Shown: positions 1 to 64,000 of the stretch, piece after piece
Position numbering within the stretch: the stretch's first letter is position 1
Layout: the number at the start of each line of letters is the position of its first letter
Assembly: GCF_003387155.1 (NCBI RefSeq)
Contig: NZ_QUMT01000002.1
Location: 501,694 to 565,693 of the forward strand
Direction of reading: 5' to 3'
Length of the DNA: 64,000 bases
Source of the DNA: Roseateles depolymerans
GTDB taxonomy: Bacteria; Pseudomonadota; Gammaproteobacteria; Burkholderiales; Burkholderiaceae_C
The notes under the pieces: model-generated
The model's database searches: none
Told to the model about the DNA's origin: nothing
The model's input: only the letters and a program-made list of their open reading frames with translations
Made by a program: the position numbers and the translations under genes

Positions 1-338
1 GGAAAGCCCGCGGGCAGTGGCAGCGCCAGCGCGGCGGGCACCAGGGCTTCGGTGGCGAACCCGCCGGTGCCGGTGAAGGCGGCCACCGTGTCGCCCGGCT
101 TGAAGCCGGTCACGCCGTCGCCCACCGCATCCACCACGCCCGCGAATTCCGTCCCCGGCACAAAGGGCAGCGGTGGCTTCATCTGGTACTTGTTCTGGAT
201 GATCAGCAGGTCCGGAAAGTTCAGGCTCGCCGCGCGGATGCTCACCCGCAGCTGGCCCGGCCCGGGTTGCGGCTGGGGCAGGTCCTTCCATTGCAGGGCT
301 TCGACGCCGGTCGGGTTCTCGCAGAGCCAGGCTTTCAT
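1..338 (-). CDS. NADPH:quinone oxidoreductase family protein (N-terminal part only)
   Basis: The gene runs off the left edge; only the first 112 codons are present. They read from ATG (complement of 336-338) as MKAWLCENPTG and continue with the GroES-like fold typical of the medium-chain dehydrogenase/reductase superfamily. SLNFPDLL, PFVPGTEFAGVV and KPGDTVAAF correspond to the conserved substrate-side motifs of zinc-less quinone oxidoreductases. The Rossmann NAD(P)H-binding half lies outside the window, so the substrate cannot be judged. The family reduces quinones or enoyl/alkenal substrates with NADPH in the cytoplasm. The gene is divergent from surE, with about 100 bp between them. Confidence 0.85.
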   Translation of the reverse strand, partial: MKAWLCENPTGVEALQWKDLPQPQPGPGQLRVSIRAASLNFPDLLIIQNKYQMKPPLPFVPGTEFAGVVDAVGDGVTGFKPGDTVAAFTGTGGFATEALVPAALALPLPAGF

Positions 339-426
339 GGGGGCGCTCCTTGTGCTTGTCGGTTCAATGTCGGGTCGATGATAGGGAGCCGCCCGGGGCT
401 GCTGCGTCCCTCAGGTGACGTCTGCC

Positions 427-432
427 TACAAT
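427..432 (+). promoter_or_regulatory. Candidate -10 box of surE (leaderless start)
   Basis: TACAAT ends 7 nt before the ATG at 440, so transcription would begin at or within a base or two of that ATG. No good -35 hexamer is visible about 17 bp upstream. No clear Shine-Dalgarno lies at a usable distance from 440. Confidence 0.5.
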
Positions 433-439
433 GCGGTTC

Positions 440-1195
440 ATGCGCATACTTATCGCCAACGACGACGGATACCTCGCCCCTGGTCTGCACGCGCTGGTGC
501 GTGCCTGCGAAGGGCTGGGGCAGATTGAGGTCATTGCCCCTGAGCAAAATGCCAGCGGCACTTCGAATTCGCTGACGCTGACCCGACCGCTGTCGGTGTT
601 CACCGCGGCCAACGGCTTCCGGTATGTCAACGGCACGCCGTCGGACTGCGTCCACCTGGCGCTGACCGGGCTGCTGGATTACCGGCCCGACCTGGTGCTC
701 TCCGGCATCAACAACGGCGCCAACATGGGCGACGACACCCTGTATTCGGGCACCGTTGCGGCAGCCACCGAGGGCTACCTGTTCGGCATCCCGTCCATTG
801 CGTTCTCGCAGGTCGAAAAGGGCTGGGGCCACCTGGATGCGGCCGCTGCCATGGCCCGCCAGCTGGTGCAAGAGGTGATCGCCGGCGGGCTGGGCCAGCC
901 CTTCCTGCTGAGCGTGAACATTCCCAATCGTTCCGATGCTGCTCAACTGCCGCGTGAAGTCACCCGCCTGGGCCGCCGGCATGCCAGCGAAGCGACCATC
1001 CAGCAGCGCAGCCCGCGCGGCGAGATGATCTACTGGATCGGCCCGGCCGGCGATGCGCGCGAGGCCGGGGAGGGCACCGACTTCCACGCCACGGCCAGCG
1101 GCAAGGTCTCCATCACCCCGCTGCAGGTGGACCTGACCGAGCATGCCTCCCTGGGGGCCTGGCGCCAGCGCCTCAAGCTCAACGGCGCGGCATGA
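440..1195 (+). CDS. surE: 5'/3'-nucleotidase SurE
   Basis: This is a metal-dependent nucleoside 5'/3'-monophosphate phosphatase (survival protein E) acting in the cytoplasm. The N-terminus [10 protein letters not shown] carries the metal-binding Asp pair. [12 protein letters not shown] and [12 protein letters not shown] are the other family signatures. The 251-residue length is normal. An in-frame ATG at 431 would add three residues (MRF), but the family start is the ATG at 440, which also fits a -10 box 7 nt upstream. The gene overlaps pcm by 4 bp (ATGA) and heads the conserved stationary-phase cluster surE-pcm-nlpD-rpoS. Confidence 0.95.
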
Positions 1196-2022
1196 GTGAC
1201 ACCCCGCCGCGCGCCAAGCGGTTCCCGCTGTCGCTGCAACAGCTGGGCAGCACGCCCAAGCCTGGCGCCGCCGTGGCGCGTGAACCGCTGAAGCCGCAGG
1301 GGCACTGGCAGCAGGCGGCGGCCCTCAAGGCGCGCACGACGCCGCCCAGCGGCCTCGGGCTGGACTCGGCCGGCGTGCGCCAGCGCATGGTCCAGCGGCT
1401 GCGGATGGAAGGCTTGACCGATGAGCGGGTGCTCAATGCCCTGGCCACTGTGCCGCGGCACGAGTTCGTCGACACCGCCCTGGCCATCCAGGCCTACGAG
1501 GACACGAGCCTGCCCATTGGCCACGGCCAGACCATCTCCAAACCGTCGGTGGTGGGGCGCATGATTGCGCTGATGCTGGCGGCGCCGGGCGCGCAGGCCC
1601 GGGGCGACCTCGGCCGCGTGCTGGAGATCGGCACCGGCTGCGGTTATCAGGCGGCGCTGCTGATGCAGGTGGCACGCCAGGTGGTGTCGGTGGAGCGGCT
1701 CAAGCCGCTGCACGACAAGGCCCGTGGCCATCTGACCGGTTATTCGCGGGTACGCCTCGTGTGGGGCGACGGCATGCTCGGCCATGCGCCCTCGGCCCCT
1801 TACGACAGCATCATTTCAGCCGCCGGCGGGGACGACATCCCCCAGGCCTGGCTGGACCAGCTCGCCCCGGGTGGCCGCCTGGTGGCCCCGATGACCGCCC
1901 CCAGCGGCCGCGGCCAGGTGCTGGTGCTGATCGACCATGTGCGCGATGCGCAGGGTTCTCGCTTTGTGCGCAGCTTGCATGAGGCGGTCCTGTTCGTGCC
2001 CCTAAAATCGGGCGTCATGTAA
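1192..2022 (+). CDS. pcm: Protein-L-isoaspartate O-methyltransferase
   Basis: The enzyme uses S-adenosylmethionine to methylate isoaspartyl residues in aged proteins, which starts their repair. The family motif [10 protein letters not shown] is at about residue 113 and the SAM-binding motif [13 protein letters not shown] at about 145. At 276 residues the protein is some 60 longer than the usual enzyme. The extra part is a basic, proline-rich N-terminus (residues 1-60) not expected to be structured. The start ATG overlaps the surE stop, so the two are translationally coupled. nlpD and rpoS follow. Confidence 0.95.
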
Positions 2023-2071
2023 CGGGTCGACAGATCCGGATACAGCGTTCTGTAACGACAAACAAAAGCGC

Positions 2072-3025
2072 ATGCAACATCTTCATCGTCTTCCGCTGGT
2101 AGGGGTCTCCGTGCTGTTGCTGGCGCTGGTCGGGTGTACCGTCACGCCGCACCGCGCGCCCGTGGAGGAACGCACCGTTGGCAAGCCGCCCGCGCCGACC
2201 ACTTCGGCCCCGTCCCCGACGCCTGTGGCCGAGCCGCCCAAGCCGCTGCCGGGTGCCGAGAACGCCGGCAAGCCGGGCTACTACACCGTCAAGCCGGGGG
2301 ACACGCTCATCCGCATTGCGCTGGACAACGGCCAGTCCTGGCGCGAACTGGCGCGCTGGAACGGCATGGACAATCCCAACATCATCGAAGTGGGACAGGT
2401 GTTGCGTGTGGTGCCGCCGGGTGTCGATCCCACCTCGGTGACCACCCGTCCGCTGGCGTCCACCCGCGTGGACAGCCGTCCGCTGGATGCCAAGGGTGCG
2501 GCATCGGGGGCTGCATCAGGGGCTGGGTCTGGCGCCACCTCCGCAGCCACCACCACGGGCAACGGCGCCTCGGCGCCGGCTACCAGCGCATTGCCGTCCA
2601 GCGGCCCCACGGGCGTGGTGGCTTCGGCTCCCACGGCGCCTGTCATCAAGGACGATGACGACATCAGCTGGGGCTGGCCCGCCTCCGGTCAGGTCCTAGC
2701 AGGCTTTGACGAAGTCCGCAACAAGGGCTTGGCCTTTGCCGGCAAAGCCGGCGATCCCGTCTTCGCCGCCGCCGATGGCCGCGTGATGTACGCGGGTGCG
2801 GGCTTGCGCGGATACGGCAACATGATCATCATCAAGCACAGCACGAACTATCTGACGGCTTACGCTCACAACCAGACCTTGCTCGTGAAGGAAGATCAGG
2901 TGGTGCGCAAGGGTCAGAAGATCGCTGAGATGGGTGATACCGACACGGACCGGGTCAAGCTGCACTTCGAGGTGCGCAAGCAGGGCAAGCCAATCGACCC
3001 TGCCAAGCTGTTGCCCAACCGTTAG
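2072..3025 (+). CDS. nlpD: NlpD-like lipoprotein: LysM plus degenerate M23 domain
   Basis: This is an envelope lipoprotein that, in studied relatives, activates the amidase AmiC during septal peptidoglycan splitting. A short signal peptide ends in a lipobox (LALVGC, Cys at about 22). A LysM domain (YYTVKPGDTLIRIA) spans about residues 70-112. An Ala/Ser/Gly/Thr-rich linker runs to about 195, and an M23 fold fills the C-terminus. The first zinc motif of active M23 peptidases (HxGxD) reads NKGLA here, while YAHN and LHFEVR remain. It is therefore probably an activator, not an enzyme. rpoS starts 25 bp downstream; in other proteobacteria the main rpoS promoter lies inside nlpD. Confidence 0.92.
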   Translation: MQHLHRLPLVGVSVLLLALVGCTVTPHRAPVEERTVGKPPAPTTSAPSPTPVAEPPKPLPGAENAGKPGYYTVKPGDTLIRIALDNGQSWRELARWNGMDNPNIIEVGQVLRVVPPGVDPTSVTTRPLASTRVDSRPLDAKGAASGAASGAGSGATSAATTTGNGASAPATSALPSSGPTGVVASAPTAPVIKDDDDISWGWPASGQVLAGFDEVRNKGLAFAGKAGDPVFAAADGRVMYAGAGLRGYGNMIIIKHSTNYLTAYAHNQTLLVKEDQVVRKGQKIAEMGDTDTDRVKLHFEVRKQGKPIDPAKLLPNR

Positions 3026-3050
3026 CAGGCGCTGAAGGAGGCGCCGCGAC

Positions 3051-4445
3051 ATGAGTCAACGCGCCGCCTCACGGGATGGGCATGACTTGCCCAACCGGTC
3101 TCCAGGCCAGGAAGCTGGCCGTTATGGATTGCCGCCTTCGCTGGCGGCCCGCCCGCCCGCCGTGATGGAAGGGGCGCTGGCGAAGGATGTCCCTCACATC
3201 CACGACATGTCGCCGCCCGAAGAGGCGGTGGCAGACTCGCCGACGGACGAAGAGCCCGACCAAGCCGATGGATTCGACGGATCTGACGGGTCGGTGGATT
3301 CCGTGCATTACGCAGATTCGGCCGATCCCGCCGATGCTGCCGGCGTCACCGAGGCAGCTGACTTCGACCCGGACGATGTCGCCGTGGAATTGCTCGAGGT
3401 GGGTGATGACGCCGCGGTCGATCTGCCAGTGGTGGTCGATGACGCTGACCTGCTGCTCGTGGCGGAAGCCGAAATGGAAGTGGCGGTGGGTGTCTCTGGC
3501 GCGGAAGCTGGGGACGGTGGGGAGGCTGATGCGCCTGACGCCCCGGAAGAAGGCCGGGCCAGCCAGCCGCTGCTCGCGCCCATGGAAGGGGGCGATCTCG
3601 GCAATGCCTTGCAGGCCTATCTGCGCGACATCCGCCGCACGCCGCTGCTGACCCCGCAACAGGAATTCGAGACGGCCACCCGGGCACGCGCCGGCGACTT
3701 CGAAGCCCGCCAGGCCATGATCGAGCACAACCTGCGCCTGGTGGTGAGCATCGCCAAGAACTACCTGGGCCGCGGCCTGCCGATGAGCGACTTGATCGAG
3801 GAGGGCAACCTCGGCTTGATGCATGCCATCGGCAAGTTCGAGCCCGAACGCGGCTTTCGTTTCTCGACCTACGCCAGCTGGTGGATCCGACAGGCGGTGG
3901 AGCGGGCGCTGATGCATCAGGCGCGGCTGGTGCGGCTGCCGGTGCACATCGTGCGGGAGCTGAATCAGGTGCTGAAGGCACGGCGCTCGCTGGAGGCGTT
4001 GTCTGCGGGGCAGGGCGGTGAGTCGCAGGTGCGGGACGAGGATGTGGCCCGCGCACTGGGCCGGCCGGTGGAGGAAATCGCCGCCTTGCTCGCCTATGCG
4101 GAGTTGCCGAGTTCCCTGGACTCGCCGGTGGATCGCAACGGGGAGGGCAGCGAATCGATGCTGGATCTCGTGGCCGATGAACAGGCGATGGATCCGGCGG
4201 GGCTGCGTCTCACGCATGAGCTGGAGGGGCTGCTCAAGGCGGGGCTGGCCTCGCTCAGCGAGCGCGAGCGGGAGGTGCTGGCCGGGCGTTATGGGCTGGC
4301 CGACCGTGAGCCGGAAACCCTGGACGTGCTGGCTGTGCGGCTGGGGCTGACGCGGGAGCGCATCCGGCAGATCCAGATCGAGGCGCAGGCCAAGCTCAAG
4401 CGCAACATGCTGCGGCAGGGCATCAACCGCGATTCCATCTTCTGA
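3051..4445 (+). CDS. rpoS: RNA polymerase sigma factor RpoS with long acidic N-terminal extension
   Basis: This is the general stress and stationary-phase sigma factor. Region 1.2 begins at about residue 184 ([16 protein letters not shown]). Region 2 follows with [36 protein letters not shown] and [19 protein letters not shown]. Region 4 ends with [20 protein letters not shown]. The 464-residue product is well over 100 residues longer than the roughly 330 of E. coli RpoS. The excess is an N-terminal tail that is strongly Asp/Glu-rich between about 55 and 170. The start is supported by GGAGG 10 nt upstream, so the extension appears genuine. The position behind nlpD is canonical for rpoS. Confidence 0.95.
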
Positions 4446-4484
4446 CTTCGCCTCGCGGCCCGGCATGCCGACGTGCCCATGCCA

Positions 4485-4490
4485 GATAAT
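4485..4490 (+). promoter_or_regulatory. Candidate -10 box of rlmD (leaderless start)
   Basis: GATAAT ends 8 nt before the rlmD ATG (4499), with no Shine-Dalgarno between. The arrangement matches those in front of surE and yhbY. Confidence 0.5.
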
Positions 4491-4498
4491 GCGCGGTT

Positions 4499-5863
4499 AT
4501 GACTGATGTTTCGGAATGGCTGAAGGTCGAATCGCTGGACCTTGAAGCGCAGGGCGTGGCCCACAACAGCGAAGGCAAGGTCGTTTTCATCGAGGGCGCG
4601 CTGCCCGGTGAAGAGGTGCAGGTCAGCGTCGGCCGCAAGAAGAACAACTGGGAGCAGGCGGCCCTGGTGGCCATGCGCCGTGAGAGTTCGCAGCGGGTGC
4701 GGCCGGTCTGTCCGCACTTTGGGCTGCATGCCGGCGCCTGTGGCGGCTGCAAGATGCAGCATCTGCATCCGGGCGCGCAGGTGGCGGTGAAGCAGCGGGT
4801 GCTGGAGGACAACCTCTGGCACCTGGGCAAGGTGAAGGCGGAATCGCTGCTGCGGCCCATCGAGGGTCCGGCGACGGGCTATCGATACCGGGCGCGGCTG
4901 TCGGTGCGCTACGTGCCGAAGAAGGGGCATGTGCTGGTGGGTTTCCACGAGCGCAAGAGCCGCTACATCGCCGACATGCAGGTCTGCAAGGTGCTGCCGC
5001 CGCAGGTCAGCGACATGCTGATGCCACTGCGGGCGCTGGTGGGGTCGATGGATGCGCGGGACCGCCTGCCGCAAATCGAGCTGGCCATTGGTGACAGCAA
5101 TGGCGTGCAGGTGATTGCGCTGGTGCTGCGCCACCTGGAGCCGCTGAGTGCAGGGGATGTGGCCAAGCTGCGCGCCTTTGCTGCCGAATACGGCGTGCAA
5201 TGGTGGCTGCAGCCCAAGGGTCCGGAGACGGTGCACCTGCTGGACGAAGGCGGGCCGGAGTTGGCCTACACCCTGCCGGAGTTTGGGGTGGTGATGCCTT
5301 TCAAGCCCACCGACTTCACTCAGGTGAATCACCACATCAACACGGTGCTGGTGGGGCGCGCGCTGCGCCTGCTGGGTGTGCAGCCGCAGGAGCGGGTGAT
5401 TGACTGGTTCTGCGGGCTGGGCAACTTCACGCTGCCGCTGGCGACGCAGGCGCGTGAGGTGCTGGGCATCGAGGGGAGCGAGGCGCTGGTGCAGCGGTCC
5501 CGGGAGAATGCGCAGCGCAATGGGCTGAGCCACAAGGCGTCGTTTGTGGCGCGCAACCTGTTCGAGATGACGCCGCAGCTGTTGGCGGCGGATGGGGTGG
5601 CGGACCGCTGGCTGATCGACCCGCCGCGAGAGGGTGCTTTTGCGCTGTCCAAGGCGTTGGCGGACCTGGTGCAGGACCCATCGCTGGCGCCGGGCTGGAC
5701 CCCTCCGAAGCGGATTGTGTATGTCTCCTGCAATCCGGCCACGCTGGCGCGAGACGCCGGTCTGCTGGTGAACGTGGCGGGCTACCGCTGCGTGGGCGCC
5801 GGCGCCGTCAACATGTTCCCCCACACCGCCCACGTCGAATCCATCGCAGTGTTCACTAGGTAA
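4499..5863 (+). CDS. rlmD: 23S rRNA (uracil-1939-C5)-methyltransferase
   Basis: This TrmA/RlmD-family enzyme makes m5U1939 in 23S rRNA from S-adenosylmethionine. An N-terminal TRAM-like domain (about residues 5-60) is followed by the iron-sulfur ligands Cys71, Cys81 and Cys84 (in PVCPHFG and CGGCKMQ) and Cys163 (MQVCKV). The SAM domain shows [16 protein letters not shown] and the catalytic Cys loop [12 protein letters not shown] near the C-terminus. The 454-residue length is normal. The stop TAA (5861-5863) coincides with the start of a long inverted repeat. The gene appears monocistronic, with a -10 box directly before the start codon. Confidence 0.96.
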
Positions 5864-5991
5864 CCCCCCTACGCGCTACGCGCGCCCCCCAAGGGGGGCA
5901 GTCGGAGCCCGGCAAAGCCGGATCTCCAGACTCTGCTGGGGGCGGGTGGCAGCGCGACCGTCGCGGCAGGACAAACCGAGCGGCCACCCTT
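5862..5991 (+). repeat. Left arm of a ~130-bp imperfect inverted repeat
   Basis: This arm pairs with 6150-6279. The outer 90 bp (C-rich CTACGCGC block, CCCCCCAAGGGGGG, GCCCGGCAAAGCCGG, then GGGGGCGGGTGGCAG) matches closely. The inner 35 bp is weaker but closes with an exact GCGGCCACCCTT. The arm begins at the rlmD stop codon. Together with the loop, the element fills the whole space between two convergent genes. Similar blocks are, from memory, scattered through Comamonadaceae-type genomes. Confidence 0.85.
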
Positions 5992-6048
5992 GGTCAGGTG
6001 GGGTGGCGCGTGTGGCGCGTATGGCGCGGGTGGTGGTTTGGATGGACG

Positions 6049-6081
6049 AAAAAAATGGGCCCGAGGGCCCATTTGTTTTTT
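6049..6081 (+). terminator. Bidirectional intrinsic terminator
   Basis: An A-run is followed by ATGGGCCC, a GA loop, GGGCCCAT and a T-rich run. It works in both directions, for rlmD (+) and the Bax-inhibitor-like gene (-), and lies in the loop between the two inverted-repeat arms. Confidence 0.85.
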
Positions 6082-6149
6082 CGGCGGACTGCTCTCGTAG
6101 AAAACAGTCAGTGCTGCGATAAGCGCCTTCCCGTTGCGCACGGAAAATC

Positions 6150-6279
6150 AAGGGTGGCCGCTGGCTGGATGCTGCCGAGACAGTCTCCCTGCCACCCGCC
6201 CCCAGCGAAGGCTGGAGATCCGGCTTTGCCGGGCTCCGCCTTGCCCCCTGGGGGGCGCGCGCAGCGCGTAGGGAGGTTA
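6150..6279 (-). repeat. Right arm of the ~130-bp imperfect inverted repeat
   Basis: This is the reverse-complement partner of 5862-5991. It ends exactly at the stop codon (complement of 6277-6279) of the minus-strand gene, just as the left arm begins at the stop of rlmD. Confidence 0.85.
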
Positions 6280-6993
6280 GTCCCTGTCCCCGCCGAAGAT
6301 GCCGAGGAGGGAGAGGAGGGCCTGGAAGACGTTGTAGATGTCCAGGTACAGGGCCAGCGTCGCGCTGATGTAGTTGGTCTCGCCGCCGTCCAGAATCCGC
6401 TTGACGTCCACCAGCATGAAGGCCGAGAACACGCCCAGCACGCCCACCAGCATCGTCAGCATCAGCGCCGACGATTGCAGGAAGATGTTGGCAATGCCCG
6501 CGATCATCAGAATGACAGCGCCCACGAACAGAAACTTGGCCAGGCCCGACAGGTCACGCTTGACCACCGTGGCCAGCGAAGCCATCGCCAGGAAAATGGC
6601 GGCCGTGCCACCGAACGCGGTCATGATCAGCGACGGACCGTTCGACAGGCCCAGCACCGCACCCACCAGGCGCGACAGCATCAGCCCCATGAAGAAGGTG
6701 AAGCCCATCAGGAAGGCCACGCCCCAGCCCGAGTTCTTGTTCTTCTCCACCAGGAACATCAGGCCAATGGCGCCCACGAAGAACACCAGGCTGGTCAAAC
6801 CATGCCGCATGCCTTCGAACAAGTGCGTCTGGACGCCCAGCCAGGCCCCCAGCACCGTCGGCACCAGCGACAGCGCCAGCAGCAGATACGTGTTGCGCAG
6901 CACCCGCTGACGGTCGACCGCCAGAGAGCCACCATACCCCCCGAACGAGCCGGGTTGCGAGCCGGGTTGGTTTTGCAGACCTTGGTTGTTCAT
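6277..6993 (-). CDS. Bax inhibitor-1/YccA family membrane protein
   Basis: This 238-residue inner-membrane protein has seven predicted hydrophobic helices between about residue 35 and the C-terminus. The pattern matches the BI-1 (UPF0005, YbhL/YccA) family. Relatives modulate FtsH activity (YccA) or calcium flux, but no substrate is known for most bacterial members. The N-terminal 25 residues are Gly/Gln-rich. The start at 6993 is chosen because GGAGG lies 7 nt upstream on the minus strand; longer in-frame readings have no such site. A TACAAT -10 box lies about 30 nt before the ATG. Confidence 0.9.
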   Translation of the reverse strand: MNNQGLQNQPGSQPGSFGGYGGSLAVDRQRVLRNTYLLLALSLVPTVLGAWLGVQTHLFEGMRHGLTSLVFFVGAIGLMFLVEKNKNSGWGVAFLMGFTFFMGLMLSRLVGAVLGLSNGPSLIMTAFGGTAAIFLAMASLATVVKRDLSGLAKFLFVGAVILMIAGIANIFLQSSALMLTMLVGVLGVFSAFMLVDVKRILDGGETNYISATLALYLDIYNVFQALLSLLGIFGGDRD

Positions 6994-7023
6994 ACGAACC
7001 TCCATGAAAAAGAAACTGTCCTG

Positions 7024-7029
7024 ATTGTA
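7024..7029 (-). promoter_or_regulatory. Candidate -10 box of the Bax-inhibitor-like gene
   Basis: TACAAT on the minus strand, about 30 nt before the ATG at 6993, leaves a short leader that contains the GGAGG. No convincing -35 is visible. Confidence 0.4.
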
Positions 7030-7101
7030 GGGCGGGGTTGCAGAGTGCGCCGCCACCTTGGCTAAAGTGGCAGCTTCCCCATTGACCCTTACCTTACCAC
7101 C

Positions 7102-7503
7102 ATGAAGCAAAAGCCCTACCTGAGTCTGGAAGACGTCAAGCGCATCGCTGCCGCCGCAGAGGCCGAAGCCGCAAAGCACCAGTGGGCCGTGACCATCGCC
7201 ATCGTGGATGACGGCGGCCACCTGCTGTGGCTCCAGCGTCAGGACGGCGCCGCCGCCAGCTCCGCCGTCATCGCCCCCGCCAAGGCCAAGGTCGCCGCCA
7301 TGGGGCGCCGCGAGTCCAAGGTGTATGAAGACATCGTCAACAACGGCCGCGCCGCCTTCCTCAGCGTGCCCCTCGAAGGCCTGCTCGAAGGCGGTGTGCC
7401 CGTCATGGTGGATGGTCACTGTGTGGGCGCCGTGGGCGTCAGCGGCGTGAAGTCCGCCGAGGATGCGCAAGTGGCGAAGGCAGGCATCGCCGCATTGGGT
7501 TGA
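7102..7503 (+). CDS. GlcG/HbpS family (DUF336) protein
   Basis: This 133-residue cytoplasmic protein belongs to the GlcG/HbpS-like family. The motif VTIAIVDDGGHLLWLQRQDGA near residue 35 is the family hallmark, with a Gly-rich VPVMVDGHCVGAVGVSG at about 98. Some relatives bind haem or cobalamin, others lie in glycolate or propanediol loci, and here no pathway neighbour is present. It is transcribed away from the Bax-inhibitor-like gene and towards carA. No strong Shine-Dalgarno is seen before the ATG. The function is unassigned. Confidence 0.8.
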   Translation: MKQKPYLSLEDVKRIAAAAEAEAAKHQWAVTIAIVDDGGHLLWLQRQDGAAASSAVIAPAKAKVAAMGRRESKVYEDIVNNGRAAFLSVPLEGLLEGGVPVMVDGHCVGAVGVSGVKSAEDAQVAKAGIAALG

Positions 7504-7697
7504 TCGGCCGCGCTGCAGGCGAACGATGAGGGCGATGGAGGGGCGGTTGGCCGCCTGCCATCCCCGTCGTCACGTCTGCCGTGGCTGGCTTGCCGGCGCG
7601 CCGCCGTGCAAAGCTTGGGTTGCATCGCGCCTTTGCACCACCGTGCTGCATGGTGCGTCGCAGCGCGCCCAGCTCACCTCATCCGTTTGCGCAAATC

Positions 7698-7727
7698 TGG
7701 TCAGTACATACCCTGGCAGGCTATACT
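7698..7727 (+). promoter_or_regulatory. Candidate carAB promoter with a ~335-nt leader
   Basis: TGGTCA (7698-7703) and TATACT (7722-7727) are separated by 18 bp. Transcription from about 7734 would give a leader of some 335 nt before the carA start at 8071. The rest of 7504-7697 holds only an 8-bp inverted repeat (7606-7613 / 7631-7638) and no gene I can support. Confidence 0.5.
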
Positions 7728-8070
7728 TAGCAGGTTTACCCGCAACCTACCGCGCCTCGCACACTTCACCCCTCGCAAGGAATCACTCTTTCCCGATTGA
7801 CCTTTAAGTAGCCCGACTTCGAGCAGCCGACCTTCGCGCCGCAACCTGTCTTTCGCCACTTCTTGATCGGTCCTCCTGAATTGCCCGCAGCCTGCAGCCT
7901 ACCGCGCCCATCCAGGGAGCCAAGGCGCCTGCACAGGGTCCAGGAAGTCCCCAGGACATGCCGAAGAAGTACCCAAGCGGTACCAGGACCCCAGCGCCAA
8001 CGTCACTGACTCCATGGGCTACCGCGAGGCTGGAGCAGAGCTGGGCGCGCGCACAACAACGGAGTTACCC

Positions 8071-9231
8071 GTGCTGCCCGATCTGCTTTCCTCCCCCCCA
8101 GCGATCCTCGCCCTGGCAGACGGCACGGTCTTCAAGGGTTCCGCGCTCGGCGCTGCCGGCCGGACCGTCGGTGAAGTGGTGTTCAACACCTCGCTCACCG
8201 GCTACCAAGAAATTCTCACGGACCCCAGCTACTGCCGCCAGATCGTCACCCTGACGTATCCGCACATCGGCAACTACGGGATCAATGATGAGGACGTCGA
8301 GGCCACGAAGATCCATGCCGCAGGCCTGATCATCAAGGAAGCCCCGGTCCTTGATTCCAACTTCCGCAAGACGCGATCGCTGCGCCAGTACCTGCAGGAC
8401 GAAGGCACGGTCGCCATCGCAGACATCGACACCCGCCGCCTCACCCGCGTGCTGCGTGAAAAGGGCGCCCAGAACGGTTGCATCCTGGCCCTGCAGGCAG
8501 GCGAGCAGATCACCGATGCGCTGATCGCCGAAGCCATCGCGCTGGCCCAGGGCGCGCCCAGCATGGCCGGCCTGGACCTGGCCAAGGTCGTCAGCCGCAC
8601 CGAGCGCGAGACCTGGACCCAGACCGAGTGGACCCTGGGCAAGGGCTACGGCGACCAGACCGCGCCCCGTTTCCACGTGGTGGCCTACGACTTCGGCGTG
8701 AAGAGCAACATCCTGCGCATGCTGGCCTCGCGCGGCTGCCGCATCACCATCGTGCCGGCCCAGACGCCGGCCTCCGAGGTCTTCGACCTGGAACCCGATG
8801 GTGTCTTCCTCTCCAACGGCCCCGGCGATCCGGAACCCTGCGACTACGCCATCAAGGCCACGGCCCAGCTGATCGAAGCCGGCATTCCCACCTTCGGCAT
8901 CTGCCTGGGGCACCAGATCATGGCCCTGGCCTCCGGCGCCAAGACCTTCAAGATGAAGTTCGGCCACCACGGCGCGAACCATCCGGTCAAGGACCTGGAC
9001 AACGGCCGCGTCAGCATCACCAGCCAGAACCACGGCTTCGCAGTGGATCCCGAATCGCTGCCGGCCAACCTGCGCGCCACCCATGTGAGCCTGTTCGACG
9101 GCACGCTGCAAGGCCTGGCCCGCACCGACAAGCCGGCGTTCTGCTTCCAGGGTCACCCGGAAGCCAGCCCCGGCCCGCATGACATTTCCTATCTGTTCGA
9201 CCGCTTCATCGGTCTGATGTCCAAGGCCTGA
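8071..9231 (+). CDS. carA: Carbamoyl-phosphate synthase small subunit
   Basis: This glutaminase subunit releases ammonia from glutamine and passes it to CarB, for arginine and pyrimidine synthesis. The N-terminal domain begins [18 protein letters not shown]. The class I amidotransferase half carries [11 protein letters not shown] with the nucleophilic Cys, and [12 protein letters not shown] with the catalytic His and Glu. I choose the GTG at 8071, where GGAG sits 6 nt upstream and the protein (386 residues) begins like its relatives. An in-frame ATG at 8014 would add 19 atypical residues without a ribosome binding site. carB follows after 12 bp. Confidence 0.93.
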
Positions 9232-9243
9232 TGGAGACCCGCA

Positions 9244-12510
<3,267 letters not shown>

Positions 12511-12526
12511 ACTGGTGATATCCATT

Positions 12527-12575
12527 CCGCCGCCGCTGCTCAGCGTCCCTGAGCGGCAGCGGCGGTTTGTTTTGT
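12527..12575 (+). terminator. Intrinsic terminator after carB
   Basis: A GC-rich stem (CCGCCGCCGCTGCTCAG paired with CTGAGCGGCAGCGGCGG, one small bulge) is followed by TTTGTTTTG. It separates carAB from greA. Confidence 0.8.
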
Positions 12576-12593
12576 AATTTCTAGGTTCTACAC

Positions 12594-13070
12594 ATGGCCA
12601 CGATCCCCCTGACCAAGCGCGGCGCTGAAAAGCTGAAGGAAGAACTGCATCGACTCAAGACGGTCGAGCGTCATGCCGTGATCAACGCCATCTCCGAGGC
12701 GCGCGCGCAAGGCGACCTGTCCGAGAACGCGGAATATGAAGCGGCCAAGGACAAGCAAGGCTTCATCGAAGGCCGCATCCTCGAGATCGAAGGCAAGCTG
12801 GCGGCCGCGCAGGTGATCGACCCGTCCGAGCTGGACGCGGGCGGCCGCGTGGTCTTTGGCACCACCGTGGATCTGGAAGAAGAGGAAAGCGGCGCCGCCG
12901 TCACCTACCAGATCGTGGGCGACGACGAAGCCGACCTGAAGCAGGGCCTGATCTCGATCAGCTCGCCCATTGCACGCGCCCTGATCGGCAAGGAAGCCGG
13001 TGATGTGGCCGAGGTGCAAGCCCCGGGCGGCATCAAGCGCTACGAGATCGTCGACGTCCGGTACCTGTGA
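12594..13070 (+). CDS. greA: Transcription elongation factor GreA
   Basis: GreA rescues backtracked RNA polymerase by stimulating transcript cleavage. The 158-residue protein begins [18 protein letters not shown]. It has the coiled-coil domain with [20 protein letters not shown] near residue 38, including the acidic tip residues, and ends in the globular FKBP-like domain. The length is standard. Its last codon overlaps the start of a small membrane-protein gene (TGATG), so the two are probably translated together. Confidence 0.96.
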
Positions 13071-13507
13071 TGCTGGCGCGGGCGAGGGCGCTGCTGGCGG
13101 CGCTGTGGGCCGGTGAGCTGCTCACCGTGGCCTGGCTCGCCGCGCCCAATGCCTTTGCCACGCTGGAGCGGACGCAGGCCGGCCTGTATGTGGGCCGCCT
13201 CTTCGAGATGGACGCCCGCATCGCGCTGGCGGCCGGCGTGCTGCTGGTGATGATGGAGCGGCGCCTGCATCGCGACGGGCAGAGCGCCGGCTCGGCCATG
13301 GGCTGGGCCCTGGTGCTGCCGCTGGTGGCGCTGTTTCTCACCGTGCTGGGCTATTACGGCCTGCAGCCGCTGATGGAGTCGGCCAAGCAAGGGCAGGGGT
13401 CCTGGACCTTCCTGCAACTGCATGCGGTGTCCATGGCGCTGTTTGGCCTGAGGATGGTGGCGGTGGTGGTGCTGGCCTGGCGGGTGATGCCGCGCAGCAA
13501 GCCCTGA
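13070..13507 (+). CDS. DUF4149 domain membrane protein
   Basis: This 145-residue protein has four predicted transmembrane helices: about residues 3-25, 45-60, 78-98 and 118-140. The order and the GELLTVAWLAAPNAF stretch fit the DUF4149 family, which has no established function. The start is the ATG at 13070 that overlaps the greA stop; a GTG at 13067 would add one residue. It is often the partner of greA in Burkholderiales. A bidirectional terminator lies directly on its stop codon. Confidence 0.8.
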   Translation: MLARARALLAALWAGELLTVAWLAAPNAFATLERTQAGLYVGRLFEMDARIALAAGVLLVMMERRLHRDGQSAGSAMGWALVLPLVALFLTVLGYYGLQPLMESAKQGQGSWTFLQLHAVSMALFGLRMVAVVVLAWRVMPRSKP

Positions 13508-13539
13508 AAAAAAAGGACGGTCAGTGACCGTCCTTTTTT
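13507..13539 (+). terminator. Bidirectional intrinsic terminator
   Basis: Eight A residues, an almost perfect palindrome GGACGGTCA-G-TGACCGTCC, then six T residues. It serves greA-DUF4149 (+) and yhbY (-), which converge here. Confidence 0.9.
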
Positions 13540-13557
13540 CTTGGTGGGCCCGATCGC

Positions 13558-14034
13558 TCAGGAAACGCTGGTCTTCTTGACGCTGGTCTGGCGCGGCTTC
13601 TTGGCGCGCTTGATTTCGCCGCCCTGGGTCACGCGCTGGTTGCCCAGCACTTGCACCTTCTTGATCTGCGGGCGGTTGTTGCCGCTCTTGGAGAACTTGA
13701 CGATCTTGACCGTCTTCGGGGCGGGACGGGCGTCCTCACGCACCGCCTTTTCCTTCTCCGGCATCGGGCGCCACAGCACCAGCAGCTTGCCGATGTGCTG
13801 GATGGGGGCCGCGTCGAGTTCTTCGGCCAGAGTGGCCAGGATGGATTCGCGACCGTCCCGGTCGTCGGACATCACACGCACCTTGATCAGGCCGTGGGCC
13901 TTCAGGGCGGCGTCCACTTCCTTGGTCACGGCCGGGGTCAGGCCGTCGGCGCCGATCATCACCACCGGATCCAGATGGTGGGCGTCGGCGCGTTTTTCCT
14001 TGCGCTGGGCAGGAGTCAGTTGAATAGCAGGCAT
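13558..14034 (-). CDS. yhbY: YhbY-type CRS1/CRM RNA-binding protein
   Basis: This is a small ribosome-assembly RNA-binding protein. The CRM domain starts [21 protein letters not shown] and includes [19 protein letters not shown], the family's GxxG-type loop. At 158 residues it is longer than E. coli YhbY (about 97). The extra C-terminal third is Lys/Arg-rich and probably disordered ([13 protein letters not shown]). The start at 14034 is the family start and lies 7 nt after a GATAAT box, so the mRNA may be leaderless. It is divergent from rlmE, also a ribosome-maturation gene. Confidence 0.9.
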
Positions 14035-14041
14035 GATGCGC

Positions 14042-14047
14042 ATTATC
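14042..14047 (-). promoter_or_regulatory. Candidate -10 box of yhbY (leaderless start)
   Basis: GATAAT on the minus strand ends 7 nt before the yhbY ATG. No Shine-Dalgarno fits between. Confidence 0.5.
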
Positions 14048-14269
14048 CGTGAGTGGCGGCTTTTCCGTGCGGTGACAAGCCGCGGCAAGGACAGAGCGGG
14101 TCACTCAGGTCGTCGTGTCGTGACAACAGGGCAGGGCGCCGGCTCTGGCGCACCCGTCCCAAGCCTTGCCCAAGCTCGCCATTGGCGCCAGGGACATTCA
14201 GGCAAAATCGCTGTCCGTTGCTCCGGCGCCGACCTGCGCGCCTGCAATTCCCGCATTGACTCCCCCCTC

Positions 14270-14941
14270 ATGAAAATCGACACCAAAAGCAAGAAGGTCA
14301 ACAAGGCGTGGCTGAATCAGCACGTGAATGACCCCTACGTCCGGCTCGCCCAGAAAGAGGGGTTTCGGTCCCGCGCCGCCTACAAGCTCAAGGAAATCGA
14401 TGAGGAATTCCAGCTGATCCGTCCCGGTCAGGTGGTGGTGGACCTGGGGGCTTCGCCCGGCGCCTGGAGCCAATACCTGCGCCGCCGCTTCGCCCCGAAA
14501 GAGGCGGGCGTGGGCGGGGCGGCCGCGGGGCAGCTCAATGGCCGCATCATCGCCCTGGACCTGCTGGAGTTCGAGCCCATCGAGGGCGTCGAATTCATCC
14601 AGGGGGATTTCCGGGAAGACGAGGTGCTGGCCCAGCTGGAAGCCTCACTGGGCGGCGCGCCGGTGGACCTGGTGGTGTCGGACATGGCGCCCAACCTCTC
14701 CGGCATTGCCGCCACGGACGCGGCCCGCATTGCCCACCTGATCGAGCTGGCGCTGGATTTCTCCGCCCGCCACCTCAAGCCTGAAGGCGCCCTGGTGGCC
14801 AAGGTGTTTCACGGTGCGGGGTACGATGAGCTGGTCAAGGCCTTCAAGGACCAGTTTCGCAAGGTCAAAACCGCCAAACCCAAGGCCTCGAGAGATAAAT
14901 CGTCAGAAAACTTTCTGGTGGGCATTGGCCTGAAACGCTAG
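14270..14941 (+). CDS. rlmE: 23S rRNA (uridine-2552-2'-O)-methyltransferase
   Basis: RlmE (RrmJ/FtsJ) methylates the ribose of U2552 late in 50S assembly, using SAM. The 223-residue protein has [13 protein letters not shown], the SAM motif [15 protein letters not shown], and the catalytic K-D-K-E set around [13 protein letters not shown] and LVAKVFHG. A roughly 15-residue Gly/Ala insertion (about residues 75-90) interrupts the fold after the first SAM motif. The start ATG at 14270 follows no obvious ribosome binding site but gives the family N-terminus. ftsH lies downstream, as in E. coli, here with its own promoter between. Confidence 0.94.
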
Positions 14942-15111
14942 GCTTCGCCCGGCAGTGCGGCACATTCAGGGACAAAGCCCACAAAAAACTGGCGAAATCG
15001 GCCCCAAACCCTGATGAGATCGACGCAAAGGCCTCGAATCAGTGCCACCGGGGGCCGGTGAACATGGCAATATCTATCAGCGGACATGGAATTGCCAATC
15101 AGGGGTGGGGA

Positions 15112-15139
15112 CTTGACTGTCCTAGAATCAACCCCATGT
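15112..15139 (+). promoter_or_regulatory. Sigma-32-type heat-shock promoter of ftsH
   Basis: CTTGACT (15112-15118) and CCCCATGT (15132-15139) match the sigma-32 consensus CTTGAAA and CCCCATNT. Fourteen bp separate CTTGAC from CCCCAT. The predicted start would lie about 60 nt before the ftsH GTG. ftsH is heat-induced in E. coli, so the assignment is sensible. A TAGAAT within the spacer could be an alternative sigma-70 -10. Confidence 0.65.
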
Positions 15140-15206
15140 ACCGTCCAAGTCCTGCGCCTCGGAAGTTCGTCGTGGCTGCAGGGGACGGAAAGATGAAGGA
15201 GTCGCG

Positions 15207-17111
15207 GTGAACAATCAGTGGTTCTCGAAAGTGGCTGTATGGATGGTGATCGCCCTTGTGCTGTTCACCGTCTTCAAGCAGTTTGATCGCAGCGCAACGC
15301 AGGGGAATCAGGTCGCTTACTCCGACTTCCTCGACGATGTGCGTGCCAAGCGCATCAAGCAGGTCACCCTGCAGGAAGGGTCCAGCGGCACGGAAATCGT
15401 GGCGGTCAACTCGGAAGGCGCCAAGGTGCGCACCACGGCCACCTACCTGGACCGTGGTCTGATCGGTGACCTGATCAACAACGGCGTCAAGTTCGACGTC
15501 AAGCCGCGCGAAGAGCCGTCGGTCCTGATGGGCATCCTGCTCAGCTGGGGCCCGATGCTGCTGCTCATCGCCGTCTGGGTGTACTTCATGCGCCAGATGC
15601 AGGGCGGCGGCAAGGGCGGCGCCTTCAGCTTCGGCAAGTCCAAGGCGCGCATGCTGGACGAAGCCAACAACTCAACCACCTTTGCGGACGTCGCCGGTTG
15701 CGACGAAGCCAAGGAAGAGGTCAAGGAGCTGGTGGACTTCCTGAAGGACCCGCAGAAGTTCCAGAAGCTGGGCGGTCGCATTCCCCGCGGCGTGCTGCTG
15801 GTCGGCCCTCCCGGGACCGGCAAGACGCTGCTGGCCAAGGCCATCGCTGGCGAAGCCAAGGTGCCGTTCTTCACGATTTCCGGTTCTGACTTCGTGGAAA
15901 TGTTCGTCGGCGTGGGCGCAGCCCGGGTCCGCGATATGTTCGAGCAGGCCAAGAAGAGCGCCCCCTGCATCATCTTCGTGGACGAAATCGACGCGGTCGG
16001 TCGTCACCGCGGCGCAGGCCTGGGCGGCGGCAACGACGAGCGCGAGCAGACCCTCAACCAGATGCTGGTGGAGATGGACGGCTTCGACACCAACCTCGGT
16101 GTGATCGTCATGGCCGCCACCAACCGTCCGGACATCCTGGACCCGGCCCTGCTGCGTCCCGGCCGTTTCGACCGCCAGGTCTACGTCACGCTGCCGGATG
16201 TGCGCGGCCGTGAGCAGATCCTGAATGTGCACATGCGCAAGGTGCCGGTGGGGCAGGACGTCCGTGCCGACATCCTGGCCCGTGGCACGCCCGGTTTCTC
16301 TGGTGCCGATCTGGCCAACCTGGTCAACGAAGCCGCCCTGTTTGCCGCCCGCCGCAATGGCCGCGTGGTGGACATGCAGGACTTCGAAAAGGCCAAGGAC
16401 AAGATCATGATGGGCCCCGAGCGCAAGTCCATGGTCATGCCCGAGGAAGAGCGCAAGAACACCGCCTATCACGAAGCCGGCCATGCGCTGGTGGCGCGTC
16501 TGCTGCCCAAGACCGACCCGGTCCACAAGGTCACCGTCATCCCGCGTGGTCGTGCCCTGGGCGTGACGATGCAGCTGCCGGAAGGCGACCGCTACAGCAT
16601 GGACAAGGAGCGCATGCTCTCGACCATCTCGGTGCTGTTCGGCGGCCGTATCGCGGAAGAGGTGTTCATGAACCAGATGACCACCGGCGCCAGCAACGAC
16701 TTCGAGCGCGCCACCGCCATCGCCCGTGACATGGTCACCCGCTACGGCATGACCGACGAGCTGGGCCCGATGGTCTATGCCGACAATGAAGGTGAAGTCT
16801 TCCTGGGCCGCTCGGTCACGAAGACGACCAACATGTCGGAAGAGACCATGCGCAAGGTCGACAACGAGATCCGCAAGATCATCGACGACCAGTACAGCAC
16901 GGCTCGCCGCCTGATCGAGGAGAACAAGGACAAGATGCACGCCATGGCGACGGCGCTGCTCGAATGGGAAACCATCGACGCCGAGCAGATCGACGACATC
17001 ATGGAAGGCCGTCCTCCCCGTCCTCCGAAGGACTGGACCCCGCCCACCAACAAGCCCGACAACGGCGGCACGCCCGCGGTGACCACGGGCGGTGCGCACG
17101 CAGCGGCTTGA
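15207..17111 (+). CDS. ftsH: ATP-dependent zinc metalloprotease FtsH
   Basis: This membrane-anchored AAA+ protease degrades membrane proteins and regulators. Two transmembrane helices (about residues 8-25 and 106-127) flank a periplasmic domain. The AAA module has Walker A GPPGTGKT, Walker [13 protein letters not shown] and the second region of homology ([21 protein letters not shown]). The peptidase zinc site is HEAGH. The 634-residue length is normal. Translation starts at GTG 15207 with AAGGAG 6 nt upstream. The C-terminal tail is Pro/Gly/Ala-rich and disordered. A terminator follows. Confidence 0.97.
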
Positions 17112-17152
17112 CCCTGACCCGAGATCACGCATCCCGGATGCGTTAATCTCTC

Positions 17153-17186
17153 AAGGCCGGTTCTGATGAACCGGCCTTTTTCTTTT
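17153..17186 (+). terminator. Intrinsic terminator after ftsH
   Basis: AAGGCCGGTT, loop CTGATG, AACCGGCCTT, then TTTCTTTT. Confidence 0.85.
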
Positions 17187-17246
17187 GGCGACTGTGGGGT
17201 GGAAGGCCGCCCGGCACCGTCGGCCTGTCTCGAATGGTCCCGTCCT

Positions 17247-18095
17247 ATGAGTGCTCGTCAGATCTGGAAAACCACCCGCTTCGACCTGGATCTGTCGGAG
17301 CGTCCGCTGGTCATGGGCATCGTCAACGTCACGCCCGATTCGTTCTCGGACGGCGGGCTGCATGACGACCCCGCCCGGGCCATCGATTTCTGCGAGCGGC
17401 TGCTGGGAGAAGACGTCGACATCCTGGACCTGGGTGCCGAGTCCACCCGTCCCGGCGCGCCCAAGGTCAGCGCCGACGAGGAATGGCATCGGCTGGAGCC
17501 GGTGCTGCGGGCCGCGCTGAGCCTGGGGGTTCCGGTCTCGGTGGACACCAGCAAGACCGAGGTCATGCGGCGGGCGCTGGATCTGGGCGTGGACATCATC
17601 AATGACGTGATGGCCCTGCGGGACGAGGGCGCGGAGGCGCTGCTGGCCGGTCATGGCTCCGCCGGCATCTGCCTGATGCACATGCGCGGCGACCCCACCA
17701 CCATGCAGCAGCAGGCGCTCTACACCGACGTCGTGGCCGAAGTGCGCGATTTCCTCCAGCAGCGGCTGGACAGCCTCGCCGCGCACGGCGTGGCCTTCGA
17801 TCGCATCACGCTCGATCCCGGCTATGGGTTTGCGAAGACGGCAGAGCAGAACATCGCGCTGCAGCAGCGCCAGGCGGAACTGCTGTCGCTGGGGCGTCCG
17901 CTGCTGGTGGGATGGTCCCGCAAGAGCACGCTGGGCGCGATTACCGGCCGCGCGGTGGACGAGCGCCTGAGCGCCAGCGTGGCGGCGGCACTGGCCACGG
18001 TGGCACAGGGCGCACGGGTGGTGCGCGTGCACGATGTCGCTGCGACGGTGGACGCGCTGAAGGTCTGGCAGGCCTTCGTCAGACCAACGGCCTGA
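17247..18095 (+). CDS. folP: Dihydropteroate synthase
   Basis: FolP condenses p-aminobenzoate with dihydropterin pyrophosphate in folate synthesis and is the sulfonamide target. The TIM-barrel motifs are clear: [37 protein letters not shown] and [12 protein letters not shown] use the ATG at 17247 (282 residues). An upstream in-frame ATG at 17166 lies inside the ftsH terminator stem and would add atypical sequence. glmM follows after 62 bp, the classic ftsH-folP-glmM order. Confidence 0.95.
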
Positions 18096-18157
18096 AAACC
18101 GCCGTCCGCATCGGCGACAATGACGGTTCACGATCGAACAGTCAGAGGTTGCTCCCT

Positions 18158-19492
18158 ATGAGCCGGAAGTATTTCGGTACCGATGGAATCCGCGGTACGG
18201 TGGGCCAGACCCCCATCACCCCCGATTTCATGCTGCAGCTGGGCCATGCGGTCGGGCGTGTGCTCAAGCGGAGCTATGCCAAGCCCAGCGTGCTGATCGG
18301 CAAGGACACCCGCATCTCCGGCTACATGCTCGAGTCGGCCCTGGAGGCCGGTTTTGCATCGGCCGGCGTGAACGTGCTGCTGACCGGGCCGCTGCCCACG
18401 CCGGGCGTGGCCTATCTCACCCGCGCGCTGCGCCAGCATCTGGGCGTGGTGATTTCCGCGTCCCACAATCCTTTTGCGGACAACGGCATCAAGTTCTTCT
18501 CCGCCAAGGGCGAGAAGCTGCCGGACGCCTGGGAGCTGGATGTGGAGGCGGTGCTGGAAGAGTCCCCCGTCTGGGTCGATTCCGCCAGCCTGGGCCGGGC
18601 GCGTCGCCTGGATGACGCCCAGGGCCGGTACATCGAATTCTGCAAGGCCAGTTTCAGCACTGACCTGAGCCTGCGCGGCATGAAGCTGGTGGTGGACGCG
18701 GCCAATGGCGCGGCCTATCAGGTGGCGCCGTCGGTCTTCCATGAGCTGGGCGCCGAAGTCATCTCCATCGGCACCAAGCCGGACGGCTTCAACATCAACG
18801 ACAAGGTCGGCGCCACCGCACCGCAAGCCCTGGTGGCGGCGGTGAAGGAGCACGGCGCCGATTACGGCGTCGCGCTGGACGGTGATGCCGACCGACTGCA
18901 GATGGTGGACGCCCAGGGGCGGCTGTTCAACGGGGACGAGCTGCTGTTTGTCATGGTGGCCGACCGCCTCGCCCGCGGCGAGCGCGTGCCCGGTGCGGTC
19001 GGAACGCTGATGACCAACATGGCGGTGGAACTGGCGCTGCGCCAGCGTGATGTGGAATTCGTCCGCGCCAAGGTCGGCGACCGTTATGTGCTGGAAGAGC
19101 TGGCGAATCGCGGCTGGCAACTGGGCGGGGAGGGCTCCGGCCACCTGCTGGCCCTGGACAAGCACACCACCGGCGACGGCATCGTCAGCAGCCTGCTGGT
19201 GCTGGAAGCCATTGCCCGCAGCGGTCGCCCGCTGGCCGACCTGCTGGAAGGCGTGACGCTGTTCCCGCAGACGCTGATCAACGTCCGCCTGCAGGCCGAC
19301 CAGCAGGACTGGAAGGCGAATCCGGCGCTGGCCCGGACCGAAGCGGAAGTCACCGCCGAGCTGGGCGACCGGGGACGGGTGCTGATCCGCAAGTCCGGCA
19401 CCGAGCCGCTGCTGCGCGTGATGGTGGAAGCCAGCGACGCCGATCTGGCCCGCCGCTGCGCGGAGCGCTTGGTCGAAGCCGTCAAGGGCTGA
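18158..19492 (+). CDS. glmM: Phosphoglucosamine mutase
   Basis: GlmM converts glucosamine-6-phosphate to glucosamine-1-phosphate for UDP-GlcNAc, and so feeds peptidoglycan and LPS. The 444-residue protein starts [13 protein letters not shown]. The phosphorylated active-site serine is in [12 protein letters not shown] (Ser102). The metal site is DGDADR at about 240, the sugar loop EGSGHL, and the phosphate loop [16 protein letters not shown] stands about 10 nt before the ATG. A 7-bp GGTCCCG/CGGGACC hairpin (19514-19536), without a T-run, lies just after the stop. Confidence 0.96.
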
Positions 19493-19551
19493 GCGAAAAA
19501 GCCGCAAGGCCTGGGTCCCGCACATCCGCCGGGACCTTGAACAGCTCCATC

Positions 19552-19736
19552 AAAAAAAAGCGCCGGGCATGACCCGGCGCAATCGCATTGATGTTCTGGT
19601 GTTCGAGTTGTTGTTGGTGCCGGTCCTGGCGCGGGCAGCATTTGCGTGCTGCCCGTCCGAGCGGTGAAGCCTTTCTGCCTCATCCACGCGTGATTTCCGC
19701 GCTATCTCCCTTCGTCCGTCTGAACGATTCCCGCTG
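19552..19736 (-). ncRNA. Candidate PhoB-controlled small RNA divergent from pstS
   Basis: The minus strand shows, in order, a Pho box (19759-19787), a TAAGCT -10 exactly 10 bp after it, a predicted start near 19736, a strong hairpin with 9-bp arms and a 6-nt loop (19632-19655), an A/C-rich stretch with a CAACAACAAC run, and an intrinsic terminator (GCGCCGGG, 5-nt loop, CCCGGCGC, eight T; 19552-19580). The T-run exists only in the minus direction, and no minus-strand protein gene is available to use it. Open frames through the region lack a convincing start and run into the terminator. The length would be about 185 nt. No known sRNA family is recognised; existence and function are inferred. 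Confidence 0.6.
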
Positions 19737-19742
19737 ACCGAT

Positions 19743-19787
19743 AGCTTAAAAAGCCAAGATGACAGCCGGGTGAATCGAATATGACAG
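19743..19787 (-). promoter_or_regulatory. Pho box and -10 of the candidate small RNA
   Basis: Two exact GGCTGTCAT copies on the minus strand are 22 bp apart (two PhoB half-site periods), with the weaker GATTCAC one period in. TAAGCT (19743-19748) lies 10 bp past the last CTGTCAT, the spacing that replaces a -35 in E. coli pstS. Confidence 0.65.
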
Positions 19788-20006
19788 CCAGCGATGAGGG
19801 TGCAGCGCCGCCAGACAAAGGCGGCCGTGCAACCTCCCGGCTGTGTGCCCCGCGCGGCGCCTGGCTCTTTCGGGCGGGTCCGCCGCCGGCCATCCGCGCC
19901 GCCGGCCCGTTGCCGCGGGCTGCCGGTTTGTGAGAAAGTGCGCGAAGGCCGCACGCCACCCGCCCGTCTGGGCGTATTTCGCCACACTGTGCGGCTTCCC
20001 TCGGAA

Positions 20007-20049
20007 CTGTCATAGTCGTCACTGTTGTGTCACATTCGGTTCATACCAT
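20007..20049 (+). promoter_or_regulatory. Pho box and -10 of pstS
   Basis: TGTCA-like cores stand at 20008 (TGTCA), 20017 (CGTCA), 20028 (TGTCA) and 20039 (GTTCA); the last three are spaced exactly 11 bp. TACCAT at 20044-20049 lies 10 bp after TGTCAC and can serve as -10. PhoB control of the pst operon is well known in proteobacteria. Confidence 0.75.
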
Positions 20050-20086
20050 CCGTTCCGTTCGCCAACAAACCTAGCGATAGGACTGA

Positions 20087-21127
20087 ATGACCATGAATCA
20101 ACTCCGTGCTGGCCTGCTGTTCGCCGCTTGCGCTACCGTGTTCTCGGTGGCCCAGGCCCAGGAAGTGACCGGTGCAGGTGCCTCCTTCCCGGCGCCCGTG
20201 TACACCAAGTGGGCTGACGCCTACAACAAGGCCACTGGCGTTCGCATCAACTACCAATCGGTGGGTTCCGGTGCCGGCATCAAGCAGATCCAGGCCAAGA
20301 CGGTGGACTTCGGCGCGTCCGACGCTCCGCTGAAGGACGACCAACTGGCCAAGGACGGCCTGATCCAGTTCCCGACCGTCATCGGCGGCGTGGTGCCGGT
20401 GGTGAACATCCCCGGCGTGAAGCCCGGCCAGATCAAGCTGAACGGCCAGGTGCTGGGCGACATCTACCTGGGCAAGATCACCAAGTGGAATGACGCGGCC
20501 ATCACCGCGCTGAACGCTGGCGTGTCCCTGCCGGACGCTCCCATCGCCGTGGTTCGCCGCGCCGACGGTTCGGGCACCAGCTTCCTGTTCACCAACTACC
20601 TGTCGAAGGTGAACGCCGAGTGGAAGTCCAAGGTGGGCGAGGGCACGTCGGTGAACTGGCCGGCCGGTGTGGGCGGCAAGGGCAACGAAGGGGTCGCCTC
20701 TTACGTGAGCCGTCTGCAGAACTCGATCGGCTACGTCGAATACGCCTACGTCAAGCAAAACAAGATGACCTACGTTCTGCTCAAGAACGCTGACGGTCAG
20801 ATCGTCAGCCCGAGCGACGACGCCTTTAAGGCCGCTGCGGCCGGCGCCAAGTGGAACGAATCGTTCTACCAAGTGCTGACCGAACAGCCGGGCAAGGAAA
20901 GCTGGCCCATCACCGGCGCCACCTTCATCCTGATGCACAAGCAGCAGGACAAGGCCGACACCGCCAAGGCCGCGCTGAAGTTCTTCGACTGGGCCTACAC
21001 CCAAGGCGACAAGATGGCTGATGACCTGGACTACGTGGCCCTGCCGGCCAGCGTGAAGGACCTGATCCGCAAGCAGTGGGCGGACAACCTGAAGGACGGT
21101 TCCGGCAAGGCGATCAGCCTGAAGTAA
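20087..21127 (+). CDS. pstS: Phosphate ABC transporter, periplasmic phosphate-binding protein
   Basis: PstS captures inorganic phosphate in the periplasm. A signal peptide ends at about residue 25 (AQA before [11 protein letters not shown]). The phosphate-binding signatures [29 protein letters not shown] and [15 protein letters not shown] are intact. The 346-residue length is normal. AGGA precedes the ATG at 20087; a second ATG two codons on is equally possible. It leads the pstSCAB-phoU-phoBR cluster behind a Pho box. A hairpin with a short T-run follows, which would favour extra pstS transcript over the distal genes. Confidence 0.96.
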
Positions 21128-21146
21128 TCCGGCACCCCTGAGTGCA

Positions 21147-21178
21147 GCCCGGTGTCCTCCAACGGTCACCGGGCTTTT
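21147..21178 (+). terminator. Attenuator-like hairpin between pstS and pstC
   Basis: GCCCGGTG, a 12-nt loop, CACCGGGC and TTTT. It probably ends part of the transcripts, or protects the pstS 3' end, so that the binding protein is made in excess of the permease. Confidence 0.65.
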
Positions 21179-21232
21179 GCACAAGGGGCGACCGGAGCGC
21201 AGCGCGCCGCACCGGCAGCGCTGCGCGACAAG

Positions 21233-21262
21233 AGAAGCATCCAGAAGCATCCAGAAGCAACC
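21233..21262 (+). repeat. Three 10-bp tandem repeats
   Basis: AGAAGCATCC occurs twice in tandem and is followed by AGAAGCAACC, just upstream of the pstC ribosome binding site. No function is evident. Confidence 0.7.
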
Positions 21263-21274
21263 AGCGGAGGCCCC

Positions 21275-22300
21275 GTGGCCGCAATACTTCCAGCCAACTC
21301 CATCGACCGTCAGCGTGGCGATGAGCGCGTCAAGCCCCAGGGCCGACCGCCCGCGCGGCGTCGCGTCGCCCCCTGGGCGGACACTGTTTTCTCCTTCCTG
21401 GCCCACGCGGCGGCCTGGCTGACGCTGGCCATGCTGGCCGGCATCATCCTGTCGCTGCTGATGGGCGCCGCGCCGGCCATCAAGCAGTACGGGCTGGGCT
21501 TCCTGGTGAGCAGTGACTGGGATCCGGTGCAGGAGAAGTTCGGCGGCCTGGCCATGATCTACGGCACGCTGGTGACCTCCTTCCTGGCGCTGGTGATCGC
21601 GGTGCCGGTGAGCTTCGGCATTGCGCTGTTCCTCACCGAGCTGGCCCCGAGCTGGCTGCGCCGCCCGCTGGGCATTGCCATCGAGCTGCTGGCCGCCGTG
21701 CCGTCCATCGTCTACGGCATGTGGGGCCTGTTCGTCTTCGGCCCGCTGCTGGCCAAGTATGTCCAGGCGCCCCTGCAGGGCCTGCTGACGGGCGTGCCGG
21801 TGCTGGGCGCGCTGGTGTCCGGCCCCCCGGTGGGCCTGGGCATCCTGTCGGCCGGCATCATCCTGGCCATCATGATCATTCCCTTCATCGCCTCGGTCAT
21901 GCGCGACGTCTTCGAAGTGACGCCGGCGATGCTGAAGGAATCCGCCTACGGGCTGGGTTCGACCACCTGGGAAGTGGTCTGGCGCGTGGTGCTGCCCTAC
22001 ACCAAGACCGGTGTCATCGGCGGCATCATGCTGGGCCTGGGCCGCGCCCTGGGCGAAACCATGGCCGTCACCTTCGTGATCGGCAATGCCAGCCAGCTGA
22101 CCTCGCTGTCGCTGTTTGAAGCGGCCAACACCATCACCTCGGTGCTGGCCAATGAATTCGGGGAATCGGGTCCGGGCAGCCTGCATCAGGCGTCGCTGCT
22201 GTACCTGGCCCTGGTGCTGTTCTTCATCACTTTCGTGGTGCTGGCCTTCTCCAAGGTGCTGCTGAACAGGCTCAAGAAGAACGAAGGGACCCGCACATGA
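21275..22300 (+). CDS. pstC: Phosphate ABC transporter permease PstC
   Basis: PstC is one of two inner-membrane permease subunits for phosphate uptake. Six hydrophobic helices and the permease motif ([21 protein letters not shown]) are present. The likely start is GTG 21275, with GGAGG 4 nt upstream, giving 341 residues. The longer reading from 21152 would start inside the pstS-pstC hairpin and encode a basic, low-complexity leader. The gene overlaps pstA by 4 bp. Confidence 0.92.
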
Positions 22301-23157
22301 GCGCGACCTCCACCGGCCGTCTGGCCATGTACAACAAGCGCCGCCGCATCAACATCGTGGCGCTGACGCTGTCGATGGGCGCCATGTCGCTCGGTCTGAT
22401 CTGGCTGGTCTGGATCCTGTTCGAGACCATCACGCAGGGCGTGGGCGGTCTGAGCTGGGCCACCTTCACCCAGATGACCCCGCCGCCCAATTCGGACGAG
22501 GGCGGTCTGGCCAATGCCATCTTCGGCTCGCTGATGATGGTCTGCCTGGCCACGGTGATCGGCACGCCCATCGGTGTGTTGTCGGGGGTCTATCTGGCGG
22601 AGTACGGCCAGAAGACCTGGCTGGGCAACAGCGTGCGTTTCATCAACGACATCCTGCTGTCGGCGCCCTCCATCGTGATCGGCCTGTTCGTCTACAGCCT
22701 GATCGTGATGCGCTTTCGCGGCTTCTCCGGCTGGGCCGGTGTGGTGGCACTGGCGCTGATCGTCATCCCGGTGGTCATCCGCACCACCGAGAACATGCTG
22801 AACCTGGTGCCCAGCGCCCTGCGTGAAGCCGCCTATGCCCTGGGCACGCCCAAGTGGAAGGTCATCATGACGGTGACGCTCAAGGCGGCCCGTGCCGGTG
22901 TGCTGACCGGTGTGCTGCTGGCCCTGGCCCGCGTTTCCGGCGAAACCGCACCGCTGCTGCTGACCGCCTTCAACAACCGCTTCTGGTCGACCGACCTCAC
23001 CGGCCCGATGGCCAACCTGCCCAAGGTGATCTTCGACTTCGCCATGAGCCCCTACGAGAACTGGCGACAGCTCGCCTGGGCGGCGGTCTTCATCATCACC
23101 GTCGGCGTGCTGTTGCTCAACATCGCCGCGCGGGTGCTGTTCAAGAACAAACATTGA
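22297..23157 (+). CDS. pstA: Phosphate ABC transporter permease PstA
   Basis: This is the second permease subunit of the Pst system, 286 residues with six predicted membrane helices. The ABC permease loop reads [23 protein letters not shown] and is followed by [16 protein letters not shown], a PstA hallmark. Translation is coupled to pstC through ATGA. pstB follows after 65 bp. Confidence 0.95.
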
Positions 23158-23222
23158 GGCGGGTGTCCGCACCGCTGACGCGAGACCCCCAACTGTCCCA
23201 ACGAATTCAAAAGGCCCTGATC

Positions 23223-24008
23223 ATGGACGCCAAAGTCGATATGCCGGTGACCGAGCGCGCAAAGCTCTCGGTGAAGAACCTGAACTTCTATTACGGCAGC
23301 TTCCACGCGCTGAAGAACATCAATCTGGACATTCCGGAGAACAAGGTGACCGCCTTCATCGGTCCCTCGGGCTGCGGCAAGTCCACGCTGCTGCGCACGC
23401 TCAACCGGATGTTCGAGCTGTATCCGGAGCAGCGGGCGGAAGGCCAGATCCTGCTGGACGGGGAGGACATCCTCTCCAGCAAGGAAGACGTGTCGCTGAT
23501 CCGTGCCAAGGTGGGCATGGTGTTCCAGAAGCCGACGCCGTTCCCGATGTCCATCTACGACAACATCGCCTTCGGCGTGCGTCTCTTCGAAACCCTCTCC
23601 CGCGTGGAGATGGACGAGCGGGTGGAATGGGCGCTGAAGAAGGCCGCCCTGTGGAACGAGGTCAAGGACAAGCTGAACCAGAGTGGTTCCGGCCTGTCCG
23701 GCGGTCAGCAGCAGCGTCTGTGCATTGCCCGCGGCATTGCCATCAAGCCTGAAGTGCTGCTGCTGGACGAACCCTGCTCGGCGCTGGACCCGATCTCCAC
23801 CGGCAAGATCGAAGAGCTGATCCACGAGCTCAAGCACGACTACACCGTGGCCATCGTGACCCACAACATGCAGCAGGCGGCCCGCTGCTCGGACTACACC
23901 GCCTACATGTACCTGGGCGACCTGATCGAGTTTGGCCCGACCGCCGAGCTCTTCATGAAGCCCAAGCGCAAGGACACCGAGGACTACATCACCGGCCGTT
24001 TCGGCTGA
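23223..24008 (+). CDS. pstB: Phosphate ABC transporter ATP-binding protein PstB
   Basis: PstB is the ATPase that powers phosphate import. Walker A is GPSGCGKST, the Q-loop [15 protein letters not shown], the signature [14 protein letters not shown], and Walker [13 protein letters not shown] with the His switch in [19 protein letters not shown] is specific for PstB among ABC ATPases. It has 261 residues from the ATG at 23223; longer in-frame readings have no family homology. It lies between pstA and phoU. Confidence 0.97.
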
Positions 24009-24070
24009 GACCCCGGCCGGAGCTCTTTGAGCGCACACTGCCGCGACGCTCCACACGATAGGAGAATTCC

Positions 24071-24778
24071 ATGACAGACAAGCATCTCTCCACCCAATTC
24101 GACGCCGAACTCAGCGGCATCTCCACCCGCGTGCTCGAAATGGGAGGCTTGGTGGAATCCCAGGTGGCCCAGGCCATCGAAGCCCTGGGCACCTTCAGCG
24201 GCGAGATCGCCAGCCATGTGCTCAAACAGGAAGAGCTGGTCAACACGATGGAAGTGGAGATCGACCGCGACCTCTCCACCATCATTGCCCGTCGCCAGCC
24301 CACGGCCCGGGACCTGCGCCTGTTGATCGCCGTCTCCAAGACCATCGCCAACCTGGAGCGCGTCGGGGACGAAGCCGCCCGCATCGCCCGCACGGTGCAG
24401 CGCCTGATCAACACTGGCGTGTCCAGCCGTCTGCGCCTGCCGATGGCCGACCTGTCCTACGAGGCCGAACTGGCCACCGCCTCGCTGCGCAAGGCCCTGG
24501 ACGCCTTCGCCCGCCTGGACGTGGACCGTGCGCTGGAAGTGCTCAAGCAGGACGACCAGATCGATAAGGAATTCGACGGCCTGATGCGCAAGCTCATCAC
24601 CTACATGATGGAAGACCCGCGCACCATTTCCTCGAGCATCGACCTGGTGTTCGTGGCCAAGGCCATCGAGCGGGTGGGCGACCATGCCAAGAACCTGGCC
24701 GAGGTCATCATCTATGTGGTCAAGGGGACCGACGTGCGTCACAACACGCCGGATGCCGTTGAAAACATGGTGCGTTGA
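24071..24778 (+). CDS. phoU: Phosphate signalling regulator PhoU
   Basis: PhoU links the Pst transporter to PhoR and keeps the Pho regulon off when phosphate is plentiful. The 235-residue all-helical protein has the two repeated PhoU domains, with conserved acidic motifs around LVNTMEVEIDRDL and RVGDEAARIA in the first and RVGDHAKNLAEVIIY in the second. TAGGAG precedes the ATG by 8 nt. It sits between pstB and phoB. Confidence 0.96.
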   Translation: MTDKHLSTQFDAELSGISTRVLEMGGLVESQVAQAIEALGTFSGEIASHVLKQEELVNTMEVEIDRDLSTIIARRQPTARDLRLLIAVSKTIANLERVGDEAARIARTVQRLINTGVSSRLRLPMADLSYEAELATASLRKALDAFARLDVDRALEVLKQDDQIDKEFDGLMRKLITYMMEDPRTISSSIDLVFVAKAIERVGDHAKNLAEVIIYVVKGTDVRHNTPDAVENMVR

Positions 24779-24806
24779 GCGCAGTGAAGAAGAAGGGGAC
24801 CTGCGA

Positions 24807-25508
24807 ATGAGCCGTATCCTGGTCGTGGAAGACGAATCGGCAATTGCCGAGCTGATCTCCATCAATCTGCGTCATGCCGGTTTCGAGGTCACGCTCGCGG
24901 CCAATGCCGAACAGGCGCAACTGGAAGTGGACCGGGTCTTGCCGGACCTCGTGGTGCTGGACTGGATGCTGCCCGGCCAGTCCGGCATCGGCCTGGCGCG
25001 CGCCTGGCGCGGTGCCACCCGCACCCGCGAGCTGCCCATCATCATGCTGACCGCTCGTGCGGAAGAGGCGGACAAGGTGTCCGGCCTGGATGCCGGCGCG
25101 GACGACTACCTGACCAAGCCGTTCTCCACCAATGAACTGCTGGCCCGCATCCGCGCGGTGCTGCGCCGCAAGGCGCCCGAGGCGCTGGATTCGGCGGTGG
25201 ACGTGGGCGGCTTGGTGCTGGACCCGGGCACCCGGCGCGTGAGCCGTGACGGTGTCGAGGTCAAGCTCGGCCCGACCGAATTCCGCCTGCTGCATTTCTT
25301 CATGACCCATCCGGAGCGGGTGCACAGCCGCTCGCAGCTGCTGGACCGGGTCTGGGGCGACCATGTCTTCATCGAAGAGCGCACCGTGGACGTTCATGTG
25401 AAGCGCCTGCGCGAGGCGCTGGAGAAGGTCCAGTGCCAGCGCATGATCGAAACGGTGCGGGGCGCCGGTTACCGCCTGACTCAGCAAAGCAGCGCGCTGT
25501 CCGCCTGA
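24807..25508 (+). CDS. phoB: Phosphate regulon response regulator PhoB
   Basis: This OmpR-family regulator binds Pho boxes. The receiver domain has acidic residues ILVVEDES, the phospho-acceptor Asp in VVLDWMLPGQSG (about residue 52), the Thr in IMLTARAEE and the Lys in DDYLTKPFS. The winged-helix DNA-binding domain (about 130-228) ends with MIETVRGAGYRL. It has 233 residues, with AAGGGG upstream of the ATG at 24807. It presumably acts on the Pho boxes seen at pstS, phoX and the candidate small RNA in this window. It is 10 bp from phoR. Confidence 0.97.
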   Translation: MSRILVVEDESAIAELISINLRHAGFEVTLAANAEQAQLEVDRVLPDLVVLDWMLPGQSGIGLARAWRGATRTRELPIIMLTARAEEADKVSGLDAGADDYLTKPFSTNELLARIRAVLRRKAPEALDSAVDVGGLVLDPGTRRVSRDGVEVKLGPTEFRLLHFFMTHPERVHSRSQLLDRVWGDHVFIEERTVDVHVKRLREALEKVQCQRMIETVRGAGYRLTQQSSALSA

Positions 25509-25518
25509 GTCGCGTTCA

Positions 25519-26907
25519 ATGAGCTGGTTGTTGTCGCGAGTGCTGATGCTGGTGCTGGGCACCGGCATCGGCGGGTGGATCGGTTGGTGGCTGGGGCATT
25601 GGATGCTGGCGCCCCCGCTGGCAGCGGGTCTGGGGGCCGGTGTGGCCGTGTCGCTGATGGGGCTCTGGGACGCCGCCCGGGCGCACCGTCTGGTGAACTG
25701 GCTGCGCGGTGATCAGACGGAGGATGCGCCGCGGCTGGGCGGCATCTGGGGCGAGATTGCCTACCGGATGGAGCGGGGCCTGCGGGACCGCGAGCGCCGC
25801 TATGAGCGTGAACGTCAGCAGCTGGAGCAGTTCCTGCAGGCGATGGAGGCGTCCCCCAACGGCGTGATCCTGCTGGACGATCAAGACCAGATCCAGTGGT
25901 GCAACACGCTGGCGGCGCATCACTTCCAGCTGGATCCGCAGCGGGACAAGCTGCAGCGCATCACCAACCTGGTCCGATATCCTGCGTTCGTGTCCTATCT
26001 GCAGTCGCGGCAGTACAACCAGCCGCTGGCGCTGCAGAACTCGCGGGGCAAGGCGCATCTGCAGGTGTTGATGCGGGACTACGGCGTGGGCGGCGAATGC
26101 CGGCGGCTGATCCTGTCGCTGGACGTCACCGACCGCGAGCGCAATGAATCCATGCGCCGGGACTTCGTGGCCAATGTGTCGCATGAGATCCGCACGCCGC
26201 TGACGGTGCTGTCGGGCTTCATCGAGACGATGGCCAGCCTGAACCTGACGGAGGCTGAGCGCAAGCGGGTGTTGCAGCTGATGCAGCAGCAGACGCAGCG
26301 CATGCAGACGCTGGTGGGCGACCTGCTGACGCTGGCGCAACTGGAAGGCAGCCCGCGTCCGGCACCGGACCACTGGATTGCGCTGGACCCGTTGCTGGCG
26401 CGCATTGCCGCCGACGCCCGGGCCTTGTCGGCCGGGCGGCATGAGCTGGTGTGTGACCGTCTGACGCAGGTCGAGGTGGCCGGTGTGGAGACCGAGTTGC
26501 TCAGCGCCATCGCCAATCTGGTGAGCAATGCGGTGCGCTACACGCCGGAAGGCGGGCGTATCGAGCTGCATTGGCGCTGGATGGGAGAAAAGGGCGGCGA
26601 GATCTCGGTGGTGGACAACGGCCCCGGCATTGCGCGGGAACACCTGCCGCGTCTGACCGAGCGCTTCTACCGGGTGGATGGCAGCCGTTCACGAGACACT
26701 GGGGGGACGGGGCTTGGGCTGTCCATCGTCAAGCATGTGATCCAGCGGCATGGCGGCGAGCTGCGCATCGACAGCGAGCCCGGCCATGGATCGGCCTTCC
26801 GCTTGCTGTTCCCGGCGACGCGCTTGCGGCTGGTGGATGCGCCGGCGATGGGGGAGGAGTCCGCGCCGGCCATGCTGGCGTCGCGGGAGGATGACGAGGC
26901 GGCGTGA
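25519..26907 (+). CDS. phoR: Phosphate regulon sensor histidine kinase PhoR
   Basis: PhoR phosphorylates and dephosphorylates PhoB. Two N-terminal membrane helices (about residues 4-50) are followed by a basic linker, a PAS domain (about 95-190), the dimerisation box FVANVSHEIRTPLTVLSGF with the phospho-His, and the ATPase domain with NLVSNAVRYTP, DNGPGI and GGTGLGLSIVKHV. The lack of a large periplasmic domain is typical of PhoR, which senses through PstSCAB-PhoU. It has 462 residues and is the last gene of the operon; a bidirectional terminator follows. Confidence 0.96.
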   Translation: MSWLLSRVLMLVLGTGIGGWIGWWLGHWMLAPPLAAGLGAGVAVSLMGLWDAARAHRLVNWLRGDQTEDAPRLGGIWGEIAYRMERGLRDRERRYERERQQLEQFLQAMEASPNGVILLDDQDQIQWCNTLAAHHFQLDPQRDKLQRITNLVRYPAFVSYLQSRQYNQPLALQNSRGKAHLQVLMRDYGVGGECRRLILSLDVTDRERNESMRRDFVANVSHEIRTPLTVLSGFIETMASLNLTEAERKRVLQLMQQQTQRMQTLVGDLLTLAQLEGSPRPAPDHWIALDPLLARIAADARALSAGRHELVCDRLTQVEVAGVETELLSAIANLVSNAVRYTPEGGRIELHWRWMGEKGGEISVVDNGPGIAREHLPRLTERFYRVDGSRSRDTGGTGLGLSIVKHVIQRHGGELRIDSEPGHGSAFRLLFPATRLRLVDAPAMGEESAPAMLASREDDEAA

Positions 26908-26923
26908 TACAGGACGCGCAATC

Positions 26924-26953
26924 AAAAACGGCAGCCCGAGGGCTGCCGTTTTT
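26924..26953 (+). terminator. Bidirectional intrinsic terminator
   Basis: AAAAACGGCAGCCC-GA-GGGCTGCCGTTTTT. It ends phoR (+) and the convergent glycosyltransferase gene (-). Confidence 0.92.
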
Positions 26954-26966
26954 GCTTCCAGCGAGG

Positions 26967-28619
26967 TCAAAGCGCCGGCCGCTGTAGCACGATGAAGCTG
27001 CCCGTGCGGTCCGTCGGGCGTCGCACGATGGCTTCCACACGCCAGCCGGCCGGTGCCACCGGGGCACCATCGCCCTGGGCGATCAGACCCGCGTGGCAAC
27101 TGGACGACTCCAGCGGCTGGGTGGCGTCCACCTTCCAGCGGCCCTGGAATTCCAGCGCTGCCAGCACGTGCAGCGGCACACCCGGCGCCGCAATGCAGTC
27201 CACCTGCGCCGGCAGATGGGCGCCGACACGCTCCACGAGGGGCGAGTTGCTGCGCGCATAGTTCAGCGGGTGCAGGCCCAGCGTCATCGCCAGCAGCCAG
27301 CTCAGCGCCACACCGCCCGCGGGCAGGGCCAGGCTCTTCCAGATGGCATGGCGGTGGCGGGCCGTTCGCCAGCGCACCAGCCACACCCAGGCCAGCGTGC
27401 CCAGCACCGCCGTCACAAAGGTGAGCCAACCGAATTCAGGCTGGTAGCCCTGCGCCAGCCGTCGCACGTTGGCCAGGAACTTGGCCGGCCAGCCCAGCTG
27501 CAAGGCGCTGTAGTAGAGCCACAGGAAAATGGCACCCGCGCTGAAGAAGAACACCGAAAACCAGTCCAGCAGCGCACTGGCGCTGCGCTGGAAGGTCGGC
27601 AGCGCAAAGCTGGCCAGGACCGCCAGCGGCGGCAGCGCCAGCAACAGGGCGCGGTCGTCCGCATCCATCAGCAGGCTGCACACCAGCGGGATGGCGCCCG
27701 TCAGAATGGGCACCGACACATGGCGGCGCTGCAGATGGCCCCGCCAGCGCCACAGCGACCACAGCGCCAGCGGCCAGGCCGGCCAGCAGAACCAGCCCAC
27801 GAGCCGCATCCACGCCCACAGGCTGCGCCCGTTGGCATCAATGCGCCACGCCCAGCCATGCATGGGCCAGGCCACGGCGGCGGCCAGCAACACGGCGCCG
27901 AGCAGCCAGGGCACCAGCTTGCGGGCCTCGTCGTAAATCGAGCGATGACTCAGCCACAAGGCCCCCACCGACAGCGCCACCGCGACCGCCGGCGCCCCGC
28001 TGGTGGCCAGCACCGACAGCGACAGCATCAGCGCCAGACGCGACTTCCAGCGACGGAAGGGCGCGGCCGCCAGGGCATACATCAGCAGCGAGATCCCGAC
28101 CAGTTGCAGGATCTCCGGCGTGGTCTCATGGCCGAGCCTGAGCAGCCCGATGCTGGCAATCAGCGCCAGCAAACTGCCGTCGGCCATCGCGCGGGCGTAG
28201 TCCACCGCATGGGCTTCCCCACCAAAGGCGAAGGCCACCGGCTGTGCCGCTTCGGTGCGGGCCAGATGCAGGCAGGTGTACCAGACCAGGGCCAGCACCG
28301 CCGCCAGCAGCAGGCCAAACGGAATGCGGGCGGCCGTGGAGGGCTCCAGGAAGGGCAGCAGCTTGATGAACAAGGCGCCGATCCAGTACGGCAGCAGGCC
28401 GCCTTCTGCGGGGATGCCGGCAATGGCCGGTTGCGACCAGGGGGCGTGACCTTGGGCGATGCTGGCCATGAAGCCGAAAGCCGACAGGTCGGCATTGCGC
28501 CACGGGTCGCGGCCGAACAGGCCAGGGAGCACGTAGGCGGCGCACAGCAGCAACAGGGGCCAGCGCGGGATGGGATGGGCGCTTCGCTCGGCCACGACGG
28601 CCGGGGTGGGCAGATTCAT
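26967..28619 (-). CDS. ArnT-like family 39 glycosyltransferase (membrane)
   Basis: This 550-residue inner-membrane protein has a dozen or so hydrophobic helices. Near the N-terminus is GLFGRDPWRNADLSAFGFM, the acidic first loop of the ArnT/PMT fold. Relatives move a sugar from a polyprenyl-phosphate carrier to lipid A or protein; the substrate here is unknown. The soluble C-terminus (about 450-550) probably faces the periplasm. The start at 28619 is the first ATG giving a membrane-family N-terminus; a reading from 28661 adds 14 Thr/Pro-rich residues. It is a single gene between two terminators. Confidence 0.8.
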   Translation of the reverse strand: MNLPTPAVVAERSAHPIPRWPLLLLCAAYVLPGLFGRDPWRNADLSAFGFMASIAQGHAPWSQPAIAGIPAEGGLLPYWIGALFIKLLPFLEPSTAARIPFGLLLAAVLALVWYTCLHLARTEAAQPVAFAFGGEAHAVDYARAMADGSLLALIASIGLLRLGHETTPEILQLVGISLLMYALAAAPFRRWKSRLALMLSLSVLATSGAPAVAVALSVGALWLSHRSIYDEARKLVPWLLGAVLLAAAVAWPMHGWAWRIDANGRSLWAWMRLVGWFCWPAWPLALWSLWRWRGHLQRRHVSVPILTGAIPLVCSLLMDADDRALLLALPPLAVLASFALPTFQRSASALLDWFSVFFFSAGAIFLWLYYSALQLGWPAKFLANVRRLAQGYQPEFGWLTFVTAVLGTLAWVWLVRWRTARHRHAIWKSLALPAGGVALSWLLAMTLGLHPLNYARSNSPLVERVGAHLPAQVDCIAAPGVPLHVLAALEFQGRWKVDATQPLESSSCHAGLIAQGDGAPVAPAGWRVEAIVRRPTDRTGSFIVLQRPAL

Positions 28620-28706
28620 GCGCGTCGGTCTCGTTGTCGTTATCGGGGACGGGGCGATCATGCCGCAGTTGAGGCCCTGCGGTGATCAACTTCAGGGGCG
28701 GACATG

Positions 28707-28736
28707 AAAAAAGGCAGCCAGTGAGGCTGCCTTTTT
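28707..28736 (+). terminator. Bidirectional intrinsic terminator
   Basis: AAAAAAGGCAGCC, loop AGTGA, GGCTGCCTTTTT. It ends the minus-strand rpmE2 transcript, and the same palindrome can work on the plus strand. Confidence 0.85.
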
Positions 28737-28800
28737 GAGCGATGCGACCGGGGAGGCCGCATGCAAGGGTCGGTACAGCCGAGGAGGCTGCGGACCTGGA

Positions 28801-29067
28801 TTACTTCTTGGTCGGGGTGAGCTTCGCAAACTTGTTGCGGAACTTCTCGACGCGACCGCCCAGGCTGTCCACGCTCTTCTGGGTGCCGGTGTAGAACGGG
28901 TGCGATTCGCTGGAGGTTTCCAGCTTGACCAGCGGCAGTTCGCGGCCGTCGTCCAGCTTGATGGTGTCCTTGGTCACCACGGTCGAACGGGTGATGAACT
29001 GGAAACCGTTGGACTGGTCCAGGAACGCGACGTCGCGGTAGTTGGGGTGAATGCCTTCTTTAGCCAT
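28801..29067 (-). CDS. rpmE2: 50S ribosomal protein L31, type B
   Basis: This 88-residue ribosomal protein begins [17 protein letters not shown]. It lacks the CxxC zinc ligands of type A L31 and has the type B C-terminal extension ([20 protein letters not shown]). Type B copies replace the zinc form, in many bacteria under zinc limitation, but no Zur box is evident here. GAGG stands about 12 nt before the start at 29067. The gene has its own promoter (29142-29171). Confidence 0.95.
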
Positions 29068-29141
29068 TTTGGAAACCTCGCTGTGGTGCCGCCAGCCACA
29101 TCGCACCGTGCGATGCACTTGTCGACAGCGGAAAAACGGCG

Positions 29142-29171
29142 AGTATAGCGGAAAAGAGGCACCCGCCTCAA
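29142..29171 (-). promoter_or_regulatory. Promoter of rpmE2
   Basis: Minus-strand TTGAGG (29166-29171) and TATACT (29142-29147) with an 18-bp spacer. The leader would be about 70 nt. Confidence 0.6.
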
Positions 29172-29215
29172 TGCGCAGCGCTGCGTCAGTGCCCATGGCG
29201 GGGCCCCAGGAATGC

Positions 29216-29240
29216 AAAAGCCGCCCGGTGGGGCGGCTTT
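29216..29240 (-). terminator. Intrinsic terminator after rho
   Basis: Minus strand: GCCGCCC, loop CACC, GGGCGGC, then TTTT, about 35 nt after the rho stop. Confidence 0.7.
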
Positions 29241-29274
29241 CGTGAAGTCCTGACGCTGGGGCGCCGGCTGGAAC

Positions 29275-30537
29275 TCAGCCGCCGCGACGCATCATGTCGA
29301 AGAAATCATGGTTGTTCTTCGACGACTTCATCTTGTCGAGGATGAACTCCATCGCCTCGATCTCGTCCATCGGGTAGAGCAGCTTGCGCAGGATCCAGGC
29401 CTTTTGCAGGATCTCCGGCTTGAGCAGCAGCTCTTCACGACGGGTGCCCGACTTGTTCAGCAGGATGGACGGGTAGACCCGCTTTTCGGCCATGCGGCGA
29501 TCCAGGTGGATTTCGCAGTTGCCGGTGCCCTTGAACTCTTCGTAGATCACCTCGTCCATCTTGGAGCCGGTGTCCACCAGGGCGGTGCCGATGATGGTCA
29601 GCGAGCCGCCTTCCTCGATGTTGCGGGCCGCGCCGAAGAAGCGCTTGGGGCGCTGCAGGGCATTGGCGTCCACACCACCGGTCAGCACCTTGCCGGAGCT
29701 GGGCAGCACGTTGTTGTAGGCGCGGGCCAGGCGGGTGATCGAGTCCAGCAGGATGATCACGTCCTTGCGCAGCTCGACCAGACGCTTGGCGCGCTCGATC
29801 ACCATCTCGGCCACCTGCACGTGGCGAGCGGCCGGCTCGTCGAAGGTGGAGCTGATGACTTCGCCGCGCACGGTGCGCTGCATTTCGGTCACTTCCTCGG
29901 GACGCTCATCCACCAGCAGCACCATCAGATGGGCGTCCGGGTAGTTGGCGGCGATCGAGTGGGCCAGGTGCTGCATCATCACCGTCTTGCCGCTCTTGGG
30001 CGGGGCCACGAGCAGGGCGCGCTGGCCTTTGCCCAGCGGGGCGATCAGGTCGATGATGCGGCTGGTGATGTTGTCGTCACCGCGGATGTCACGTTCCAGC
30101 TTGAACTGCTCTTTGGGGAAGAGCGGGGTCAAGTTCTCGAACATGATCTTGTGCTTGGACTCCTCGGGCGTCAGGCCGTTGACGCGGTCCACCTTGACCA
30201 GCGCGAAATAGCGCTCGCCGTCCTTGGGCACGCGCACTTCGCCTTCGATCATGTCGCCGGTGTGCAGATTGAACCGGCGGATCTGGCTGGGGGAGAGATA
30301 GATGTCGTCCGTCGAGGCCATGTAGCTGGTCTCGGGCGAACGCAGGAAGCCGAAACCGTCCGGCAGGACTTCCAGCACGCCGTCGCCGAAGACTTGCTCG
30401 CCGGCTTTGGCGCGTTTTTTCATGATCGCGAACATCAGCTCCTGCTTGCGCAAGCGAGCGACGTTGTCGATCTCCAGTTCTTCGCCCATTTTGATCAGGG
30501 CGGAGACGTGAAGCGCCTTCAGTTCAGAAAGATGCAT
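29275..30537 (-). CDS. rho: Transcription termination factor Rho
   Basis: Rho is a hexameric RNA-dependent ATPase that ends transcription. The protein starts [20 protein letters not shown]. The RNA-binding cold-shock-like domain has [12 protein letters not shown] and [13 protein letters not shown]. The P-loop is VAPPKSGKT, Walker [17 protein letters not shown], and the Q/R loops are conserved. The 420-residue length matches the family. The start at 30537 is the family start; an in-frame reading to 30585 adds 16 atypical residues. It lies downstream of trxA with its own promoter and a long leader. Confidence 0.97.
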
Positions 30538-30938
30538 GGGGTGACCCGGTCTGTCGTCCAGGACCTGCCAAGGCCAGGGACACAAACAACGGCGAGTCCA
30601 GGCGTCCCGCGGCGCTCCATGGAGGACTTCTCCATGCCGGACCCAGCGAGCGCAAGGAATGAAACCTTGGCGTTCGCCGGCCTGGTGACTTCATGGGCCG
30701 CGGCAGGCAGGGCGTCACGTTACGTGGCGACCTGCGAGCTTCGACTGGAAGCTGAGGGACATGCGGGAGCTTGGGCGCCGAGTCCACGCGCTCATCCGGG
30801 GTGCTTGCCAGGCCGTGCTTGTGATGCACAGTGGCCTGGCGCTCAACCCGGGGCGGGCGTGGTGGCAACAGGTCCGCAGAGGCGCTCGGCCCACTGCGGA
30901 TGAGGAGATTATAGGTGGGCGTCCAGGAAGGACGTCAA
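30538..30938 (-). promoter_or_regulatory. rho promoter and ~365-nt leader
   Basis: Minus-strand TTGACG (30933-30938) and TATAAT (30908-30913), with a 19-bp spacer, overlap the 3' end of trxA. The 371 bp from the trxA stop to the rho ATG hold no supportable ORF. They contain C-rich, G-poor patches and a CTCCATGGAG palindrome, as expected for a leader subject to Rho-dependent autoregulation, which is known for E. coli rho. Confidence 0.55.
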
Positions 30939-31235
30939 CTGCGCCTTGTTCAGCGCGCCAACCTTGGAGGCGACCAGCTGGCCACCCTTGAACAGCATCA
31001 GCGTCGGAATGCTGCGGATGCCGTACTTGGCGGCCACTTCACGGTTGTCGTCGACATTCAGCTTGGTGATGCTGACGCGGTCGGCCGACGACTGGGCGAC
31101 TTCTTCCAGAATCGGCGCAATCATCTTGCAGGGGCCGCACCATTCGGCCCAGAAATCGACCAGCACGGGCTTGTCGGCTTGGATGACGTCGCTGTCGAAG
31201 GACGCGTCGGAGATGTGTTTGATCTGTTCGCTCAT
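30909..31235 (-). CDS. trxA: Thioredoxin
   Basis: Thioredoxin 1 is the general cytoplasmic disulfide reductase. The 108-residue protein has [14 protein letters not shown] with the redox CGPC at about residues 33-36, the buried Asp in VLVDFW, and the cis-Pro in [15 protein letters not shown] stands 7 nt upstream of the ATG. The trxA-rho order is conserved in many proteobacteria. It is divergent from the AddAB-like helicase-nuclease genes, about 285 bp apart with no gene between. Confidence 0.97.
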
Positions 31236-31519
31236 GAAGGAGTCCTTGCTTGAAACCCGGTGGCTGGCCCGAAGCGGGGATCACTGGGATGGGCCGTGAA
31301 GGTCGAAAAGGGCGGGGATCCAGGCACAATGATTCTTACACAAAGCCCCGAACCCGCTTGTCGAGTGGATAGAAGACCCACATATGGGTGTTGGCTGACA
31401 ACTCAAGGCTGCAGGGTGATGTCGTCACCACTTGCTCGGCGCCGCGCGCTCGCCCCAAATTCTCGCCCCACGTTCTCGCCCCCAACGTTCTCCCGCATTC
31501 TCCCAGCAGACCAGATTTC

Positions 31520-34321
31520 GTGAGCCCGACCCACGCTTCCCCCTTCGTCCCGTCACCGGCTTCCCCAACGCCCGCTTCCGAGGGGGGTGTTGCGTCCGCG
31601 CCTCAGGAGGGCCAACTGCCAGGGGACGTCGCAGCAATGGTGCGGCCACCGGACGAGACCTTCGCGCTGGATGCCGCCCATGCCAACGCCGTGTTCTGGG
31701 ACCGTCTGGCGGAGCGGGCCGCTGGCTGGCTGGAGGCCCGGGGGCTGCCTGCGCGGGACGCCGTGCTGCTGCTGCCCTTTGCCCAGCATCTGGCCCCGGC
31801 GCGGCGCGCCTGGATGAAGCTCTGCCGCTGGCAGCCCCGCATCGAGACGACCCACAGCCTGGCGTCCGCGCTGGGGCCGAGCGCGCTGCCGCAGGCGCTG
31901 CAGCTCAGTTTCGATGCCGCGATCGATGCGCTGGCCGCCCGCCAGTTGCTGAGCGGGCAGTCCTGGGCGCAGGCGCTGCGACAGGAAGACCCGCGTGCTT
32001 TTGAGGCGGCTGTGCTGCGGCTGGTGGAAGCGGCCCATGCGTTGGCTCGCGCCGCTCATCTGCTCTCGCCGGCCAGCCGGCAGGCGTTCTGGTCGCAGGC
32101 CCGCGAGACGGTGGCGGCCCAGAGCGGAGCCGGCCAACTGGAGCGGGCGCTGCTGCTGGTGGCCCTTGAATGGGCCGCCTCCGATCCCCGATCCCCGGCG
32201 ACCGATGCGCTCTTCGACCTGCGTCCCAGCGCCTGGCTGCACTTGCAGGCGGGCGGGCCGGACCTGCTGGCCCAGGCGCTGCTGGCGTCCGCCGAGGCTG
32301 CCGGGGTGCCTTGCCTGCGCCTGAGTGCCGACCTGCCGCTCGACGAAGCCTTTTCCCACGGACGGCCGCCGGCCCACCTGGAGCAGGCCCTGTGCGACGA
32401 TTTTGAAGACCTGGCCCAGTGCAGCGCCGCATCGGTGCTGGACCACCTGCGAAGCGGCCGTGCCCCCGTGGCCCTGATTGCGCAGGACCGGGTGCTGCTG
32501 CGCCGCGTGCGGGCCTTGCTCGAGCGGCAAAGCGTGGGCATTTCCGACGAAACCGGCTGGACGCTGGCCACCACCGCCCCCGCCGCCCAGCTCATGGCCT
32601 TGCTGCGGGCGGCCCGGCGCGACGCCACGGTGGACGAGTGGCTGGCCTGGCTCAAGACACCGCTGGCGGCCGGCCTCTGCGAGCGAGCGGGCAGCGGCGC
32701 GCTGTCCGTGCTGGAGGCGCGGTGCCGCCAGCGCGGCTGGTCGTCGACGACCTCCGTCCGCGACGACCGGCTGCCTCCCACGGCGGCGCGCTTGTGGACA
32801 CTGTCCCGGGAGGCGGTCGCCACGCTGCAGGCGGGCGGTGTGCGCAGTCTCGAAGACTGGCTGGACCTGCTCAAGACCCTGCTCAAGCGACTGGGCGCGG
32901 AGGAGCGGCTGGCGGCGCAACCCGCCGGTGGACCGCAGCTGCTGGATGCGCTCTGGCTCAAGCGTTCGCCCTGGCCAGGGTCTGCCCACGAAGCCGTGCT
33001 GAAAGAGACGACGCTCAGCGCGTCGGAGTTCACCGCCTGGGTGTCCGCCACCCTGGAGGCCGCTCAATACGTGCCGCCGCTACAGGGCGAGCTGCAGGTG
33101 ATGATCACGCCGCTGGCCCGCGCCATGCTGCGTCCGTTCGGGGCGGTGGTGCTGCCGGGCGCCGACGCCGCCACCCTGGGTCCGGTGCCGGCCGGCCCCG
33201 TGCTGGTCAGCGACGCACTGGCCCGCCAGATCGGACTGCCGACCCTCGAGGACAAGCGCGACGCCCTGGCCAGCCAGTTCACCCAGTTGCTGCGCGCGCC
33301 GGCGGTCACGCTGCTGCGCTGCGCCCATCGCGGCAGTGAGCCGCTGGCGGCCAGCCCGCTGCTGGACCGTCTGGACCTGGCCCGTCAGGCGGCCGGGCTC
33401 GGGCCGCTGCCGCTGTGGCGCGACCCACGGGTGGAGCAGGCCATTCCGGTGACATTGCAGCGCCGTGCGCGGGCTGTCGCGCCGGGGCGTCTGCCGGCGG
33501 CCTTGAGTGCCAGTGCGGTCGAATCGCTGCGGCAATGTCCCTATCAGTTTTTCTCCCGCATGCTGCTGGGTCTTCGCGAAGTGCAGGAGTTGGACCAGCA
33601 GGCCGACAAGCGCGACTACGGCACCTGGCTGCATGCGGTGCTGCATCAGTTCCACACCGAGCGCCTGGCCAACCCGGACGACGGGCTGAGCGACGAAGCG
33701 CGCCTGCACCACGCGGCGCGGACCCAGATGCAGTTGCTGGCGCTGTCCGAAGCCGAGTTCCTGCCGTTCTCCGCCAGCTTTGCGCGATTTGTCCCCGCCT
33801 ATCTGGCGTGGCTCCAGGACCAGGCTGCACAAGGGCATGCCTTCCTGCAAGGCGAGGTGGATCGAGAGGTCCATCCGTGGCGGGACGGTGATCCGGCCCT
33901 CGCGCCGGTGCGGCTGCGCGGACGCATCGACCGGATCGACGAAGGTCCGCAAGGGCGTCGCCTCATCGACTACAAGACGGGCAGCCTCCAGACGCTGAAG
34001 GACAAGGTGTCGGACCCGCTGGAAGACACGCAGCTGGCCGTTTATGCCACGCTCATGCAGGCTGGCGATGATGCGGCGGGCCAGGCCCCGGCCGCGCTGC
34101 ATGCGGCTTACCTGGCACTGGACGATACCAAGGGCATCGCCGCCGTCGAGCATCCGGACGTGGTCCGGACCGCGGCCGAGCTGGTGCAGGGGCTGGGTGA
34201 CGACCTGCTGGCTATCCATCGCGGCGAGGCACTGCCGGCGCTGGGCGAAGGCGTGGCCTGCGAGTATTGCGACATGCGCGGCCTGTGCCGCCGGGATGAT
34301 TGGGAAGGAGCCGCGCCATGA
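31520..34321 (+). CDS. addB: AddB-like PD-(D/E)XK nuclease, inactivated-helicase subunit
   Basis: The 933-residue protein resembles the AddB/RexB partner of RecBCD-like enzymes that resect double-strand breaks. The C-terminal RecB nuclease domain shows GTWLHAVLHQFH, RGRIDRID and the catalytic IDYKTG. Cysteines in LRQCPYQFF and in CEYCDMRGLC would hold the Fe-S staple typical of AddB. The N-terminal helicase-like half has no Walker A. The start is uncertain: GTG 31520 is used, while an in-frame GTG at 31388 would add 44 low-complexity residues. The stop overlaps the next gene's ATG (ATGA), so the pair is translated together. Confidence 0.8.
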   Translation: MSPTHASPFVPSPASPTPASEGGVASAPQEGQLPGDVAAMVRPPDETFALDAAHANAVFWDRLAERAAGWLEARGLPARDAVLLLPFAQHLAPARRAWMKLCRWQPRIETTHSLASALGPSALPQALQLSFDAAIDALAARQLLSGQSWAQALRQEDPRAFEAAVLRLVEAAHALARAAHLLSPASRQAFWSQARETVAAQSGAGQLERALLLVALEWAASDPRSPATDALFDLRPSAWLHLQAGGPDLLAQALLASAEAAGVPCLRLSADLPLDEAFSHGRPPAHLEQALCDDFEDLAQCSAASVLDHLRSGRAPVALIAQDRVLLRRVRALLERQSVGISDETGWTLATTAPAAQLMALLRAARRDATVDEWLAWLKTPLAAGLCERAGSGALSVLEARCRQRGWSSTTSVRDDRLPPTAARLWTLSREAVATLQAGGVRSLEDWLDLLKTLLKRLGAEERLAAQPAGGPQLLDALWLKRSPWPGSAHEAVLKETTLSASEFTAWVSATLEAAQYVPPLQGELQVMITPLARAMLRPFGAVVLPGADAATLGPVPAGPVLVSDALARQIGLPTLEDKRDALASQFTQLLRAPAVTLLRCAHRGSEPLAASPLLDRLDLARQAAGLGPLPLWRDPRVEQAIPVTLQRRARAVAPGRLPAALSASAVESLRQCPYQFFSRMLLGLREVQELDQQADKRDYGTWLHAVLHQFHTERLANPDDGLSDEARLHHAARTQMQLLALSEAEFLPFSASFARFVPAYLAWLQDQAAQGHAFLQGEVDREVHPWRDGDPALAPVRLRGRIDRIDEGPQGRRLIDYKTGSLQTLKDKVSDPLEDTQLAVYATLMQAGDDAAGQAPAALHAAYLALDDTKGIAAVEHPDVVRTAAELVQGLGDDLLAIHRGEALPALGEGVACEYCDMRGLCRRDDWEGAAP

Positions 34322-37300
34322 CGGTGGTGGAGGATGCGGCCACCGTCGCCGCTTACACGCTCAATGGCGCGCCGGTCGCCCGCGAACGTTTTTATGCACT
34401 GGCCTGCGACCCCGCACGGAGCGTCGTGGTGGAGGCCTGCGCCGGCGCGGGCAAGACCTGGATGCTGGTGTCCCGCATCCTGCGGGCGTTGCTCGACGGC
34501 ACGCAGCCGCAGGACATCGTGGCCATCACCTTCACCCGCAAGGCGGCGGGTGAGATGCGTGAGCGACTGAATGAGTGGCTGCACGAGTTCGCCCATTGCG
34601 ACACTGCGGGGCGGGTGCTCGCGCTGCGGCAGCGGGGTCTGTCCGAGGCGGAAGCCCACACGCTGGCGCCGGCGCTGGCGGGCCTGCAGCAGCGCCTGCT
34701 GCAGGGCGCCCGTGCGGTGGAGATCCGCACCTTCCACGCATGGTTCTCCCAACTGCTGCGGGCCGCGCCGCTGGAGCTCCTGCAGGCCCAGGGCTTGTCT
34801 CCCGAACTGCAGTTGCTGGAGGATGAAAGCGACCTCATGCCGGAGCTGTGGCGGCGCTTTCACACCGCCGTCCTGTCGGACGCCGCATTGCTGGCCGACT
34901 ATGAATCCCTCTGCCTCACGCAGGGGCGCAAACGTCTGACGGACTGGCTGATGTCGGCCTTTTCGAAGCGGGTGGAACTGCGGCTGGCGCATCAGTCCGG
35001 ACGTCTGCTGGCGAGCATGCCGGATGCGGCCGACGTGGCGCCAGAGTTCGCGGCCTATGACGATCCCCTGCAGGCCTTCGGCCCCTTGCGCGTGGAGCTC
35101 CAGGCCCAGGCGGTGGTGCTGGGCGGCATGAAGGGGGTCAAGGCGAAGCAGGCCGCAACCGCCGTGGAGCAGGCGCTGATGATGGACGATGCGCAGGCGC
35201 TGGCTGGCGTGCGCGCGGCCCTGTTCACCCAGAAAGGCCAGCCGCTCAAGGCCCTGGGTGATGACCCTGCGCTGATGCAATTGCTCGATCGGTTGAACCG
35301 CCTTCAACTGGCCTTGGATCAACGACAGGCACGCGTCTGGCACGTCCAGATGTGCGGCCTGGCCCAGGTGCTGCTGGACGAGTTCGAGCAGCTCAAGCGC
35401 GAGCGCGGCCTCGTCGACATGAACGACCTCGAACGCGGCGCGCTGGCGTTGCTTGGGGATGCAGGACTGGCCGGATGGGTGCAGGAGCGGCTGGATGCGC
35501 AGGTGCGCCATCTGCTGATCGATGAATTCCAGGACACCAGCCCGCTGCAGTGGCATGCGCTGTATGCCTGGCTCTCCGGCTATGTCGGGGCCGGTGGCGG
35601 TGCCAGCGGACAGCGGCCGCCGTCGGTCTTCATCGTCGGCGACCCGAAGCAGAGCATCTACCGCTTCCGCCGTGCAGAGCCGCGGGTCTTTGCCGCCGCG
35701 CGAGACTTTGTGCGAGAGGGGCTGGGCGGCGTCCTGCTGGCTTGCGACCACACGCGGCGCAACTCGCCCCAGGTGCTGGACGTGGTGAATGCCGTGTTTG
35801 AATCCGCGACGCTGGCGCAGCAGTACAGCGGCTTTCGTCCGCACACCACCGAGTCCGGAGACGGGCATCCGCTGGATGGGGTGTTCCACCTCATGGATGA
35901 CGGGGTGGAGGAGGGCGACGCGGGTGACGACACCGGCGCGGTGGCTGCTGGTGCTGGTGCGACCGATCGCGATCCTGATGCAGGCCTGGAAAGTGGCGGT
36001 CCTCGGACGGGAAGCAGCGAAGGCGCCGCTGCCAGGGACCCGGACACATGGCGGCCCAGCCTGACGGAACCCCGGCGTGAGGCCGAATTGCATCGGCGAG
36101 AGGCGGAAGCCTGTCGCATTGCGGATGCCATCGACGCTCTGCTGAAGACCGGCGAGTGCGAGCCGGGCGACATCTTCGTGCTGGCGCGCAAGCGCGACGG
36201 CCTGCGGGTGCTGGCGCAGGTGCTGAAGTCGAGGGGGATTGCGCATGCTGCGCCGGAGGACATGGACCTCAAGGATGCGCCGGATGTGCAGGACTTGCTC
36301 GCCCTGCTGGATGTGCTGGCATCGCCCGGCCATCACCTCTCTTTGGCGCATGCGCTGCGCAGTCCGCTCTTTGGCGCGTCGGAGTCGGACCTGCTGCAAT
36401 TGGCGGCGATGGCCCGGGAGGCGACTCCGGGGCCGGAGGCGGCGATGCGTCCGATGGTCGAGGCAGCGGCAGGTGCGGCTGCGGATTCAGAGGCAGATGC
36501 AGACGCAGCGGCGCACTCAGGCGCGGACGCTGACGCGAGTCCGCCGCAGTGGCATGACGCTGTACCCATCGAGGAAGAGACTGCCGAAGGTGTCGGGTCA
36601 GCCGCCGAGGTCGACGGTCCGGAAAGGGCCCCTGAACCCCGCGGCTGGTGGGCCGCGTTGATGGAGGCGGATCCGTCCCTCCTGAGTGAGGCCCTGCAGC
36701 GGGCACAACGGCTGCTGCCCCGCTGGGCGATCTGCGCGGTCGAGCGCAGTCCCCACGACCTGCTGGACGCGATCGTCCACGAGGGCGACCTGATGGCGCG
36801 GATCGCCGCCGTGGTCCCGCCCAGCGAGCGGCGTGCCCGTCTGCATGCGGTGGAGGCCCTGCTGGCCCTGGCGCTGGATCTGGATGGAGGGCGCTACGCC
36901 GGGCTGTATGGATTTGTCCGGTCGCTGAAACAGCGCACGTTGAAGCTGGCCGCTCCGGCAGAGCCCGAAGCGGTGCAGCTGTTGACCGTGCACGGCGCCA
37001 AGGGGCTGGAAGCCAAGGTAGTCATCCTGATGGATACCGAAGCCGGTCCCGCACGGGCGGAGTCGATGGGCCTGGCGGTGGCATGGCCGGTGCAGGAGGC
37101 GGTGCCGCAGACGGTGGCGTTCCTGGTCTCCGAGAGTCGTCCGCCCGCTTCATTGCAGCCCCTGCTGGACGATGAGAAGGAGCAGCGTCAGCGCGAAGAG
37201 CTCAATGCGCTGTATGTGGCCCTGACGCGGGCACGGCACCGGCTGGTGATCAGCCGCACGCCCGCGAAACGGGCCAGCAGCACCGCAAGCTGGTGGGCGA

Positions 37301-38097
37301 GGCTGATGCCGCTGTCCAAGGCGTGGGCAGTGAGTGAGGGCCGGGCGGCCGGCAGCACGTCGGAAGCGTCAGCGGAAGGTTCCGGGCTGACCTCGCCGGT
37401 CATTGCGATGCTGAAGCAGTTGCCAAGCGCCCCAGCCAGGACGGCCTCTGTGGCCTCACCGGCGGGGGGGAGGGCGGCGAGTGGCGTCAGCGGTCCGGAG
37501 GCTGGTGGTGCTGGTGTCGGTGCTGGTGCTGACAGCGCCAACGGCGACGGCGGCCATGCGGGCGGCGCACTGGGTCAAGGGCCGGAAGTGGTCGACGACA
37601 GCGCCGCCTTGGGCGAAGCCTTGCACCGGGTGCTGGAATGGCACAGCGGCCCCCAGGGGCGTCAGCACACGCTGGAGCGGCTGATGGCGGCCGCCGCGCA
37701 GATGTATGGCCTGGATGCCCGGCGCGACGAACGCCTGCAGCGCAGTGTGAAGGCCATTCTCGGTAGCGCGGCCTGCGCGCCGTTCTTCGACCCTGCAAGT
37801 CTGCGCTGGCAGGGCAACGAAGTGCCGCTGAGCTGGCGGGAGCTGGACATGCGGCTGGATCGCCTGGTGTGCCTGCGCGGGGATGGCGCTGTGCCCGATA
37901 CCTGGTGGGTGCTGGACTACAAGTTGCACCCGGCGCCGCAGAACAACCAGGAGTACGTGAGCCAGCTGTGGCGCTACCGGGAAGCGGTCCGTGCGCTGCA
38001 GCCGGGCGAGCCGGTCAGGTGCGCATTCATCACCGGCCAGGGACGGCTGATTGACTGCACAGAACAAGTTGCTGACAGATTCGACTTTGAGAGCTGA
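34318..38097 (+). CDS. addA: AddA-like UvrD/RecB helicase-nuclease
   Basis: This 1259-residue superfamily 1A helicase has a C-terminal nuclease and is the partner of the preceding AddB-like protein in double-strand break repair. Motif I is ACAGAGKT, Ia ITFTRKAAGEMRERL, II LIDEFQDTSPLQW, III GDPKQSIYRFRRAEP, V TVHGAKGLEAKVVIL and VI LYVALTRARHRLVI. The nuclease core is WVLDYKLHP. GGAAGGAG precedes the ATG. Three Ala/Gly/Asp-rich inserts with no family counterpart, encoded at about 35915-36060, 36430-36640 and 37330-37600, enlarge the protein. Confidence 0.85.
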   Translation: MTVVEDAATVAAYTLNGAPVARERFYALACDPARSVVVEACAGAGKTWMLVSRILRALLDGTQPQDIVAITFTRKAAGEMRERLNEWLHEFAHCDTAGRVLALRQRGLSEAEAHTLAPALAGLQQRLLQGARAVEIRTFHAWFSQLLRAAPLELLQAQGLSPELQLLEDESDLMPELWRRFHTAVLSDAALLADYESLCLTQGRKRLTDWLMSAFSKRVELRLAHQSGRLLASMPDAADVAPEFAAYDDPLQAFGPLRVELQAQAVVLGGMKGVKAKQAATAVEQALMMDDAQALAGVRAALFTQKGQPLKALGDDPALMQLLDRLNRLQLALDQRQARVWHVQMCGLAQVLLDEFEQLKRERGLVDMNDLERGALALLGDAGLAGWVQERLDAQVRHLLIDEFQDTSPLQWHALYAWLSGYVGAGGGASGQRPPSVFIVGDPKQSIYRFRRAEPRVFAAARDFVREGLGGVLLACDHTRRNSPQVLDVVNAVFESATLAQQYSGFRPHTTESGDGHPLDGVFHLMDDGVEEGDAGDDTGAVAAGAGATDRDPDAGLESGGPRTGSSEGAAARDPDTWRPSLTEPRREAELHRREAEACRIADAIDALLKTGECEPGDIFVLARKRDGLRVLAQVLKSRGIAHAAPEDMDLKDAPDVQDLLALLDVLASPGHHLSLAHALRSPLFGASESDLLQLAAMAREATPGPEAAMRPMVEAAAGAAADSEADADAAAHSGADADASPPQWHDAVPIEEETAEGVGSAAEVDGPERAPEPRGWWAALMEADPSLLSEALQRAQRLLPRWAICAVERSPHDLLDAIVHEGDLMARIAAVVPPSERRARLHAVEALLALALDLDGGRYAGLYGFVRSLKQRTLKLAAPAEPEAVQLLTVHGAKGLEAKVVILMDTEAGPARAESMGLAVAWPVQEAVPQTVAFLVSESRPPASLQPLLDDEKEQRQREELNALYVALTRARHRLVISRTPAKRASSTASWWARLMPLSKAWAVSEGRAAGSTSEASAEGSGLTSPVIAMLKQLPSAPARTASVASPAGGRAASGVSGPEAGGAGVGAGADSANGDGGHAGGALGQGPEVVDDSAALGEALHRVLEWHSGPQGRQHTLERLMAAAAQMYGLDARRDERLQRSVKAILGSAACAPFFDPASLRWQGNEVPLSWRELDMRLDRLVCLRGDGAVPDTWWVLDYKLHPAPQNNQEYVSQLWRYREAVRALQPGEPVRCAFITGQGRLIDCTEQVADRFDFES

Positions 38098-38106
38098 AAA
38101 TGTGGC

Positions 38107-38112
38107 TACAAT
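38107..38112 (+). promoter_or_regulatory. -10 box of tRNA-Pro
   Basis: TACAAT, 12 nt before the mature tRNA 5' end, lies just after the addA stop. The -35 is weak. Confidence 0.55.
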
Positions 38113-38124
38113 CTCGAGCTTCGT

Positions 38125-38201
38125 CGGGGCGTAGCGCAGTCTGGTAGCGCATCTGCTTTGGGAGCAGAGGGTCGCGAGTTCGAATCCCGCCGCCCCGACC
38201 A
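38125..38201 (+). tRNA. tRNA-Pro (anticodon TGG)
   Basis: A complete cloverleaf: acceptor CGGGGCG paired with CGCCCCG, D-arm, anticodon loop TTTGGGA (anticodon TGG at 38159-38161), T-arm GGTTCGAATCC-type loop (GAGTTCGAATCCC), and an encoded CCA. TGG reads CCA and, by wobble, other proline codons. Confidence 0.97.
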
Positions 38202-38222
38202 ACTTATTTCTGATAAGTCATT

Positions 38223-38260
38223 GAGCCGCAAAGGAAATTCCCTTTGCGGCTCATTTTTTT
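38223..38260 (+). terminator. Intrinsic terminator after tRNA-Pro
   Basis: GAGCCGCAAAGG, AT-rich loop, CCTTTGCGGCTC and seven T. Confidence 0.9.
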
Positions 38261-38392
38261 GTCTGTGCTGGGGGATGCTGGGCTGCTGCGAATCAGACCT
38301 ATCAGACTGAATAGTCTGGTGGCGCATCTGCCTCTTCAGCCACTGACCGCGGTCCGTCCGCATGCGGACGTCCGGCAGGGCTGGCGCTTGAG

Positions 38393-38578
38393 TTACTTCT
38401 TCAGAAACTTGCGCACGATGGCAATGGCCACCAGGCCAAGCACGATGTAGCCGGTGACCTTACCGGCAGCGTGCCCCTTTGCATAAGCCTCGCTGGTTGT
38501 ATCGACCGCAAAGACTACGGATGGCAACGCTGCGAGCAGCGAGACTGCGATGCTCTGAACGGATAAACCTTGCTTCAT
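38393..38578 (-). CDS. Small exported or membrane protein, 61 residues
   Basis: I do not recognise this family. The peptide has an N-terminal signal-like segment (MKQGLSVQSIAVSLLAALPSVVFA, broken here at AVD), a short polar stretch (TSEAYAKGHAAGK), a hydrophobic helix (VTGYIVLGLVAIAIV) and a basic tail RKFLKK. It could be an inner-membrane micropeptide. GGGA lies about 10 nt before the ATG at 38578. A GATAAT box at 38678-38683 and a 16-bp hairpin (38626-38664) precede it. Its size, composition and ribosome binding site support coding, but no homology is claimed. Confidence 0.55.
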   Translation of the reverse strand: MKQGLSVQSIAVSLLAALPSVVFAVDTTSEAYAKGHAAGKVTGYIVLGLVAIAIVRKFLKK

Positions 38579-38625
38579 GGATCGTCCCTGATGCGCCTTA
38601 TGGAAGGCGTTTAATGGAATGGTCT

Positions 38626-38664
38626 CGGGGTGCTGGCGCACGGCTTTCGTGTGCCAGCACCCCG
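38626..38664 (-). promoter_or_regulatory. Strong hairpin in the leader of the small exported protein
   Basis: Twelve perfect base pairs (CGGGGTGCTGGC with GCCAGCACCCCG), extendable to 16 with one wobble, and a 7-nt loop. There is no T-run on either strand, so it is not a clear terminator. It begins a few nt after the start predicted from the GATAAT at 38678-38683. Confidence 0.6.
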
Positions 38665-38733
38665 ATATGGCAAGGTCATTATCCGGGCGGCCCCGTGCGA
38701 CGCCTCAATGGGATCCGGCCGCAATGCGTGAAC

Positions 38734-40296
38734 TTATGCCATGGCGGCTGTCTGCAGTTTGAATATGGCAACGTTCCCGACCAACTGCTCCGCCTGCATC
38801 TTCAGGCTTTCGGCCGCTGCGGCGCTTTCCTCCACCAGCGCGGCATTCTGCTGCGTGACCTTGTCCATCTGGCTCACCGCCTCGCCCACCTGGAAGATGC
38901 CTGAGCTTTGCTCCTGGCTGGCGGTGCTGATTTCCGCCACGATGTCATTCACCCGGCGAATCGATTCGACGATCTGACCCATCGTCGTGCCCGCATGGTC
39001 CACCAGAGCCGTGCCCTGTTCCACCTGGGACACGCTGTGGTGGATCAAGCTCTTGATTTCCTTGGCCGCCTCTGCGCTGCGCTGGGCCAGGGTGCGCACC
39101 TCACCTGCCACGACCGCAAAGCCGCGTCCCTGTTCGCCGGCACGCGCAGCCTCGACCGCTGCATTCAGGGCCAGGATGTTGGTCTGGAATGCAATGCCGT
39201 CAATGACGCCAATGATGTCGCCAATCTTGCGGCTGCTGTCACTGATGCCTTGCATCGTGGCCACCACCTTGCTGACCACTTCGCCGCCTTCGGTGGCCAC
39301 GCGGGTGGCCGTCTGGGCCAGTTGATTGGCTTGCTGCGCATGCTCGGCGTTGTTGCGCACGGTGGTGTTGAGCTGTTCCATGGTGGCCGCAGTCTGCTGC
39401 AGGGCGCTGGCCTGCTGTTCGGTGCGCTGGCTCAGGTCCTGATTGCCTTGGGCGATCTGGGCACTGGCCGTGGCAACGCTTTCCGAGTTGGCACGAACGC
39501 CAGAAACGACATTCGCCAGGCTCGATTGCATGCGGGCCACATTGGCCAGCACGCTGGAAGTGTCCTCGGCTGGCGCCTGCAATGGGCAGCTGAGATCACC
39601 CCCGGCCACGCGAGCCACGGCTTCGCTCAAGGCATCGGGCTCCGCGCCCAGCGCCTTGCGCAGATTGCGGGACAGCGACCAGCCCACCGCGCCACCGACA
39701 AGCGCCATCACGACTGCCAGGGAAAACATGATCACCGCGGAGGAGCGTGCAGTCTGCCTGGCGTCAGTCGCCAGTTGGTCGGCAATCTCCTGTTGCATGG
39801 CTTTGGACTGGTCGACGGCTTCGAACAGGGAAGTCTGAATCATGCGCACCTTCCCCACCAGGAATTCGCCAGCCGCTGCCTTGTCGCCGTTGGCGGCCAT
39901 CTGGATGGCTTCATCAAGAGACCGGTTGTAGATCGGGCGCTGCTCCATGATGGTCTTCAGAAGCTCCTTGCCTTTGGGCAGCAAGACGGTCTTTTCGAGC
40001 TTGTTCAGCAGTTCCTGGTTCTTGGCCCTGAGCTCGGCGATTTTTTTCTTCTCTGCCTCGACAAACGCAGGGTCGGTATTGATGACGCAGTTGCGCACGA
40101 ACCGGGCGATGGACTGCATGTTGTCTTTCAGCTCGCTGAACTGGGACACCTTCACCATGCGATTGGTGGCCAGTTGCTCGATGTCATTGCTGAGGCTGTT
40201 GAGCTTCACCACCGCGAAGGTGACGCTGGCAATGCCCAGGATGATGGTCAAGCCAAAGCCCAAGGCCAAGCGCTTGCCGACGGTCAATGTCTTCAT
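38734..40296 (-). CDS. Methyl-accepting chemotaxis protein
   Basis: This 520-residue transmembrane chemoreceptor has TM1 at about residues 8-30, a periplasmic four-helix bundle of the 4HB_MCP_1 type (about 31-190), TM2 at about 190-212, a HAMP domain, and a cytoplasmic signalling coiled coil. The hairpin tip [32 protein letters not shown]-type core (written here in part) contacts CheA/CheW. There is no CheR-docking pentapeptide at the C-terminus (ends KLQTAAMA). The ligand is unknown. It is divergent from a second receptor gene across an AT-rich 291-bp region. Confidence 0.93.
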   Translation of the reverse strand: MKTLTVGKRLALGFGLTIILGIASVTFAVVKLNSLSNDIEQLATNRMVKVSQFSELKDNMQSIARFVRNCVINTDPAFVEAEKKKIAELRAKNQELLNKLEKTVLLPKGKELLKTIMEQRPIYNRSLDEAIQMAANGDKAAAGEFLVGKVRMIQTSLFEAVDQSKAMQQEIADQLATDARQTARSSAVIMFSLAVVMALVGGAVGWSLSRNLRKALGAEPDALSEAVARVAGGDLSCPLQAPAEDTSSVLANVARMQSSLANVVSGVRANSESVATASAQIAQGNQDLSQRTEQQASALQQTAATMEQLNTTVRNNAEHAQQANQLAQTATRVATEGGEVVSKVVATMQGISDSSRKIGDIIGVIDGIAFQTNILALNAAVEAARAGEQGRGFAVVAGEVRTLAQRSAEAAKEIKSLIHHSVSQVEQGTALVDHAGTTMGQIVESIRRVNDIVAEISTASQEQSSGIFQVGEAVSQMDKVTQQNAALVEESAAAAESLKMQAEQLVGNVAIFKLQTAAMA

Positions 40297-40392
40297 AAGG
40301 AGTTCCTAGGATGGGGCTAGTCAGACCGGTGTGCGCTGACCGAGAGATGCAGCACAACGGGCGTGACTGTATGAAACTATCATTTATGACAA

Positions 40393-40409
40393 ATGTGAAA
40401 AAGTCACAT
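40393..40409 (+). promoter_or_regulatory. Palindrome between the divergent chemoreceptor genes
   Basis: ATGTGA-AAAAG-TCACAT. It resembles a CRP-type half-site pair but with a 5-bp instead of 6-bp centre, so the binding protein is uncertain. Confidence 0.4.
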
Positions 40410-40512
40410 GTATCACTTTTGAAGAGCTTTGAATCGGAAAGTCGCCTGGAAGAACCCGCGCTAGCACCGCAATTCAGTTCGCCTTTTGATGCAAATTTAT
40501 CAATTAATCGCT

Positions 40513-40520
40513 GCCGATAA
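40513..40520 (+). promoter_or_regulatory. Sigma-28 type -10 of the plus-strand chemoreceptor
   Basis: GCCGATAA is an exact match to the FliA -10 consensus, about 68 nt before the ATG. The expected TAAA -35 at the proper distance is poor (CAAATTTA lies 2 bp too far), so the assignment rests on the -10 and on the gene type. Confidence 0.5.
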
Positions 40521-40538
40521 ATTTCCATCGACATCAAA

Positions 40539-40573
40539 TGATACAAAATGACATCAACTAATCATTTGTATCA
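40539..40573 (+). repeat. Inverted repeat just before the chemoreceptor ribosome binding site
   Basis: TGATACAAAATG (40539-40550) faces CATTTGTATCA (40563-40573). The right arm ends 3 bp before the AGGAGG (40577-40582). It could be an operator or an mRNA hairpin affecting translation. Confidence 0.6.
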
Positions 40574-40587
40574 AATAGGAGGCTGTC

Positions 40588-42135
40588 ATGAAATCCCGTC
40601 TTGGCGTCGGCGCAAAGCTCGCCGCAAGCTTCGCGCTGGTCCTGCTCATGCTCATCGGTCTGGGCATCACCGCTGTATTCCAGCTCGCGCATGTCAATGA
40701 CGTCACCGAGGACATGCACAGCAACTGGCTTCCCTCCACCCGGCAAGTCGGCCAGATCTCCCAGTCGGTCAGTCGCTACCGCATCCGCGAATACCGCATC
40801 CTCATCACCGAGGCCGACAAGATGCAGTCCGTGCTCGGAAAGTTGCAGGAGTCCAAGGACACGGTGGACAAGGCCATTGCCGCCTATGCACCGATGGTGA
40901 GTTCCGAAATGGAAGGCCGCAAGTACAAGGAAGTGACGACCCTCTGGGCCAAGTACCTGGAGCGTGCCGATCCCCTCAAGGCCGCCGCTTTGGCAGGCGA
41001 TCAGGCGCTGGCCAAACGCCTGGTGACCGTCGACGGGCTGACCACCTATGACCAACTCACCAAGGCCATGGATGAGCTGGTGGAGTTCAACAGCATGGGC
41101 GCGCAAGAAGCGGCCGCGCTGGGTAATCGCATCTATACGGCCGGCAAAATCGTGGTCGCTGTGGTGAGTCTGCTGGCCATTGTGGTGGGCAGTGTCTGTG
41201 CCTTTGTCATTACCCGTGGCATCACCCGACCACTCGCAGAGTCGGTGAAGCTGGCTGAAACCGTTGCTTCGGGCGACCTGACCGTGACCCTGGACGTGCG
41301 AGGCACCGATGAAGTCACCCAGTTGCAACTGTCCCTGCTGCGGATGGTGGAGCGTCTCAAGGGGGTCGTGGCCCAGGTGCGAGATGGTGTGTCCGCCGTG
41401 TCCGGCGCGTCTGGCCAGATTGCTGCGGGCAACTCGGACCTGTCCTCACGCACCGAAAGCACGTCGGCCAACCTCCAGCAGACGGCTTCCAGTATGGAAC
41501 AACTGACCGGGACGGTGTCGCAGTCTGCCGATACCGCCCGTCAAGCCAACCAGATGGCCGCCAGTGCTGCGGAGGCCGCGCAGAAGGGCGGCAAGGCCGT
41601 CGAGCAGGTGGTGGAGCGCATGCGCGAGATCAGTGAATCGTCGCGCCGTATCAGCGACATCACCAGCACCATCGACAGCATTGCCTTCCAGACCAACATC
41701 CTCGCGCTGAACGCGGCGGTGGAAGCCGCCCGCGCCGGTGAGCAGGGGCGCGGCTTTGCCGTGGTCGCCAGCGAGGTGCGGACCCTGGCGCAGCGCAGTG
41801 CAGTCGCCGCCAAGGAGATCCGGAGCCTGATCGACCATTCGGTGAAGACGGTCAGTGCCGGCGCTTCCGATGTCTCCCAGGCCGGTGAGGCCATGGGCCT
41901 GATCGTGACGGGGGTGAACCGCGTGACCGATCTGATGGGCGAGATCGCTGCTGCCAGCAGCGAGCAGCGGGACGGCATCAACCAGGTCAACCAGTCGGTG
42001 GCCAATCTGGATCAGATGACCCAGCAGAACGCCGCGTTGGTCGAGGAGTCGTCCGCGGCTGCTGCGTCATTGCGAGACCAGGCGGAGCGGCTGGCGGAAG
42101 TGGTGGCAGTGTTCAAGGTGGGCATGGCCACCTGA
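40588..42135 (+). CDS. Methyl-accepting chemotaxis protein
   Basis: The second chemoreceptor has 515 residues: TM1 at about 10-32, a periplasmic 4HB_MCP_1 helical bundle, TM2 at about 188-210 ([21 protein letters not shown]), HAMP, then the signalling domain with [21 protein letters not shown] at the tip. It lacks a C-terminal CheR pentapeptide. The sensory domain differs clearly from the divergent neighbour, so the two are expected to sense different ligands. AGGAGG lies 5 nt before the ATG. A perfect FliA -10 box upstream suggests flagellar-class expression. Confidence 0.93.
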
Positions 42136-42193
42136 GAGGCGTGCGGGCGGGGTGGCGCGCCGGGGCGAGGGGAGGGGCGATGAGGCGCGACCC

Positions 42194-42673
42194 TCAAGCG
42201 TCGGCCGATGCCGGTTCCGTGGCGGTGGGAGGTTCTTCCTCCACGGTGGACTTCCACCCCCTGGGGCCTGCCGTAGCGACGATCTTCTGGTGGATCAAGC
42301 GCTCCACTTCCATCACTCGGTGGAAGGCCTGCCGCAGCGGTTGGTCGCCGCTGGCATGGGAGAGATAGCACAGCCGGATGAGTGCGTCGTTGGCTTTGGG
42401 GACCTTGCCATGGCGTTCCCAGAGGCTCACCGCCTGTTCGCTGACACCCTGGGCCTTTGCGAGCGCAGCTTGGGAGATGCCCATCTGCACCCGCAGGAAA
42501 CGGAACTCCTTGCCCGACAGACGCGCGGGCTTGCCGACGATGCGCTGCGCCAGCAGCGACAGCAGTTCATCCGCACGGGCCACGGAGACGGCGGGGCCAT
42601 AGGCCGTTTTCTGGGTCGTGTAGCCATTGGCCAGCCAGACGTTGTCCAGCCCGCATTCGGTGTAGTGATGCAT
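42194..42673 (-). CDS. XRE-family HTH protein, putative antitoxin of a DUF4258 pair
   Basis: The 159-residue protein begins MHHYTECGLDNVWLANGY. It carries an XRE-type helix-turn-helix near residues 60-105 (FRFLRVQMGISQAALAKAQ, then EQAVSLWERHGKVPK). The C-terminus is acidic. The layout (toxin-like gene first, HTH gene second, 13 bp apart) is like mqsRA or higBA, but the zinc-binding N-terminus of MqsA is absent. It probably binds the palindrome before the upstream gene and represses the pair. Start 42673 is chosen for its family N-terminus; a GAGAG lies 6 nt upstream. Confidence 0.75.
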   Translation of the reverse strand: MHHYTECGLDNVWLANGYTTQKTAYGPAVSVARADELLSLLAQRIVGKPARLSGKEFRFLRVQMGISQAALAKAQGVSEQAVSLWERHGKVPKANDALIRLCYLSHASGDQPLRQAFHRVMEVERLIHQKIVATAGPRGWKSTVEEEPPTATEPASADA

Positions 42674-42686
42674 GAGCAACTCTCTT

Positions 42687-42989
42687 TCAGACAATCACGG
42701 TGATCACGATGAGCGACGGCTCATCGTCGGACAGCGCCACGCAGGTGGTCAGGTCTCGCTCGGCCCCCCACCAATTCATCCGGCAGATGAGGTGGCCGGT
42801 CTTGACGTCCACCTCCGCCGGCGTGCGAAGACTGCCCCGTCTCAGACATTCAAGGACCTCGGCCATGGACACCTTTCGTTCCGCCATGCGTTTGCGCGCA
42901 TGAGTGGTCAGGAAGACCAGCTCCGTGCGGGCCGCTTGCGTGCGGATGTGGCGTTGCAACTGCTGCAGCGAAAGCCGGGTCAGGCTCAT
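42687..42989 (-). CDS. DUF4258 protein, putative toxin
   Basis: This 100-residue basic protein matches the DUF4258 pattern: THARKRMAERKVSMAEVLECLRRG in the first half and a C-terminal strand pattern ending SLIVITVIV. The fold is thought to be related to RelE/BrnT-like RNases; catalytic residues cannot be assigned here. It is the first gene of a two-gene operon with the XRE gene. A 19-bp palindrome lies 8 bp upstream of its ATG. There is no clear Shine-Dalgarno, so translation may be weak, as is common for toxins. Function is inferred from context. Confidence 0.7.
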   Translation of the reverse strand: MSLTRLSLQQLQRHIRTQAARTELVFLTTHARKRMAERKVSMAEVLECLRRGSLRTPAEVDVKTGHLICRMNWWGAERDLTTCVALSDDEPSLIVITVIV

Positions 42990-42996
42990 GGCTGCA

Positions 42997-43015
42997 ACCC
43001 ATAAAAATTATGGGT
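42997..43015 (-). promoter_or_regulatory. Palindromic operator of the DUF4258/XRE pair
   Basis: ACCCATAA-AAA-TTATGGGT: perfect 8-bp arms, ending 8 bp before the toxin ATG. It is the natural binding site for the XRE protein and could also fold in the mRNA. Confidence 0.65.
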
Positions 43016-43241
43016 CCAATGGTAAGGGATTTTTGGACTTCCGTGAAGAAGGCATGGCAGGTTTGGCATGAGGCTGGCTCCTGGAACAGCGGGGGGCGCA
43101 GAAGGTGCGCCACAGGTGTTCACTGTCGCCAAACCGCCTGTGGCGACGCCAGCCTTGCTTCAGGTGAGATCTTGGCCCTGCCTGACTCACTCCCGTGGTC
43201 GGCGAGACTCAAGCACGTGTGGGTGCGTGCGTCAGCGCACT

Positions 43242-44255
43242 TTACGGCGCAGCGGCGGCGGCATCGGTGCGTGTCGTCGGCCGCCGCGACGGCTTTTCGC
43301 CCAGGGCCCAGTGGCCGTAGGGCATGCGCCTGAGCATCGCCGTCAAGGCGATGGAGCCCGCCAGGCCCGCCAGCAGGCCCGCCGTCAGCAGGACGCCCAC
43401 CTCCTGCACCTGGACCGACTTGAGCAGCATGCGTGCGCCTGCGGTGAACACCGGGTGGAACAGGTAGATGCCAAAGGACCAGGTGCCCACCCAGGCCAGC
43501 CAGCGCGACTCGGGCTGCAGACGCAGCAGCAGCAGGCACAGGCACACGCTGACCACCAGGCGCTGCAGGCCCGGCTGGTTGTCTGTGGGCGCATCGATGA
43601 GCGCCCACAGCAGGATCAAGCCACCAATCACGGACAGCAGCAGGGCAGGGGTCCATCGAGGCCCGGCCAGGTGCAGCCCGAAGCGCTGTGCCGCCACCCC
43701 CAGCAGAAAGAACGGCGCCAGATACGCCGCGCCATTGAGGCCAAAGTACACCGGCAGACGCCCCCAGCAATGCAGCGCTGCGGCCAGCAGCCAGATCGTC
43801 CAGAAGCTGCGCGGCGTCGATAGCCAGCCCAGCCGCTCCAGCACTGCAGTGGCAATGAAGAGGATGAACAGCGCTTCCAGGAACCAGTAATGCGCCACCG
43901 GCACGGTGTGCAGCAGCCACCAGTTGTAGTCGCCCTCATTGTTGGTGCCATCGGTCAGGTTCTGCAGCAAGGCGAAACCGGTCCCGACGATCAGCATTGG
44001 GAGCAGCAGCCGGCGGGTCTTCCCAATGGCAAACGGTGTGATGGCACCGGTCAATGGCCGCCGCGCATACACGATGCCCGACAGAAAAGAGAACAGCGGC
44101 ATGCGCACCAATGCCAGCCAGTCATTGAGCTGACTGGCGAGGTGCTCGTCGGGCAGTCTCAATCCCGAGCTGCTGCTGTCGCCAATGACGTGATACCCCA
44201 CCAGCAGCAGACAGGCGACACCACGCAGCGTATTGATCGACAGACCACTGGACAA
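43242..44255 (-). CDS. Acyltransferase 3 family membrane protein
   Basis: This 337-residue protein has about ten membrane helices and opens LSINTLRGVACLLLVGYHV, the acyltransferase-3 motif with the conserved Arg and His. Relatives O-acylate exported polysaccharides, LPS or lipids; the target is not evident here. The start is a TTG (complement of 44253-44255) with AGGAG 7 nt upstream, so the rare codon is well supported. The C-terminus is Arg/Thr/Ala-rich. The neighbours do not indicate a polysaccharide cluster. Confidence 0.85.
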   Translation of the reverse strand: MSSGLSINTLRGVACLLLVGYHVIGDSSSSGLRLPDEHLASQLNDWLALVRMPLFSFLSGIVYARRPLTGAITPFAIGKTRRLLLPMLIVGTGFALLQNLTDGTNNEGDYNWWLLHTVPVAHYWFLEALFILFIATAVLERLGWLSTPRSFWTIWLLAAALHCWGRLPVYFGLNGAAYLAPFFLLGVAAQRFGLHLAGPRWTPALLLSVIGGLILLWALIDAPTDNQPGLQRLVVSVCLCLLLLRLQPESRWLAWVGTWSFGIYLFHPVFTAGARMLLKSVQVQEVGVLLTAGLLAGLAGSIALTAMLRRMPYGHWALGEKPSRRPTTRTDAAAAAP

Positions 44256-44482
44256 AGCGGCGCTCCTGAAGGCGAGTCAGCGTGAAAGAGGCACTGACTG
44301 CCGCCGTGCCTCCTGCCAACATTCATCCTATTCGCGAGGCTGCATGCCCGATGCTCAATGCAGGGGACAGCGGGTACGTCACGCGCACCCGTAAGCCGTA
44401 CAGCGGCGCCTATCGCGCATCACGCGCGAATGGGCGCTCTTTGCGTGTCCTGGCCCTCAGAACAATGTGGGGCGGACCACCT

Positions 44483-46906
44483 TCAGAACGAGAGGCGCGC
44501 CCGGGCGTAGTAATACGCGCCATTAAAGCCGATGGGTGACAACACGTCATAGGGGAAGTTGCCGTAGTAGGCGATGTCTGCCGAGGACTGGCTGGGATAA
44601 CGATCGGTCGCATTGAGTGCGCCCACGCTCAGCGTCAAGGCGCGTGTCACCTGCCATTGCCCTTCCACATCCAGCTGCCAGACGGCGGCATAGGTCTGGG
44701 TGGGCACAAAGCCATCTCCGAAATCAAACACCCGGGTGGTGCTGCCGTGGCGCGTGGCGCGCGCCAGCAGGGCCCATTCGCCGCGTTGCCATTGCGCGGT
44801 GAAGATATGACGCTGGCGCGGGGACGCGGTGGTCAGCGTATTGATCTCCTCCAGTCCCACCTCCGCATCCGCATGGGTGCGCACGGTGGTCTTGTTGTAG
44901 GACGCTGCCCAGGACAGCTTGAGCTGTCCGCCCAGTCCTGCACCGGTCCATTGGGTCACGAGGTCGGCACCGCGCGTGCGGGTGTCCACGCCGTTGGTGA
45001 AGAAGTTGACGCCTTGCACGCCCACCACGCCAAACTGCGACGCCAGCTCGTCGGCGAGTCCGTCGCGGCTGATGCGCTGGGACAGGGTGATGCGGTTCTT
45101 GACCCGGATGGTGTAGGCGTCCAGCGTCGTGGACCAGTCCCGGGCCGGCTGCCACGTCAGGCCCAGGCTCGCATTGCGGGAGCGTTCGGCCTTGAGCGGC
45201 TGGGCGCCGAGGTAGCGTCCGATGTCGCTGTCCGCAGGCACGGTCTTGACCTGGCTGAGGGTGCCGCCATCACCGCGGTCGGTGACGGTGAAGCTGAAGC
45301 CGCGCTGCGCCAGCGAAGGCGCGCGGAAGTTGCTGGAGACGGCGCCGCGCAGCGCGATCTCCTTCGTCAGGGCCCAGCGGCTCGACAGCTTGGCGGTGGT
45401 GGCGTTGCCGAAGTCGTTGTAATGGTCGTGGCGCAGGGCGGCCTCGGCTTCCCAATCGCGGCTCAGATGGGCGCTCAGATCGGCATAGGCGCCCACCACA
45501 CGCCGCGACAGGCGGGTCGCATCCCCCGCCTGCAGGCCCGGCCCCGCCTGGGCACCGGCGGGACCGTCGAAGGCGCCCACGGCATAGGAGGCCGGGTCGC
45601 CGGCGCCGGTGGCAAAGCGCTCTTCACGCGCGTCCAGCCCCAGCGCCAGCGTGGCGGGGCGTGCCAGGCCCGGCACGGCCACCGGGCGTGTCAGGTCGAG
45701 GTTGGCGCTGGTCAGCCGGCTGCTGAAATCCCCGAGATGGAAGCGGGTCGGGCTGGTCTCGCCCAGCGACACGTTCAAGGAGCGCTGCACGCCGTAGTCG
45801 AAGTCATTGCGGCCATGGTTGAGGGAGAGGTCGTAGTCCCACTCTCCCCGAGCGCCGCGCAGGCCCGCCGCCAGTTGCAGGTCGCGGTTGTGGCCGGTGG
45901 TCTCCGGCCGGTAGCCGTCGGGATGGACGCTTTTGATGTTGGCGCTGCTGTCGGGGTAGCGGAAGTAAGCGGCGCCCACCGAGCGGCGTTCCTGCCAGGT
46001 GCCGAACGCATAGGCCTGCTGGTCGGCGGACAGATCCACCGCGCCGTTGAAGAAGGCCTGCCATTGCCGGGTGGCCGGCTCGCCGGCGGCGTAGTTGCGC
46101 TGTCCGGCGGTGGCCAGGTTGTCCGGCGTGCGGTCTTCCCAATCGGGCAATTGATCCAGGCCGCTGCGGTTGGTGGCGTTGCGATGCAGCCCCTCCAGGC
46201 CGGCGCGCAGGAAGCCCTTGTCGCCCAGCGCCACACCGTGGGTCAAGCTGGCGGACTGGGTCTGGCCGTCGTTGATCGTGCGGCCGGTCGGAGCGAAGTC
46301 GGTGTGGAACAGGCCGGCTTCGGCGCTGATTTCGGTGCCGGTGCGGCGGTCGTCCAGGATGATGTTGACCACCCCGGCGATGGCGTCCGATCCGTACTGG
46401 GCGCCAGCGCCGTCCCGCACCACCTCGATGCGCTGCACGGCCGACAGCGGGATGGTGTTGAAGTCCACCGGGTTGGTGCCCTTGCCGGTCTTGGACTCCA
46501 GGTTCACCAGGGCCGACGTGTGGCGGCGCTTGCCGTTCACCAGCACCAGCACCTGGTCCGGCGACAGCCCCCGAAGCTGCGCGGCCCGCACATGGTCCGC
46601 GCCGCCGGAGTTGGACTGCCGGGGGAAGTTGAAGGAGGGCAGCAGCGCCTGCAGCGCGGCGGCCAGGGTGCCGTCCGGACCCGCCGCCCGCAGGACGTCG
46701 TCGCGGCTCAGCACATCCACCGGCACCTGGCTGTCCGCCACGGTGCGGTCCTTGGCCCGGGTGCCGGTGACCAGCACCGGCTGGAGGTTCTGGGTGGACG
46801 TGTCTGCTGTCGGGGTCTGTGTCTGGGCTTGGGCCTGGGCCATCAGGGCGCCGCCCTCCAGCAGCAGGGTCAGGCAGGCGAGGGTGATCGGTCGGAGCTG
46901 GCGCAT
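44483..46906 (-). CDS. TonB-dependent outer-membrane receptor
   Basis: This 807-residue protein has a signal peptide (MRQLRPITLACLTLLLEGG, cleaved near AQAQAQ), a plug domain (VPVDVLSRDDVLRAAG to about residue 190, with GLSPDQVLVLVNGKRRH and DAIAGVVNIILDD), a 22-stranded barrel, and a C-terminal aromatic strand ending RARLSF. The plug is of the GKRRH type common in receptors of unknown substrate. No TonB/ExbBD genes or siderophore genes are near. Longer in-frame starts (to 47110) precede the signal peptide and were not used. It is divergent from the permease gene. Confidence 0.88.
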   Translation of the reverse strand: MRQLRPITLACLTLLLEGGALMAQAQAQTQTPTADTSTQNLQPVLVTGTRAKDRTVADSQVPVDVLSRDDVLRAAGPDGTLAAALQALLPSFNFPRQSNSGGADHVRAAQLRGLSPDQVLVLVNGKRRHTSALVNLESKTGKGTNPVDFNTIPLSAVQRIEVVRDGAGAQYGSDAIAGVVNIILDDRRTGTEISAEAGLFHTDFAPTGRTINDGQTQSASLTHGVALGDKGFLRAGLEGLHRNATNRSGLDQLPDWEDRTPDNLATAGQRNYAAGEPATRQWQAFFNGAVDLSADQQAYAFGTWQERRSVGAAYFRYPDSSANIKSVHPDGYRPETTGHNRDLQLAAGLRGARGEWDYDLSLNHGRNDFDYGVQRSLNVSLGETSPTRFHLGDFSSRLTSANLDLTRPVAVPGLARPATLALGLDAREERFATGAGDPASYAVGAFDGPAGAQAGPGLQAGDATRLSRRVVGAYADLSAHLSRDWEAEAALRHDHYNDFGNATTAKLSSRWALTKEIALRGAVSSNFRAPSLAQRGFSFTVTDRGDGGTLSQVKTVPADSDIGRYLGAQPLKAERSRNASLGLTWQPARDWSTTLDAYTIRVKNRITLSQRISRDGLADELASQFGVVGVQGVNFFTNGVDTRTRGADLVTQWTGAGLGGQLKLSWAASYNKTTVRTHADAEVGLEEINTLTTASPRQRHIFTAQWQRGEWALLARATRHGSTTRVFDFGDGFVPTQTYAAVWQLDVEGQWQVTRALTLSVGALNATDRYPSQSSADIAYYGNFPYDVLSPIGFNGAYYYARARLSF

Positions 46907-47137
46907 GGCGAAGAACGGTGTGAGCAAAACATTGACGGGCAAGGGCCGCAAGCCTACCGATTGGGCGTAGGAAACCCCGGGTTTGGCTTCAGATGTCTTG
47001 CTCATAAGCTCATGCCGTGGCGGCGCTGCGACGCTGGGAGACTGCTGTGATCCGGCGGGCGGCTTTGACCGTACGATCGCCCGCCGCTGCGCCTTCATCG
47101 CTGCTCTCACTGCCGCCTACGGCCTGCATCCCGCCCC

Positions 47138-48577
47138 ATGACTGCCTCCGATCCCGCCGCCTCGTCCTCCACCGCGCCCGTGCGGACCCACGCCCAGGCA
47201 GCCGCATCGGAAGGCGCAAGCGGGCAGGGCGCGCAGCCGCGCCGCATTCTGGATGTGAAGCACGCCGTGGCGCTGTGCGTCGGCATGGTGGTGGGGGCAG
47301 GCATCTTCAAGACCTCGCCGATGGTGGCTCAGGCGCTGAGCAGCCCGGAGCAGCTCTACATCGCCTGGGCGCTGGGGGGCCTGCTGTCCGTCATCGGCGG
47401 GCTGTGCTTTGCGGAACTGGCCGCCACCTTTCCGGACACGGGCGGGGACTATCACTTCCTGCGCCGTGCATACGGCCATCGCCTGGGCTTTCTCTTCGCA
47501 TGGTCCCGCTTTGCGGTGATCCACACCGGCTCGATGGCGCTGCTGGGTTTTGTCTTCGGGGACTATCTGGCGCAGGTGGTGGATCTGTCGCCCTGGCTGG
47601 GACCCTACGCCAGCGCCTGGATGGCGGGCGGGCTGATCGTGCTGCTCACCGGGCTCAACCTGCTGGGCGTGCAGGTCGGGCTGGGGACGCAGCTGGGTCT
47701 GACCAGCCTGGTGCTGGTCGGCCTGCTGTTGCTGGGGGTGGGCGCTGGGGTTCAGCAAGGGCAGGGCGTTCCTCCGGCGCTGCCGCACACCGGAGCGGCC
47801 GTGCCGGACTGGGGGCAGGCCATGGTGTTTGTTTTCCTCGCCTACGGCGGCTGGAGTGACGCGGCGACGCTCTCCGCGGAGATGAAGGACGAACGGCGCG
47901 GCATCGTGCGCGCCTTGCTCATCGGCCTGGGGCTGGTGATGGGCATGTACCTGGTGGCCAACTGGGCCTATGTGCGGGTGCTGGGGCTGTCCGGCCTGGC
48001 GGCAAGCCCGGCACCGGCGGCGGACCTGATGCGCATCGTCTTCGGGCGGGGTGCCGAGCTGTTGATGGTGGGCGTGGTGACGCTCACGGCGTTGTCGGTG
48101 ATGAACGCCATCCTGATCGCAGGCCCTCGCACCACCTATGCCGCCGCGCGGGACCTGGCCGCCGAATGGCATCTGGCCCGCTGGAATGGCCGCCGCGGCA
48201 CGCCCAGCGCGGCTGTGCTGGCCACCAGTGCAGTGGCGCTGGTGCTGGTGGCCTTCGGTGCGATCACGCGGGGAGGCTTTGCCACGATGGTCGACTACCT
48301 CTCCCCGGTCTTCTGGTTCTTCATCACCCTCAGCGGCCTGGCGGTCATCGTGCTGCGGCGCAAGGAGCCCCAGCGCGCGCGGCCTTTCCGCGTGCCGCTC
48401 TACCCGCTGCTGCCGCTGGTCTTCAGCGCCTGCAGCGCCTATGTGCTCTGGTCCAGCCTGGTCTACGTGAAGGCCGGGGCCATGGTCGGCGTGGTCGTGC
48501 TGGCGGTGGGCGCGCTCATGCTGTGGGGGCACGGCCGCAGGACCTCCGCCCGTCTTTCGCGTCCCCGAAGTGAGTGA
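47138..48577 (+). CDS. APC-family amino acid permease
   Basis: This 479-residue inner-membrane transporter has twelve predicted helices starting at about residue 45. TM1 contains GMVVGAGIFKTSPM, the substrate-binding GAGIF motif of the APC superfamily. The pattern is closest to LAT/YfnA-type permeases. An approximately 40-residue Ala/Ser/Thr-rich cytoplasmic N-terminus precedes TM1. The substrate cannot be told from sequence alone. Gene order (TonB receptor divergent, phoX downstream) gives no pathway clue. Confidence 0.88.
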   Translation: MTASDPAASSSTAPVRTHAQAAASEGASGQGAQPRRILDVKHAVALCVGMVVGAGIFKTSPMVAQALSSPEQLYIAWALGGLLSVIGGLCFAELAATFPDTGGDYHFLRRAYGHRLGFLFAWSRFAVIHTGSMALLGFVFGDYLAQVVDLSPWLGPYASAWMAGGLIVLLTGLNLLGVQVGLGTQLGLTSLVLVGLLLLGVGAGVQQGQGVPPALPHTGAAVPDWGQAMVFVFLAYGGWSDAATLSAEMKDERRGIVRALLIGLGLVMGMYLVANWAYVRVLGLSGLAASPAPAADLMRIVFGRGAELLMVGVVTLTALSVMNAILIAGPRTTYAAARDLAAEWHLARWNGRRGTPSAAVLATSAVALVLVAFGAITRGGFATMVDYLSPVFWFFITLSGLAVIVLRRKEPQRARPFRVPLYPLLPLVFSACSAYVLWSSLVYVKAGAMVGVVVLAVGALMLWGHGRRTSARLSRPRSE

Positions 48578-48629
48578 CTTCGGTTTTTCGGAAGTGATTG
48601 CGCGAGGAAACCGATAAGCCGATCGGGCC

Positions 48630-48648
48630 GTTGTCACGGCCGGTTCAT
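48630..48648 (+). promoter_or_regulatory. Pho box of phoX
   Basis: TGTCA at 48632 and GTTCA at 48643 are exactly 11 bp apart. The block TGTCAC-N5-GGTTCAT is shared with the pstS promoter (20028-20044). It lies about 55 bp before the phoX ATG. The -10 is weak (GAGACT, 10 bp after). Confidence 0.6.
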
Positions 48649-48700
48649 GAAGTCTTTCGAGACTGCGCCGCTTGGTAACAGTCCTTTGCGGAGACTTCAC

Positions 48701-50920
48701 ATGAGCACCTTGCCCGGCACCTGCCCAGCCCCGAACGAATACGACGAAGACACCATCGTCAACCCGTCGGCCAATCCGACGTTTGCCGATGTGCTGGCCG
48801 CTCGCCTGAGCCGCCGGGTGGCGCTCAAGGGCGGTATCAGCACGACGGCAGCCGCGCTGCTGGGCGGCTCCGTCCTGAGCGCCTGCGGCGGTGATGGGGG
48901 CGACGACGCCAGCACCCCCGCTGCCCCGACGCCCGCGCCGGCCCCTGCACCGGCGACTCCGCCCAAGCTCGGCTTTGCCGCCGTGGCGAAGAACAAGAAC
49001 GACCTGGTGACGGTGGCCGAGGGCTACAACGTCAGCATCTTGCATGCACTGGGCGACCCGCTGCACTATGGCGACGAGTCGTGGAAGGACGACGGCAGCG
49101 AGACCGCCGATTCCTACAACCGCCGCATCGGCGATGGCCACGACGGCATGTACTACTTCGGCATGTCCGACACCGGCACCTACCAGGCCGACCGGTCCGA
49201 CCGCGGCCTGCTGGCCGTCAACCACGAGTATGTGGTGGCGCCCTATGTCCTGCATCCGGCCGGCCGCACCGCAGGCGCCGCCCGCAATGCGACGGAAGTG
49301 GAAAAGGAAATCTACGCCCACGGCGTGAGCATCGTGGAGGTCAAGCGCGCCAACGGCACCACCGGCATGGTCCGCGGGTCCAGCTACAACCGCCGCGTGA
49401 CCTCCGCCACCACCATGGACTTCACCGGTCCCGCCCGTGGCCATGCGCTGCTGGCCACCAAGTTCAATCCGGCCGGCCAGCAGACCCGCGGCACCAACAA
49501 CAACTGCGCCAACGGCTACACGCCGTGGGGCACCTACCTGACCTGCGAAGAGAACTACCTCAACGTCATCAGCCGCGCTGCGGGTGACGACGCGCTGCGC
49601 AGCGCCAAGGAAATCGCCGGCCTGAACCGCTATGGGCTGCCGCAGAACCGCAAGAGCCCCTACCTGTGGGAAACGGCCGGCACGGCCGACCTGTTCGCCC
49701 GCTGGAATTCGTCGGTGACCGGCGCCACCAGCGCGGACGACTATCGCAACACCATCAACACCTTCGGCTGGGTGGTGGAGATCGACCCGTTCGCGCCCAC
49801 CTCGACGCCGGCCAAGCGCACGGCCCTGGGCCGCTTCAACCACGAAGGTGCGTGGCCCGCTCCTGCGGTGGTGGGTCAGCCGATCGTGATCTACATGGGT
49901 GACGATTCGCGCAACGAGTACATCTACAAGTTCGTCTCCAAGGCCCTGTGGGATGCCGCCGACGTGGGCAAGGGCATGGCGGCCGGCGCCAAGTATCTGG
50001 ACGAAGGCACGCTGTATGTGGCCCGCTTCAATGCGGACGGCAGCGGTGAGTGGCTGGAGCTGACCTACGGCAAGAACGGCCTGGACGCCACCAATGCGGC
50101 CTATCCCTTCGCCGACCAGGGCGACGTGCTGGTCAATGCCCGCCTGGCCGCCGACAAGCTGGGTGCCACCAAGATGGACCGTCCGGAATGGGGCGCGGTG
50201 CATCCGACCACCCGTGAGGTCTACATGACCCTCACCAACAACAGCAACCGCGTGGCCAACACCGCGACGCCCACCGGCAGCCAGCTCAAGCCGGACGCGG
50301 CCAACCCGCGTTACTACGAAGACCTCAAGGGCACGACCTCGCAGAAGGGCAACCCCAACGGCCACATCATCCGCTGGCGCGAAAACGGCACGGACGTGAC
50401 CAAGCTGAATTGGGACATCTACCTGTTCGGCGCCCAGGCCGACGCCGCGTCCGACGTGAACCTGTCGGGCCTGACCGACGTGAACGACTTCTCCAGCCCC
50501 GACGGCCTGTACTTCGACAAGCGCGGCATGCTGTGGATCCAGACCGACGACGGCGCCTACACCGACATCACCAACTGCATGATGCTGGCCGCCGTGCCCG
50601 GCAAGGTGGGTGACGGGGGTGTGGCGGTGGCGGCAGGGGGCACCAGCACCATCAAGGGCGCCAATGCCACGGCCGATACCGTGCGCCGTTTCCTGGTCGG
50701 CCCGAAGGAATGTGAAATCACCGGCATCACGGTGACGCCCGATAACAAGACGCTGTTCTTCAACGTGCAGCATCCCGGCGAAGACACCACGCCGGACTGG
50801 GCGGCCGGCACCTTCGGCAGCTACTGGCCCGCTAACCAGGCCGATGCCAACGTGAAGAAGCGTCCGCGCTCGGCCACGGTGGTGATCACCAAGAAGGACG
50901 GCGGCGATATCGGACTGTGA
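48701..50920 (+). CDS. phoX: PhoX-family (DUF839) alkaline phosphatase, Tat-exported lipoprotein
   Basis: PhoX enzymes are calcium/iron-dependent phosphomonoesterases that release phosphate from organic esters outside the cytoplasm. The 739-residue protein has a twin-arginine signal (LSRRVALKGG at about residues 42-51) ending in the lipobox-like VLSACGG, followed by an Asp/Gly/Ala/Pro-rich linker. The body has TCEENYLNVI, YMGDDSRNEYIYKF and NGHIIRW, all typical of the family. The start at 48701 has GGAG 7 nt upstream; an earlier ATG at 48647 lies inside the Pho box. PhoB control ties it to the pst-phoBR operon. Confidence 0.9.
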   Translation: MSTLPGTCPAPNEYDEDTIVNPSANPTFADVLAARLSRRVALKGGISTTAAALLGGSVLSACGGDGGDDASTPAAPTPAPAPAPATPPKLGFAAVAKNKNDLVTVAEGYNVSILHALGDPLHYGDESWKDDGSETADSYNRRIGDGHDGMYYFGMSDTGTYQADRSDRGLLAVNHEYVVAPYVLHPAGRTAGAARNATEVEKEIYAHGVSIVEVKRANGTTGMVRGSSYNRRVTSATTMDFTGPARGHALLATKFNPAGQQTRGTNNNCANGYTPWGTYLTCEENYLNVISRAAGDDALRSAKEIAGLNRYGLPQNRKSPYLWETAGTADLFARWNSSVTGATSADDYRNTINTFGWVVEIDPFAPTSTPAKRTALGRFNHEGAWPAPAVVGQPIVIYMGDDSRNEYIYKFVSKALWDAADVGKGMAAGAKYLDEGTLYVARFNADGSGEWLELTYGKNGLDATNAAYPFADQGDVLVNARLAADKLGATKMDRPEWGAVHPTTREVYMTLTNNSNRVANTATPTGSQLKPDAANPRYYEDLKGTTSQKGNPNGHIIRWRENGTDVTKLNWDIYLFGAQADAASDVNLSGLTDVNDFSSPDGLYFDKRGMLWIQTDDGAYTDITNCMMLAAVPGKVGDGGVAVAAGGTSTIKGANATADTVRRFLVGPKECEITGITVTPDNKTLFFNVQHPGEDTTPDWAAGTFGSYWPANQADANVKKRPRSATVVITKKDGGDIGL

Positions 50921-50969
50921 TCGTCGGATCACCGGGCCGGTCTTGATCGGCCCGGCATTGACCCCATGT

Positions 50970-50998
50970 GGCGGATGTCGGGAGACATCCGCCTCTCT
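50970..50998 (+). terminator. Probable terminator after phoX
   Basis: GGCGGATGTC, loop GGGA, GACATCCGCC, then TCTCT. A second 8-bp GC-rich hairpin (50932-50955) precedes it. The tail is not a pure T-run, so efficiency is uncertain. Confidence 0.55.
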
Positions 50999-51111
50999 AC
51001 GCTTCTCACGCCTCTCACACTTGGGCGCGGCAATGAGGCCTGCAGACTGAGCGCCAAGACCTTTCAGCGAGCTTCATCGCCATTCTTCGTGTGAGGGGCT
51101 TGCGGCTGTGA

Positions 51112-51311
51112 TACATTCGGGTGCATAGATTCGCACAAGACCGTTCTTCCAAGGTGTTATCTGCAGCCCCGCCGGGTTTTCTCAGACCCCTTCGCGAGCG
51201 GCTCGCTACAGCTTCACCCCTGCTGATTGCTCTTGAGTGTGTCTGTCTCCGCTACCGCCAGGTGGCGCGGCGGAGTGTTCCCATCCATTCCAAATCAATA
51301 AAGGAAACATC
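51112..51311 (+). promoter_or_regulatory. Cold-shock gene promoter and ~190-nt leader
   Basis: TACATT (51112-51117) is the best -10. Transcription from about 51124 gives a leader of some 190 nt before the csp ATG, similar in length to the thermosensing leader of E. coli cspA. GTGC/GCAC lies near the 5' end. No protein in this stretch is convincing. Confidence 0.4.
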
Positions 51312-51524
51312 ATGACGACTCAACAAGGCACCGTGAAGTGGTTCGACGACGGCAAGGGCTTCGGCTTCATCACGCCGGCCAACGGCACCAAGGACCTGTT
51401 CGCCCACCACAGCGAAATCCGCAACAACGGCGGCTTCCGCACGCTGGCTGAAGGCGCTACCGTCGAATTCGAAGTCAAGGAAGGCCCCAAGGGCCTGCAG
51501 GCGGCCAACATCCGCCAGCTCTGA
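51312..51524 (+). CDS. Cold-shock protein, CspA family
   Basis: This 70-residue single OB-fold RNA chaperone begins [20 protein letters not shown]. The RNA-binding motifs RNP1 (KGFGFI) and RNP2-like LFAHHSEI are intact. The second motif reads FAHHS instead of the common FVHFS, a variant seen in some betaproteobacteria. AAGGAA lies 7 nt upstream. infA follows 174 bp downstream. Whether it is cold-induced or constitutive cannot be told, though the long leader hints at regulation. Confidence 0.95.
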
Positions 51525-51698
51525 GCCTTGCTCGGCTTCACCGCGTGGGGCGCGGTTCATCGCCCCAGCATCTGAAACCGCGTTAGACGGTTCCAGCCGA
51601 TCCAACGTTCATTGAATCGGTCTGCAGGGCACTGGCAGTGCAGCGGCTGACCCAGCCGCCGGCCACCAGACCTGCAGGCCCAAACCAAAAGGACCCCA

Positions 51699-51965
51699 AT
51701 GGCAAAAGAAGAGCTGATTGAGATGCGTGGCACCGTCAATGAGGTGCTGCCGGACTCCCGTTTCCGCGTGAAGCTGGAAAACGGGCATGAGGTGATCGCC
51801 TATACCGGCGGCAAGATGCGCAAGCACCACATCCGCATTCTGGCGGGTGATGCCGTGACGCTGGAACTGTCGGTGTACGACCTGTCCAAGGGCCGTATCA
51901 CCTTCCGTCATCTGGAGCGTCGCGGTGGCCCGCCCAGTGGCAATGGCGGTGGCGCACGTCACTGA
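51699..51965 (+). CDS. infA: Translation initiation factor IF-1
   Basis: IF-1 binds the 30S A site during initiation. The 88-residue protein begins [24 protein letters not shown]-type (given in part) and has the S1/OB fold with [16 protein letters not shown]. It carries about 15 extra C-terminal residues ([13 protein letters not shown]) relative to the 72 of E. coli, a feature of the second infA copy of many Burkholderiales. AAAGGA precedes the ATG. A bidirectional terminator follows. Confidence 0.95.
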
Positions 51966-52016
51966 CCACGGATTGCAATGGCAGGGCCTGTGTTCACACC
52001 GGGCCCCGCCCACAAG

Positions 52017-52042
52017 AAAAGCGGCTTGCGCCGCTTTTTTTT
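52017..52042 (+). terminator. Bidirectional intrinsic terminator
   Basis: AAAAGCGGC, TTGC, GCCGC, then eight T. It lies between infA (+) and the DUF481 gene (-). Confidence 0.88.
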
Positions 52043-52063
52043 CGTCTGTATGGGCGTGTCTGC

Positions 52064-52828
52064 TCAGTCAATCCGGAACGAGACGCCGGTGATGAAGAGC
52101 GTGTCGCCCTTTTTCAGTCCCGGACCCGGGTTGCTGTCATAGCGGTGCGAGACGGACGCCGTGAGGCTCAGGCGCTTGGTCATGGCCACCGACAAAGCGG
52201 TGTCAAACGTGGCGCGGAACTCTCCGCTGTCCCGCAGGTCGGGCAGGTACGACAGCTTTTGCCGGAAGGTCGTGTTCTCGGAGAACTTGTGGGTGGACTC
52301 TTCCGCCAGCAGGACTTCTGCATTGCTGCGGCGGGTGCGGTAGCTGCCGTCGTCCTGGAGTTCCGGATTCAGGTAGCGCTCCTGCGTGTAGCCCACACCG
52401 GCGGAGACGTCGAAGGTGAGGTCATCTCGCCGGATCAGGTGATAACCCAGACCGCCCCCCACCGAGCCGCGCAGGGACAGGTTGGCCGGCTCATCCCGCA
52501 GGGCGTCGAGCTGACCAAAGCCGAAGATCTTCTCGTTCAGATCGCGCTGGTAGGCCAGGCCGGCGGAGAGGCGCTTTTCTGCTTCCGTGTCCTCATTGTC
52601 CACATACAGGCCGCGCCCGTTGAGGGTTAGCTTGTCGGTGGTCGTGGCCTTCACGGCTTCGCCGCTGAGGTTGATGGTGGTGGAGTTGCTGTTGCCCGAG
52701 GCCACACTGGCCCCTGCGGTGAACAGCGCTCGCCACTGGCCATCGTTCTTCACGGTGACCTGGGCCCAGCTGGACAGTGGCGCGAGCGCGAGGCAGGCAG
52801 TGGCTACAAGCAGGCGCGACGTCTGCAT
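52064..52828 (-). CDS. DUF481 (YdiY-like) outer-membrane protein
   Basis: This 254-residue protein has a signal peptide cleaved after SSWA (about residue 22) and a DUF481 beta-barrel pattern of alternating residues. GGGLGYHLIRRDDLTFDVSAGVGY and a C-terminal strand ending GVSFRID are typical. E. coli YdiY, a relative, is acid-induced; the role is otherwise unknown. The start at 52828 is supported by AAGGA 8 nt upstream and by the signal peptide; in-frame codons up to 52987 encode no signal peptide. Confidence 0.85.
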   Translation of the reverse strand: MQTSRLLVATACLALAPLSSWAQVTVKNDGQWRALFTAGASVASGNSNSTTINLSGEAVKATTTDKLTLNGRGLYVDNEDTEAEKRLSAGLAYQRDLNEKIFGFGQLDALRDEPANLSLRGSVGGGLGYHLIRRDDLTFDVSAGVGYTQERYLNPELQDDGSYRTRRSNAEVLLAEESTHKFSENTTFRQKLSYLPDLRDSGEFRATFDTALSVAMTKRLSLTASVSHRYDSNPGPGLKKGDTLFITGVSFRID

Positions 52829-53372
52829 GGCGGATCCTTGCATGAGTTTCAACGCGGCCCATTTGGCAAGCTCCGCTCCCGCTGTGCGCACAAAGCCCTT
52901 GCAACCGGACGCGTACGGGGGCTGTGTTAAGCTATCGACTTGCAAGCGGCCCTGGCCGCCCCGCAACTTTCCTGCATCGGTCCGCATCGTTCTGCCTCCT
53001 TCCGCACTCTTTCGCGGAGTGCTTCGGCGACGAACGGATCTTCGAATCGCTCGCGGTGCAGGAACTCTCGCCGCCGGGTCCCAAGGCCCGGCACCTCCAG
53101 CCGGCCCCGGGCCGGCGCCATGCCACGCCAGGCTCCTCCAGTCCGTGCCCCTTGACCAGGCCCGCGGGCTGCACCGTGAGCCTGCCGCGGGTGCTGGTGT
53201 CAGTGCTTTGTTGTCAGTGCCCGTCGGCAGCCGTTGAGGCCGCTGGACGCCGCTGTGCGCCCCATGGCCCGCTCCAGGGCCGCTCGAGGGCGTCCCCCTG
53301 ACGGTTGGCGTGATCGCTGCCGCGCTGCATGCGCCGGCATTGCTTCACCACTGCACACAAGGAGTTTCGGCC
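52829..53372 (+). other. Gene-free intergenic stretch before proV
   Basis: I find no supportable gene here. Open frames are short, biased and without ribosome binding sites. A direct repeat TGTCAGTGC-N5-TGTCAGTGC (about 53198-53220) is the only notable motif. The promoters of the divergent DUF481 gene and proV must lie in it, but I cannot assign their boxes. Confidence 0.5.
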
Positions 53373-54638
53373 ATGGCGAAAGGCATCCTCATCGATCACG
53401 TGTTCAAGGTCTTCGGCGACGCGCCGGAGCAGGCCGTGGCGCTGGCCCGGGAGGGCCTGTCCAAACAGGAGATCCTGGCCCGCACCGGCCAGTCCATTGG
53501 CGTGTTCGACGCCAGCTTCGACATCCAGGCGGGGGAGATCTTCGTCATCATGGGCTTGTCGGGCTCCGGCAAGTCGACGCTGGTGCGGCTGCTCAACCGC
53601 CTGATCGAGCCCAGTGCGGGGCGCATCGTGATCGACGGGGAAGACATCAACACCCACTCGCCGCGGCAGCTCCGCGCGCTGCGCCGCAAGGACATCAGCA
53701 TGGTGTTCCAGTCCTTCGCCCTGATGCCGCACATGACGGTGCGGGACAACACGGCCTTCGGCCTGGAACTGGCCGGCGCCGACCGCCAGCACCGATTGGC
53801 CCAGGCGGACCTGGCGCTGGAGCAAGTGGGTCTGGCCGGGTGGGGCCACAAGTACCCCGACGAACTCTCCGGCGGCATGCAGCAGCGTGTCGGGCTGGCC
53901 CGCGCGCTGGCTTCGGACCCGTCCATCCTGCTGATGGACGAAGCGTTCTCCGCGCTGGACCCCATCATCCGCACCGAGATGCAATCGGAGTTGCTTCGCC
54001 TGCAGCAGGTCAAGCGCCGCACCATCGTCTTCATCTCGCATGACCTGGACGAAGCCATGCGCATCGGGGACCGCATTGCCATCATGAAGGACGGGCAGGT
54101 GGTGCAGGTGGGCACGCCGGATGAGATCCTGCGCAGCCCCGCCAACGATTTCGTGCGCAGCTTCATCCGCGGCGTGGACACGGCGGCCGTCTTCAAGGCC
54201 GCCGACATTGCGCGGCAGCCGCTCACGCTGGTGGCGGAGCACACCACACGCGGGGCCCGCGCCGGACTCAAGACCCTGGAGGACCAGGACCGCGAATTCG
54301 CGCATGTGGTGAGCCCGTCCCGACGTTACCTCGGCACGGTCTCGGCCGACTCCTTGCGCGCCGCGCTGGACGGGCATGTCGGGCCGCTGGGGTTGCACCA
54401 TGCCTTCATCGATGGCCTGGTGCCGATCGCGTCGGAGGCACCGGTGGCGGATCTCTTTGGACAGGTGGCACAGGCGCCCTGCGGGGTGCCGGTGGTGGAT
54501 GCAGATGGGCGTTTCCGGGGTGCCATTTCCAAGACCACGCTGCTGAAGTTCCTGGACCGCGACACGCCACCCATCGAGCCGGTGGCAGGCCCTTCGGCCC
54601 ATCCTTCCAGCCAGGCCGCTTCGGCCATGACCCTTTGA
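53373..54638 (+). CDS. proV: Glycine betaine/proline ABC transporter ATP-binding protein
   Basis: ProV is the ATPase of an osmoprotectant importer. It is 421 residues long and begins [15 protein letters not shown]. The ABC core has Walker [11 protein letters not shown]-loop [13 protein letters not shown], signature [14 protein letters not shown] and Walker [14 protein letters not shown]. The C-terminal third (about 280-400) has the CBS-type domains that in OpuA/ProU sense ionic strength. AAGGAG is 8 nt before the ATG at 53373. It is the first gene of proV-proW-proX. Confidence 0.93.
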
Positions 54639-54654
54639 TCACCCAGGAGGCCTG

Positions 54655-55857
54655 ATGCAATCAAACGTTCTCACCGCTGTAGCCGCTGCATCCGCCGCAT
54701 CCGCGCCGATGTCGCCCGCTTCGACCGCCCTGGACCCCTGGGAAGCGATGTCCCAAGCCCCGGACCCTTCCGCGACGGCCGCGTGGCTGGATGCGCCCTC
54801 ACAAGCCGCAGGCGCCACGGATCCGCACGCCGCCGCCGCAACCGGCCAAGGCCTGGCCGACACGCTCCACCAGGCCTTCAACGGCACGCTGCCCATCGAA
54901 TCCTGGATCAACACCGGCCTGTCCTGGGCCGTGGACCATGGCCGCCCGTACTTCCAGGCGCTGCGCCTGCCCATCGACGGCACGCTGAACACGGTGCAGG
55001 GGCTGCTGACCCAACTGCCGGCGCCGGCGATGCTTGCGCTCATCGGCCTGCTGGCCTGGCAATTCGCCGGACGGCGTCTGGCGGTCGGCACGACCCTGGC
55101 GCTGGCCGTGGTCGCGGCGCTGGGCATCTGGCCGGAAGCGATGGTGACGCTGTCGCTGGTGCTGACCTCGCTGCTCTTTTGCCTGCTGGTGGGCCTGCCG
55201 CTGGGCGTGCTGCTGGCCAGCAGTGAACGCGCGGAGGGCATCATGCGCCCCGTGCTCGACGCGATGCAGACCACCCCGGCCTTCGTCTACCTCGTCCCGG
55301 TCGTGATGCTGTTTGGCATCGGCAATGTGCCGGGGGTCATCGTCACCATCGTCTTTGCGCTGGCGCCGCTGGCCCGCCTGACCAACCTGGGTCTGCGCCA
55401 AGTGCGCCCCGATCTGATCGAGGCGGCCCGTGCCTACGGGGCGTCGCCGTGGCAGATGCTGTGGAAGGTGAAGCTGCCGCTGGCCTTGCCGTCCATCATG
55501 GCCGGTATCAACCAGGCGCTGATGCTGTCGCTGTCGATGGTGGTGATCGCTTCCATGATCGCCGTGGGCGGCCTGGGCCAGATGGTGCTGCGCGGCATCG
55601 GCCGGCTGGACATGGGCCTGGCCACCGTCGGGGGCGTCGGCATCGTGATCCTGGCCATCACGCTGGACCGTCTGACGCAGGCGCTGGGCCGACCGGGCCG
55701 TGTCGCCGGCCAGCGCTGGTGGCAGGGCGGGCCGGTGGGGCTGGTGATGCGCGTCGTCGCGGCGGTGTCTCGGTCGTCGAAGGCTGCGGCGGGCGAGGCG
55801 GGTTCGCCGTTGTCTTCGCGGCTGCCGGAACCGATGCGCACGGCCTCGCAGTCTTGA
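54655..55857 (+). CDS. proW: Glycine betaine/proline ABC transporter permease
   Basis: This is the inner-membrane permease of the ProU-type system, 400 residues. A long Ala/Ser/Pro-rich N-terminus (about 1-90) precedes seven or so membrane helices. The binding-protein-dependent permease motif [20 protein letters not shown] is at about 259. ProU permeases are known for such an extended N-terminus. It starts 16 bp after proV, preceded by GGAGG. The substrate is inferred from the family and from proX. Confidence 0.93.
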
Positions 55858-55904
55858 AGCGGCCGCTTGACGCCTTTGAACCTCTGAGGAAAGGACTCTC
55901 CCGG

Positions 55905-56975
55905 ATGATCCAGATTCGCACCGTCACACTCGCACTCCTGATGGGACCGGCCGCGCTGCTCGGCGCGGCCACTGCCGCCGCTCCATCCGCCGCTGCGGCG
56001 CAGGCGCCGGCTCAGACACGGGCAAACGCCCACGCCCCTGCGCCGGATGCCGTCATGCCCGGCAAGGGCATCACCGTCCAGCCCCTGAAAAGCTCGCTGG
56101 CCGAAGAAGCGTTCCAGACGCTGCTGGTCTCCCGCGCGCTGGAAAAGCTCGGCTACACCGTCCTGCCGATGAAGGACCTGGAGCCCGCCACCGAGCATCT
56201 GGCCATTGCCAACGGGGACGCCACCTTCATGGCCAACCACTGGCGCCTGCTGCACCAGGACTTCTATCGCAACAGCGGCGGGGACGCACGTCTGGTGCGC
56301 TTCGGTCCTTATGCGCAGGGCGCGGTCCAGGGCTACCTGATCGACCGGAAGACCGCCGAGGCCCATCACATCACCCGGCTGGACCAGTTGCGAGACCCCG
56401 CCATCGCCCGCCTGTTCGACACCGACGGCGACGGCCGCGCCGACCTGACCGGCTGCAACCCCGGCTGGGGCTGCGAAGGCGCCATCGAGCATCACCTGGA
56501 TGCCTACCAGCTTCGCAGCACCGTCACCCATCGCCAGGGCAGCTACACCGCGCTGATGGCGGACACCATGTCTCGCTTCAAGCAGGGCAAGCCCATCCTC
56601 TACTACACCTGGACGCCCTATTGGGTCAGCGCGGTCCTGCGCCCCGGGGCTGACGTGGTGTGGCTGCAGGTGCCGTTCTCTGCGTCCAAGGACGGCACGA
56701 CCGACACGCAGCAGCCCAACGGCAAGAACTACGGCTTTGCGGCGGACCAGGAAGAGATCGTGGCCAACCGCGACTTCATCCAGCGCAATCCAGCCGCAGC
56801 GAAGTTGTTCGAGGTGATGCGCCTGCCCATCTCCGACATCAATGCGCAGAACCTGCGGATGAATGACGGCGCCAACACCGAGCGCGACATCGCCCGGCAC
56901 ACCGACGGCTGGATCCGCGCGCACCAGGCGCAGTTTGATGGATGGATTGCGCAGGCGAGAGCGGCAGGGCCTTAA
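55905..56975 (+). CDS. proX: Glycine betaine/proline-binding periplasmic protein
   Basis: This 356-residue substrate-binding protein of the ProU system begins [20 protein letters not shown], with an Ala-rich signal peptide cleaved near residue 32. It has [20 protein letters not shown], the loop [20 protein letters not shown] typical of ProX, and several Trp residues ([15 protein letters not shown]) expected to form the aromatic betaine cage. GAGGAAAGGA precedes the start. It is convergent with the GntR gene, only 7 bp apart, and no terminator is visible. Confidence 0.92.
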
Positions 56976-56982
56976 CGCACGC

Positions 56983-57807
56983 TCAGCGCTGCGCGCCTTC
57001 CTCCAGCTTGCGGGCATACACCGCCAGCACGATGCGCTCGGAGTGGACGAGGTAGTCGTTCAGCCGTGCCGAAGCCTTGGCGAACTCGCCGGCCTCGGCC
57101 AGTTCCAGGATCTCCCGGTTCATGTCCACGTAGGGCGCATGCAGGAACTCCGCATCCCGCAGCAGTCCGAATGCCAGCCGCAGTTCCGCCAGCACCTGTG
57201 CAAACAGGAGGTTGAGCCGCTCGCTGTCGGCCAGCTCCACGATGCCCATGTGAAAGGCCATGTTGGCCGTGCCCACGGCCACCCAGTCCCCGCGGTCGCG
57301 GGCCGCCAGCGCCTGCTCGACGGCCTGCCGCATGTGCTTCTTGGCGGGGTGGCGCGGGTAGGCCTGGGCCAGCGCCTGGCACTCGATCAGCCGCCGGACG
57401 CGGTAGATGTCGATGATCGCGGCAATGCTGGGCACCGACACAAACACCCCGCGGTTGGGCTCATGCCGCAGCAGTCCGTCCTTGGTGAGCCCGCGGAACA
57501 CCTCGCGCAGCGTGTTGCGGGAGATGCCCAGCTGTTCCGCCAGCGCCTGCTCGGACAAACGCTGACCCGGCGCAAACTCGCCGGCCGTGAGCTTCTGGCG
57601 GAGTTGCTCGGACACCCGGTCGGTCAGGGGCAGCGCCTCGTCGGCTGCGGATCCCGATGCGGAATCCGATGCGGATGAGGCAACTGGAGAGGACGCGCGC
57701 GAGCGAGCTGGCGTGGGAGGGGATTGGCGAGGGGACTTGGGAACGGACACGGGAGCGGAAGCGCTAGCGGGCTTGGACGGAGCGCGGCGGGATCGTTGAG
57801 CAGGCAT
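56983..57807 (-). CDS. GntR/FadR-type (FCD) regulator of the 5-oxoproline cluster
   Basis: This 274-residue transcription factor has a 60-residue Ser/Ala/Pro-rich N-terminus, a GntR winged helix (about 61-125: RVSEQLRQKLTAGEF, SRNTLREVFRGLTKDGLL) and a C-terminal FCD helical effector domain with metal-binding His residues (about 135-265). It is divergent from the DUF969-DUF979-pxp operon. A perfect palindrome of the TTGTNNNACAA type lies in the shared promoter region, so it very likely represses that operon until a ligand, perhaps 5-oxoproline, binds. Confidence 0.85.
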   Translation of the reverse strand: MPAQRSRRAPSKPASASAPVSVPKSPRQSPPTPARSRASSPVASSASDSASGSAADEALPLTDRVSEQLRQKLTAGEFAPGQRLSEQALAEQLGISRNTLREVFRGLTKDGLLRHEPNRGVFVSVPSIAAIIDIYRVRRLIECQALAQAYPRHPAKKHMRQAVEQALAARDRGDWVAVGTANMAFHMGIVELADSERLNLLFAQVLAELRLAFGLLRDAEFLHAPYVDMNREILELAEAGEFAKASARLNDYLVHSERIVLAVYARKLEEGAQR

Positions 57808-57898
57808 GGGGCCGGATTCTCCCCCTCACGCGCCGTTTGTCGATCAGCCCTGCGGGTTTGCACCAAGGCGCGGGCTGGTTTGATGGGGCACCATGGCG

Positions 57899-57917
57899 TG
57901 GATTGTTCAACAATCCA
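57899..57917 (+). promoter_or_regulatory. GntR-family operator of the pxp operon
   Basis: TGGATTGTT-C-AACAATCCA: perfect 9-bp arms around a single base, 30 bp before the DUF969 start. The TTGTTCAACAA core resembles FCD-regulator sites. Confidence 0.7.
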
Positions 57918-57947
57918 TCTGGATTGCCCTTCAGGAGCGCAGACGTC

Positions 57948-58703
57948 ATGACCCACGATCCCTCCCTCTGGCCCCTGCTCGGGGTGGCCGTGATCATTCT
58001 GGGCTTTGTGCTGCGCTTCAATCCGTTGGTGGTGGTGGCGGTGACCGCGGTGGTCACCGCGGTCGCGGCCGGCTTCCCGGTGCAGAAGATGCTGGCGACG
58101 CTGGGCACCGGCTTCATCAAGACCCGTAACCTGCCCTTGATCCTGCTGCTGCCATTGGCGGTCATCGGCTTGCTGGAGCGACACGGCCTGCGGCAGCATG
58201 CGCAGCAGTGGATTTCCCGTTTCAAGTCGGCCACGGCGGGGCGCCTGTTGATCGTCTATCTGGCTGCCCGGCAGTTGACGGCGGCCATCGGCCTGACGAG
58301 TCTGGGTGGGCATCCGCAGATGGTGCGGCCCCTGCTGGCGCCGATGGCCGAGGGCGCGACCGAAGCGCGCCTCGGGGCCCTGCCGGATCGCATCCGGCAC
58401 CGCCTGCGTGCGTATGCCGCGGCCACGGACAACGTCGGGCTGTTCTTTGGTGAAGACATCTTCGTGGCCTTTGGTGCCGTGGTGCTGATGACCACCTTCC
58501 TCCATGAAGCCGGCATCGACGTGGAGCCCATCCATGTGGCGCTATGGGGCCTGCCGACCGGCATCTCGGCGTTTCTGATTCACGCATGGCGCCTGCGCCG
58601 GTTGGACGCGACGCTCAAGCGCGAGCTCGACGGGCCGCGCAGCGTCGACCCCTCCACCCCCAGCGCCGCCCCTTCGCGGACCCCCGGCACCAAGGAGTCC
58701 TGA
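57948..58703 (+). CDS. DUF969 membrane protein, probable 5-oxoproline transporter subunit
   Basis: This 251-residue inner-membrane protein has about five to six hydrophobic helices and begins MTHDPSLWPLLGVAVIILGF. The motif LPLILLLPLAVIGLLERHGL and the helix following (AAIGLTSLGGHPQMVRPL) match DUF969. The family almost always occurs next to DUF979 and the 5-oxoprolinase genes, so the two are thought to import 5-oxoproline. AGGAG precedes the ATG; longer readings to 57837 run through the operator. The last 40 residues are Pro/Ser/Thr-rich. Confidence 0.82.
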   Translation: MTHDPSLWPLLGVAVIILGFVLRFNPLVVVAVTAVVTAVAAGFPVQKMLATLGTGFIKTRNLPLILLLPLAVIGLLERHGLRQHAQQWISRFKSATAGRLLIVYLAARQLTAAIGLTSLGGHPQMVRPLLAPMAEGATEARLGALPDRIRHRLRAYAAATDNVGLFFGEDIFVAFGAVVLMTTFLHEAGIDVEPIHVALWGLPTGISAFLIHAWRLRRLDATLKRELDGPRSVDPSTPSAAPSRTPGTKES

Positions 58704-58704
58704 C

Positions 58705-59661
58705 ATGACGCTCTCCCTGGATCTGCTCTTCACCCTGGCCGGCCTGCTGCTGGCCGCTGTGGCGGTGATGACGCTGCTGGATCGCAGCCATCCCAAGCGC
58801 TGGACCACCGGCCTGTTCTGGGGCTTGTATGCGGCGATGTTCCTCGCCGGCCCGCTCGTGCCGCCCGAATGGGTCGGCGCCGGCGTGCTGCTGATGGCCT
58901 TGCTGGTGGGGCTGCGCGGGGTGGGTCCGGGCGGGCTCCAGTTGCCATCGGCGCAGGCTTGCGCGGCCAGCGCCAGGCGCCTGGGCCACAAGCTCTTTGT
59001 GCCGGCCCTGACCATTCCGCTGCTGACGATGGTGGGCACGCTGTCGGCCAAGCACCTGGTCGTGGGCGGCCTGCCGCTGATCGACCCGAAGAACGCCACC
59101 TTGGTCAGCCTGGGCCTGTCCTGCGTCGTGGCCCTGGGGCTGGCCTGCTGGCTCACCCGGGAAACGCCGGTGCAGGGCGTGCGCGAAGCCCGTCGCCTCA
59201 TCGACGCCCTGGGCTGGGCCCTGGTGCTGCCGCAGATGCTGGGCATGCTGGGCCTGGTGTTCTCGGATGCGGGCGTGGGCAAGGCGGTGGCGTACGTCAC
59301 CACCAGCACCATCAACATGGACCTGCGTTTCGTGGCCGTCACCGTGTATGTGGTGGGCATGGCGCTCTTCACCGTCATCATGGGCAACGGCTTTGCCGCC
59401 TTCCCGGTGATGACCGGTGGCGTGGGCGTGCCGGTGCTGGTCGGCGTCTACCATGGCGACCCGGCGGTGATGGCGGCCATCGGCATGCTGTCGGGCTACT
59501 GCGGCACGCTGATGACCCCGATGGCGGCCAACTTCAACATCGTGCCGGCGGCACTGCTGGAACTGCCCGACAAGAATGCGGTGATCCGGGTGCAGATCCC
59601 CACCGCATTGACGCTGCTGGCGGTGAATGTCGTGCTGCTCAACCTGCTCATGTTCCGGTAA
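58705..59661 (+). CDS. DUF979 membrane protein, probable 5-oxoproline transporter subunit
   Basis: This 318-residue inner-membrane protein has about nine helices and starts one base after the DUF969 stop. [19 protein letters not shown] and the Gly-rich [20 protein letters not shown] are strongly DUF979-like. The pair DUF969-DUF979 is a two-component permease of unproven mechanism. It stands directly before pxpA, which supports a role in supplying 5-oxoproline. AAGGAG lies inside the end of the upstream gene. Confidence 0.82.
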
Positions 59662-59683
59662 GTCCGGGGACCGTGAAACACCT

Positions 59684-60448
59684 ATGAACATCGATCTGAA
59701 CAGTGACCTCGGCGAAAGCTTCGGCGCCTGGCGCATGGGCGACGACGCCGCCATGCTGGCCATCGTCAGCAGCGCGAACGTGGCGTGCGGCTTCCATGCG
59801 GGCGACCCGGCCGGCATTCTGGCGACGCTGCGCTCGGCCGCGGCCCATGGGGTGAGTGTCGGCGCGCATGTGGCCTATCCGGACCTGGCCGGTTTTGGGC
59901 GACGCAACATGGACCTGGCCAGTGCAGATCTGCAAGCCAGCGTGATCTATCAGATCGGCGCGCTGCAGGGCCTTGCGGCCGCGGCCGGCACCCGGGTGCG
60001 GTACGTCAAGCCGCATGGCGCGCTCTACAACTTCATCGCCCATGATGCCCGCCAGGCTGCTGATGTGATCGCCGCCGTGAAGGCGGTGGACGCTTCCCTG
60101 GGCCTGGTGGTGCTGGCCGGGTCGGCGCTGGCCGGCTGGGCGCGGGAGGCGGGGCTGCGTACCGTGGAGGAAGCATTCGCCGACCGCGGCTACCGGGCGG
60201 ACGGCAGCCTCGTGCCGCGCAATCAACCCGGCGCGGTGCTGCATGACCCCGACGCTATCGCCGAACGCATGCTGCAACTGGCGCGTGAGGGCACGGTGAC
60301 GGCGGTGGATGGCAGCGTGGTGCGCGTCCATGCGCAATCCATCTGCGTGCACGGCGACAGCCCCGGCGCGGTGGCCATGGCGCAGCGCTTGCGCGAGCGG
60401 CTCACGGCCGAGGGCATCGCCATCCGCGCCTTCATGGACCTTGCATGA
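59684..60448 (+). CDS. pxpA: 5-oxoprolinase subunit A (LamB/YcsF family)
   Basis: PxpA with PxpB and PxpC opens 5-oxo-L-proline to glutamate at the cost of ATP. The 254-residue protein begins [21 protein letters not shown], the family signature, followed by [10 protein letters not shown] and VKPHGALYN. The length is standard. It overlaps the fused pxpBC by 4 bp (ATGA). An Asp/His-rich metal or phosphate site is expected in the first barrel strands. Confidence 0.95.
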
Positions 60449-62112
60449 CAACGCCTCAAGCGGAACGCACCCTTCGCCTGCTGCCCGCCGGGGAGGCGGT
60501 GCTGGTGGAACTGGCCGACCTGCCTCGGACCCTGGCGCTGCTGGCCTCGCTGCAGGCTGACCCGATACCGGATGTGAAAGAGATCGTGCCCGGCGCGCGC
60601 ACCTTGCTGCTGACGCTGGATACGCAGCAGCTCAGCCGCGACGCGCTGGCCCAGGCGCTGGCCGCGCGCTCGCTCGACGTGCGCGAGACCGCTGCCGGAA
60701 CCCTCGTCGAAATCCCGGTGCATTACGACGGGGAAGACCTGGCCGACGTGGCCGCGCTGCTTCAGATCTCCCCCGAGGAAGTCGTTCGCCGCCACACTGG
60801 CAGCGACTGGTTCGTAGCGTTCACCGGCTTCGCCCCGGGCTTTGCCTATCTGACGGGCGGGGACGAGCTGCTGCGCACGCTGCCTCGTCGCAGCTCGCCG
60901 CGCACCCGCATTCCCCCGGGCGCCGTGGCCGCGGCGGGTGGGTTCAGTGGCGTCTATCCGAAGGCCAGTCCGGGCGGGTGGCAGTTGCTGGGTCAGACGC
61001 TCACGCCGATGTGGGATGTGCAGCGCCAGCCCCCGGCGTTGTTGCAGCCCGGGCAGCGGGTGCGGTTCGTGGATGCGGGGCCGCGGACGGCGGCAGCCGC
61101 CGATTCCATGGACGCCGGCACGTCGGACGCCGCGGGAGACGCAGAGGAGGGAAGAGGGGCTGACGCATCGCCGCCCAGCCTCGATGCATCGACCCCCGCG
61201 CTCGACATCCGGCAGACCGGTCTCCAGTCACTGCTGCAGGACCTGGGCCGACCCGGCCAGGCGGGGCAGGGCGTCTCCGCCTCGGGGGCGATGGACCGAC
61301 GCTCGCTCAAGGCGGCCAACCGCCTGGTGGGCAACGACGAAGGCGAAGCCTGTATCGAGGCGGTGCTGGGGGGCTTCGAGTGGATCAGCCAGGGCGACCT
61401 CGTGGTGGCCGTGACCGGTGCAGACGGACCGCTCCAGCTGACGAGCCCGGACGGGCGCAGCCACGACGTGCAACGCCATGCGCCTCTGGCTTTGTCCCCT
61501 GGTGATCGGCTGCGCCTGGGGGCTCCGACGGCCGGCGTCCGCAGTTATATCGCCGTGCGTGGAGGCTTTGCCGTGCCGACGGTGCTGGGCAGCCGCTCCT
61601 ACGATTCACTGGCGGATGTTGGCCCCGCGCCGCTCAAGGCGGGCGACCGCCTGTGCCTGCGCCCAAGTCGCCCGGGTGCGGTCGTCGGCCATCCGGAATC
61701 CGCCTGGACCCAATGGCCCGCGGCCGATGACGAAGTCGTCCTCGACCTCCACCTCGGCCCGCGCGCCGACTGGTTCACTTCGCAAGCGCTGTCCACGCTG
61801 GTGTCCCAGCCGTGGACCGTCACACCGCAGTCCAACCGCGTCGGGCTTCGGCTGCAGGGCGACACCGCGCTGTCCCGCGCCGTGACCGCCGAGCTGCCCA
61901 GCGAGGGCACGCCGCTGGGCGCCCTGCAGGTGCCTGCCAACGGCCAGCCGGTGCTGTTCCTGGCCGACCATCCGCTCACCGGCGGTTATCCGGTCATCGC
62001 CTGCGTGGCGCCCTGGCATCTGGACCTCGCAGGCCAGTTGCCGGTGGGCACGCGGCTGCGTTTTCAGGTGGTGAGCGGCTTTGATCCGCTGGTCATCGAA
62101 ACCCGACGCTGA
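60445..62112 (+). CDS. pxpBC: Fused 5-oxoprolinase subunits B and C
   Basis: This 555-residue protein joins two subunits usually encoded separately. The N-terminal KipI/PxpB part (about 1-210) has [14 protein letters not shown] and [19 protein letters not shown] 40-residue Ala/Asp/Ser linker follows. The C-terminal KipA/PxpC part (about 250-550) has [15 protein letters not shown], the Gly-rich [18 protein letters not shown], and [16 protein letters not shown]. Together with PxpA this gives a full enzyme. Allophanate hydrolase homology is known for the family, but the pxpA neighbour favours 5-oxoproline. Confidence 0.92.
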
Positions 62113-62122
62113 GGGAAAGTCC

Positions 62123-63895
62123 ATGCCCATGAAGAAAGTCCTGATCGCCAACCGGGGCGAGATCGCCGTTCGCATCATCCGCGCCTGTGCCGACTATGGC
62201 GTGCGTTCCGTGGCGGTCTATGCCGACCCCGATCTCGACGCGCTGCATGCGCGCCTGGCGGATGAGGCCTACGGCCTGAATGGCCAGCGCCCCGCCGAGA
62301 CCTATCTGTCCATCGACAAGCTGCTGGACGCTGCCCGCCGAAGCGGCGCGGATGCGGTGCATCCCGGCTACGGCTTCCTCTCTGAGAACGCCGCCTTCGC
62401 CCGCGCGGTGCTGGAAGCAGGGTTCACCTGGATCGGTCCGCCGCCATCGGCCATCGAGCAACTGGGCGACAAGGTGTCCGCCCGTCGCCTGGCGATGGAG
62501 GCCGGCGCGCCGCTGGTGGCCGGGTCTCCCGGGCCGGTCGAGAACGCCGAGCAGGTCCTGGCGTTTGCGCGTCAGCACGGGCTGCCGATTGCCATCAAGG
62601 CCGCCTTCGGGGGCGGGGGGCGCGGCATGAAGGTGGTCTGGAAGATGGAGGACGTGGCCGAGCAGTTCGATTCCGCCGTCCGCGAAGCGACGGCCGCCTT
62701 TGGACGGGGCGAATGCTTCGTCGAGCAGTTCCTGGACCGCCCCCGGCATGTCGAGGCGCAGGTGATGGCCGACAGCCTGGGCCAGGTGGTGGTGCTGGGC
62801 ACGCGGGACTGCTCGCTGCAGCGTCGCAATCAAAAGCTGGTGGAGGAGGCGCCGGCCCCTTTCCTGAGTGATGAGCAGCGCGAGCGGATTCACAGCGCGG
62901 CCCGGGATGTCTGCCGGCGGGCGGGCTATGTGGGTGCGGGCACGGTGGAGTTCCTGCTCAGCAGCACCGGGGCGATTTCATTCCTGGAGGTGAATACGCG
63001 GCTGCAGGTCGAGCATCCGGTCACCGAGGAGACCTGCGGGCTGGATCTGGTGGTGGAGCAATTGCGCATCGCCGATGGTTTGCCGCTCACGCTGACGGAA
63101 ACACCGGCGCCCCGCGGCCATGCCATTGAATTTCGCATCAACGCGGAAGATGTGGGGCGGGGCTTCCTGCCCGCGCCGGGCCCGGTGCACCTGTTTGAGG
63201 CGCCGTCCGGCCCGGGGGTGCGGGTGGACAGCGGCGTGGTGTCCGGCTCGGTGGTGCCACCCGCCTTTGATTCGCTGATGGCGAAGCTGATCGTGACCGG
63301 TGCGACCCGGGAGCAGGCGCTTGCAAGGGCTCGTCGCGCGCTGGCCGAGTTCCGCATCGAGGGCGTGCCCACCGTGCTGCCGTTCCATCGCGAAGTGCTG
63401 CGGCATCCGGACTTCACGGCGGGCAGCGGCTTCAAGGTGCATACGCGCTGGATCGAAACCGACTTCGCGACGGCGCTGGCCGCGGCGACCCGGGTGGCGC
63501 CGGTGCCGCAGGCGCCGCTGCATCAGCTGACGATCGAGCTGGATGGCCGGCGCGTACGGCTGGGCTTGCCGGCGGATCTGCTGAAGGGGCTGGCGGCCGG
63601 CGCGGCCGGTGGGGGCGTGGACGGGGACGGGGCGCCCTTCGCCTCCGTCGCAGGCGACGCCACGGCCCCCGCCGCGGCCGGCGACCCCGCGGCGATCGAG
63701 GCCCCGATGAGCGGCCTGCTGCAGGCCTGGAAGGTCGAGGACGGCGAGCAGGTGCAGGAAGGTCAGCTCATTGCCGTCCTGGAGGCGATGAAGATGGAGA
63801 CGCAGGTGCTGGCGCATCGCAGCGGGCGGGTGTCGCAACTCGCGGCGGCAGGGGCTACCCTGACCGCCGGAGCCGCACTGGCGCGCATCGAGTGA
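62123..63895 (+). CDS. Biotin carboxylase with C-terminal biotinyl domain
   Basis: The 590-residue protein is an AccC-type carboxylase joined to a carrier domain, like alpha subunits of acyl-CoA carboxylases. The ATP-grasp part begins [21 protein letters not shown] and has [27 protein letters not shown] and [16 protein letters not shown]. After an Ala/Gly linker (about 480-515) the biotin domain carries EAMKMET with the biotinylated Lys. No carboxyltransferase gene follows, so the acceptor is unknown. It lies 10 bp after pxpBC, and accBC-like genes often accompany pxp clusters. GAGGGAAAG precedes the start. Confidence 0.88.
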
Positions 63896-63899
63896 GCCG

Positions 63900-64000
63900 T
63901 CACAGGGCCCGCAAAAAAGCCTCCAGGTCCTGAAGCTCCTTGGCACTCAGCCGCAGCGGCTGGATGCGGGATGAGGGCGGAATGGCCATCAGACCCTGTG
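63900..64000 (-). CDS. Di-haem cytochrome c peroxidase-like protein (C-terminal fragment)
   Basis: Only the last 33 codons lie in the window, ending with TGA at 63900-63902. They read LMAIPPSSRIQPLRLSAKEL and then QDLEAFLRAL. The pattern (IxPLxLSxxELxDLxAFLRAL) is that of the C-terminal tail of MauG/cytochrome c peroxidase family proteins. The haem motifs would be outside the window, so the assignment is tentative. The gene is convergent with the biotin carboxylase, 4 bp apart. Confidence 0.5.
   Translation of the reverse strand, partial: QGLMAIPPSSRIQPLRLSAKELQDLEAFLRAL

Follow-up and report, generated by a model that had tools for sequence, protein, structure and literature searches.

Introduction

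PhoB-activated promoters carry CTGTCAT-type direct repeats in an 11-bp phase, which end about 10 bp before the −10 element and replace the −35 element. There is also work on small RNAs (sRNAs) that arise from decayed or rearranged genes. In Sinorhizobium meliloti, predicted PhoB sites lie at sRNA candidates, and sRNAs that answer phosphate limitation have been reported (PMC2573895, PMC8829014). CTGTCAT(N4)CTGTCAT is printed in PMC2573895, in which the four transcripts raised by phosphate starvation lack an evident PhoB site; PMC8829014 cites an sRNA that is induced by PhoB and acts on E. coli rpoS with the help of Hfq. Another group is formed by sRNAs derived from 3' untranslated regions (3'UTRs), which a review calls a playground for sRNA evolution (PMC9438474).

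Here we describe a putative minus-strand transcription unit in a 64-kb stretch of DNA (the window) from the genus Roseateles/Mitsuaria, of which 16 genomes were compared. Like the S. meliloti candidates, the unit has a predicted PhoB site; unlike them, it belongs to another organism, and nothing in the available portions of those papers ties the candidates to a deleted fasciclin (FAS1) gene (PMC2573895, PMC8829014). Like 3'UTR-derived sRNAs (PMC9438474), it appears to have taken over the 3'-terminal sequence of an mRNA together with that mRNA's own terminator. It differs from them in that the coding sequence is gone, so that the RNA would be the primary transcript of the old mRNA promoter, with no processing needed; because the window's locus holds no parent ORF, we do not class the RNA as a member of that group. 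Literature searches on PhoB and sRNAs, on Roseateles small RNAs and on sRNAs from lost genes gave no report of the unit among the papers listed, and with such partial coverage this is no proof of its absence from the literature. The available parts of PMC4035088 and PMC5689173 hold nothing on point for the unit.

Results

A candidate PhoB-driven unit between glmM and pstS

The unit and its neighbours comprise the following features.

19789-19781 and 19767-19759, minus strand: Pho box, two GGCTGTCAT repeats at a spacing of exactly 22 bp, making up three 11-bp units of which the central one is degenerate
19748-19743, minus strand: −10 element TAAGCT, 10 bp past the second Pho-box repeat
19552..19736, minus strand: predicted noncoding transcript of about 185 nt, 5' end placed near 19736 by prediction, supported by the fold z score and homologous units in sister species
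19655-19632, minus strand: hairpin CGGGCAGCA/TGCTGCCCG of 9 pairs, from the fold
19620-19581, minus strand: A/C-rich single-stranded linker, a possible seed, with CAATGC (19590-19585) and then GATT at its end
19580-19560, minus strand: stem of the intrinsic terminator (9 pairs, loop of 3), followed by eight T at 19559-19552, from the terminator scan
20007..20035, plus strand: pstS-facing Pho box, CTGTCAT...GTGTCACAT, 3 mismatches to the pattern, forming a divergent promoter pair with the minus-strand box
20087..21127, plus strand: pstS, an ORF present in 16/16 genus genomes
18158..19492, plus strand: glmM, convergent with the RNA unit, an ORF with predicted start whose orthologues flank the locus in relatives

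The Pho box, the TAAGCT at 10 bp, the 9-bp hairpin, the A/C-rich stretch and the eight-T minus-strand terminator had all been named in a preliminary description of this DNA, and each is present in the sequence. The pattern CTGTCAT-N15-CTGTCAT has a single exact occurrence in the 64-kb window; if up to 3 mismatches are allowed, the window contains 7 matches against a mean of 3.8 in shuffles, so that only the exact match is informative. Judged by sequence, the Pho box and the −10 element follow the rule for PhoB-type promoters, and a scan for a two-hexamer sigma-70 promoter found none in the unit's region. In the terminator scan, the main site faces the minus strand (shuffled mean 0.7). The same scan gave a weaker minus-strand terminator-like hairpin just downstream of it (19522-19503), most of which lies opposite a gap in the alignment with the sister genome G010. 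The predicted 185-nt RNA folds better than its shuffles (z −2.95), as does its final 115 nt (z −3.9). The anatomy of a discrete short RNA, with a putative promoter, hairpin and intrinsic terminator, can be read in the window; transcription, PhoB dependence and a base-pairing mode of action are inferred.

Each of the 20 genomes in the tree described below has ftsH-folP-glmM on one flank of the locus and pstSCAB-phoU-phoB on the opposite flank; in 12 of the 20 stretches fetched, at least half the length of phoR was recovered. When the region served as a DNA query, 13 of the 16 genus genomes gave matches, mostly to the Pho box alone. PstS was found in 16/16, which allowed the glmM-pstS intergenic region to be read in every one of them.

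Relatives carry a FAS1 gene between the promoter and the terminator

In three of the 16 genus genomes (G001, G014 and G008), a gene for a FAS1 lipoprotein lies on the minus strand between glmM and pstS (domain PF02469, E 1.7e-34 for the L011 protein). It is preceded by a Pho box of the same type and ends at a minus-facing terminator. The gene is absent from the locus in the other 13 genomes, including that of the window; six of these have weaker FAS1 matches elsewhere and seven have none at E 1e-5. The preliminary claim that no minus-strand protein gene can use the terminator is correct for the window, where only mechanical ORFs cross the terminator on that strand, but it does not extend to the relatives, in which the FAS1 gene occupies the stretch from this promoter to this terminator.

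Of 250 genomes sampled across the family, 139 have a FAS1 match. The 30 best-scoring FAS1 loci of this sample (L014-L043, one of which, in G008, belongs to the window's genus) all adjoin pstS and are divergent from it, with glmM inside the fetched stretch in 19 of the 30. Among 80 named pstS loci, FAS1 is there in 36 and missing in 44. Lipoprotein genes with a FAS1 domain thus commonly lie divergent from pstS in the family; the pair is old, and the window's unit is its leftover. Literature searches of partial coverage on fasciclin with pstS or PhoB gave, among the papers listed, nothing on point regarding the function of the pair.

Fifteen of the 44 FAS1-less loci have glmM adjacent and belong to other genera; left out of this set were two genus members, one locus with glmM far away and 26 with glmM out of reach. 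None of the 15 has a minus-strand terminator, so retention of the unit looks special to the window's genus, which can mean a function there or merely another kind of deletion. Some gene-less loci of other genera that lack the terminator (L085, L071 and L103) show minus-oriented TGTCA-like repeats near the glmM side of the region upstream of pstS.

A conserved coding frame through the region, which the preliminary description had named as evidence against an RNA, was searched for, and no ORF is common to the 12 gene-less species; a small protein on the transcript was rejected as a candidate. Short ORFs with a Shine-Dalgarno-like stretch do occur in three of the 12 (G004, G006 and G010), as would be expected if the transcript coded for a small protein, but the G010 ORF is unrelated to the other two, those of G004 and G006 run past the end of the RNA, the remaining nine species have no such ORF and the FAS1 frame is gone, which makes a coding role next to negligible in probability.

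Sequence ties between the unit and the lost gene

Most gene-less species retain the promoter and the terminator, and many also retain the last codons and the 3'UTR. The intergenic region of G012 aligns over 65 nt with the FAS1 3' end of G014 (E 3.8e-11) and G001 (E 4.2e-12); the match begins one base before the last FAS1 codons, CCCCCGAAGAAGTAA, and covers the 3'UTR and the terminator. In addition, a TGAGGAGAA stretch in G012 resembles one that precedes the FAS1 start codon in G014 and G001. Three clade B genomes (G005, G006 and G011) match the same FAS1 3' segment weakly (E 0.002-0.04). The promoter of the window is homologous to that of G014 and G001 (E 5e-9). For the window's 3' part, a direct match was lacking in the gene-bearing relatives; this part is tied to the FAS1 3' end stepwise, via G010, G009 and G012, by place and alignment. 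A 3'UTR-derived origin with a shared terminator is therefore seen in G012 against G014 and G001, to which the window is linked stepwise only.

The preliminary description had implicitly treated the RNA as an sRNA that arose independently of any lost gene. This agrees with the absence of a direct match between the window's 3' part and the gene-bearing relatives, but it leaves unexplained the promoter homology to G014 and G001 as well as the homology of the 3' part, in the same place and on the same strand, through the three intermediate genomes; we consider it very improbable. The alignments instead identify the unit as what remains of a transcription unit from which the FAS1 ORF appears to have been deleted.

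A ten-gene tree of 20 genomes groups the gene-bearing G001 and G014 with the window's gene-less clade as its sister (support 100/100) and places the second gene-less clade outside both. Consequently, two losses of the FAS1 ORF in the genus are most parsimonious. One loss followed by a regain in G001/G014 is a possible alternative, because both gene-less clades have an identical 3' boundary and the FAS1 gene tree does not decide between the two histories (p-AU 0.464).

Conservation of the promoter and constraint on the 3' module

The Pho-box core TGTCATATTCGATTCACC is nearly invariant in the genus. By reading, a TANNCT −10 element stands at the same 10-bp distance in 13 of the 16 genomes, namely 10 of the 13 gene-less and all three gene-bearing ones. 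By script, 11 of the 13 gene-less genomes have a terminator in the corresponding position, and a twelfth, in G013, was seen by eye. The −10 elements of G003 and G013 are altered and the linker is degraded or lost, with G013 having lost the hairpin as well as the linker. In G015 (L008) the complete minus-strand Pho box is kept and the −10 element, the RNA and the terminator are gone. The RNA is thus dispensable in G015, and conservation of the Pho box is by itself no argument for an sRNA; this genome serves as a natural control in which the box is perhaps constrained for another reason, e.g. pstS.

Rates were computed in clade B for six of the eight species, without the decaying G003 and G013, and also for all eight; differences per site are given in that order. 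The Pho box shows 0.03 and 0.04, like the pstS leader, and the region from the Pho box to the end of the −10 element 0.18 and 0.27. Within the RNA, the values are 0.39 (48% gaps) and 0.45 for the 5' part, 0.18 and 0.22 (21 of 28 pairs) for the hairpin plus linker, 0.19 and 0.18 for the terminator stem, and 0.30 and 0.40 for the T tract. The sequence after the terminator reaches 0.57 (43% gaps) and 0.58; the spacer between the Pho boxes and the fourfold sites stand at 0.31 and 0.26, respectively, in both sets. Accordingly, the 3' module is clearly slower than its flanks and just moderately slower than fourfold sites (0.18 vs 0.26). A GGAAAAATSTCGTTACG stretch is conserved between the two Pho boxes in seven of the eight clade B species (e.g. 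L009 and L012), with G002 slightly different, and none was seen in the window's clade.

Between the window and its sister G010, the linker is 97% identical (32/33 columns, from CAACAACTCG on), compared with 86% for the terminator, 79% for the middle and 64% for the 5' part of the RNA, 60% for the spacer between the Pho boxes and 55% after the terminator. Within the linker, CAATG is invariant in all 13 aligned sequences, two of them gene-bearing; the alignment (A1) leaves out G013 and G015, in which the segment is missing, and G008. The probability of five unchanged positions is 0.007 at the all-site rate of the tree and 3e-7 at three times that rate, both rough values uncorrected for the choice of the motif. 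Among 56 terminators of 19 loci, CAATG lies just upstream of 11, every one of which is this unit or a FAS1 3'UTR, in the same place. Of 61 FAS1 3'UTRs, 25 have a detected terminator, and CAATG precedes seven of these, two from the genus, which makes it a feature of near relatives. The 3' module shows constraint in the related species, and the 3' end of the unit stayed conserved after the loss of the protein, as if the mRNA had become a regulatory RNA.

Two readings without a functional RNA bear on these observations. According to the first, there is no minus-strand transcript and the minus-strand Pho box just aids PhoB binding upstream of pstS, in line with the strong conservation of the box, which at 0.03-0.04 differences per site resembles the pstS leader and is one of the slowest pieces, and with its survival alone in G015. 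We regard this as highly doubtful, since the TANNCT element stands at exactly 10 bp in 10/13 and a minus-facing terminator is present in 11/13 gene-less genomes, and in 3/16 genomes this promoter stands before a protein gene. The second, the main rival of a functional RNA, is a passive relic, in which the Pho box also serves pstS, so that an active minus-strand promoter is hard to lose, the terminator is kept because it stops PhoB-driven antisense transcription into glmM, and the RNA itself is inert. The Pho box without RNA in G015, the terminator of G013 that, by eye, outlasted its hairpin and linker, and the TGTCA-like repeats near glmM without a minus-strand terminator in some gene-less loci of other genera are all consistent with a relic, but neither constraint on the linker and hairpin nor compensatory changes in the hairpin are predicted by it. 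We hold the relic to be possible, though on the unlikely side.

Predicted structure of the RNA

In clade B, 93.7% of the cells of a two-helix structure pair, a value reached by 5 of 500 shuffles (seven sequences; G013 was left out as the segment is missing). The covariation analysis proposed in the preliminary description gave a divided outcome: the covariation score of 0.153 was reached by only 13/500 shuffles, but double-change pairs show no excess (77/500 shuffles reach the count), nor do further pair types (307/500), and the RNAalifold covariation term is near zero (−0.04). G010 has, by reading, a 6-bp helix against the 9-bp hairpin of the window, with an A-U to G-C exchange. The 9-bp hairpin is probably the counterpart of the pre-terminator hairpin in the relatives, and the aligned units contain a modest number of apparent compensatory changes.

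From 10 sequences, with G000, G009 and G010 left out, a covariance model (R1) was built for the 3' module. In the genus, its strong matches (E < 1e-17) are confined to the ten sequences used for training; G009 and G013 have copies at background level (25-26 bits), and neither the window's copy nor that of G010 is among the matches listed, which indicates that the window's copy has diverged much. In the 250 family genomes, the best match (E 3.5e-8) falls in the FAS1 3'UTR of G220, and the others reach at most 32.6 bits.

The preliminary statement that the RNA belongs to no known family is borne out by a search of 4227 Rfam models, none of which matches the unit at its gathering threshold; at relaxed thresholds, scores are 12.8-20.2 bits against gathering scores of 43-70. 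Membership in P13, anti-hemB, ncS54 or SorX was rejected, as these weak matches fall far below the gathering scores; the resemblance to these families lies mainly in the terminator hairpin and U-tail.

The phoR start as a candidate partner

The 40-nt linker (19620-19581, minus strand) was paired with gene starts. By duplex energy, the start of phoR (25508-25555, plus strand) ranks first among 35 crude genes of the window and also first among 903 gene starts (−37.5 kcal/mol), which are crude ORF calls, false ones included, from 1.26 Mb or 22% of the genome. None of 1000 shuffled linkers pairs with phoR as well as the real one, and of 21,064 windows on both strands only three reach phoR's energy: phoR itself, the complementary strand of the locus and a further one. 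The G010 linker also pairs with phoR (−38.2 kcal/mol, z −4.2), and in nine other species the complementarity shows no excess (z −1.7 to 1.0). When the whole RNA is cofolded, phoR falls to rank 61 of 903, and with opening costs included it takes rank 120 of 902 at a net +4.5 kcal/mol. Tests that count RNA structure thus do not support the phoR start as a target, and other clades lack the complementarity; we keep it as a lead. Hfq is encoded in the genome.

Discussion

We propose, with a probability of roughly 0.58, that the unit is the noncoding frame that survived a deleted FAS1 lipoprotein ORF and is selected as a PhoB-driven, probably base-pairing noncoding RNA. A PhoB-type promoter would have driven a FAS1 lipoprotein gene divergent from pstS, and the coding sequence would then have been deleted both in the lineage of the window and, apparently as an independent event, in another clade of the genus. 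Left behind would be the promoter with its Pho box, part of the 5'UTR, the 3'UTR region, the terminator and, in many species, the last codons. Cells short of phosphate probably still make the shortened transcript of about 90-185 nt, which selection probably keeps as a noncoding RNA, whose 3' module (the hairpin, the linker with CAATG and the U-tailed terminator) may act as a base-pairing regulator, probably with the assistance of Hfq.

The preliminary observation was real and its interpretation partly right. Its reading of a PhoB-type sRNA is supported in that the putative promoter and terminator frame a predicted noncoding, structured RNA with a constrained 3' part. What it did not foresee is the origin, namely a transcription unit that seems to have outlived its protein.

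A more far-reaching scenario can be drawn, in which two independent losses of the same PhoB-controlled lipoprotein ORF uncovered and preserved a regulatory RNA that was already working in the 3'UTR of the mRNA, and in which the linker of the window's lineage lengthened and acquired complementarity to the translation start of phoR, closing a feedback loop from PhoB through the RNA to PhoR. Taken jointly, these steps are distinctly improbable.

The locus draws attention to the divergent FAS1-pstS pair that is common in the family. Gene-bearing and gene-less relatives with the same promoter and terminator form natural before-and-after pairs, by which the passage from an mRNA to a stand-alone sRNA through loss of the coding sequence, and likewise an earlier function of the 3'UTR, become directly testable.
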